Source of the DNA: Clostridiales bacterium
GTDB lineage: Bacteria > Bacillota > Clostridia > Oscillospirales > Oscillospiraceae
DNA: 34,203 nucleotides
Assembly: GCA_020860385.1 (NCBI GenBank)
Contig: JAJBUK010000079.1
Location: 27,209 to 61,411, forward strand
Reading direction: 5' to 3'
Shown here: positions 1-34,203 of the stretch, piece by piece
Layout of the letters: every line of letters starts with the position of its first letter
Numbering within the stretch: the first letter of the stretch is position 1
Translations under genes and position numbers: made by a program
Notes under the pieces: generated by a model
What the model saw: the letters and a program-made list of their open reading frames with translations, nothing else
Databases searched by the model: none
What the model was told of the DNA's origin: nothing

Positions 1-54
1 CCTGTGACCTTCCGCACGTCAAGCGGATGCTCTAGCCAGCTGAGCTAATCGTCC
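1..54 (-). tRNA. tRNA-Val (GAC), partial at window edge
   Basis: This stretch is base-for-base the same as the 5' two thirds of the complete tRNA at 81-157: acceptor strand, D arm, anticodon arm with loop TTGACGT (anticodon GAC) and part of the T arm. The rest lies outside the window. The two copies are separated by a 26-base spacer (55-80) and are probably co-transcribed from the promoter at 177-205. Confidence 0.93.
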
Positions 55-80
55 ATTATTGCATGGAAAGAGGAAAAGCA

Positions 81-157
81 TGGTGGACGATACAGGATTC
101 GAACCTGTGACCTTCCGCACGTCAAGCGGATGCTCTAGCCAGCTGAGCTAATCGTCC
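81..157 (-). tRNA. tRNA-Val (GAC)
   Basis: Read on the minus strand, the sequence folds as a full cloverleaf. The acceptor stem pairs GGACGAT with ATCGTCC, the D arm is GCTC...GAGC, the anticodon stem TCCGC/GCGGA encloses TTGACGT, and the T arm ACAGG/CCTGT encloses TTCGAAT. The anticodon at positions 34-36 is GAC, which reads the valine codon GUC. The 3' CCA is encoded (81-83). It is the first of two identical tandem copies. Confidence 0.97.
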
Positions 158-176
158 AAGCCAATCAACAGGACTT

Positions 177-205
177 ATTATAGTACGGGACGGGTCGTTT
201 GTCAA
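177..205 (-). promoter_or_regulatory. sigma-A promoter of the tRNA-Val pair
   Basis: On the minus strand, a consensus -35 TTGACA (200-205) is followed by a 17-base spacer and a consensus -10 TATAAT (177-182), placed about 20 bases before the mature tRNA 5' end at 157. Both boxes are perfect matches, as expected for a stable-RNA promoter. Confidence 0.9.
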
Positions 206-585
206 GAAATTTTTTCCTGCGATTTAGGGTGCTGCGGCGCGCGGGCCCTCTGAGTGTGATATATGAATCGATGCGCCCCGCAGGTGTAAATTTGCCGGAA
301 AACCTCTGAAAATTTTTGTGATAATTTGCAAATTTGCCCTTCCCTTTTGCGTATTCGTATGATACAATAGCTAATAGGTAAGGTGGCACGGAGTAGCTGC
401 AAAGCACGCGAGGCCGTAAATTATTTGAGGGCTTATTCAATCTAGTAGTTTTTCGGATATTGTTTTGTGCAATCGGCACGGTTCCTGCGCCAGTCAGCGC
501 AGGGAATTACAATGGTAGCCTTTTCGTAGTTGTAGTTATTGCCTGTCCCCTGCCCTCCATTTCAGCAGAAAAAGGAATCCGATGT
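206..585. other. long gene-free leader before cpsC, with hairpins
   Basis: No credible gene lies here; the short minus-strand reading frames lack ribosome sites and family features. A weak plus-strand promoter may be TTGCCC (334-339), 18 bases, TATGAT (358-363). Downstream are a small GCT-GCAA-AGC hairpin (396-405) inside a GGC...GCC frame, and a strong hairpin CCTGCGC / GCGCAGG around 483-502 with loop CAGTCA. Neither hairpin is followed by a T-run, so they do not look like simple terminators. The stretch is probably the 5' untranslated leader of the cpsC-cpsD transcript. I could not match it to a known riboswitch class. Confidence 0.45.
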
Positions 586-1362
586 ATGAACGAGACACAA
601 CACCCCACAAAGCAGCAAGCCCCGCACTCCGATGAGATAGAGATAGATTTGCTGGCCCTGCTCCGCGCCCTGTGGAAACAGGCGTGGCTGATTTTCGCGG
701 TGACGCTGTTCTTCGGCTGCGCGGGGTACATCATCACCAAGGCGGCTGTTACGCCGACCTATCAAACATATTTCAGTATATATGTCAACAACTCCACCCT
801 TACCAATATCAGTTCCATCACCTCCAGCGACATTGCCGCCTCCCAATACCTGGCGGAAACCGCCGCCGATGTCATCGGCAGCAACAGCATTAAGAAGCAG
901 GTCGCGGAGCAGGCTGATGTGACTGAGAGTGAACTTTCGATCTCCACCAGCGTGAATACGGACAGCGGCGTGGTGACGGTCTATATCGTCACCACCGACC
1001 CCAGGACCGCCTACAGCTGCGGGACAGCGCTGATGGACATTGCCGCCACCGAAATCGCCCGCATCGTGGAGGGAAGCTCCGTGCAGGCTATCGACACGCC
1101 GGAAATGCCCACCACCTACTATCAGCCCAACTATCTGAAAAACGTCCTGATTGCCATGCTGCTGGGCGGGGCCCTGGCGTGCGGCCTGGTGATGCTGCGG
1201 GAGCTGATGGACGACAAGGTGAAGGGCCGGGACGATGTGGAGGCCCACTTTGACCTGGTGAATCTGGGCTCCATCCCGGATATTACAGAAGCTGGAACAG
1301 GGAGATATGGATACTATGCTGGATATGGCTACGCTGCAAGAGGAAACAGGAAAACGCGATGA
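586..1362 (+). CDS. CpsC/YveK/CapA-type Wzz-domain membrane modulator of a BY-kinase
   Basis: This is a 258-residue polysaccharide co-polymerase-type protein. It shows the family layout: short cytoplasmic N-terminus, membrane helix at about 34-54, extracytoplasmic Wzz-like region, a proline-containing segment (MPTTYYQPNY, 174-183), a second helix at about 185-207, and a cytoplasmic tail with the family motif DDVEAHFDLVNLGSIPD. In Gram-positive capsule systems this protein activates the partner kinase CpsD. I chose ATG 586 because AAAGGA lies 9 bases before it; a 460 start would add 42 residues without support. The end is odd: about 26 extra residues after the usual stopping point form a tyrosine/glycine-rich tail (YGYYAGYGY, 241-249), encoded where the gene overlaps the start of the kinase gene. 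No glycosyltransferases, flippase or polymerase are nearby. Confidence 0.85.
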   Translation: MNETQHPTKQQAPHSDEIEIDLLALLRALWKQAWLIFAVTLFFGCAGYIITKAAVTPTYQTYFSIYVNNSTLTNISSITSSDIAASQYLAETAADVIGSNSIKKQVAEQADVTESELSISTSVNTDSGVVTVYIVTTDPRTAYSCGTALMDIAATEIARIVEGSSVQAIDTPEMPTTYYQPNYLKNVLIAMLLGGALACGLVMLRELMDDKVKGRDDVEAHFDLVNLGSIPDITEAGTGRYGYYAGYGYAARGNRKTR

Positions 1363-2026
1363 AGCAGCCCGGCAGCACTCCTCTGACTACATTCTGGGTG
1401 CGGATACTCCGTTCGCGGTGAGCGAAGCCTATAAGGCGTTGCGGACAAACGTGATTTTCTCCCTCCCGGGGGACGGGGCGAAGGTCATCGGCATCACCAG
1501 CTCCTCCCGGGGTGAGGGAAAAAGCACCGTCCTCCTGAACCTGGCCGTTTCCTTTGGCCAGGTGGGGAAGCGGGTGCTGCTGATGGACTGCGACCTGCGC
1601 CTGCCCACCGTCGCGGCGAAGCTGGGCATCCAGGGTATGCCCGGCCTCAGCGACCTGCTGGTGGGCAAGCAATGCCCCGTCCGGCACATGACCGACCTGG
1701 GCATCTGCGTCCTCCCTTCCGGCACGCTGCCGCCGGACGCCACGGCGCTGCTGTCCTCCGCCGGGATGGACGGGCTGCTGAAAGAGGCGCGGGAGCAGTT
1801 TGATTATATCTTCCTCGACCTGCCGCCGGTGACCACTGTGGCCGACGCGGCGATTCTGGCGAAAAAAGTGGATGGTTTCCTGCTGGCTATCAGGCACAGA
1901 AGTTCGGGATACAGAGCGATCTCTGAAATGCTGGAGCAGCTGGCGTTGGCTGATGCAAACATTCTGGGTTACATCTATACCAACGCCCCGGTAGGCGGCG
2001 GTAACTATAAACGCTGGCGGCGGTAA
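1316..2026 (+). CDS. CpsD/YwqD-type bacterial tyrosine kinase (BY-kinase), tail lost by frameshift
   Basis: This is a cytoplasmic P-loop tyrosine kinase that normally autophosphorylates a C-terminal tyrosine cluster and works with CpsC. Counted from ATG 1316, it shows Walker A (SSSRGEGKST, 62-71), Walker A' (VLLMDCDLR, 87-95) and Walker B (YIFLDLPP, 164-171). The E-A-Y-KALRTN motif near residue 37 is typical of the family. ATG 1316 has GGAG 11 bases upstream; ATG 1307 is possible but only 2 bases from that site. The protein ends abruptly at GGGNYKRWRR. A 22-bp exact tandem duplication (1994-2037) shifts the frame. With one copy removed, the reading continues YGYGYREHDSDNHSEN to a TGA at 2085-2087, which is a classic BY-kinase tyrosine cluster. 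The catalytic core is intact, so this is a tail-less kinase rather than a dead gene. Confidence 0.88.
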   Translation: MLDMATLQEETGKRDEAARQHSSDYILGADTPFAVSEAYKALRTNVIFSLPGDGAKVIGITSSSRGEGKSTVLLNLAVSFGQVGKRVLLMDCDLRLPTVAAKLGIQGMPGLSDLLVGKQCPVRHMTDLGICVLPSGTLPPDATALLSSAGMDGLLKEAREQFDYIFLDLPPVTTVADAAILAKKVDGFLLAIRHRSSGYRAISEMLEQLALADANILGYIYTNAPVGGGNYKRWRR

Positions 2027-2037
2027 CTATAAACGCT
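1994..2037 (+). repeat. exact 22-bp tandem duplication disrupting the BY-kinase tail
   Basis: Positions 1994-2015 and 2016-2037 are identical, beginning GGCGGCGGTAACTA and ending AAACGCT. Each unit encodes GGGNYKR plus one base. Because 22 is not a multiple of three, the second copy is read in another frame and gives WRR-stop. A single copy would join CGC to TAT (2037-2039) and restore the tyrosine-rich end. Confidence 0.95.
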
Positions 2038-2087
2038 ATGGTTATGGCTATCGTGAACATGATAGTGACAATCATAGTGAAAACTGA

Positions 2088-2284
2088 ACGGAGCAGCCCT
2101 ATTCTTCGGCGTGCGGCGCCTTGCAGGCACACCAGAGGACGGACAAGCGCAAGCAGAGAGGCAGGTGTTGAACGGTACATGAGGCGAACCTGCGCACCAG
2201 CGTGCGCGAACGACGGCCCGCAACGGGGCCGTATCTGCAATTATCCGAAAGGATAAAATCCATTTTGTTTGGAGGAAAAAGTAA
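2088..2284 (+). other. structured intergenic leader before the secreted repeat protein
   Basis: After the ancestral kinase stop (2085-2087) there is no gene until 2285. The stretch carries three hairpins in close succession. These are GCGCAC-CAGC-GTGCGC (2192-2207), ACGGCCC with GGGCCGT around a six-base loop (2213-2232), and TTATCC-GAAA-GGATAA with a GNRA loop (2241-2256). CAGGT (2162-2166) can also pair with ACCTG (2188-2192), in competition with the first hairpin. No T-run follows any of them. A strong ribosome site (GGAGG, 2271-2275) ends the leader. A structured 5' leader or processing region is likely; the class is not recognised. Confidence 0.5.
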
Positions 2285-4138
2285 ATGAAAGCAAAAGCAT
2301 GGAAACGGGCGCTTAGCATGGTGCTGGCGCTGATGATGGCGTTTTCGCTGGCTGTGTATCCTGCCTATGCGACAAATGCATCAGGTGAATTATTAAGTGA
2401 AGCCACAGCGCTCGAGCCTACTGCCGCAGATGATGTGGACACAGTCGCATCGGAATCCAATTCCAATGCGGGCATTGCAATGATTGGCCTGGATGAGGAC
2501 GATGAAACGTCTGTTACTCTGCCTGAGGCAGTTAATGGCGTTATCACGCTTACTCAGGACTACGCATTGACGGAATCGTATGTTCTTAACAGTGGTGAAG
2601 TAACGATTGATTTAAATGGTTACTCGATTACCCGCGGTGAGGGCAATACAATCTATTATTTGATTGATGTTGCTTCTGGTGCAACCTTAACTGTTAAAGA
2701 TAGTAGCTCTGGAGCAACCGGTACGATTGAAAGTTCCGACATGGGTTGTGGAATCCTGACCAACGGAACTGTAACCATTAACTCCGGCACCGTTAGTGGA
2801 TATTATAGCGGTGTATATGTTTCCGGAACGTCGGCTGCTTTGACCGTAAGCGGAACTGCTGTCGTGAAAAGCACTGTAACGGTAGACATGAACAACTTTG
2901 TTCTCTGGCAAGCCTCTACCTGCGGAATATCTGTTAATGACGGTGCGACCGCTACAATTGATGGCGGCACTGTTGCAGGCGGATATGTGGGAATTACTGT
3001 TTGGGAAGGTAACAGTGCTGACAATCCAAGCACACTGATTGTAAACGGTGGCACAATCAGCGGCGCTACCTTTGGTGTTTCTACTAATGGTAACACTCAC
3101 TATACTGATATCACAGTGAACGGCGGCACTATTTCCGGCATAACCGGTATGTACCTTCCGGCAATGGACAGCACTACAACTATCAATGGTGGTACTATCA
3201 CCGGAACCAGCACCGGCATTGAAATCCGTGCAGGTAGCCTGACCGTGAATGGCGGTACCATTACAAGTACGGCTGAAAGTGGTACCTTTGAAGAGAGCGG
3301 AAACGATAACGGCACAACAACGGTCGGCGCAGCGATTGCCGTTGTTCAGCATACAACCAAGCAGGCCGTCACTGTGACGATTACCGATGGTTCCCTTTCT
3401 GGTTACTATGGTATTTTCGAAGCTGATTTGCAGGGCAACGGAACAGACTACACTCAGTATGTAACAATTTCCGTGTCCGGCGGAACAATTTCTACCACAG
3501 ATACCGAGGACGGCACCGCCATTTATCATAGAACCACTTCCGCCGCTTCGATTCCCCTTATCGGCGGCACTTATAATACGGATCCCTCTGCATATGTTGC
3601 GAAAGGTTATGAAGCGGTCGATAATGGTGATGGTACCTGGACGGTGCAACTAAAGACAGCTACCGCTTCTATCAATATGTCGGTAAACATGACCCTGGCA
3701 AACTCTCTGGCTATGAATTTCTGGATTTCTAAGGATGACGTAGACAGCAGCAGCATTGCAGACTATACCCTGAGTATTGCGAAGGGGGATGGCCAAGCAG
3801 ATGTTTACGAATTTGTTGATGGTAAAATTTATGCAGAAGCGGAAAACTTCTCGACCTTCAATGACTACTATATCGTTCGTTATACCGGTTACTACGCATA
3901 CGAATATGAATCTGACTTGACCGTAACGCTTCTGAAAAATGGCGATGCTGTAACGGTGACAAATAACACCTTCAGTTGGAACGGTACTGAGAATAATATC
4001 TCCATTAGTTCTTTCCTGGCTGCATATAAAACTGCTTACGCTGGAAATAGTACCGAAACTACTATGGCAGACGCTATTGTGAGTTATTGCGAGGCTGCAA
4101 AAGTCTATTACGATGCTACTACATCTAAGTCTAACTGA
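2285..4138 (+). CDS. secreted repeat protein, probable right-handed beta-helix surface protein
   Basis: The 617-residue product starts with a signal peptide (KAWKR, then a hydrophobic stretch, with probable cleavage after AYA near residue 29). From about 75 to 450 it is built of short repeats of the type (V/I)NGGTI(S/T)G, rich in Gly, Thr, Ser and Asn, as in parallel beta-helix adhesins and polysaccharide-binding proteins. A different C-terminal domain (about 465-617) has fewer repeats and ends in a Tyr/Ala helix-like segment (AIVSYCEAAKVYYDA). No LPxTG motif, dockerin or S-layer repeat is evident, so it may be freely secreted or held non-covalently. GGAGG lies 9 bases before ATG. The gene is clearly less GC-rich than its neighbours, which suggests a different history. 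It is followed after 23 bases by the peptide gene, so they are probably co-transcribed. Substrate or partner unknown. Confidence 0.75.
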   Translation: MKAKAWKRALSMVLALMMAFSLAVYPAYATNASGELLSEATALEPTAADDVDTVASESNSNAGIAMIGLDEDDETSVTLPEAVNGVITLTQDYALTESYVLNSGEVTIDLNGYSITRGEGNTIYYLIDVASGATLTVKDSSSGATGTIESSDMGCGILTNGTVTINSGTVSGYYSGVYVSGTSAALTVSGTAVVKSTVTVDMNNFVLWQASTCGISVNDGATATIDGGTVAGGYVGITVWEGNSADNPSTLIVNGGTISGATFGVSTNGNTHYTDITVNGGTISGITGMYLPAMDSTTTINGGTITGTSTGIEIRAGSLTVNGGTITSTAESGTFEESGNDNGTTTVGAAIAVVQHTTKQAVTVTITDGSLSGYYGIFEADLQGNGTDYTQYVTISVSGGTISTTDTEDGTAIYHRTTSAASIPLIGGTYNTDPSAYVAKGYEAVDNGDGTWTVQLKTATASINMSVNMTLANSLAMNFWISKDDVDSSSIADYTLSIAKGDGQADVYEFVDGKIYAEAENFSTFNDYYIVRYTGYYAYEYESDLTVTLLKNGDAVTVTNNTFSWNGTENNISISSFLAAYKTAYAGNSTETTMADAIVSYCEAAKVYYDATTSKSN

Positions 4139-4161
4139 AATTGAAAAGGAGTTGAAAAATT

Positions 4162-4260
4162 ATGATTAAATCATATGAGGAACCTCATGTGGAAGTAATC
4201 AATTTTTCCGTGGATGACGTGATTGCAACAAGCGGCGTCAATACCAAACCGCTTTCCTGA
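4162..4260 (+). CDS. 32-residue peptide, candidate precursor for the HPrK/PqqD/peptidase cassette
   Basis: This small gene encodes MIKSYEEPHVEVINFSVDDV followed by IATSGVNTKPLS. The ribosome site AAGGAG (4146-4151) lies 10 bases upstream of the ATG, a spacing as good as that of the large genes here. The start (K-Y-E-x-P-x-V-E-V-I) and the acidic DDVI-x-TSG segment resemble, from memory, many unnamed 30-50 residue Clostridia peptides; I cannot verify that here. There is no signal peptide or membrane segment. A PqqD-like domain, a kinase-like P-loop protein and an S24/S26 peptidase are encoded just downstream, so I infer that the first ~20 residues act as a recognition leader and the TSGVNTKPLS end as the modified core. 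The last residue is serine, the type of residue phosphorylated by HPrK-like lasso-peptide kinases. The function is a hypothesis. Confidence 0.68.
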   Translation: MIKSYEEPHVEVINFSVDDVIATSGVNTKPLS

Positions 4261-4311
4261 AAAGTCTAACCGATACAGAGTAAGAAAATCAATCTTAACA
4301 AGAAACCACAG

Positions 4312-4339
4312 GGGGCAGGCAGTATCATCTGCCTGCCCC
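4312..4339 (+). terminator. strong hairpin between peptide gene and maturation genes (attenuator-like)
   Basis: GGGGCAGGCA (4312-4321) pairs perfectly with TGCCTGCCCC (4330-4339) around an 8-base loop. Only TT follows, so it is an imperfect intrinsic terminator, partial terminator or RNA-stabilising stem. It lies just before the ribosome site of the HPrK-like gene. This placement fits high expression of a peptide and lower expression of the enzymes. Confidence 0.6.
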
Positions 4340-4363
4340 TTCCCCATGCAGGAGGGCTGCCCC

Positions 4364-5101
4364 TTGAACATTGAACTGGCGGGCTGCGTCATAGGGCTGC
4401 GCCCGCGTTACCCCTATCTGCAAACCTACTGTCTGGACTACCGGACGGACGCCCCGGCGGCGTTCACCGTGACCGCCACCCAGGCGGACATCGACTATGA
4501 GCGGGAGAAGTCCGCCCGGGAGGATGCGCTGGAGGGCATCCCCGTCCGGCGCTTCTCCGACGATTATCTGGAGACCCTGGCGGTCTACCGCAAAATCGCC
4601 GTGGCGCTACTGGATTACGACACCCTGCTGTTCCACGGCTCCGCCGTGGCGGTGGACGGCACGGGCTACCTGTTCACCGCCAGGAGCGGCACCGGCAAGT
4701 CCACCCACGCCCGCCTCTGGCGGGAGATGTTCGGGCCGCGGGCCGTCATGGTGAACGACGATAAGCCGCTGCTGAAGCTCACGCCCGGCGGCGTGACCGT
4801 TTACGGCACCCCCTGGGACGGAAAGCACCGCCTGAGCACGAACATTGCCGTGCCGCTGCGGGCTATCTGCATCCTGAGCCGGGACGCAACAAACCACATC
4901 ACCCCGTTGACAGCGGGGGCGGCGTACCCTATGCTGCTCCAGCAGGCGTACCGTCCCGACGACCCGGCGGCGATGGAGAAGACCCTGACCCTGCTCGACC
5001 GGCTGGCTGGGGGCGTCGCGCTGTACGCCTTGGGCTGCAACATGGAGCGGTCGGCCGCCCTGGTGGCCTGGCAGGGCATGAACGGAGGAAAGATACCATG
5101 A
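4364..5101 (+). CDS. HPr kinase/phosphorylase-like P-loop protein
   Basis: The product is 245 residues, resembling the C-terminal catalytic domain of HPrK and the HPrK-like kinases of peptide and exopolysaccharide clusters. Visible features are HGSAV (91-95), Walker A ARSGTGKST (106-114), the acidic NDDKP segment (131-135, the counterpart of the HPrK GDD region) and YGTPWDGKHR further on. The N-terminal regulatory domain of true HPrK is missing, and no ptsH-like gene is beside it, so HPr is an unlikely substrate. I chose TTG 4364: AGGAGG (4350-4355) lies 8 bases before it, whereas ATG 4346 would put that site inside the gene. The stop overlaps the next ATG as ATGA, implying translational coupling with the PqqD-like gene. 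Likely role: phosphorylation or another ATP-dependent change of the peptide at 4162; inferred only. Confidence 0.82.
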   Translation: MNIELAGCVIGLRPRYPYLQTYCLDYRTDAPAAFTVTATQADIDYEREKSAREDALEGIPVRRFSDDYLETLAVYRKIAVALLDYDTLLFHGSAVAVDGTGYLFTARSGTGKSTHARLWREMFGPRAVMVNDDKPLLKLTPGGVTVYGTPWDGKHRLSTNIAVPLRAICILSRDATNHITPLTAGAAYPMLLQQAYRPDDPAAMEKTLTLLDRLAGGVALYALGCNMERSAALVAWQGMNGGKIP

Positions 5102-5364
5102 AATTAAAAGACGGATTTATGACCCACAGCGCCGGCGGGGAGCATATGGCCATCGCCACCGGCGAAGCGGCCAAAACCTTCCACGGCATGATTCGGAACA
5201 ACGAGACGGCGGACTTCATCTTCCGCCAGCTGCTGACGGACACCACCGAGGGCAGCATCGTAGACGCTATGCTACAGGAATATGACGCGCCAAGAGAGCG
5301 CGTCGCGGCGGATGTGCATCGGGTCGTCACGCAGCTTCGGGAGGCGGGCTTCCTGGATGAGTGA
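5098..5364 (+). CDS. PqqD-like peptide-recognition (RRE-type) protein
   Basis: The 88-residue product has the PqqD family pattern. An N-terminal beta region (MKLKDGFMTHSAGGEHMAIATGEA) is followed by FHGMIRNNETADFIFRQLLTDTTEGSIVDAMLQEYD, then a helix with VHRVVTQLREAGFL. PqqD-like domains bind leader peptides of ribosomally made, modified peptides and hand them to the enzymes; they also occur in Firmicute surface-polysaccharide clusters. The start overlaps the HPrK-like stop by four bases, and its end overlaps the peptidase gene by eight bases, so the three are made together. In lasso-peptide clusters of Firmicutes, an HPrK-like kinase and a PqqD-like B1 protein also occur together, but the B2 protease and the cyclase are absent here. 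Confidence 0.82.
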   Translation: MKLKDGFMTHSAGGEHMAIATGEAAKTFHGMIRNNETADFIFRQLLTDTTEGSIVDAMLQEYDAPRERVAADVHRVVTQLREAGFLDE

Positions 5365-5803
5365 GCTGTCGTCCGCCCTGGCGCGGGAGGTCCGCTCCGG
5401 CAGGCCGGTGCTGGCCCTGACCAGCGGGGACAGTATGCGCCCGCTGCTGGACACCGGCAGGACCCAGGTGCTCGTCGTCCGGGCAGAGGGCGACTTAAAG
5501 GAGAACGACCTGCCCCTGTACCGGCGGCCCACCGGTCAATTCGTGATGCACCGCATCATCCGTGTTGACAAGGAGTTTTACTACACACGGGGCGACAACC
5601 GCTGTGGCCTGGAGCGGGTGCCCAAGGACTGGGTGCTGGGCGTGGTGACGGAAATCACGCGGAACGGGAAAACCTTCCCCGTGTCAAACCGCTGGTATCG
5701 GCGCTATGTGGCGGCCTGGAACCTGATTTACCCGCTCCGCTGGGCCGCCTACAAGCTGCGCGGAGCCGTCAGCAAGCCGCGGCAGCGCAGGAAGGAACCG
5801 TAA
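5357..5803 (+). CDS. S24/S26-family peptidase (signal-peptidase-like)
   Basis: This is a 148-residue serine peptidase. SGDSMRP (23-29) holds the expected catalytic Ser26. HRI (65-67) followed by YYTRGDN (75-81) matches the ER/SipW-type signal peptidases, where histidine replaces the usual lysine, so His65 is the likely general base. There is no obvious N-terminal membrane anchor; only a moderately hydrophobic C-terminal stretch (about 117-137) might bind membrane. It could therefore act on a cytoplasmic or membrane-surface peptide rather than as general leader peptidase. ATG 5357 overlaps the PqqD-like gene and has GGGAGG 12 bases upstream. Context suggests that it cuts the peptide at 4162; cutting the secreted protein at 2285 is an alternative. 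Confidence 0.8.
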   Translation: MSELSSALAREVRSGRPVLALTSGDSMRPLLDTGRTQVLVVRAEGDLKENDLPLYRRPTGQFVMHRIIRVDKEFYYTRGDNRCGLERVPKDWVLGVVTEITRNGKTFPVSNRWYRRYVAAWNLIYPLRWAAYKLRGAVSKPRQRRKEP

Positions 5804-5804
5804 C

Positions 5805-6773
5805 ATGAACCGCTTGAAAACGATACTCTGTATGCTCCTCTCCATCCTCATGGCGACATTCCTGTTCGCCGCATTTTACCGCGACAGCAGGCTGGCCCAG
5901 GCGCAGGCCGACGCGACTGCGGAAGTGCTGGCGGAGGCGCAGCCCTATGAGCAGGAGCTGGAGGCCATTGAAAGCGCGCTGGAGGAGATGGCGGCGGCTG
6001 TCCCCTACGTCAGCGAAACGGCCCGGTTCGTCATCGCGTTTGAGCTGTCAGCCGTTTCTGACCTCTCCTACATCCGGGAGGCGGCGGAGACGTATCAATT
6101 CACCCCTGTACTGGTTTTGGACTGTACAGACGATTTGGAGACGCTGGAGGGCTATCTGGAGGCCGCCGCTGGCACCGGCTGGGAAATCATGCTCTTCGCA
6201 AATTCGTTCTTGGCGGAGGTCAATGAGGATGTCCTCGCCGTGCGAGACGCGCTGGAGCAGCGCGGCATGGAGGACACGGGGGTATTTCTCCTTCGAACCG
6301 ACTATGCTACCACAGAGAACATCCAACTGCTGCTGGAGGATGGGTTTATCGGTTACACTGTGTATAACGAAACGCCCCTGGCGGGGTACGCCAGGGACGA
6401 TGAGGAAAGCGTCATTTATTTCGATTATTCCTATATGCAGACCGTGAATGAGACGATCAACAGCAGGCTGGCCCTGACCTACGCCAACAAGTGCGTCATG
6501 CTGACGCTGTTCGACCTGGAGCGCGTATGGAATGGGCCGATGTCAGAGAGCTATGTTGCCAGCATTCTGGAGCTGGTGCAGACGTACGCCGGATATGACG
6601 ACGCTTGTGTCTCCACCATTGCGGAGGTGGCAGCAGAGCTGAACGAGGCCCAGGAGGCAGAGGCGGAGCGCCAGCAGGCATACGATGAGTATGCCGTGCA
6701 GCAGCAGGAACGAATCGATGAACTGAACGAGCTCATCGACAGTATCTATAGTAAGCTGTCAAACGCATTTTGA
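5805..6773 (+). CDS. membrane-anchored protein with degenerate deacetylase-like barrel and coiled coils
   Basis: The 322-residue product has an N-terminal membrane helix (7-24) that looks like a signal anchor, a coiled-coil stretch (about 28-65), a central alpha/beta domain (about 72-265) and a C-terminal Glu/Gln-rich coiled coil (about 268-318). The central domain (FVIAFELSAVSDLSYIREA, later GWEIMLFANSF and IQLLLEDGFIGYTVYNE) follows the rhythm of NodB-like polysaccharide deacetylase barrels. The metal-binding Asp-Asp and His-x3-His residues are absent, so it is probably not an active deacetylase. It starts one base after the peptidase stop, with AGGAAGGA upstream, and is the last gene before the hairpin at 6779-6811. 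A scaffold or binding role outside the membrane is likely; the fold assignment is tentative. Confidence 0.6.
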   Translation: MNRLKTILCMLLSILMATFLFAAFYRDSRLAQAQADATAEVLAEAQPYEQELEAIESALEEMAAAVPYVSETARFVIAFELSAVSDLSYIREAAETYQFTPVLVLDCTDDLETLEGYLEAAAGTGWEIMLFANSFLAEVNEDVLAVRDALEQRGMEDTGVFLLRTDYATTENIQLLLEDGFIGYTVYNETPLAGYARDDEESVIYFDYSYMQTVNETINSRLALTYANKCVMLTLFDLERVWNGPMSESYVASILELVQTYAGYDDACVSTIAEVAAELNEAQEAEAERQQAYDEYAVQQQERIDELNELIDSIYSKLSNAF

Positions 6774-6778
6774 CCGTT

Positions 6779-6811
6779 CATGAGGCGGCGGCTTTTTGCC
6801 GCCGCCTCATG
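6779..6811. terminator. bidirectional hairpin between convergent genes
   Basis: CATGAGGCGGCGGC (6779-6792) and GCCGCCGCCTCATG (6798-6811) form a perfect 14-bp stem around TTTTT. It overlaps the stop of tatD and follows the plus-strand operon by 5 bases. No clear T-run follows on either strand, so termination may be incomplete, but the position between convergent genes fits a shared terminator. Confidence 0.65.
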
Positions 6812-7580
6812 GTATTCCAAAGAACCGCTTCCCGTTCTCCGTGGTGACGCAGACGACCTCCTCCACCTCCATGCCCCGCAGCGCGGCGATGCGGCGGGCC
6901 ACCCGGATGACCTTGGTGGAGTCGTTCCGCTTTTCCCCCTTCTCCCTGGGGTAGGGCAGCATATAGGGGGAATCCGTCTCGATCATAAATCGGTCCTCCG
7001 GCAGCCAGGCAATCACCTCTGGCGCTTTTTTTGCGTTTTTATAGGTGATGGAGCCGGTGAAGGACAGGTTCCAGCCCAGGGCAATCAGGGTTTTCGCGTC
7101 CTCCAGGGAGCCGGAGTAGCAGTGATAGACGCCCCGCACATTGGGGAACTCCTTCACCACCGCCAGGCAGTCGCCATGGGCCTCCCGGTCGTGGACAATG
7201 ACGGGCAGCCCCAGTTCCTCCGCCAGCCGGAGCTGACGGCGGAACACGGCCTTTTGCACCTCGTGGGAGGGATAGTCCGCCCAGTAGTAGTCCAGGCCGA
7301 TTTCCCCGATGGCCTTCACCTTGTCGTGGCGGGCCAGGAGGCGCAGGGCCTCCTCCGCCTCGTCGTCGTAGTCCGCCGCGTCGGAGGGGTGGAAGCCCAC
7401 CGCCGCGTAGATGTGGGGATAGGTCTCCGCGTAGGAGACCGCCTTCCGGGAGGAGGCCAGGTTGCAGCCGGGATTCAGCGCCAGCTCCACCCCCTGAGCA
7501 GGCAGAGAGGCCAGCAGGGCCTCCCTGTCGGCGTCAAACCAGCTGTCGTCATAGTGGCAGTGGGTGTCAAACAGCGGCAT
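6807..7580 (-). CDS. tatD: TatD-family metal-dependent deoxyribonuclease
   Basis: The 257-residue product is close to the usual TatD/YcfH length and has all the metal-ligand motifs of this TIM-barrel family: DTHCH (5-9), GEIGLDYY with Glu93, VIVHDR with His130, YHCYSG with His153 and ETDSPY with Asp203. Family members are 3'-5' exonucleases or endonucleases implicated in DNA repair and turnover; the cellular substrate cannot be read from sequence. The start lies inside the end of the AAA ATPase gene (14-base overlap), so the two are translationally coupled. Gram-positive tatD often sits with metG or dnaX-type genes; here it does not. Confidence 0.93.
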   Translation of the reverse strand: MPLFDTHCHYDDSWFDADREALLASLPAQGVELALNPGCNLASSRKAVSYAETYPHIYAAVGFHPSDAADYDDEAEEALRLLARHDKVKAIGEIGLDYYWADYPSHEVQKAVFRRQLRLAEELGLPVIVHDREAHGDCLAVVKEFPNVRGVYHCYSGSLEDAKTLIALGWNLSFTGSITYKNAKKAPEVIAWLPEDRFMIETDSPYMLPYPREKGEKRNDSTKVIRVARRIAALRGMEVEEVVCVTTENGKRFFGIP

Positions 7581-9069
7581 CCGGCCCCTCCTTCTCTACC
7601 AATGTCAGCGTCGGGGTGGGGACCTGGGCCAGGCCCTCGTTGACGCTACCCTCAGGCGGCTCCGTCTCACCGGCGGCCTGCCGGAAGTCTGCCAGGGTCA
7701 GGATCATCAAATCCTCCCTGGTGGGGCTCTCTAAAGCCGCCACCCGGTCGGATTGGACGCTGACCAGCGTCTCAAACAGGTTGCGCACGTCCCGGGCGTT
7801 GCCGAAGTTGTAGTCCCGTTCGTCATACAGCATCTGGAAGAAGCCGGGCGTGTACTTGTTCAGCGCGTCCTCCGGCGTGTAGCCGTTCTTGCGGCACATC
7901 CCCTGGAAGATGCTCTCCAGCTGGGGGCCGGTGTAATCCTCAAAGTAGAAATACTTGTTGAAGCGGCTCTCCAGCCCCGGGTTGGAGGTCAGGAACCGAG
8001 CCATTGGCCCCTGATACCCCGCCACGATGGCCACAAGCTCGTTCCGATGGTCCTCCATGGCCTTCAGGATGGTGTCAATGGCCTCCTGACCAAAGTCGTT
8101 CCCGCTGTCACCGGAGGCCAGGGCGTAGGCCTCGTCAATGAACAGGACGCCGCCCAGGGCCTTCTGAATGACCTCCTGGGTTTTCAGGGCCGTCTGGCCC
8201 ACATAGCCTGCCACCAGACCGGAGCGGTCCACCTCCACCAGCTGGCCCTGGGGCAGGACGCCGATAGCTTTGTAGAGCTTGGCCAGCAGCCGGGCTACGG
8301 TGGTCTTGCCGGTGCCGGGGTTACCCATAAAGACCAGGTGCAGACTCATGTCCGGCACGGGCAGGCCATTTTCCTGGCGCAGGTTGCGGATTTTGATCAG
8401 GTTGATGAGGCTCCGCACGTCCTTTTTCACCTTTTCCAGCCCGCACAGCTCGTCCAGCTGAGCCAGCAGCTCCTCCACCGTTGGTTCCGGCTGGGCGTCT
8501 TCCTCTTTTGCCCCTTCTGTCGCCTGAGCAGCCTTCTGCGCACCGGAAACGGGCGTGGGCGCATCAGTCCTGGGTGCGGCGGGTCGGGCCGTTGAATCGC
8601 TCTGAATGGACGCTTTGAGGATGTCCACACAGGTCGTCACATAGTCCGCCTCCTCCGAGGTCACCTGGTCGTCCACCGAGGCGAACAGCAGGAGCAGCAG
8701 ATTACACAGGTCGGCAAACTGACTGGCCCGGTCCTGGTGGCTGACACGGTCAGCCGCCACCAGCGCTGGGAAGAAGCCGGGAGGCGCAAAGGGCGGGGCC
8801 GAGGCCGCGCCGGTAGCCACCTCAAAGTACAGGGCCTTGGTCGGCTCGTGCTTGCCGGAGCAGATAGCGTTATAGGCCGCCACATGATCCTCCCCGATGT
8901 CGCCGCCGGAATGTGCCCACACCCCCAGGGCGCAGCGGCGGAAATAGGCGTCCGCCTCCTGGGTAAAGTCCAGCCGCAGATTGGGGTCCCCAAGCTGGCG
9001 AGCGTAGGCGGCGATGGCCGCGCTATACTTTTTGCCGATGAGTTCGGCGGTAATTTTCTGTTTGCCCAT
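7567..9069 (-). CDS. SpoVK/CbbX-type AAA ATPase with extra N-terminal domain
   Basis: The 500-residue product has an AAA+ core from about 198 to 460. Walker A is GNPGTGKTT (249-257), GLVAGYVGQTA is the typical CbbX/SpoVK pore-side segment (about 284-294), and Walker B is GVLFIDEAY (307-315). The family motif SGNDFGQEAIDTILKAMEDH follows, then SNPGLESRF with the arginine finger. The first ~155 residues are helical and resemble a TerB-like or tellurite-resistance-type domain (weak), followed by an Ala/Pro/Thr-rich linker. CbbX-like proteins remodel protein complexes; SpoVK is made in sporulation. Here the substrate is unknown. Its own promoter lies at 9121-9149, and it overlaps tatD. Confidence 0.88.
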   Translation of the reverse strand: MGKQKITAELIGKKYSAAIAAYARQLGDPNLRLDFTQEADAYFRRCALGVWAHSGGDIGEDHVAAYNAICSGKHEPTKALYFEVATGAASAPPFAPPGFFPALVAADRVSHQDRASQFADLCNLLLLLFASVDDQVTSEEADYVTTCVDILKASIQSDSTARPAAPRTDAPTPVSGAQKAAQATEGAKEEDAQPEPTVEELLAQLDELCGLEKVKKDVRSLINLIKIRNLRQENGLPVPDMSLHLVFMGNPGTGKTTVARLLAKLYKAIGVLPQGQLVEVDRSGLVAGYVGQTALKTQEVIQKALGGVLFIDEAYALASGDSGNDFGQEAIDTILKAMEDHRNELVAIVAGYQGPMARFLTSNPGLESRFNKYFYFEDYTGPQLESIFQGMCRKNGYTPEDALNKYTPGFFQMLYDERDYNFGNARDVRNLFETLVSVQSDRVAALESPTREDLMILTLADFRQAAGETEPPEGSVNEGLAQVPTPTLTLVEKEGPDAAV

Positions 9070-9086
9070 GCTATCCGCTCCCGATT

Positions 9087-9107
9087 CGTCAGGCAGTACG
9101 CCTGACG
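9087..9107 (-). promoter_or_regulatory. leader hairpin or operator before the AAA ATPase gene
   Basis: CGTCAGGC (9087-9094) and GCCTGACG (9100-9107) form a perfect 8-bp inverted repeat around AGTAC. It lies between the promoter and the start codon, so it could be an operator near the transcription start or a leader hairpin. Confidence 0.5.
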
Positions 9108-9120
9108 CAGTTTCCCTTTT

Positions 9121-9149
9121 ATTATAATGAGAATCCGCCCTCCGGTCAA
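9121..9149 (-). promoter_or_regulatory. sigma-A promoter of the AAA ATPase-tatD operon
   Basis: On the minus strand, TTGACC (9144-9149) is followed by a 17-base spacer and a perfect TATAAT (9121-9126). It is divergent from the promoter at 9191-9219. Confidence 0.85.
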
Positions 9150-9190
9150 GGTGAAAACCGGAGATTGGAGGAGACTTCTTGCAAATTCAG

Positions 9191-9219
9191 TTGACGATTG
9201 CCGGAAAACGCGGTATGAT
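9191..9219 (+). promoter_or_regulatory. sigma-A promoter of the zinc-ribbon/Big_2 gene
   Basis: TTGACG (9191-9196) is followed by a 17-base spacer and TATGAT (9214-9219), about 42 bases before the start codon at 9261. Confidence 0.85.
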
Positions 9220-9260
9220 ACTGATAGAATCAAGAGAGTTACAGAGGAAGGATCTGTATT

Positions 9261-10484
9261 ATGAAAACAAAGCAAGCGGAACAAAATCAGATTAAGTGCA
9301 AGAACTGCGGCGGGGTCTATGACGCTGCAGAAAGCACTTGCCCCCATTGCGGCGAGGAAACCAGCGCCAACCTGGACGCCGCCAAGGAGGGCGCGCTGGA
9401 GGTCACGAAATACGGCGGCGGCTTCCGCACAGGCGGAGGCTTTTCCAGGCTGGTGACGGGGCTTCTGGCGGCGCTGCTGCTGATTTTGGTGGTGGCGCTG
9501 GTAGTCTATGGCATAGATGTTGCCGGGGAAATCGCCGCCCAGCGGGAGGGTTCAGACAGCCTGCCCGCAGCTATGTCCAGCGGCGATTTGACGGCAGAGC
9601 CGGAGGCCTCCCAGACGGCATCCGAGGGCAGCGATTTGGAGCCTGAGGTATCCTCCGAGGTGGAACCGGAGCCGGAGGTTATCACGGCCACCGGTCTGAC
9701 CCTGAGCAAGACCGAGCTTACCCTGGAGGAGGGCGGCTCCGCCCAGCTGGAAGCCACCGTAGCGCCAGAGGACTGGAGCGGTGAAGTGACCTGGGCCTCC
9801 AGCGACGAAAACGTCGCCAAGGTGGACAGCGCCGGTCAGGTGACTTACGTCGCCAGCGGCGAGTGTACCATCACCGCCACAGCAGATGAGCAGACGGCCG
9901 CCTGCGCCGTGACCTGCAAGGAGCCGGTGGATACTTCCGTCGCCACAGGCATCAGCCTGAACTATACGGACATCACGCTGGTGGGTAATGACGGCACCCG
10001 CCTGGTGGCTACCGTTACCCCCTCCGGCTGGGAAGGAACGGTGGTGTGGTCCTCCAGCGACGAAAGCGTCGCCACTGTGAACGACGCGGGTTACGTCCTC
10101 TACGTCTCTGGTGGCACCTGCACCATCACCGCCAGGGCCGGGGATATCACCGCCAGCTGCAAGGTCAACTGCCGCAAGACAGACACCGGCAGCAGCGGAG
10201 ACACGGGCAGTACAGGTGATACCGGCAGCACAGGCGATACCGGAAACACCGGCAGCACCTCCACCCTGACGCTGAATGAAACAGACATCACCCTGCTCAA
10301 CGTGGGCGACGGCATCACCCTGAAAGTGAGCGGCGGCAACGGCACCTACACCTGGTCCAGCAGTAACACCGCCGTAGCCACAGTCACGGCCGGGGGCAGC
10401 GTCTACGCCCAAGGCAGCGGCACCTGCACCATCACTGTGACCTCCGGCGGCAGCAGCGCAAGCTGCATTGTCCGGGTGCGGTGA
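9261..10484 (+). CDS. zinc-ribbon, membrane-anchored protein with three Big_2 Ig-like domains
   Basis: The 407-residue product is monocistronic and unrecognised by name, but its layout is clear. An N-terminal zinc ribbon has Cys13, 16, 27 and 30 (CKNCGG...CPHCGEE). One membrane helix spans about 63-85. An acidic Ser/Glu/Pro linker reaches about 140. Three bacterial Ig-like (Big_2) domains follow, at about 143-220, 228-305 and 335-407, each with the W-x-S-S-(D/N)-x-x-V-A-x-V core. A GDTGST repeat linker (about 308-334) separates the second and third. The zinc ribbon should be cytoplasmic and the Ig-like domains outside, so it may link a cytoplasmic partner to the wall. AGGAAGGA precedes the ATG. 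Confidence 0.8.
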   Translation: MKTKQAEQNQIKCKNCGGVYDAAESTCPHCGEETSANLDAAKEGALEVTKYGGGFRTGGGFSRLVTGLLAALLLILVVALVVYGIDVAGEIAAQREGSDSLPAAMSSGDLTAEPEASQTASEGSDLEPEVSSEVEPEPEVITATGLTLSKTELTLEEGGSAQLEATVAPEDWSGEVTWASSDENVAKVDSAGQVTYVASGECTITATADEQTAACAVTCKEPVDTSVATGISLNYTDITLVGNDGTRLVATVTPSGWEGTVVWSSSDESVATVNDAGYVLYVSGGTCTITARAGDITASCKVNCRKTDTGSSGDTGSTGDTGSTGDTGNTGSTSTLTLNETDITLLNVGDGITLKVSGGNGTYTWSSSNTAVATVTAGGSVYAQGSGTCTITVTSGGSSASCIVRVR

Positions 10485-10510
10485 GGCTGATACCGGGCCT
10501 ACACAGTCAA

Positions 10511-10545
10511 AAAGGGGGCTGACCGTTTTGGTCAGCCCCCCCTTT
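10511..10545 (+). terminator. intrinsic terminator after the Big_2 gene
   Basis: GGGGGCTGACC (10514-10524) and GGTCAGCCCCC (10530-10540) form an 11-bp perfect stem around GTTTT. AAA (10511-10513) can pair onward with TTT (10543-10545) past an extra CC. It begins 27 bases after the stop. Confidence 0.85.
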
Positions 10546-10588
10546 CGCACTGTCAGCGTGCCCGGATGCAGGGCGCGCTTCCAAACGA

Positions 10589-10638
10589 AAAACTCGCACA
10601 GGCAGGATGCAATGGCATCCTAAACCGGTGCGAGTTTT
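10589..10638 (-). terminator. terminator of the yceD-rpmF operon, two-tier hairpin
   Basis: AAAACTCGCAC (10589-10599) pairs with GTGCGAGTTTT (10628-10638). Inside it, AGGATGC (10604-10610) pairs with GCATCCT (10615-10621). Read on the minus strand, the outer stem ends in TTTTT, as expected for rho-independent termination downstream of rpmF. Confidence 0.8.
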
Positions 10639-10728
10639 GCACTTATGCGATTGTGCCACCGCGCACAAAGCCGTACACGGCAGGGTGAGAAGTCGGCCCT
10701 CTTCGGGCGTTCCTCTCGATTGCCAGGC

Positions 10729-10923
10729 TCACTCAACGTCAGCGTTTGCCTCAACCTTCGCATAGGAGCGGCCATCATACATACCACAGGAAGGGCAAAT
10801 ACGATGGGGCATACGGTATGCACCGCACTCCGGGCACTTGACCAGCTGGGGAGCGGTCAGCTTCCAGTTTGCGCGGCGCTTATCACGTCTTGCCTTGGAC
10901 ACCTTACTCTTCGGGACTGCCAT
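10729..10923 (-). CDS. rpmF: 50S ribosomal protein L32, zinc-binding form
   Basis: The 64-residue product begins MAVPKSKVSKARRDKRRA, the conserved start of L32, and has the zinc-binding pairs CPEC (30-33) and CPSC (43-46). The Cys-containing (C+) form is expected where zinc is plentiful; no Cys-less paralogue is seen in the window. It follows the yceD gene after a short gap, the usual bacterial pairing, and ends upstream of a strong terminator. L32 is part of the large subunit near the peptidyl transferase region. Confidence 0.97.
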   Translation of the reverse strand: MAVPKSKVSKARRDKRRANWKLTAPQLVKCPECGAYRMPHRICPSCGMYDGRSYAKVEANADVE

Positions 10924-10964
10924 TTACGACACCTCCTCATTTCCGCCCGCGTGGGGCTATTCAC

Positions 10965-11474
10965 TCACTCGTCCTGTTCCAGCAGTTTGGCGAGGACGGC
11001 AAACCTGGGGTCAAGCTCCGGCTTGCAGTCACAGGGCCCATCGTTCAGATCCTTGCCGCATCTGGGGCAGCGGCCCTTGCAATCCTCCCGGCACAGGTTC
11101 TTCGTATCCATTGCGAGGATGACCTCGTCATGCATCAGCTCGTCCACATCCAGCGTTGTGCCGTCCAGGACGATCAGCTCCATGTCGTCTGCGTCATCTT
11201 CGTTTTCCAGCTCAGTGACCAGCAAATGCTCCACCTCCACTGTGGCGACCCGCTGAAACGCCTTGCCGCAGCTGTCACAGTGCAAATGCAGATTTGTGGT
11301 AGCCGTCGCCTGAAACACCAGCATCTCCGCCCGGTTGTACACCGAGCCCTCAATATGAATCGGTTCCGGCAGCCTGTGTTCGCCGTAAAAGTCCAATTCG
11401 GATAAATCCAAATCAAAGGCGAAGGGAAGCACCGCCCCCGGCGTATGAATGATGTTGCTTAATTCCAGACGCAT
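10965..11474 (-). CDS. YceD/DUF177 family protein (23S rRNA accumulation protein)
   Basis: The 169-residue product is upstream of rpmF, the conserved position of YceD/DUF177. It has two cysteine pairs: CDSC in the middle (HLHCDSCGKAF) and a C-terminal CPRCGK with nearby Cys residues (CREDCKGRCPRC), then an acidic tail. E. coli YceD and its plant homologue are linked to 23S rRNA processing or accumulation. ATG 11474 is preferred over a start 8 codons earlier because GAGGTG lies 4 bases before it and the family begins MRLELS-like. Transcription starts from the strong promoter at 11504-11532. Confidence 0.9.
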   Translation of the reverse strand: MRLELSNIIHTPGAVLPFAFDLDLSELDFYGEHRLPEPIHIEGSVYNRAEMLVFQATATTNLHLHCDSCGKAFQRVATVEVEHLLVTELENEDDADDMELIVLDGTTLDVDELMHDEVILAMDTKNLCREDCKGRCPRCGKDLNDGPCDCKPELDPRFAVLAKLLEQDE

Positions 11475-11503
11475 ACTGCACCTCACATAACGATACAAGA
11501 TGT

Positions 11504-11532
11504 ATTGTACCGCAAGTTCTTTTCCTTGTCAA
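11504..11532 (-). promoter_or_regulatory. sigma-A promoter of yceD-rpmF
   Basis: On the minus strand, a perfect TTGACA (11527-11532) is followed by 17 bases and TACAAT (11504-11509), 30 bases before the ATG. Confidence 0.9.
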
Positions 11533-11576
11533 CCCTTTTTTCACCTTTGGAACATATTTTACACCGCTGCGCGATA

Positions 11577-11605
11577 TTGTTTTTTTGCGCCAGTCGTGCT
11601 ATACT
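11577..11605 (+). promoter_or_regulatory. sigma-A promoter of the rluA-lipoprotein-thioesterase operon
   Basis: TTGTTT (11577-11582) is followed by 17 bases and TATACT (11600-11605). It is divergent from the yceD promoter, and the -35 boxes are about 44 bases apart. Confidence 0.7.
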
Positions 11606-11643
11606 TGTGGCACAGTCAGTTTGAAAGATGCATGGAGCAAACG

Positions 11644-12669
11644 ATGAAAGAGTTTGAGATCGGAAAAAACGACGCCGGGCAGCGGCTTGACCGCTGGCTG
11701 TCCAAAAACCTCCCCTTACTTCCCTCTCCCCTGGCCCAGAAGTACATCCGCCTGAAACGGGTGAAGGTAAACGGCAAACGGGCGGAGCGGGATATCCGGC
11801 TACAGGTGGGGGACCAACTGCAACTATATATCAACGATGAGTTCTTCGCAAAGCCCGCGCCGGAGAACGCCTTTTTGCAGCTGTTCAAGCCCAAGCTGGA
11901 CATCTTGTATGAGGACGGGCAAATCATGGTGCTGAATAAACCGGCGGGCATGGTGGTGCATGGGGATGAGACGGAAAAGGTAAACACCCTCATCAACCAC
12001 ATCCAGGCATACCTCTACCAGAAGAAGGAGTGGAGCCCCTATCAGGAAGGGGCCTTCACCCCCGCCCTGTGCAACCGCATTGACCGGAACACCGGTGGCA
12101 TTGTCATCGCCGCGAAAACGGCGGAGGCCCTGCGGGTGATGAACCAGAAGATTCGGGACAGGGAACTGTCCAAGCGCTACCTGTGCGTGACAGCGGGGCG
12201 TTTGAAGCCCCCCTCCGGCACACTCCGCAGTTACCTCCGGAAGGATGAGGCGCAGAAGCAGGTCTACGTCTCCCACAGGCCGGTGCCCGGCGGGCGGACG
12301 GCGGTGACGGAGTACCGCACCCTGGCCACGAAGGGCAGCCTCTCCCTGGTGGAGTGCGAGCTGGTGACGGGCCGCACCCACCAGATACGGGCGCAGCTGG
12401 CGGATGCCGGCGCTCCCCTGCTGGGGGATGGAAAGTACGGGTCGGAGAAGGTGAACCGCCGGTATGGCCGCAAGCATCAGGCCCTTTGGAGCTGGTCGCT
12501 GACCTTCCGCTTTACGACCGACGCCGGTGAACTGAACTACCTGAACGGGATGCACTGGCAGGTGCCCCGGGTGGACTTTGTGGAGGAATACTTCCCGGCG
12601 TTCTCTCTGGCCCAGGTGCCGGAGAAATTTTCCACGACTGAAACGACACGAAAGGCGGTACGCGAATGA
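11644..12669 (+). CDS. RluA-family pseudouridine synthase
   Basis: The 341-residue product has an N-terminal S4 RNA-binding domain (about 13-60; QRLDRWLSKNL...IRLKRVKVNGKRA) and a catalytic domain starting at MVLNKPAGMVVHGD. The invariant catalytic aspartate is Asp147 in NRIDRNTGG, and GRTHQIRAQL is the conserved C-terminal motif. These enzymes isomerise uridine to pseudouridine in 23S rRNA or tRNA. The position modified (RluC or RluD type) cannot be decided by eye. I chose ATG 11644 because GGAG lies 6 bases upstream and the S4 start fits; ATG 11632 is possible. The stop overlaps the next start as ATGA. Confidence 0.92.
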   Translation: MKEFEIGKNDAGQRLDRWLSKNLPLLPSPLAQKYIRLKRVKVNGKRAERDIRLQVGDQLQLYINDEFFAKPAPENAFLQLFKPKLDILYEDGQIMVLNKPAGMVVHGDETEKVNTLINHIQAYLYQKKEWSPYQEGAFTPALCNRIDRNTGGIVIAAKTAEALRVMNQKIRDRELSKRYLCVTAGRLKPPSGTLRSYLRKDEAQKQVYVSHRPVPGGRTAVTEYRTLATKGSLSLVECELVTGRTHQIRAQLADAGAPLLGDGKYGSEKVNRRYGRKHQALWSWSLTFRFTTDAGELNYLNGMHWQVPRVDFVEEYFPAFSLAQVPEKFSTTETTRKAVRE

Positions 12670-14051
12670 AACGAACCCTTTCCCTGCTTTTGGCGGCGGC
12701 CCTCCTGCTGTCCTGCGTTGGGCTGCTTTCCGGGTGCAGCAACCAGGAGACAGTCACCCTTCGGGTCTACTGTGAGGGGGATTTGATTCGTTCCTCTCTG
12801 ATGGATGAATTTTCCAAGGAGACGGGGATACTGGTGGAGTACACCACCGGAAACAGCACCCTGGAAAACGGAATGAACCTGCCGGAGGACGAGGAGGACT
12901 CGTCAGGCAGCGCTTCCTCCTCCGGTGTGACGCCGGAGCTGACGGAGGAGGAGCTGGCCGCTCTGGAGGCTGAGGAAGCCTGGGAGGCGCTGGACCTCTA
13001 TGACCGGCTCCAGCAGCGGTACAGCGATTATGAAGAGGCGCTGGCCCAGGCGGAGGCCGACGGCGCGGAGACGGAGTCCGTCACGATGGAGGAGCCGGTG
13101 TATGACGTGGTGTTTACCAGCGGGGATGTGATCGAGCAGCTCATTGAGGCCGGCCTTGTGCAGGCGCTGGACTATAGCAAGCTCTCCAACGCCGATGCCA
13201 TCAATGAGGAGTACCAGAACTGCGACTATGACCCCGGCGGCGTCTACTCCGTCACCACCCTGTGGCAGATGATGGGGCTGCTCTGGAATTCTGACTACAT
13301 CGACACCCAGGTGACCAGCTGGAACACCCTCTGGGCGGAAGAGTACGCCGGGCAAATTTTAATGCCCTCCGACTTGCGGGACGCCATGGCGGTGGCCCTG
13401 ACCAGTTTGGGCTATTCCGTCAACACCGAGAGCAGTGAAGAATTGGCTGCCGCCTGGGACTTTTTGGGCCAGCAGTCCGCCCTGGTGCAGGACTACACTG
13501 CGGCGGAGGGCTTCTCCAGAATGACGGAGGGGACGGCCTGGCTGACCCCCGCCTACTCCGGCGACGCGCTGAATATGATGAGCGATAACACAGCGCTGTC
13601 CTTTGCCGTTCCCACAGAGGGCACCTGGCGCATTTCCTATGGCTACTGCGTGGTAGAAGGCACCAGCCATTCCGAGGAAGCGCTGGCGTTTATCAACTAT
13701 ATGTGCCAGGAGGAGAATCTGGCGAAAAACGCCATTTACTGCAAGTACTCCGTCACCTCCGACGAGGCGCTGGAGAAGATGGACAGCTCCTGGCGGAACA
13801 ACCCGCTGGCCTATCCGGACGAGAGCGTGATAGCGGATACGGAGTTGCTGTCCTTCAACGGCAGCGATACATGGACAGACTATGCAGCACAGTGGGCGGA
13901 ACTGCTGGTGACCAAAGCGGCAGAGACTGCGGATTCCCCAGAAGAAGAGACCACAGAGGAATCCGATGCCTCCGAAGAACAAGGGGACACAGAGGACGAC
14001 CCGGCGGAGGACGCATCTTCTGATACAGAAAATGAGGTGTCCGCCTCGTAA
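12666..14051 (+). CDS. PotD-like solute-binding lipoprotein with acidic insertion and tail
   Basis: The 461-residue product has a lipoprotein signal with lipobox LSGC (Cys24). It then resembles the spermidine/putrescine-type periplasmic-binding family: VTLRVYCEGDLIRSSLMDEFSKETGILVEY, then YDVVFTSGDVIEQLIEAGLVQALDYSKL and EGTWRISYGYCVVEGTSHSEEALAFINYM. Between the first two strands, where PotD has about ten residues, it has a roughly 75-residue Glu-rich helical insertion (about 66-144). The last ~50 residues are almost all Glu, Asp, Ser and Thr. No permease or ATPase gene is adjacent, so it is an orphan binding protein. The start overlaps the RluA stop by four bases. The ligand is unknown; polyamine transport is not proven. 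Confidence 0.78.
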   Translation: MKRTLSLLLAAALLLSCVGLLSGCSNQETVTLRVYCEGDLIRSSLMDEFSKETGILVEYTTGNSTLENGMNLPEDEEDSSGSASSSGVTPELTEEELAALEAEEAWEALDLYDRLQQRYSDYEEALAQAEADGAETESVTMEEPVYDVVFTSGDVIEQLIEAGLVQALDYSKLSNADAINEEYQNCDYDPGGVYSVTTLWQMMGLLWNSDYIDTQVTSWNTLWAEEYAGQILMPSDLRDAMAVALTSLGYSVNTESSEELAAAWDFLGQQSALVQDYTAAEGFSRMTEGTAWLTPAYSGDALNMMSDNTALSFAVPTEGTWRISYGYCVVEGTSHSEEALAFINYMCQEENLAKNAIYCKYSVTSDEALEKMDSSWRNNPLAYPDESVIADTELLSFNGSDTWTDYAAQWAELLVTKAAETADSPEEETTEESDASEEQGDTEDDPAEDASSDTENEVSAS

Positions 14052-14086
14052 TAGCGACATCATTGACAGAAAAGGAGCGATTCATT

Positions 14087-14482
14087 ATGGCAGTAACAGC
14101 AGGCATCAAGGGCCGCGCATCCTGCGTGGTCACAGCGGACAAGACAGCGAAGGCGGTAGGCTCCGGAGCGTTGGAGGTCTTTGCCACCCCAATGTTGGCG
14201 GCACTGGTGGAGGAGGCCGCATGGACCTCTATCCAGCCCTATTTGGGCGAAGGGGAAGGAAGCGTGGGCACCCGGTTTGAGACCACCCACAGCACTCCCA
14301 CTCCTGTCGGCATGACCGTCACCGCTGAAACCGAGGTGACGGAAGTGGACGGGCGGCGCTTCGTCTTTTCCTTCACCGTTTCCGACGAAGCGGGGGTCAT
14401 CGGACGTGGCACCCACGAGCGATTCCTTGTCCAGAATGAGAAATTTATGCAGCGCTGCCAGCGCAAGTTGGGGACAAAGTAA
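14087..14482 (+). CDS. FlK-like hotdog thioesterase
   Basis: The 131-residue product is a hotdog-fold thioesterase close to fluoroacetyl-CoA thioesterase FlK. The FlK triad is Thr42, Glu50 and His76; here Thr34 (FATPML), Glu42 (LVEEAAW) and His68 (FETTHSTPTP) have exactly the same spacing. Most such proteins in non-fluoroacetate bacteria hydrolyse other short acyl-CoA or acyl-protein thioesters, and that is more likely here. ATG 14087 is preferred over 14063 because AAGGAG lies about 10 bases upstream. It is 35 bases after the lipoprotein gene and is closed by a strong terminator. Confidence 0.85.
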   Translation: MAVTAGIKGRASCVVTADKTAKAVGSGALEVFATPMLAALVEEAAWTSIQPYLGEGEGSVGTRFETTHSTPTPVGMTVTAETEVTEVDGRRFVFSFTVSDEAGVIGRGTHERFLVQNEKFMQRCQRKLGTK

Positions 14483-14501
14483 CGGGCAAAGCAAATTTTT
14501 A

Positions 14502-14541
14502 CGCCGAGCGCAGCGCGGGACCGCCTGCGCTCGGCGCTTTT
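14502..14541 (+). terminator. intrinsic terminator after the FlK-like gene
   Basis: CGCCGAGCGCAG (14502-14513) pairs with CTGCGCTCGGCG (14525-14536) in a 12-bp perfect stem, with TTTT at 14538-14541. Confidence 0.85.
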
Positions 14542-14574
14542 CCCGGCGGCGGGTGCGCAGCTTTTCAGCCAGGA

Positions 14575-14603
14575 TTCAGATTTCTATGGTAGACTGATAA
14601 AAT
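14575..14603 (+). promoter_or_regulatory. possible promoter of the sigma-like/cyclophilin gene
   Basis: TTCAGA (14575-14580) is followed by 17 bases and TAAAAT (14598-14603), about 65 bases before the start codon. The -35 box matches in 4 of 6 positions, so this is a modest call. It lies just after the preceding terminator, where a promoter is needed. Confidence 0.4.
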
Positions 14604-14667
14604 CCGGAGGGGCTGCTTTGCCATAGCCACCATCCGCCCCATTTTCGTCACAGAGGAAGGATGCCAT

Positions 14668-15924
14668 ATGTCCAAGAATCTTACCACCATCCAGCGGGCC
14701 GCTCAGCGGGAGAAAGCCGCCATGACCGCCCTTTATGAGCAGCAGAAACACAGAGTCTATTTTCTCTGCCGCCAAATGCTGCCGGAGGAGGATGCAGAAG
14801 CTGTTGCGGCGGAGAGCTTCCACACCCTGTGGAAGAAGCTGTTCCGGGACCAAAATCTGACCCAGCCGCAGCTGGAGTTGTATTTGGCGTTGATTACCGC
14901 TCGTCTCTGTCGGGAGCGGCTGATGGAGGAGAACCCCCATGCCTTAGATGTCGGTGCGCCCACCGAAGGGGTAACAGCCCCAGACGCTTCCTCCCTGGAG
15001 CAGGTGCTTTCGGCACTGTCCACCCGTCAGCGGTTGCAGTTTCTCCTGCACGCTTTGGTGGAACTGACCCCGGCCCAGTCGGCCCGTGTGCTGCAAATCG
15101 CGCCCGACCAGGCGGAAGCGTCCTGGCAGGAGACAGAGGCCGCTGTGACCGCCCGCCTGGAGGCCCTTCCAGCCCAGGAGGCGGAGCAGGCGATGGATAT
15201 GACCGCGCTGCGCACGTTGGTGCTACAGGCTGCCGACAGCGAGACCGTGCCGGAGGCCCTGAACAGAGTTGCGATGGAGACCATCAGTGCGCTGGCCCAC
15301 CCGGAGAAGAAGGGAAAAAAACGGCTTGGCCTCATTTTGACGCTGGTGCTTCTGGCTCTGCTGTTGGGCGTGGGGGCGTTCTGTCTGCTGTCCTCCACCG
15401 GGGACGGCGATTCCAGCAGCGTTGCCTCGGAACTGCACCATGTGGAAATCGAAATCGAGGACTACGGCACCATCACCGTGGAACTGGACGCCAGCGCCGC
15501 CCCGGTTACGGTGGAGAATTTCCTTTCCCTGGCAGAAAGCGGCTTCTATGACGGGCTGACCTTCCACCGCATCATCGAGGGCTTTATGATGCAGGGCGGC
15601 GACCCCAACGGCGATGGCACCGGCGGCAGCGAGGAAACCATCGTTGGTGAGTTCTCGGACAATGGGTATGACAACCCCCTGTCCCACACCCGGGGGGCCA
15701 TCTCCATGGCCCGCTCCAGCGACTATGACAGCGCCAGCTCCCAGTTCTTTATCGTGCAGGAGGATTCTACCTCTTTGGACGGGCAATATGCCGTGTTCGG
15801 TTACGTCACCGACGGCATGGACATTGTAGACCAAATCTGTGCGGATGCGGAGCCGACGGATGACAACGGCACCATCTCTGCGGAAGATCAGCCGGTCATT
15901 ACCTCTATAACGGTTTTGGATTGA
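14668..15924 (+). CDS. fusion: ECF-sigma-like domain, membrane helix, extracytoplasmic cyclophilin
   Basis: The 418-residue product has three parts. Residues 18-60 (MTALYEQQKHRVYFLCRQML...AEAVAAESFHTLWKKL) look like sigma-70 region 2. Residues about 108-166 (LEQVLSALSTRQRLQFLLHALV...ARVLQIAPDQAEASW) look like region 4, though the DNA-reading helix is degenerate. After a helical linker, a membrane segment follows (about 219-242, preceded by KKGKKR). Residues 257-418 are a cyclophilin peptidyl-prolyl isomerase with FHRII (299-303), MMQGGDP (308-313), SSQFFIV (358-364) and LDGQYAVFG (370-378). The basic side before the helix puts the sigma-like part in the cytoplasm and the isomerase outside. 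AGGAAGGA lies just upstream. The isomerase is likely active; whether the sigma-like part binds RNA polymerase is unknown. Confidence 0.82.
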   Translation: MSKNLTTIQRAAQREKAAMTALYEQQKHRVYFLCRQMLPEEDAEAVAAESFHTLWKKLFRDQNLTQPQLELYLALITARLCRERLMEENPHALDVGAPTEGVTAPDASSLEQVLSALSTRQRLQFLLHALVELTPAQSARVLQIAPDQAEASWQETEAAVTARLEALPAQEAEQAMDMTALRTLVLQAADSETVPEALNRVAMETISALAHPEKKGKKRLGLILTLVLLALLLGVGAFCLLSSTGDGDSSSVASELHHVEIEIEDYGTITVELDASAAPVTVENFLSLAESGFYDGLTFHRIIEGFMMQGGDPNGDGTGGSEETIVGEFSDNGYDNPLSHTRGAISMARSSDYDSASSQFFIVQEDSTSLDGQYAVFGYVTDGMDIVDQICADAEPTDDNGTISAEDQPVITSITVLD

Positions 15925-15969
15925 ACGAAACACCTACAAGTTGAACCAGGCATCTGGTGTTCCCCCTAC

Positions 15970-15992
15970 AATAGCGCTGTCGCTATTGTGGA
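15970..15992. other. short perfect hairpin after the cyclophilin gene
   Basis: ACAATAGCG and CGCTATTGT pair around CTGT. No T-run follows. It lies between the gene and the main terminator at 16037-16087; it may be a 3' stabiliser. The remaining bases of 15925-16163 hold nothing else that I can identify. Confidence 0.4.
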
Positions 15993-16036
15993 GCAGTTGA
16001 TGCGGTGAATCAACTATTCGGTGACGTTCACAATTC

Positions 16037-16087
16037 AAAAGGACTTCCGCTTATCCGGCAGAACGCCGGATGGCGGAAGTCCTTTTT
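16037..16087. terminator. bidirectional terminator between cyclophilin and beta-galactosidase genes
   Basis: GGACTTCCGC (16041-16050) pairs with GCGGAAGTCC (16073-16082), with an inner stem ATCCGGC (16053-16059) / GCCGGAT (16065-16071). Five T follow on the plus strand (16083-16087), and AAAA (16037-16040) gives four T on the minus strand, so it serves both convergent genes. Confidence 0.88.
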
Positions 16088-16163
16088 ATGCTTTATCGAA
16101 CTGTATCAGAGCTGACTGGGAGGCCTTCTCATTCAGTGTCGCAATCAGCTCACATGAAAGTTT

Positions 16164-19136
<2,973 letters not shown>

Positions 19137-19144
19137 TTATCCTT

Positions 19145-19173
19145 ATTGTAGCAAAGTACAGAAAATTTGACAA
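19145..19173 (-). promoter_or_regulatory. sigma-A promoter of lacZ
   Basis: On the minus strand, TTGTCA (19168-19173) is followed by 17 bases and TACAAT (19145-19150), about 39 bases before the start codon. No obvious operator palindrome overlaps it. Confidence 0.82.
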
Positions 19174-19404
19174 GTGTTTTTGCATAATTGGTTGATAATT
19201 TGGCATAAATTGCGCTCTGCCCTGGAAACGCAGGGCATCCCGGACCGATGCGGTTCGGGATGCTCTGTCTGCCTAATAGGAGGCCCAGGGCGGGCGCGGG
19301 GCGTTGTAATGAATCGGTCCTGCAAACGGAGTGCAGTTATCATGCCATTCGTACACCGTTTTTCATTGTTGCGATACATTCAAGTTACACGTTATGACTT
19401 GTTT
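19174..19404. other. gene-free stretch with two competing hairpins
   Basis: No gene is seen. TGCCCTG (19218-19224) pairs with CAGGGCA (19231-19237), while GCATCCCG (19235-19242) pairs with CGGGATGC (19256-19263). The stems share three bases, so they are partly exclusive. They lie between the lacZ promoter and the recombinase remnant. Confidence 0.4.
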
Positions 19405-19647
19405 TTAGGTCATATCACTGTGAATCTCATCATAGTTGCGCCCCAGCCGGTCGATGATCTTCACATAAAGCAAATCATTCGGCTTCAACTTTTTCACCAA
19501 TCGCCTGTAAAGCGGGCGGTTAAAGTCCTTACCGGACTGTTTTTCAACAATGATGTTTCGTTTGGGGATGTTCAATTCCTGCATGGCAATCAGCTGCCGA
19601 TCCTCATTTTGCTCTTTTGAACTTACACGAACATATCCATAGGTCAT
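19405..19647 (-). pseudogene. truncated serine recombinase (resolvase N-terminal fragment)
   Basis: The 80-residue product begins MTYGYVRVSSKEQNEDRQL, the canonical start of resolvase/invertase proteins with the catalytic serine in VRVSS. It continues to KIIDRLGRNYDEI, including the conserved arginine in DRLGR. It then stops at HSDMT, where intact proteins continue through the rest of the catalytic domain, the long helix and the DNA-binding helix-turn-helix. AGGAGG lies 8 bases before ATG 19647. It is less GC-rich than its neighbours. It is a remnant of a mobile element, probably unable to recombine DNA alone; a short regulatory product cannot be excluded. Confidence 0.82.
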
Positions 19648-19793
19648 AATCAATTCCTCCTGTTCTGTGACCCTATTACTCTATTATCCCCTATCTGAGG
19701 GCAAATTGGCGAGGGTACAAATCGCAGGAATCAGAAGAAATCCGCAAAGCAGTCAGTTGTGAAGTATATCTCCGGATGGGTAAGTCGGACATG

Positions 19794-19835
19794 AAAAACG
19801 CCTGCCGGAGATTGTATGCTCCGGCAGGCGTTTTT
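19794..19835. terminator. perfect bidirectional terminator
   Basis: AAAAACGCCTGCCGGAG (19794-19810) pairs over its full 17 bases with 19819-19835 around an 8-base loop, leaving TTTTT on both strands. It closes the long minus-strand gene block that ends with the nitrilase. The neighbouring bases of 19648-19940 show no gene. Confidence 0.9.
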
Positions 19836-19940
19836 ATTATAAAAATTACAGTTCGAGTCTTTCAGAAGTAAGGGCTGGCAACCGGCTTGTAACGGCGCCA
19901 GAAGCATGGCGTTCCGGCGTGGGCCGTTGTCCGCTCCCGG

Positions 19941-20738
19941 TCAAATACTCCGCAGCCGTGGAGGCAGGACGGGAATCTGCCGCCGCACAGCGTCCACCAT
20001 TCCAAAGTCCAGCTCCGCGCAGAGGATGCCTGCCTCCGTCCCGCTGTCGGCCAGCACCGCCCCCCAGGGGTCGGCCACCAGGCTGTGGCCGTAGGAGACG
20101 TATCCCGCCCCGGTGTCCCGGGCGGGGGCGCAGGCGGCGGTGAACAGCTGATTGTCCACCGCCCTGGCCCGGAGCAGCAGTTCCCAGTGCAGCGGGCCGG
20201 TGGTCATGTTGAAGGCGGCGGGAACCAGAATGGCCTTGGCCCCGGCCTCCGTCATTTCCCGTGCCAGGGTCGGGAAGCGGATGTCAAAGCAGATGCACAG
20301 CCCGAACCGGCCAAAGGGGGTGTCAAACACGGTGCAGCCCTCGCCGGGGGACAGGGTGTCGGACTCCATGAACCGCTGTCCCCCTGTCACGTCGATGTCA
20401 AAGAGGTGTACCTTCCGGTGGCGGGCCACCTGCTCCCCCGCCGGGGAAAAGACGAAGGAGGTGTTGTACACCCTGCCGCCCTCCAGCTCCGGCATGGAGC
20501 CGCCCACCAGCCAGACCCGGTTCTCTGCCGCCATCCGGCCCAGGGCCTGCCAGACGTTCCCGCCTGCCGGTTCCCCGTAGACGGAGAAGCAGCGGGTGTC
20601 ATAGGGGCAGCAGAACATCTCCGGCAGCAGGACCAGCTCCGCCCCCTGCGCTGCGGCGGCGGTGACGGCCCTGGCCGCTTCGGTCAGGTTTTCCGCTTTA
20701 TCGGCGCTGACGCGCATTTGGATGAGGGCCAGCTTCAT
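19941..20738 (-). CDS. carbon-nitrogen hydrolase, omega-amidase/Nit2-like
   Basis: The 265-residue product is a nitrilase-superfamily amidase. The catalytic triad is visible as Glu40 (LLPEMF), Lys109 (HRKVHLFDID) and Cys150 (CICFDIRFP). The HLFDIDVTGG...F-x-ESDTLSPG segment is typical of omega-amidases, which hydrolyse alpha-ketoglutaramate and alpha-ketosuccinamate; deaminated-glutathione amidase is the near alternative. ATG 20738 has AAAGGAGG 7 bases upstream and starts MKLALIQMRV as the family does. It follows ftsK/spoIIIE closely, with no functional link, and is probably the last gene of that transcript. Confidence 0.9.
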   Translation of the reverse strand: MKLALIQMRVSADKAENLTEAARAVTAAAAQGAELVLLPEMFCCPYDTRCFSVYGEPAGGNVWQALGRMAAENRVWLVGGSMPELEGGRVYNTSFVFSPAGEQVARHRKVHLFDIDVTGGQRFMESDTLSPGEGCTVFDTPFGRFGLCICFDIRFPTLAREMTEAGAKAILVPAAFNMTTGPLHWELLLRARAVDNQLFTAACAPARDTGAGYVSYGHSLVADPWGAVLADSGTEAGILCAELDFGMVDAVRRQIPVLPPRLRSI

Positions 20739-20751
20739 GGGGCTTCCTCCT

Positions 20752-23394
20752 TTACTCCTCAAAGGGTTCCTTCTGGTCGGAGAGGGGCAGGCCGCTCTCC
20801 GCGTCGGCGGCCTCGCTCATAGCCCTGGCTGCGGCAAAGTCGTCAAAGGTGAACTGGCCGCCCTGGAGCTTCCGCTCCTGCCACTGCTCCTTAGTGATCA
20901 GCACCTTCCGGGGCTTGGAGCCTTCAAAGGGCCCCACGATGCCCCGCTCCTCCATCTGGTCCACCAGACGGGCAGCCCGGGAGTAGCCCAGTTTCAGCCG
21001 CCTCTGGAGCATGGAGACGGAAGCCATGCCGGTCTCCATCACCACGTCCACGGCCTGGGGCAGCAGCTCGTCCCCTTCCTCCGCGACGGAGGTTTCGGCG
21101 GAGGGGTCCCCGCTGTTCAAATCCGGGAAGGCCACATTCATGGCAGAAGCGCCCTTGCCGCTCTTTCCGGCGTTCCTGGCGTTTTCTTCCACCTCGGCCA
21201 AAATACCCTCGTCATAATTGGCGGTGGAGTTCTCCTTGATGAAGCTGATGACGTTGGAGACCTCCTCCTCGGTGACAAGACAGCCCTGCACCCGCATGGG
21301 CTTGCCGATGCCCAGAGGGGCGAAGAGCATATCGCCCTTGCCCACCAGCTTCTCCGCCCCCACCTGGTCCAGGATGATGCGGGACTCCAGGGAGGAGGCC
21401 ACCGCAAAAGCGATGCGGCTGGGGATGTTGGCCTTCATCAGGCCGGTAATGACGTCGGTAGAGGGCCGCTGGGTGGCTATGATGAGGTGGATACCGGCAG
21501 CGCGGCCCATCTGGGCCACCCGGCAGATGGATTCCTCCACCTCTTTCGCAGCTACCAGCATCAGGTCGGCCAGCTCGTCAATGACGATGACGATTTGGGG
21601 CTTGTGCTCCACGCCCTCGGCCCCTTCGATTTTATCCGCGTGCTCCGCCAGCTTGTTGTAGGACTCCAAATCCCGGACGTGCTGCTCGGAGAAGTCCTTA
21701 TACCGCCGCATCATCTCATACACCGCCCATTGCAGCGCTCCGGCAGCCTTCTTCGGATCGGTGACGACAGGAATCAGCAGGTGGGGGATGCCGTTGTACA
21801 CCCCCAGCTCCACCATCTTCGGGTCTATCATAATCAGCCGAACGTCCCGGGGCGAGGACTTGTACAGCAGCGAGACGATCAGCGCGTTGGTGCAGACGCT
21901 CTTGCCGGAGCCGGTGGTACCGGCGATCAGCAGGTGGGGCAGCCGGGCAATATCCCCCACAATGTTGCGGTTGGCGATGTCCCGGCCCACGGCGAAGGCC
22001 ACAGGGGATGCGTGCTTGCGGAACTCCTCGCTGTCCAGCACCTCCCGGACGGGGACGGCGGACACCCGCTGATTGGGCACCTCGATGCCCACCACGGAGC
22101 TTTTTCCGGGGACGGGAGCAATGCGGACGTTCACCGCCCCCAGGCTCAGCGCCAGGTCGCCTGCCAGGTTGGTGACCTTGCTGAGCTTCACCCCCTGGTC
22201 CAACAGCAGGTCAAAGCGGGTGACGGAGGGGCCGCAGGTGCGGCCAATGATCTCGCCACTGATGCCGAAGGAGTGCAGCGTGTCCGACAAGCGGGTTTGG
22301 GTTTGGTTCAGTTCCTCCGGAGAGGTGCCCTTGCCGGAGCCGCTGCCCTTCAGCAGCAGGTCAATGGGGGGATACCGGTACAATTCTTCATCAGGGATGG
22401 GCCGGGAGGCTACCTCAGTGAAGGTATCCTCCTCCTTGGGGGGCTGGGCTTTTTGGGGCTTCCGCTTCGGCGGGGCCGGAGGCTCCGGCTCGGCAGGAAG
22501 CGGAGGCGCCTCCTCCGGCGGGGGGAGGCTGCCCGCCTCATCTTCCAAAGGAACATCAATGACAGGTGTCTCCTTCTTCCGCAGCAGGGAGATTCGGGAC
22601 GGCTCCAACACCTCACCGGTGGCGGGGTCGGTCTGGGGCAGCTGCTCCGCAGGCGCATCCTCCGGCTCCGGCGTTGACCAGTCGTTCAGCCTTTCCCGGA
22701 GCTGCTGCTTCCGGTTTGCCCCCACATTCGCAGCTTTCTGGAAGAAGAGGTCGGGCGTGGTGTCCGTCAGCAGCAGCAGGGAGACGAACAGCAGCAGCAC
22801 CAGCACCAGGATAGAGCCGATGCGACTGACCAGCTTCACCAGCCCCACCGCCAGCAGCCCCCCCAGCACGCCGCCGGACTTGTGGGCGACGCCGGTTTGC
22901 CACAGGCGGGACAGAGCGGTCAGGGGGCCCACGCCAAGGTCCATGCTTCCTGCGAAGGTGTGTATCATGGCGCTGATGCATACGGCCACCAGCGGGGCCA
23001 GCACCAGCTTCAGCGGCAGACGTTTGGGCCGGTTTGGGAGCAGTAGCAATACGCCGCAAACACCCAACACCAGAGGGGTCAACGGATAGGCATAGCCCAC
23101 CAGCCCGCCCTCCAGCACGGCCAGGTAGTTCAGCAGGATAGCCTCCACCTGGAAGCAGCTCAGGACGGAGAATACCGCCAGCAGCAGGAGCAGCAGCCCC
23201 ACCGCCGTAGTAACCCACACCCGCTTCCGCTGCTCACGGGGGTTAGAACGGCTTGACGCCGTCTTCTTGGCCGGAGCACGCTTCTTTGTAGAGGAAGCAG
23301 CGCCCTTTTTGGCAGTGGAAGACTGCTTCCCGCTGGACTGCTTGCGGCTGGAAGATGCGGAGTTTGAAGTTGTGTTCTGCTTTTTGGAAGCCAT
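20752..23394 (-). CDS. FtsK/SpoIIIE-type DNA translocase
   Basis: The 880-residue product moves double-stranded DNA at the septum. The first ~55 residues are Ser/Lys-rich and cytoplasmic, followed by several membrane helices (about 58-220), a variable Pro/Glu-rich linker, and the motor domain from about 345. It has Walker A (AGTTGSGKSV, near residue 493) and Walker B (VIVIDELADLML, near 605). RPSTDVITGLMKANIPSRIAF is a typical FtsK/SpoIIIE motif. The C-terminal winged-helix gamma domain (SMLQRRLKLGYSRAARLVDQMEERGIVG) reads the orientation sequences. Whether it acts as the division (FtsK/SftA-like) or sporulation (SpoIIIE) protein cannot be decided; the membrane region favours SpoIIIE. Confidence 0.95.
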   Translation of the reverse strand: MASKKQNTTSNSASSSRKQSSGKQSSTAKKGAASSTKKRAPAKKTASSRSNPREQRKRVWVTTAVGLLLLLLAVFSVLSCFQVEAILLNYLAVLEGGLVGYAYPLTPLVLGVCGVLLLLPNRPKRLPLKLVLAPLVAVCISAMIHTFAGSMDLGVGPLTALSRLWQTGVAHKSGGVLGGLLAVGLVKLVSRIGSILVLVLLLFVSLLLLTDTTPDLFFQKAANVGANRKQQLRERLNDWSTPEPEDAPAEQLPQTDPATGEVLEPSRISLLRKKETPVIDVPLEDEAGSLPPPEEAPPLPAEPEPPAPPKRKPQKAQPPKEEDTFTEVASRPIPDEELYRYPPIDLLLKGSGSGKGTSPEELNQTQTRLSDTLHSFGISGEIIGRTCGPSVTRFDLLLDQGVKLSKVTNLAGDLALSLGAVNVRIAPVPGKSSVVGIEVPNQRVSAVPVREVLDSEEFRKHASPVAFAVGRDIANRNIVGDIARLPHLLIAGTTGSGKSVCTNALIVSLLYKSSPRDVRLIMIDPKMVELGVYNGIPHLLIPVVTDPKKAAGALQWAVYEMMRRYKDFSEQHVRDLESYNKLAEHADKIEGAEGVEHKPQIVIVIDELADLMLVAAKEVEESICRVAQMGRAAGIHLIIATQRPSTDVITGLMKANIPSRIAFAVASSLESRIILDQVGAEKLVGKGDMLFAPLGIGKPMRVQGCLVTEEEVSNVISFIKENSTANYDEGILAEVEENARNAGKSGKGASAMNVAFPDLNSGDPSAETSVAEEGDELLPQAVDVVMETGMASVSMLQRRLKLGYSRAARLVDQMEERGIVGPFEGSKPRKVLITKEQWQERKLQGGQFTFDDFAAARAMSEAADAESGLPLSDQKEPFEE

Positions 23395-23426
23395 AGGAAC
23401 TCACTTTCTTTAGGACAACCCCTAAG

Positions 23427-23444
23427 GGAACCTCTGAACAAATA
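23427..23444. repeat. solo copy of the MITE terminal repeat
   Basis: GGAACCTCTGAACAAAT, with AAG before it, matches the left end of the element at 28638-28794 base for base over 17 bases. There is no partner repeat within the next few hundred bases. It sits in the short gap between uppP and ftsK/spoIIIE and probably marks a deleted or degraded element. Confidence 0.75.
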
Positions 23445-23452
23445 CAGCTACC

Positions 23453-24286
23453 TTACAGCGCAACCGCCAGCAGCACCGCCAGGAGGCCCACCCCCCAGCA
23501 GTAGTAGGCAAAGCCGCCGAACTTGCCCTTATCGGTCAGCAGGTTCACCAGGCGGATGGCGAAGTAGCCGGAGACGGCGGCAATCACTACCCCCACAGCG
23601 TAGATCGGCAGCAGGCTCGTATCGATGCCCGCCTCCACAGCGTCTCCGACGCTGAGGATGTTGGCCCCAATGACGGCGGGGAGGCTCAGCAGGAAGGAGT
23701 AGCACACGGCGAAATCCCGGTCATAGCCCCGCAGCAGGCCCACAGCGATGGTGGTGCCGGAGCGAGACAGGCCGGGGACGGTGGCCAGGGCCTGGCCGCA
23801 GCCTACCAGCAGGCAGTCCACAATGGTGGCGCTGCGCTCGTCCTTCCGGCCCTTCGCCAGCCGGTCAGAGACGAACAGCAGGGTACCGGTCACCAGCAGG
23901 GCAAAGCCGATGGCCAGGGGGTAGTTGTTCAGCGCTTCGATGCGGCTCTTGATGGGGAGAATTAGAAACAGAGGCAGCGTACCGACGATCATCAGCAAAA
24001 TCATCCGGCGGGCAGGGGGCACCCGGTCGGTGTGCTGGCCGGTGGCCAGGTCCCGAATAAAGCGGAAGAACTCCAGAATCATCTCCCAGATGTCGCCCCA
24101 GTAATAGACAAAGACGGAAATGAGGGTGCCCAGATGGAGCAGCACGTCAAAGAATACGTCGGTTTCCTCCGCGCTTTTCAGGTTGAACAGCTGCTGGAAC
24201 AGGGCCAGGTGGCCGGAGCTGGAGATGGGCAGGAACTCCGCAACGCCCTGAATCAGCCCCAGAATGGCGGAATAGAGATAGGTCAT
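23453..24286 (-). CDS. uppP: undecaprenyl-diphosphatase UppP (BacA)
   Basis: The 277-residue multi-pass membrane protein has both signature motifs: GVAEFLPISSSGHL near the N-terminus with the catalytic glutamate, and PGLSRSGTTIAVGLL in the second half. It dephosphorylates undecaprenyl pyrophosphate to recycle the lipid carrier of peptidoglycan and surface glycans; excess gives bacitracin resistance. ATG 24286 (MTYLYSAILG) has AGGGAGG about 6 bases upstream, better than a start 10 codons earlier. It shares its operon with ftsK and the M18 peptidase and supports the ddl/murF wall-precursor genes further upstream. Confidence 0.95.
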   Translation of the reverse strand: MTYLYSAILGLIQGVAEFLPISSSGHLALFQQLFNLKSAEETDVFFDVLLHLGTLISVFVYYWGDIWEMILEFFRFIRDLATGQHTDRVPPARRMILLMIVGTLPLFLILPIKSRIEALNNYPLAIGFALLVTGTLLFVSDRLAKGRKDERSATIVDCLLVGCGQALATVPGLSRSGTTIAVGLLRGYDRDFAVCYSFLLSLPAVIGANILSVGDAVEAGIDTSLLPIYAVGVVIAAVSGYFAIRLVNLLTDKGKFGGFAYYCWGVGLLAVLLAVAL

Positions 24287-24354
24287 AACAATCCTCCCTG
24301 CGCCGGCGGCGCACATCGATTACGCCCCCCGGAGGGGCAGTCAGCGGCGGCAGT

Positions 24355-25743
24355 TCAGCCGCAGTACACCGCCTTCATGCAGCGGTAGGTCATATAGCAG
24401 TCCAGCTTGCCCGTCAGTTCCAGGGGGGCGTGCATAGCCAGGACGGGGGTGCCTGCGTCAATGGTCTCGATATTGCGGTTCGCCATATACATGGCTACGG
24501 TGCCGCCGCCGCCCACGTCCACCTTGCCCAACTCGGCCAGGTGCCAAATCACACCGGCATCGTCCAGCAGGCGGCGGAGTTTGGCCACTGTTTCCGCTCC
24601 GGCGTCGTTGCTCTCCCCCTTGCCCCGGGAGCCGGTGTACTTGGCGACGCCTACCCCCCAGTTCACCCGGGAGGCGTTTTGCAGTTCGTACACGCTGGCG
24701 TAGTTGGGGTCAAAGGCCGCCGTCACGTCGGCGCTGAGACAGAAGGAGTTCTCATAGCAGGTTTTCAGAGGGACGCCCTGGGTGTCGCACAGGTCGGACA
24801 CGAAGGTGTCAAAGAACAGGCTCTTCATCCCGCTGACGCCCTCGGAGCCGATTTCCTCCTTGTCCACCAGCATACAGACGCCGGTGCGGTTCAGGCTGTC
24901 CGCCGTGTCCAGGAGGGCTCGGAGGGAGGCGTAGCCACAGACCTTGTCGTCCTGGCCGTAGGCCCCGATGAGGGAGCGGTCCAGGCCGTAGTCCCTGGCG
25001 TCGTAGGCGGGGACGGCGCACAGCTCGGCGGAGATGAAGTCCGCCTCGGTGATGCCGTACTTCTCGTGAAGCAAATCCAGCACCATCAGCTTGAAGCGCT
25101 CCTTTTCCTCCTGGTCGGGGTAGGGTTTGGAGCCCACCATGAGGTTCAAATCCTCCCCGGAGAAGGCGGCGTACAGCGGCTCCTTGGCCTGCTTATCCGC
25201 CAGATGGGGCAGCAGGTCGGGGATGGTCAGCAGCGGGTCGGAGGGGTCTTTGCCGATGGAGACCTGCACCGTCTCCCCGGTTTTCAGGCAGACTACGCCG
25301 TGAAGCTCCAGAGGGATGGAGACCCAGTGGTACTTGCGGATGCCGCCGTAATAGTGGGTTTTCAGGATGGCGAACTCGCTGTCCTCCACCAGGGGATTGG
25401 GCTTGATGTCCAGCCGGGGGGAGTCGATGTGGGCGGCGCAGATGGCGACGCCTTTGTCCAGCCCCTCCTTGCCGATGACGGCCAGGAGAAGGGATTTATT
25501 CCGGTTGATGCGGTAGACCCGGTCGCCGGGGGTCAGGGCCTCGCCCCGGACGAGGGGGCGGAAGCCGTTTTCCTCGGCCAGCGCCACGGCGTTGGAGACA
25601 AATTCCCGCTCCGTCTTGCTGGCGGTCAGAAAGGCTTTGTAGCCGTCGCAGTAGGCTTCCACGGCGGGCAGCTCGCCCTGGTCGATGCGGTCATAGCCGT
25701 TGCAGTGGTCGGTGTGAAAGAGGAGGTCGTGCTTGGTACTCAT
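24355..25743 (-). CDS. M18-family aspartyl/leucyl-type metalloaminopeptidase
   Basis: The 462-residue product has the M18 length and the di-zinc motifs: AAHIDSPRLD, DKEEIGSEGVSG with the catalytic and ligand glutamates, CLSADVTAAFDPNY and the final LAMHAPLELTGKLD. M18 enzymes remove N-terminal residues, often acidic, from peptides in the cytoplasm and form dodecameric tetrahedra. ATG 25743 (MSTKHDLLFHTDHCN) is chosen: the upstream 26 codons overlap the preceding intergenic DNA and show no family match. It lies between tsaC-coaE and uppP on the same strand. Confidence 0.93.
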   Translation of the reverse strand: MSTKHDLLFHTDHCNGYDRIDQGELPAVEAYCDGYKAFLTASKTEREFVSNAVALAEENGFRPLVRGEALTPGDRVYRINRNKSLLLAVIGKEGLDKGVAICAAHIDSPRLDIKPNPLVEDSEFAILKTHYYGGIRKYHWVSIPLELHGVVCLKTGETVQVSIGKDPSDPLLTIPDLLPHLADKQAKEPLYAAFSGEDLNLMVGSKPYPDQEEKERFKLMVLDLLHEKYGITEADFISAELCAVPAYDARDYGLDRSLIGAYGQDDKVCGYASLRALLDTADSLNRTGVCMLVDKEEIGSEGVSGMKSLFFDTFVSDLCDTQGVPLKTCYENSFCLSADVTAAFDPNYASVYELQNASRVNWGVGVAKYTGSRGKGESNDAGAETVAKLRRLLDDAGVIWHLAELGKVDVGGGGTVAMYMANRNIETIDAGTPVLAMHAPLELTGKLDCYMTYRCMKAVYCG

Positions 25744-25790
25744 GGTGTTACAGGAATCCTTTCCATCTATAAATTTCAGTTGTGGGCGGT

Positions 25791-27428
25791 TCAGGTCAGC
25801 CGCGCCAACAGCGCCTGGCACTGGGCCAGGAGCTGCTCCTTCGTGCCGCTGTTATCCAGTATATCGTCGCAGGCGGCGCGATAGACTTGCTGGTCTGGCT
25901 GGGCGGCCAGTCGGGCGCGGGCATAGTCCTCGGTGAGGCCGTCCCTTGCCATGATGCGCCGGAGTCGGAGGCTGTCGTCTGCCACCACGGCCACCAGCCG
26001 GTCACAGTCGGCTTTCAGGGGGCTTTCCAGCAGGGCGGCGGCATCCAGCACCACGCCGGGCAGGTGCCTCCGCTGCATCTCTGCCACCTGGCGGCGCACC
26101 TCCAGGGTGATAAAGGGGAAGGTGATGCCGTTCAAATCCTCCAGGGCGGCGCTGTCCTGGAATACCAGCGCCCCCAGCGCCTTCCGGTCAAGCCGCTGCC
26201 CGTCAAACACCCTGTCCCCGAAGCGGCCCCGGAGGGCGGCACGGAGGGGGGCGCTGGTGTCCAGCAGGTCATGGTAGACCCGGTCGCAGTCAATAACGCC
26301 GAAGCCGCGAGCGGCGAAGCAGTCCAGCACAGTGGATTTCCCCGCGCCGCTGCCCCCCACCAGGCCGATGATGGGGATGGTGTAGCCGTCCTCCCCCAGG
26401 TCAAGGACGTTGAACCCGGCGGCCTTTTTCAGCCGGTTGCCGATGGCCAGCCCCAGCCCCGCCGGGTCGGGACACTGGGCGAAAATCTCCGTCACCCCGG
26501 TGCCGTCGAACCGCCGCAGGGCGGAAAAGACCCGCCGGGCCTGCTCCGTCTTATCCTGGGCAGGCCCCAGGTCGTGGACTTCCAGGCCGGGGAACAGGGG
26601 GAGGAACTCATGGAAGCAGATAACGCCGGTGGTGGGGGTCAGCCGCTTTTGAATGTAGGCGGCGCACTTGTCCGGCCTGCCGGTGACCACCGTCACCGGC
26701 GCCTGGGGGGCATAGTGGCGGTACTTCATCCCCGGCGCACGGGGGCGCTCGCCGTCCTTCAGGAGGCCGGTCACCGCCTTGTCGATGGTAATGCTGCCGC
26801 AGACCGCCTCCAGTTCGTCCAGGGGCATTCCGCCGGGACGGAGCAGCTGGGGCGGGGAGACGGTCAAATCCAGAATGGTGGACTCCACCCCCACGGAGGA
26901 GGGGCCGCCGTCCACAATGCCCTGAATCTTTCCGTCCATGTCTTCCAGCACCTCAGCGGCGCTGGTGCAGCTGGGTCGACCGGAGGTGTTGGCGCTGGGG
27001 GCGGCGATGGGTACCCCCGCCGCCTGGATGATGGCCAGGGTCACGGGATGGTCGGGGCAGCGCACCCCCACCGTGTCCAGCCCGCCGGTGGTGCGGTCGG
27101 GGACGATGGCCTTCCGAGGCAGAATCATGGTCAGCGGCCCCGGCCAGAACGCCTCCGCCAGCCGGTAGGCCAGAGGCGGCACTTCCCGGCAGTAGGTGTC
27201 CAGCCAGCTCTCGTCGGGGATGTGGATGATAAGCGGATTGTCGCTGGCGCGGCCCTTGGCCTGGTAGATGCGGGCCACGGCCTCCGCGTCCAGGGCGTTG
27301 GCCCCCAGGCCGTAGACCGTCTCGGTGGGGATGGCCAGCAGGCCGCCGGAGCGAATGATGTCCGCTGCCTCCTGAATCTCCTCCTCGTGGCCAGAGACCT
27401 GGGGCAGATGATAAACCTTCGTAATCAA
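25791..27428 (-). CDS. fusion of threonylcarbamoyl-AMP synthase (Sua5/YwlC) and dephospho-CoA kinase
   Basis: The 545-residue product joins two housekeeping enzymes. Residues about 5-345 are Sua5: a YrdC domain with GGLLAIPTETVYGLG, KGRASDNPLIIH, PGPLTMIL, SANTSGRPS and STILDL, plus the C-terminal Sua5 domain after APGMKYRHYAP. It makes threonylcarbamoyl-AMP for the t6A37 tRNA modification. Residues about 352-545 are CoaE: IIGLVGGSGAGKST (P-loop), DCDRVYHDLL and DAAALLES, the last step of coenzyme A synthesis. The reading frame is continuous and both sets of motifs are complete, so both halves may work. The start is TTG 27428, 7 bases after prfA, with only a weak ribosome site, suggesting coupling to prfA translation. 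Confidence 0.92.
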   Translation of the reverse strand: MITKVYHLPQVSGHEEEIQEAADIIRSGGLLAIPTETVYGLGANALDAEAVARIYQAKGRASDNPLIIHIPDESWLDTYCREVPPLAYRLAEAFWPGPLTMILPRKAIVPDRTTGGLDTVGVRCPDHPVTLAIIQAAGVPIAAPSANTSGRPSCTSAAEVLEDMDGKIQGIVDGGPSSVGVESTILDLTVSPPQLLRPGGMPLDELEAVCGSITIDKAVTGLLKDGERPRAPGMKYRHYAPQAPVTVVTGRPDKCAAYIQKRLTPTTGVICFHEFLPLFPGLEVHDLGPAQDKTEQARRVFSALRRFDGTGVTEIFAQCPDPAGLGLAIGNRLKKAAGFNVLDLGEDGYTIPIIGLVGGSGAGKSTVLDCFAARGFGVIDCDRVYHDLLDTSAPLRAALRGRFGDRVFDGQRLDRKALGALVFQDSAALEDLNGITFPFITLEVRRQVAEMQRRHLPGVVLDAAALLESPLKADCDRLVAVVADDSLRLRRIMARDGLTEDYARARLAAQPDQQVYRAACDDILDNSGTKEQLLAQCQALLARLT

Positions 27429-27435
27429 GAAAACA

Positions 27436-28515
27436 TCAGCTTCTATCTTCCTTTGCCGAATTTGCCAGCCGTTCCGCCTGGTCGGCGGCGGCCAGGGCGT
27501 CGATGAGCTCGTCCAAATCCCCGTCCATGATGCTGGCGATTTTGTACAGGGTCAGGCCGATGCGGTGGTCAGTGACCCGCCCCTGGGGAAAGTTATAGGT
27601 GCGGATGCGCTCGTTGCGCATCCCGCTGCCCACCTGGCTGCGGCGCTGGGCGGAGACGCTGTCCGCCTGGGACTGCACCATCTGCTCATAGAGCCGGGCC
27701 CGCAGAATCTCCATGGCCCTGTCCCGGTTCTGGAACTGGCTGCGCTCCTGCTGGCACTCCACCACCATGCCGGTGGGCAGATGGGTCAAGCGGACGGCGG
27801 AGGAGGTCTTGTTGATGTGCTGGCCCCCCGCGCCGGAGGAGCGGAACACGTCCATCTTGATGTCCTCCTTGCGAATTTCCAGCTCCACCTCCTCCACCTC
27901 CGGGAGGACGGCCACCGTGGCCGTGCTGGTGTGGACCCGTCCGCCGGATTCCGTCTCCGGCACCCGCTGCACCCGGTGGACGCCGCTCTCGTACTTCAAA
28001 CGGCTGTACACCCCAGAACCGGAGATGGTGAAGGAGACCTCCTTCATGCCCCCCAGCTCCGTCTCGTTGCAGCTGGCAAGCTCCAGATTCCAGCCCCGGC
28101 GGACGCTGTACATCTCGTACATCCGGTACAGGGAGTGTGCGAACAGGGCGGATTCCTCCCCGCCTACCCCGGCGCGAATCTCCATGATGACGCTGCGCTG
28201 GTCGTTGGGGTCTTTGGGCAGCAGGAGAAGCTGGAGCTGCCGCTCCAGCTGGGCGGCGTGCTCCTTTTCGGTGAGGAACTCCTCCCGCGCCAGTTCCCGC
28301 AGCTCCGGGTCAGGCTCATTCAGCATGGCCTCCGCCGCCTCGCTGGCCTCCCTGGCCGCCTCGTAGTCCTGATAGGCGGTGACGACAGGCTCCAGCTCGG
28401 CCAGCTCCTGGTTCAGCCTGGCCACCTGGGCCGGGTCATTATACGTCTCCGGCTGGTTCAGTTTGGTCTGGAGTACGCTGTATTGGGTTTGCAGTTGTTG
28501 AAGCCTGTCCTGCAT
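27436..28515 (-). CDS. prfA: peptide chain release factor 1
   Basis: The 359-residue product is full-length RF1, which reads stop codons UAA and UAG. The GGQ motif is in SSGAGGQHINKTSSAVR, and the codon-recognition loop is in HRVQRVPETESGGR (the PxT position). RF2 would carry SPF there. ATG 28515 is preferred because GGAGG lies about 5 bases upstream and RF1 usually begins with a short helix. prmC, the methyltransferase often beside prfA, is missing here; the tsaC-coaE fusion follows instead. Upstream DNA (28516-28809) is filled with a palindrome and a MITE-like element. Confidence 0.96.
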   Translation of the reverse strand: MQDRLQQLQTQYSVLQTKLNQPETYNDPAQVARLNQELAELEPVVTAYQDYEAAREASEAAEAMLNEPDPELRELAREEFLTEKEHAAQLERQLQLLLLPKDPNDQRSVIMEIRAGVGGEESALFAHSLYRMYEMYSVRRGWNLELASCNETELGGMKEVSFTISGSGVYSRLKYESGVHRVQRVPETESGGRVHTSTATVAVLPEVEEVELEIRKEDIKMDVFRSSGAGGQHINKTSSAVRLTHLPTGMVVECQQERSQFQNRDRAMEILRARLYEQMVQSQADSVSAQRRSQVGSGMRNERIRTYNFPQGRVTDHRIGLTLYKIASIMDGDLDELIDALAAADQAERLANSAKEDRS

Positions 28516-28550
28516 GGGGGACCTCCGGTCTGCTTTTTGCAATCGTTATG

Positions 28551-28620
28551 TGTAGGGGCGGCCCTTGGCCGCCTCGGATAAGCGGGTGGTTTCCGTGGGC
28601 GGCCAAGGGCCGCCCCTACA
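28551..28620. repeat. large intergenic palindrome, TGTAGGGGCGG type
   Basis: The 23 bases at 28551-28573 (starting TGTAGGGGCGGCCCTTGG) pair perfectly with 28598-28620 (ending CGCCCCTACA) around a 24-base centre. Palindromes beginning TGTAGGGGCGG are, to my knowledge, recurrent in Clostridia and Oscillospiraceae genomes. It could act as a terminator-like RNA stem upstream of prfA or be a REP-like mobile repeat. Confidence 0.8.
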
Positions 28621-28633
28621 GAAAAGTGAAGAT

Positions 28634-28798
28634 TTAGGGAACCTCTGAACAAATGCACTTCGGCGCCTTGCGGTAAATTTCCGCCATAAATGCGTTGCAA
28701 AATCTTGAAATCCGTCAGGATTCCTGCGCTTTTGCGCCTTTTTCTGACGCAAATTTCCTCGCAATCCGCTCTCGTCCATTTATTCAGAGGTTCCTTAG
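28634..28798. mobile_element. MITE-like element with 18-bp terminal inverted repeats and TTAG flanks
   Basis: The left end GGAACCTCTGAACAAATG (28638-28655) and the right end CATTTATTCAGAGGTTCC (28777-28794) are inverted repeats differing at one base. The 157-bp body has no transposase. TTAG stands directly outside both ends (28634-28637 and 28795-28798), as expected for a 4-bp target duplication. The same terminal sequence occurs alone at 23427-23444. Minus-strand reading across the element is open, with an ATG just outside the right end (28803-28805). Confidence 0.8.
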
Positions 28799-28809
28799 AC
28801 TTCACTCTA

Positions 28810-29592
28810 CTAGCCGCTGCTCAACGGAAAATCCACAAAAAAGCTCTTCACCAGCGCGGCTGCCTCCCGCAGATAGAGATAGGCGCGGTATTCTATCCCG
28901 CCGGGGACGCTGGCCGCCAGGCAGTCCGCGTTGACCCCGCAGCGCCCGGCCAGCAGCCGCACTCGCGCCAGGTGGGGCGCGCTGGACACCACCAGAAGCT
29001 GCTCCGAGGAAAGCCCCACCTCCTCCAGCAGCGCGATGGAGCAGGTCAGGTTCTCCAGTGTGTTGGTGGCCTGTTCCTCCAAATAGATGCGGTCAGGATC
29101 GATGCCGTAGTCCTCCTCCAGCGCAACGGCCATCACCGCCGCCTCGGACACCGTCTCACCGGTGTCCACGCCGCCGGTGACCACCACCGGCACGTCGGGA
29201 TGCTCCGCCAGCCACGCCGCCCCGGCGGCGATGCGCCGGTTCAGCACCGGGGAGGGCTCCCCGTCCCAGACGGCGGCTCCTAAAATCACCACAGCGTCCG
29301 GCTCAGTATCGGACAAAGTGCTTTGCGCGCCGCACAGCACCACGCCCTCCAGCGCCCCGAAGGCCAGTACCCCGGCGGCCACTAGGCCGAGCAGCCCCCG
29401 GCGGAGCCGCCGCCCCGCTTTCCCGCCGAAGAGGAAGGACAGTGCCAGCACCAGCAGCACGCAGCCTATCCCCGCCAGCGCCAACGCCCCAAAGAGCATG
29501 GGTCTGCCCCCGGCGGCGAACACGGCCACTCCCGCCAGCAGGCACAGCGCCCCCAGCGCGGCGGTGCAAAGTTCAGGAATCCGTTTCTTCAT
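28810..29592 (-). CDS. YdcF/SanA-like DUF218 membrane protein
   Basis: The 260-residue product has about three N-terminal membrane helices (to about residue 85) and a DUF218 domain with its usual motifs: DAVVILGAAVWDGEPSPVLNRRI, VPVVVTGG, EEQATNTLENL and LLVVSSAPHLARVRLLA. DUF218 proteins such as SanA, ElyC and YdcF are linked to envelope integrity and lipid-carrier metabolism; no reaction is firmly established for this type. ATG 29592 overlaps the ABC-F stop as ATGA, and AGGGCGAGG precedes it. Neighbouring ddl, murF and uppP fit an envelope role. Confidence 0.87.
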   Translation of the reverse strand: MKKRIPELCTAALGALCLLAGVAVFAAGGRPMLFGALALAGIGCVLLVLALSFLFGGKAGRRLRRGLLGLVAAGVLAFGALEGVVLCGAQSTLSDTEPDAVVILGAAVWDGEPSPVLNRRIAAGAAWLAEHPDVPVVVTGGVDTGETVSEAAVMAVALEEDYGIDPDRIYLEEQATNTLENLTCSIALLEEVGLSSEQLLVVSSAPHLARVRLLAGRCGVNADCLAASVPGGIEYRAYLYLREAAALVKSFFVDFPLSSG

Positions 29593-31490
29593 GCCTCGCC
29601 CTCCAACTGGAGAGACAGCGCCTCCCACGCCTCGTACAGCGCGGCCAGCTGCTCCTCCTGAGCCTCCTTTTGGGCGGCGAGGTCAGTGAGTTTCTCATAG
29701 TCGGTGGCGCAGGCTGCCATCTCGGCCTCCAGGTCGGCCCCGGCCTGCTCGGCGGCGGCGATTTCCCGCTCCAGCTGGGCCAGTTTCTTCGCCGCCAGCT
29801 TGGTGCCGCCGGGCTGTTTGGGCTTCTCCTTTTTGGGCTTCTTCGGCTCCGGTTTCAGAACCTCCCGCAGCTCCAGGTCACGGGCTTTTTTGGCAAGCCA
29901 GCCCTCGTAGTCTCCCTGGAAGTCGGTGATGTTCCCGTCCTCCAGCGTCCAGATGCGGGTGGCGAATTTTTTGATAAAGTAGCGGTCGTGGCTGACGAAG
30001 AGCAGCGCCCCGTCGAAGTCCGCCACGGCGGACTCAATCCACTCCCGGCTGGCGATGTCCAGATGGTTGGTGGGCTCGTCCAGAATCAGCAGGTTGATGC
30101 GCTCGTCCATCAGCAGGCACAGCTTCAGCCGGCTCAGTTCCCCGCCGGACAGGGCAGAGACGGGCTTAAACACGTCCTCCCCCCGGAAGTGGAAGGCTCC
30201 CAGCCTATCACGGGCCTCCTGGGGGGTGCAGTTCTGCTCATAGAGCATGGTGTCCACCAGGGAGCGTTCCATATGGTCGAACCGGACGATTTGGGGCAGG
30301 TAGCCGGGGCGGACGGCGGGGCCGAAGTGGATATAGCCGCTGTCCGGCGCTTCCTCCCCCAGCAGCAGCTTCAGGAAGGTGGTCTTGCCGGTGCCATTGT
30401 CCCCCAAAAGGGCGATGCGCTCCCCGCCGGTGACGGTGAGGGAGATATGGTCAAAGAGGGTGCGGCCATCGTAGGACTTTTTCAGGCCGTCCACGGTGAA
30501 CACCTCGTCCCCTTGGAAGTCCAGGGAGGTGAAGCCCATGGTCATGGCCCGCTCCTTGCCCACCGGCTTTGCCACGGTTTGCAGCTTCTCCATCCGCTTC
30601 TCCATGGAGAAGGCCCGCTTATATAGCTTGTCATTGCCCTGGAACGCCCAGAGCTTCATCTTCTCTGCCGCCTCGGTGAGTTGGGCCACCTTGGCCTGCT
30701 CCTTCTCGTACTGGCGAAGCTGCTCCTGATAGCGGCGCTCCTTTTCCTCCACATAAAAGGAGTAATTGCCGGAGTAAAACGCCGCCTTGCCGTCCTGAAT
30801 CTCCACGATGCGCTGCACCACCCGGTCTAAAAAGTACCGGTCGTGGGAGATGGCCAAGACGGTGCCCTTGAAGCTGTCCAGATAGCCCTCCAGCCATTCC
30901 ACGGCGTGCAGATCCAAGTGGTTGGTGGGCTCGTCCAGGAGCAGAATGTCCGTGTCCTCCAGAATTAGGCGGCCCAGGTTCACCCGGGTCTTCTCCCCGC
31001 CGGAGAGCTGGGCAAAGAACTGCCGCCGCATGGTGGGGGAAATGCCCAGGCCGTTGGCAACCTTGCCGATTTGCACGTCCAAATCGTAGCCCCCCGCCAG
31101 TTGGAAAGCGGCGGAGAGGCTGTCATAGCGCTGCAAGGTCTCTTTGGAGGAATCCCCGGCGGCCATTTTGGCGGTGAGAGCCTCCATCTCCCGCTCCATT
31201 TTGTGGACGCGGGCGAAGGCGGTATCCAGTACGTCGTCTACCGTGTACTCGTCAGGATACACCGGTATCTGAGAAATCAGCCCCATCCGCTTGCCGGGGG
31301 CCAGGAACACCTGGCCCTCGTCATAGTCGTACCCGCCGGTGAGGATTTTGAACAGCGTGGTCTTGCCGCAGCCGTTTTTGCCCAGCAGGCCCACCCGTTC
31401 GCCGGAGCTGACGTGGAAGGTCAGCCCCCGGAGCACGTCCTCGCCCACGGTGAAGGATTTTGTCAGGTTGTTTACAGAAATGTCAATCAT
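29589..31490 (-). CDS. ABC-F family ribosome-associated ATPase
   Basis: The 633-residue product has two ABC domains on one chain and no membrane part. Domain 1 has Walker A GKNGCGKTT (37-45), signature LSGGEKTR and LLLDEPTNHLD. Domain 2 has GDNGTGKTT, LSGGELSR and LILDEPTNHLD. A long charged inter-domain linker (YSFYVEEKERRYQEQLRQYEKEQ) and a C-terminal Glu/Ala coiled coil (after a Lys/Pro-rich stretch) are typical of YdiF/Uup-like ABC-F proteins, which relieve stalled ribosomes through the E site; some protect from antibiotics. No resistance-type leader peptide is seen. ATG 31490 lacks a clear ribosome site. Confidence 0.94.
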   Translation of the reverse strand: MIDISVNNLTKSFTVGEDVLRGLTFHVSSGERVGLLGKNGCGKTTLFKILTGGYDYDEGQVFLAPGKRMGLISQIPVYPDEYTVDDVLDTAFARVHKMEREMEALTAKMAAGDSSKETLQRYDSLSAAFQLAGGYDLDVQIGKVANGLGISPTMRRQFFAQLSGGEKTRVNLGRLILEDTDILLLDEPTNHLDLHAVEWLEGYLDSFKGTVLAISHDRYFLDRVVQRIVEIQDGKAAFYSGNYSFYVEEKERRYQEQLRQYEKEQAKVAQLTEAAEKMKLWAFQGNDKLYKRAFSMEKRMEKLQTVAKPVGKERAMTMGFTSLDFQGDEVFTVDGLKKSYDGRTLFDHISLTVTGGERIALLGDNGTGKTTFLKLLLGEEAPDSGYIHFGPAVRPGYLPQIVRFDHMERSLVDTMLYEQNCTPQEARDRLGAFHFRGEDVFKPVSALSGGELSRLKLCLLMDERINLLILDEPTNHLDIASREWIESAVADFDGALLFVSHDRYFIKKFATRIWTLEDGNITDFQGDYEGWLAKKARDLELREVLKPEPKKPKKEKPKQPGGTKLAAKKLAQLEREIAAAEQAGADLEAEMAACATDYEKLTDLAAQKEAQEEQLAALYEAWEALSLQLEGEA

Positions 31491-31502
31491 GGTCTACAGT
31501 CA

Positions 31503-31532
31503 GGTACACCACGGCGAGCGCCGCAGTGTACC
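31503..31532 (-). other. hairpin between murF and the ABC-F gene
   Basis: GGTACAC (31503-31509) pairs with GTGTACC (31526-31532), and inside it CGGC (31512-31515) with GCCG (31520-31523) around GAGC. No T-run follows on the minus strand. It lies in the 59-base gap before the ABC-F start and may modulate its expression. Confidence 0.5.
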
Positions 31533-31549
31533 GATAGGGAGCGTTTAGG

Positions 31550-32950
<1,401 letters not shown>

Positions 32951-32956
32951 GGTACG

Positions 32957-34006
32957 TTAGCCCTTTCTGGCCTCCAGAGAGGCGCGGATGATAGTCTCAC
33001 AGAGGTCGCCGTAGCTTAAACCCGTCACGGCAGCCTCCTGGGGTACCAGGCTGGTGGGGGTCATGCCAGGGAGGGTGTTGATTTCCAGGAACCAGGGGGT
33101 GCCGTCCGGGGTGACGATGAAGTCCGCCCGGGCGTAGACCGCCATGCCCACCGCCTCAAAGACGGTTTTCGTATCCCTAGCCAGCCGCGCCTCCCACTCC
33201 GGGGGGATGGGGGCGGGGGTGGTCTCGATGGCCGCGCCGGGCTGGTACTTGTTCTCGTAGTCATAGAAGCCCTGCTTGGGGACGATTTCAATGGAGGGCA
33301 GGGCGTGGTCAACCAGGTAGCCCACCTGAATCTCCCGGCCCGCCACATACTGCTCCAGCACCACCTCGCCTCCCAGGGCCAGGCAGCCAGTCAGGGCGGC
33401 GGTCAGTTCCTCCGCCGTCTCCGCGATGGAGACGCCGATGGAGCTGCCGGAGGCCAGGGGCTTCACCACCACCGGCAGGGCGGTCCGCCCGACGATGACG
33501 GGGATGTCCTCTGCCGTGTAGGTCACCTTCTCCCAGGCGGGGGTCTTGACGCCGGTGGGGGCCACTAGCTTCTTCGTCAAATCCTTATCCATGGCGATAG
33601 CAGCCCCCATGAAGCCGGAGCCGGTGAAGGGGATGCCCAGGGTCTCCAGGGTGGCCTGCACCCGGCCGTCTTCCCCGCAGGCCCCGTGGAGGGCGAGAAA
33701 GACGATGTCCGCCATCTGGCACAATTCCAGCACGCCCTCCCCAAAGAGGCTGTCAGACCGGAGTTTCCGGCCCTGTTTCAGCGCCTTCAGGTCGGGGGCC
33801 ACAGAGGGCACTGTCCGCCAGTTCTCCGGGAGGGGGGCGGAGAACAGCTCCTCCAGGGCACAGTCCTGCTCCTCCATGCCGAGATACATATCAATCAACG
33901 CCGCCTGATGGCCCCGCTCCCGCAGGGCGGCGGCAATCATAGCGCCGGAGGAACGGGCCACGTCCCGCTCCGGGCTGAGCCCGCCGGTCAGCACAACAAT
34001 TTTCAT
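32957..34006 (-). CDS. ddl: D-alanine--D-alanine ligase
   Basis: The 349-residue ATP-grasp ligase begins KIVVLTGGLSPERDVARSSG. It has HGACGEDG, VVKPLASGSSIGVS, GREIQVGYLVDHALPSIEI and ADFIVTPDGTPWFLEINTLPGMTPTSLVP, which binds magnesium and D-Ala. The YDYENKY segment of the omega loop is the D-Ala-D-Ala type, not the vancomycin-resistance D-Ala-D-Lac type. ATG 34006 has GGAGG 8 bases upstream; longer starts run through the leader hairpin. It is the first gene of the minus-strand block and has the promoter at 34066-34094. Confidence 0.95.
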   Translation of the reverse strand: MKIVVLTGGLSPERDVARSSGAMIAAALRERGHQAALIDMYLGMEEQDCALEELFSAPLPENWRTVPSVAPDLKALKQGRKLRSDSLFGEGVLELCQMADIVFLALHGACGEDGRVQATLETLGIPFTGSGFMGAAIAMDKDLTKKLVAPTGVKTPAWEKVTYTAEDIPVIVGRTALPVVVKPLASGSSIGVSIAETAEELTAALTGCLALGGEVVLEQYVAGREIQVGYLVDHALPSIEIVPKQGFYDYENKYQPGAAIETTPAPIPPEWEARLARDTKTVFEAVGMAVYARADFIVTPDGTPWFLEINTLPGMTPTSLVPQEAAVTGLSYGDLCETIIRASLEARKG

Positions 34007-34026
34007 CCAGGATACCTCCATACGCA

Positions 34027-34047
34027 GCCCCGCCGGGACGGCGGGGC
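34027..34047 (-). promoter_or_regulatory. leader hairpin before ddl
   Basis: GCCCCGCC (34027-34034) pairs with GGCGGGGC (34040-34047) around five bases. It lies in the untranslated leader between promoter and ribosome site. Confidence 0.6.
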
Positions 34048-34065
34048 GCAGAAACATACAGTATT

Positions 34066-34094
34066 ACTATACCATATTCCGGAGAAAAGCACAA
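34066..34094 (-). promoter_or_regulatory. sigma-A promoter of ddl-murF
   Basis: On the minus strand, TTGTGC (34089-34094) is followed by 17 bases and TATAGT (34066-34071). A long palindrome (34094-34126) touches the -35 box. Confidence 0.75.
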
Positions 34095-34126
34095 TACTTT
34101 GCCTGGGGAATTTCCCGGCAAAGTAT
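34094..34126. promoter_or_regulatory. 33-bp palindrome abutting the ddl -35 box
   Basis: ATACTTTGCC (34094-34103) pairs with GGCAAAGTAT (34117-34126), and GGGA (34106-34109) pairs with TCCC (34113-34116) inside. No gene is seen from 34127 to 34203. It may be an operator or the terminator of a gene outside the window. Confidence 0.6.
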
Positions 34127-34203
34127 TTCTCGAAAAAATGGCGGCTGGCTGTATGTGCTAAAATGATATGGCCCTTCTCCCCCGAATAAAAAGTAGAGAA
34201 GTT

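Follow-up and report, generated by a model that had tools for sequence, protein, structure and literature searches.

A probable clostridial gene cassette of the linear polyphosphorylated peptide type, with precursor peptides scattered beside genes for secreted proteins

The window, a 34,203-nt stretch of contig JAJBUK010000079.1, carries a gene cluster that runs past its upstream edge and includes a short peptide gene, a hairpin and three overlapping genes. The features of this cluster, including two just outside the window (given in coordinates of locus L003), are:

L003 4062-5798, ABC exporter (PF00664, PF00005), same contig, just upstream of the window
L003 5802-6995, NTP_transf_5 protein (PF14907), same contig, just upstream of the window
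460..1362, + strand, Wzz-type polysaccharide chain-length protein (PF02706, E 9.3e-18), a neighbour that gives a capsule/EPS context; its first in-frame start is possibly too far upstream
1307..2026, + strand, CpsD-type tyrosine autokinase (TIGR01007, E 1.4e-41, above the cut-off), a neighbour
2285..4138, + strand, 617-aa secreted protein with a signal peptide, directly upstream of the precursor
4162..4260, + strand, precursor peptide of 32 aa, MIKSYEEPHVEVINFSVDDVIATSGVNTKPLS, with AAGGAG upstream
4310..4341, + strand, strong hairpin between the precursor and kinase genes
4364..5101, + strand, HPrK-like kinase (LppK counterpart), start TTG at 4364 with GGAGG before it
5098..5364, + strand, PqqD-like RRE protein (LppB counterpart; PF05402, E 8.3e-16), overlapping the kinase gene by 4 nt
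5357..5803, + strand, S26-like putative leader peptidase (LppS counterpart) with Ser26/His65/Asp80, overlapping the PqqD-like gene by 8 nt
5805..6773, + strand, 322-aa protein with an N-terminal hydrophobic segment, the next gene in the run

Gene order along the contig is thus ABC exporter, NTP_transf_5, tRNA-Val (on the opposite strand), Wzz, CpsD, secreted protein, precursor, HPrK, PqqD, S26 and 322-aa protein. The peptide, the hairpin and the HPrK-like, PqqD-like and S26-like genes are real, as a sequence-only reading of the window had described them, and are conserved in relatives. That reading had also taken them for a minimal set, a claim that fails, as the ABC exporter and NTP_transf_5 genes lie just outside the window and another gene (5805-6773) follows directly. 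The 322-aa protein belongs to no Pfam family; its homologues lie beside the cassette in four genomes of the same genus, and also in L102 and L115. In L043, L044 and L102 the Wzz and CpsD genes follow the homologue of the 322-aa protein or lie near it. The C-terminal part of the 617-aa protein is a domain also found in other secreted proteins that adjoin precursors, and the protein matches the profile of that domain with E 1e-22 in its own genome, being itself a member of the profile. A search of PHROGs gave no match.

A gene set of this kind was named in May 2026, when Linear Polyphosphorylated Peptides (LPP) were described from the lpp cluster of Paenibacillus alginolyticus (Popov et al., Nat Commun; PMC13381572), the sole work returned by a literature search on this gene set; the suggestion that the window holds a class not covered by the named ones is therefore outdated. 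In Bacillota, the LPP set comprises a precursor, an HprK-like kinase, an RRE, an SpI-like peptidase with a Ser-His-Asp triad, an MsbA-like exporter and an NTP transferase (PMC13381572). Gene deletions in B. subtilis revealed that LppK phosphorylates core Ser3 several times and that LppS, whose triad is S29, H68 and D93, removes the leader with the help of LppB, whereas deletion of lppN changed nothing detectable (PMC13381572). The leader is cut after T-1, the phosphate groups are carried by the Ser at core position 3, and the structure of LppB with leader has been solved (9X8Z); LPP clusters are often found in capsule loci, with precursors within the cluster or nearby (PMC13381572). As far as its available main text goes, the article does not use words beginning Clostridi, Ruminococc or Oscillospir (PMC13381572).

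The three overlapping genes differ in how clearly they can be placed by family. The HPrK-like kinase gives weak sequence matches (Hpr_kinase_C, E 0.025; TIGR00679, E 0.0042), and by sequence its likeness to HPrK structures in the PDB is not significant (E 0.22 and 0.55). Across 14 aligned sequences, however, three blocks are kept: the Walker A G.GK[ST]TH, N[DG]DKP and G.P[WF].GK. It is an HPrK-like P-loop protein in common with HprK-related kinases A and B (TIGR04352, TIGR04355), from which it is separated by scores of 12.1 and 16.1 bits, far below the curated cut-offs of 200. Genes for PqqD-like proteins and nucleotidyltransferases accompany systems with HprK-related kinase A or B, as they do the kinase here. 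The PqqD-like protein belongs clearly to PF05402; it matches NF033530 below the cut-off (E 7.2e-11), and the RRE profile retrieved from the PDB the lasso RREs TfuB1 (36.4 bits), TbiB1 (36.3) and PbaB1 (29.4), followed by LppB (26.8 bits, E 4.9e-5). The S26-like protein (148 aa), which by inspection has no N-terminal anchor, has no Pfam match and a sub-threshold match to TIGR02228 (E 4.8e-7); an alignment of 20 sequences shows no variation at Ser26, His65 and Asp80, the first two of which the sequence-only reading had already pointed out. Its AlphaFold model (pLDDT 91) finds the S. aureus signal peptidase SpsB as top PDB match (E 4.6e-4, TM 0.50 by query length), and also resembles LexA/UmuD-type S24 domains at similar E-values.

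In four genomes of the same genus (L037, L042, L043, L044) the S26 domain heads an ORF of 701-732 aa; three of these ORFs, when read through, have an ABC transporter behind the S26 domain, and Pfam confirms one of them (L042). This fusion would tie the putative leader cut to export. Peptidase-containing ABC transporters of the C39 type (C39 PCATs) likewise carry a leader peptidase at the N-terminus of an ABC exporter, in their case a C39 cysteine peptidase, whereas the domain here is of the serine S26 type.

As the sequence-only reading had proposed, the short ORF encodes a precursor. Its leader is conserved and its tail variable; in the window it divides into the leader YEEPHVEVINFSVDDVIATS and the tail GVNTKPLS. 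Iterative searching with a profile built from seven short ORFs, covering 80 named loci, 16 from relatives and the contig stretch of the window, yielded 49 precursors in cis (L039 and L125 being the same locus); the profile matched the window peptide, itself part of the profile, with E 1.2e-11 in its own genome. The leader consensus is YxxPxMEVIEFxxEDVITTS. An alignment of 48 precursors has a single invariant column, Asp19 in window numbering, and Ser24 is present in at least 90%; the motif D[VI]xxxS is found in 44 of 49 cis precursors and in 62 of the 64 examined in trans. The aromatic [YFW]xxP motif is carried by 30/49 and 51/64, respectively, and its YxxP form by 22/49 and 48/64, the window having YEEP. 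Cleavage after ...TS may follow the regular -1/-3 small-residue rule of S26 peptidases; the residues two before the Ser are not uniformly small. Phosphorylation of a C-terminal Ser, proposed from the window peptide, was rejected as a general rule, since a C-terminal Ser occurs in 3/49 cis and 4/64 trans precursors (7/113); what is conserved is the Ser within D[VI]xxxS.

Both the conservation of the peptide beside homologous triples and its codon-level constraint favour the precursor reading. The window leader differs from two leaders of the same genus with pS 0.87 and 0.81 and pN 0.33 and 0.34; so close to saturation at synonymous sites, this one comparison is a weak test. In one genome with many paralogues, three informative pairs of leaders gave pS 0.51-0.77 and pN 0.05-0.07 (leaders of a fourth pair being identical), and the tails pS 0.47-0.60 and pN 0.06-0.14. 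Leaders in genome G412 gave pS 0.71 and pN 0.10, with an almost identical tail; in G281 pS/pN was 0.10/0.02 for the leader and 0.29/0.17 for the tail, and in G305 0.17/0.06 for the leader. One locus of G412 (L250) has two tandem precursors with differing leaders and identical 19-residue cores. Precursor cores are acidic and vary widely in length. They are more alike within a genome than between genomes (0.39 vs 0.045; 0/300 label shuffles), a difference inflated by recent duplicates: leaders, too, resemble each other more within a genome (0.62 vs 0.38), some pairs are identical, and one row was divided at an incorrect position.

The kinase is found in 28 of the 59 nearest genomes and, at E<=1e-15, in about a third of the genomes sampled from the order (126 of 394). 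Among 80 named kinase loci, taken from at least 569 relatives and many of them ending at contig ends, 57 encode all three of HPrK, PqqD and S26. An ABC match is present in 42 of these 57, NTP_transf_5 in 32, both in 24 and a precursor in 31; over all 80 loci, NTP_transf_5 is present in 36. A precursor with the same leader was found in 37 of the 80 loci and none in the other 43, with 37 of 40 precursors on the strand of the kinase and 30 of 40 within 3 kb upstream of it. The leader profile matches 94 of the 394 genomes at E<=1e-3 (81 at E<=1e-4), and at E<=1e-4 only 2 of 348 genomes drawn over the phylum, both of them members of the order to which the window belongs. In 83 of the 394 genomes the kinase and a precursor are present together (Fisher p 2e-40, not corrected for phylogeny), with the kinase alone in 43 and a precursor alone in 11 of the 94 precursor genomes. 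Named gut and rumen isolates with a kinase match include Ruminococcus flavefaciens, Faecalibacterium prausnitzii, Coprococcus catus and Kandleria vitulina.

Most precursors lie away from the kinase. Among the matches listed for the 394 genomes there are 150 precursor places, of which 22 are within 12 kb of a listed kinase place and 128 are more than 12 kb away or on another contig; 18 of the 128 are in genomes with no kinase match, some are duplicates from opposite ends of a single contig (G289 C29), and, the genomes being draft, a precursor on another contig need not be far from the kinase. For at least one of these "distant" places, in L236, PqqD and ABC genes stand only 2.5 kb off. Sixty distant loci, 20 of them chosen (mostly from genomes with several precursors) and 40 drawn at random from the remaining 105, contained the 64 trans precursors. 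Their neighbours were counted gene by gene, each gene once, if at least 200 aa long, no more than 300 bp away and on the same strand; other genes of the same loci served as control, and signal peptides were called by a home-made hydrophobicity rule. Of 38 upstream neighbours that could be assessed, 31 carried a signal peptide, against 33/150 control genes (p 1.6e-11); 9 truncated upstream genes were left out, and 17/64 precursors had no such neighbour. In the random 40 the figures were 18/22 and 27/107 (p 1e-6), with 8 upstream genes truncated and 13/43 precursors without a neighbour. Downstream neighbours carried a signal peptide in 15/28 cases over the 60 loci (p 0.001) and in 7/16 of the random set (p 0.14), which is no enrichment. 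These per-gene counts replaced a first count of a signal-peptide neighbour on either side (43/64; random set 24/43), which had given each peptide two chances. Among the cis precursors, 34/49 have an upstream gene within 300 bp, 19 of these genes having a signal peptide, 10 being truncated and 5 lacking one.

This pairing of scattered precursors with secreted-protein genes is new, and it is statistical in kind. The partners are diverse and include LRR_5/Big_2 proteins of the BspA-type leucine-rich-repeat/Ig-like kind and a subtilase with LRR_5. An earlier candidate, a single C-terminal domain of secreted proteins as the key to the pairing, was weakened by this diversity and by the counts. Of 92 listed places of that domain, only 24 are followed by a listed precursor at 300 bp or less, and only 24/150 precursors adjoin one; its AlphaFold model is poor (pLDDT 66), and Foldseek returned no significant match for it, the best being Ig-like at E 0.017. 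At L229 (4369-4509) a precursor stands in frame at the end of a 345-aa frame with a secreted-like start, either a fusion or a chance frame.

Set against LPP, the cassette has the same six gene kinds, the five enzyme and transport genes lying on one contig in the window's genome and occurring together in 24/80 named loci; both systems have a conserved YxxP leader with a variable C-terminus, a Ser-His-Asp peptidase triad (His-Asp spacing 15 here, 25 in LppS) and a capsule neighbourhood, here Wzz and CpsD next door (PMC13381572). They differ in the leader, which in LPP reads YxxPxVLxHQxIxFETxxS (PMC13381572), and the LPP cleavage-phosphorylation motif, Px9Fx[T/A] / FETxxS, has no match among the 49 cis and 64 trans precursors (0/113), so that the LPP cut site is not transferable to them. 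Here, too, most precursors are remote from the kinase locus and many stand behind genes for secreted proteins, fusions of S26 with the ABC exporter occur, and the RRE is no closer to LppB than to lasso RREs. Strict membership of LPP is not claimed, since the precursor motif differs and the RRE is only a possible member of the LPP clade.

With these likenesses the locus is very probably a clostridial RiPP pathway of the LPP type, cut by the window edge, in which genes, motifs, conservation, co-occurrence and codon constraint are observed, and leader binding, phosphorylation, cleavage and export are predicted by analogy with LPP. It is highly improbable that, instead of a peptide precursor, the short ORF serves the operon in regulation or coupling, by attenuation through the hairpin. 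Its position only 24 nt behind the upstream gene would suit such a role, as would the strong hairpin between it and the kinase gene (-32.3 kcal/mol, z -3.3), which lacks a T-run on the + strand; in the 33 cis loci that were folded, the window included, the precursor is followed by a hairpin of between -14.7 and -39.0 kcal/mol, with a shuffle control for the window only. Against this, most related ORFs (the 128/150 distant places) keep the leader away from any kinase gene, and pS is well above pN in both leader and tail of one paralogue group. Also highly improbable is a lasso-peptide pathway with cyclase and B2 protease acting from elsewhere in the genome. In its favour are a leader motif and RRE that resemble lasso leaders and B1 (the NF033530 match) and the presence in the genome of one partial Transglut_core3 match (E 8.6e-6, 302-aa frame) and a strong Asn_synthase match. 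These two matches lie on different contigs (C8, C134), adjoining neither each other nor the locus; an S26 peptidase takes the place of B2, the cores are acidic and of widely varied length, and neither a B2 protease nor an asparagine-synthetase-like cyclase is among the ORFs of the window or L003.

Paeninodin-type lasso peptides are among the closest known systems, and pseudomycoidin PsmK and PsmN are a paeninodin-type HPrK kinase and nucleotidyltransferase. The paeninodin type shares with the cassette an HPrK-like kinase, an NTP transferase, a discrete RRE and a YxxP/WxxP leader (PMC13381572), whereas the locus here has no B2 protease or cyclase, the peptide is expected to be linear, and the phosphosite would not be C-terminal. 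Less easily dismissed, if still unlikely, is the reading that these parts work mainly by a chemistry other than phosphorylation, such as glycosylation or nucleotidylation by NTP_transf_5 or another P-loop activity. The weak likeness of the kinase to HPrK, the frequency of NTP_transf_5 (36/80 loci) and a PF00483 nucleotidyltransferase in the cluster of the Bacteroidales contig L112 would fit this, while the kept Walker A, ND/GDKP and GxP[WF]xGK blocks, an LPP counterpart that is a proven kinase, and the deletion of lppN without detectable change (PMC13381572) all argue for phosphorylation.

On the LPP-type reading, the PqqD-like RRE would grip the YxxP part of the leader, and the HPrK-like kinase would phosphorylate a Ser at the border of leader and core, most likely that of D[VI]xxxS, which is Ser24 of the window peptide. 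Near this Ser the leader would be cut by the soluble peptidase of S26 type with its Ser-His-Asp triad, the ABC exporter would carry the product out, and the NTP_transf_5 protein may further decorate the phosphate. The predicted product, an acidic phosphopeptide, would be short and linear and would act on the cell surface or beyond it. The sequence-only reading is in this way partly supported: its precursor, its PqqD-like protein as an RRE-type partner and its kinase and peptidase as a modification and cleavage set agree with roles shown experimentally for the LPP counterparts (PMC13381572), and its minimal set and unnamed class fall away, as does its C-terminal phosphosite as a general rule. 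LPP were described, from Paenibacillus, only in 2026; if the chemistry is the same, it would be present in about a third of the sampled genomes of this order.

A wider proposal, which we put forward tentatively and rate as somewhat less probable than its negation, is a surface-phosphopeptide system with dispersed parts. In each genome a single cassette for maturation and export would serve many chromosome-scattered precursors, each right behind (or before) the gene for a large secreted protein, and each product, phosphorylated and perhaps sugar-bearing, with a genome-specific shared core, may be a surface partner or tag of that protein. The fusion of leader peptidase and exporter in one genus would be a serine-protease counterpart of the C39 peptidase-transporters. 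If true, the pairing of precursors with secreted proteins would be the first handle on what such phosphopeptides do.

Two further observations concern the reach of the gene set. Cassette genes occur in contigs binned outside Bacillota, in Bacteroidales-type MAGs (L111, L112, L124) and in Atopobiaceae (L118), where mis-binning is possible; L112 is part of a 209-kb contig, and the PF00483 protein inside its cluster is presumably a mannose-1-phosphate guanylyltransferase. Radical SAM/SPASM proteins are encoded in 5/80 named loci, and in L084, L090, L120, L127 and L132 such maturase genes share the locus with precursors of the same leader family, some of which have Cys-rich tails.
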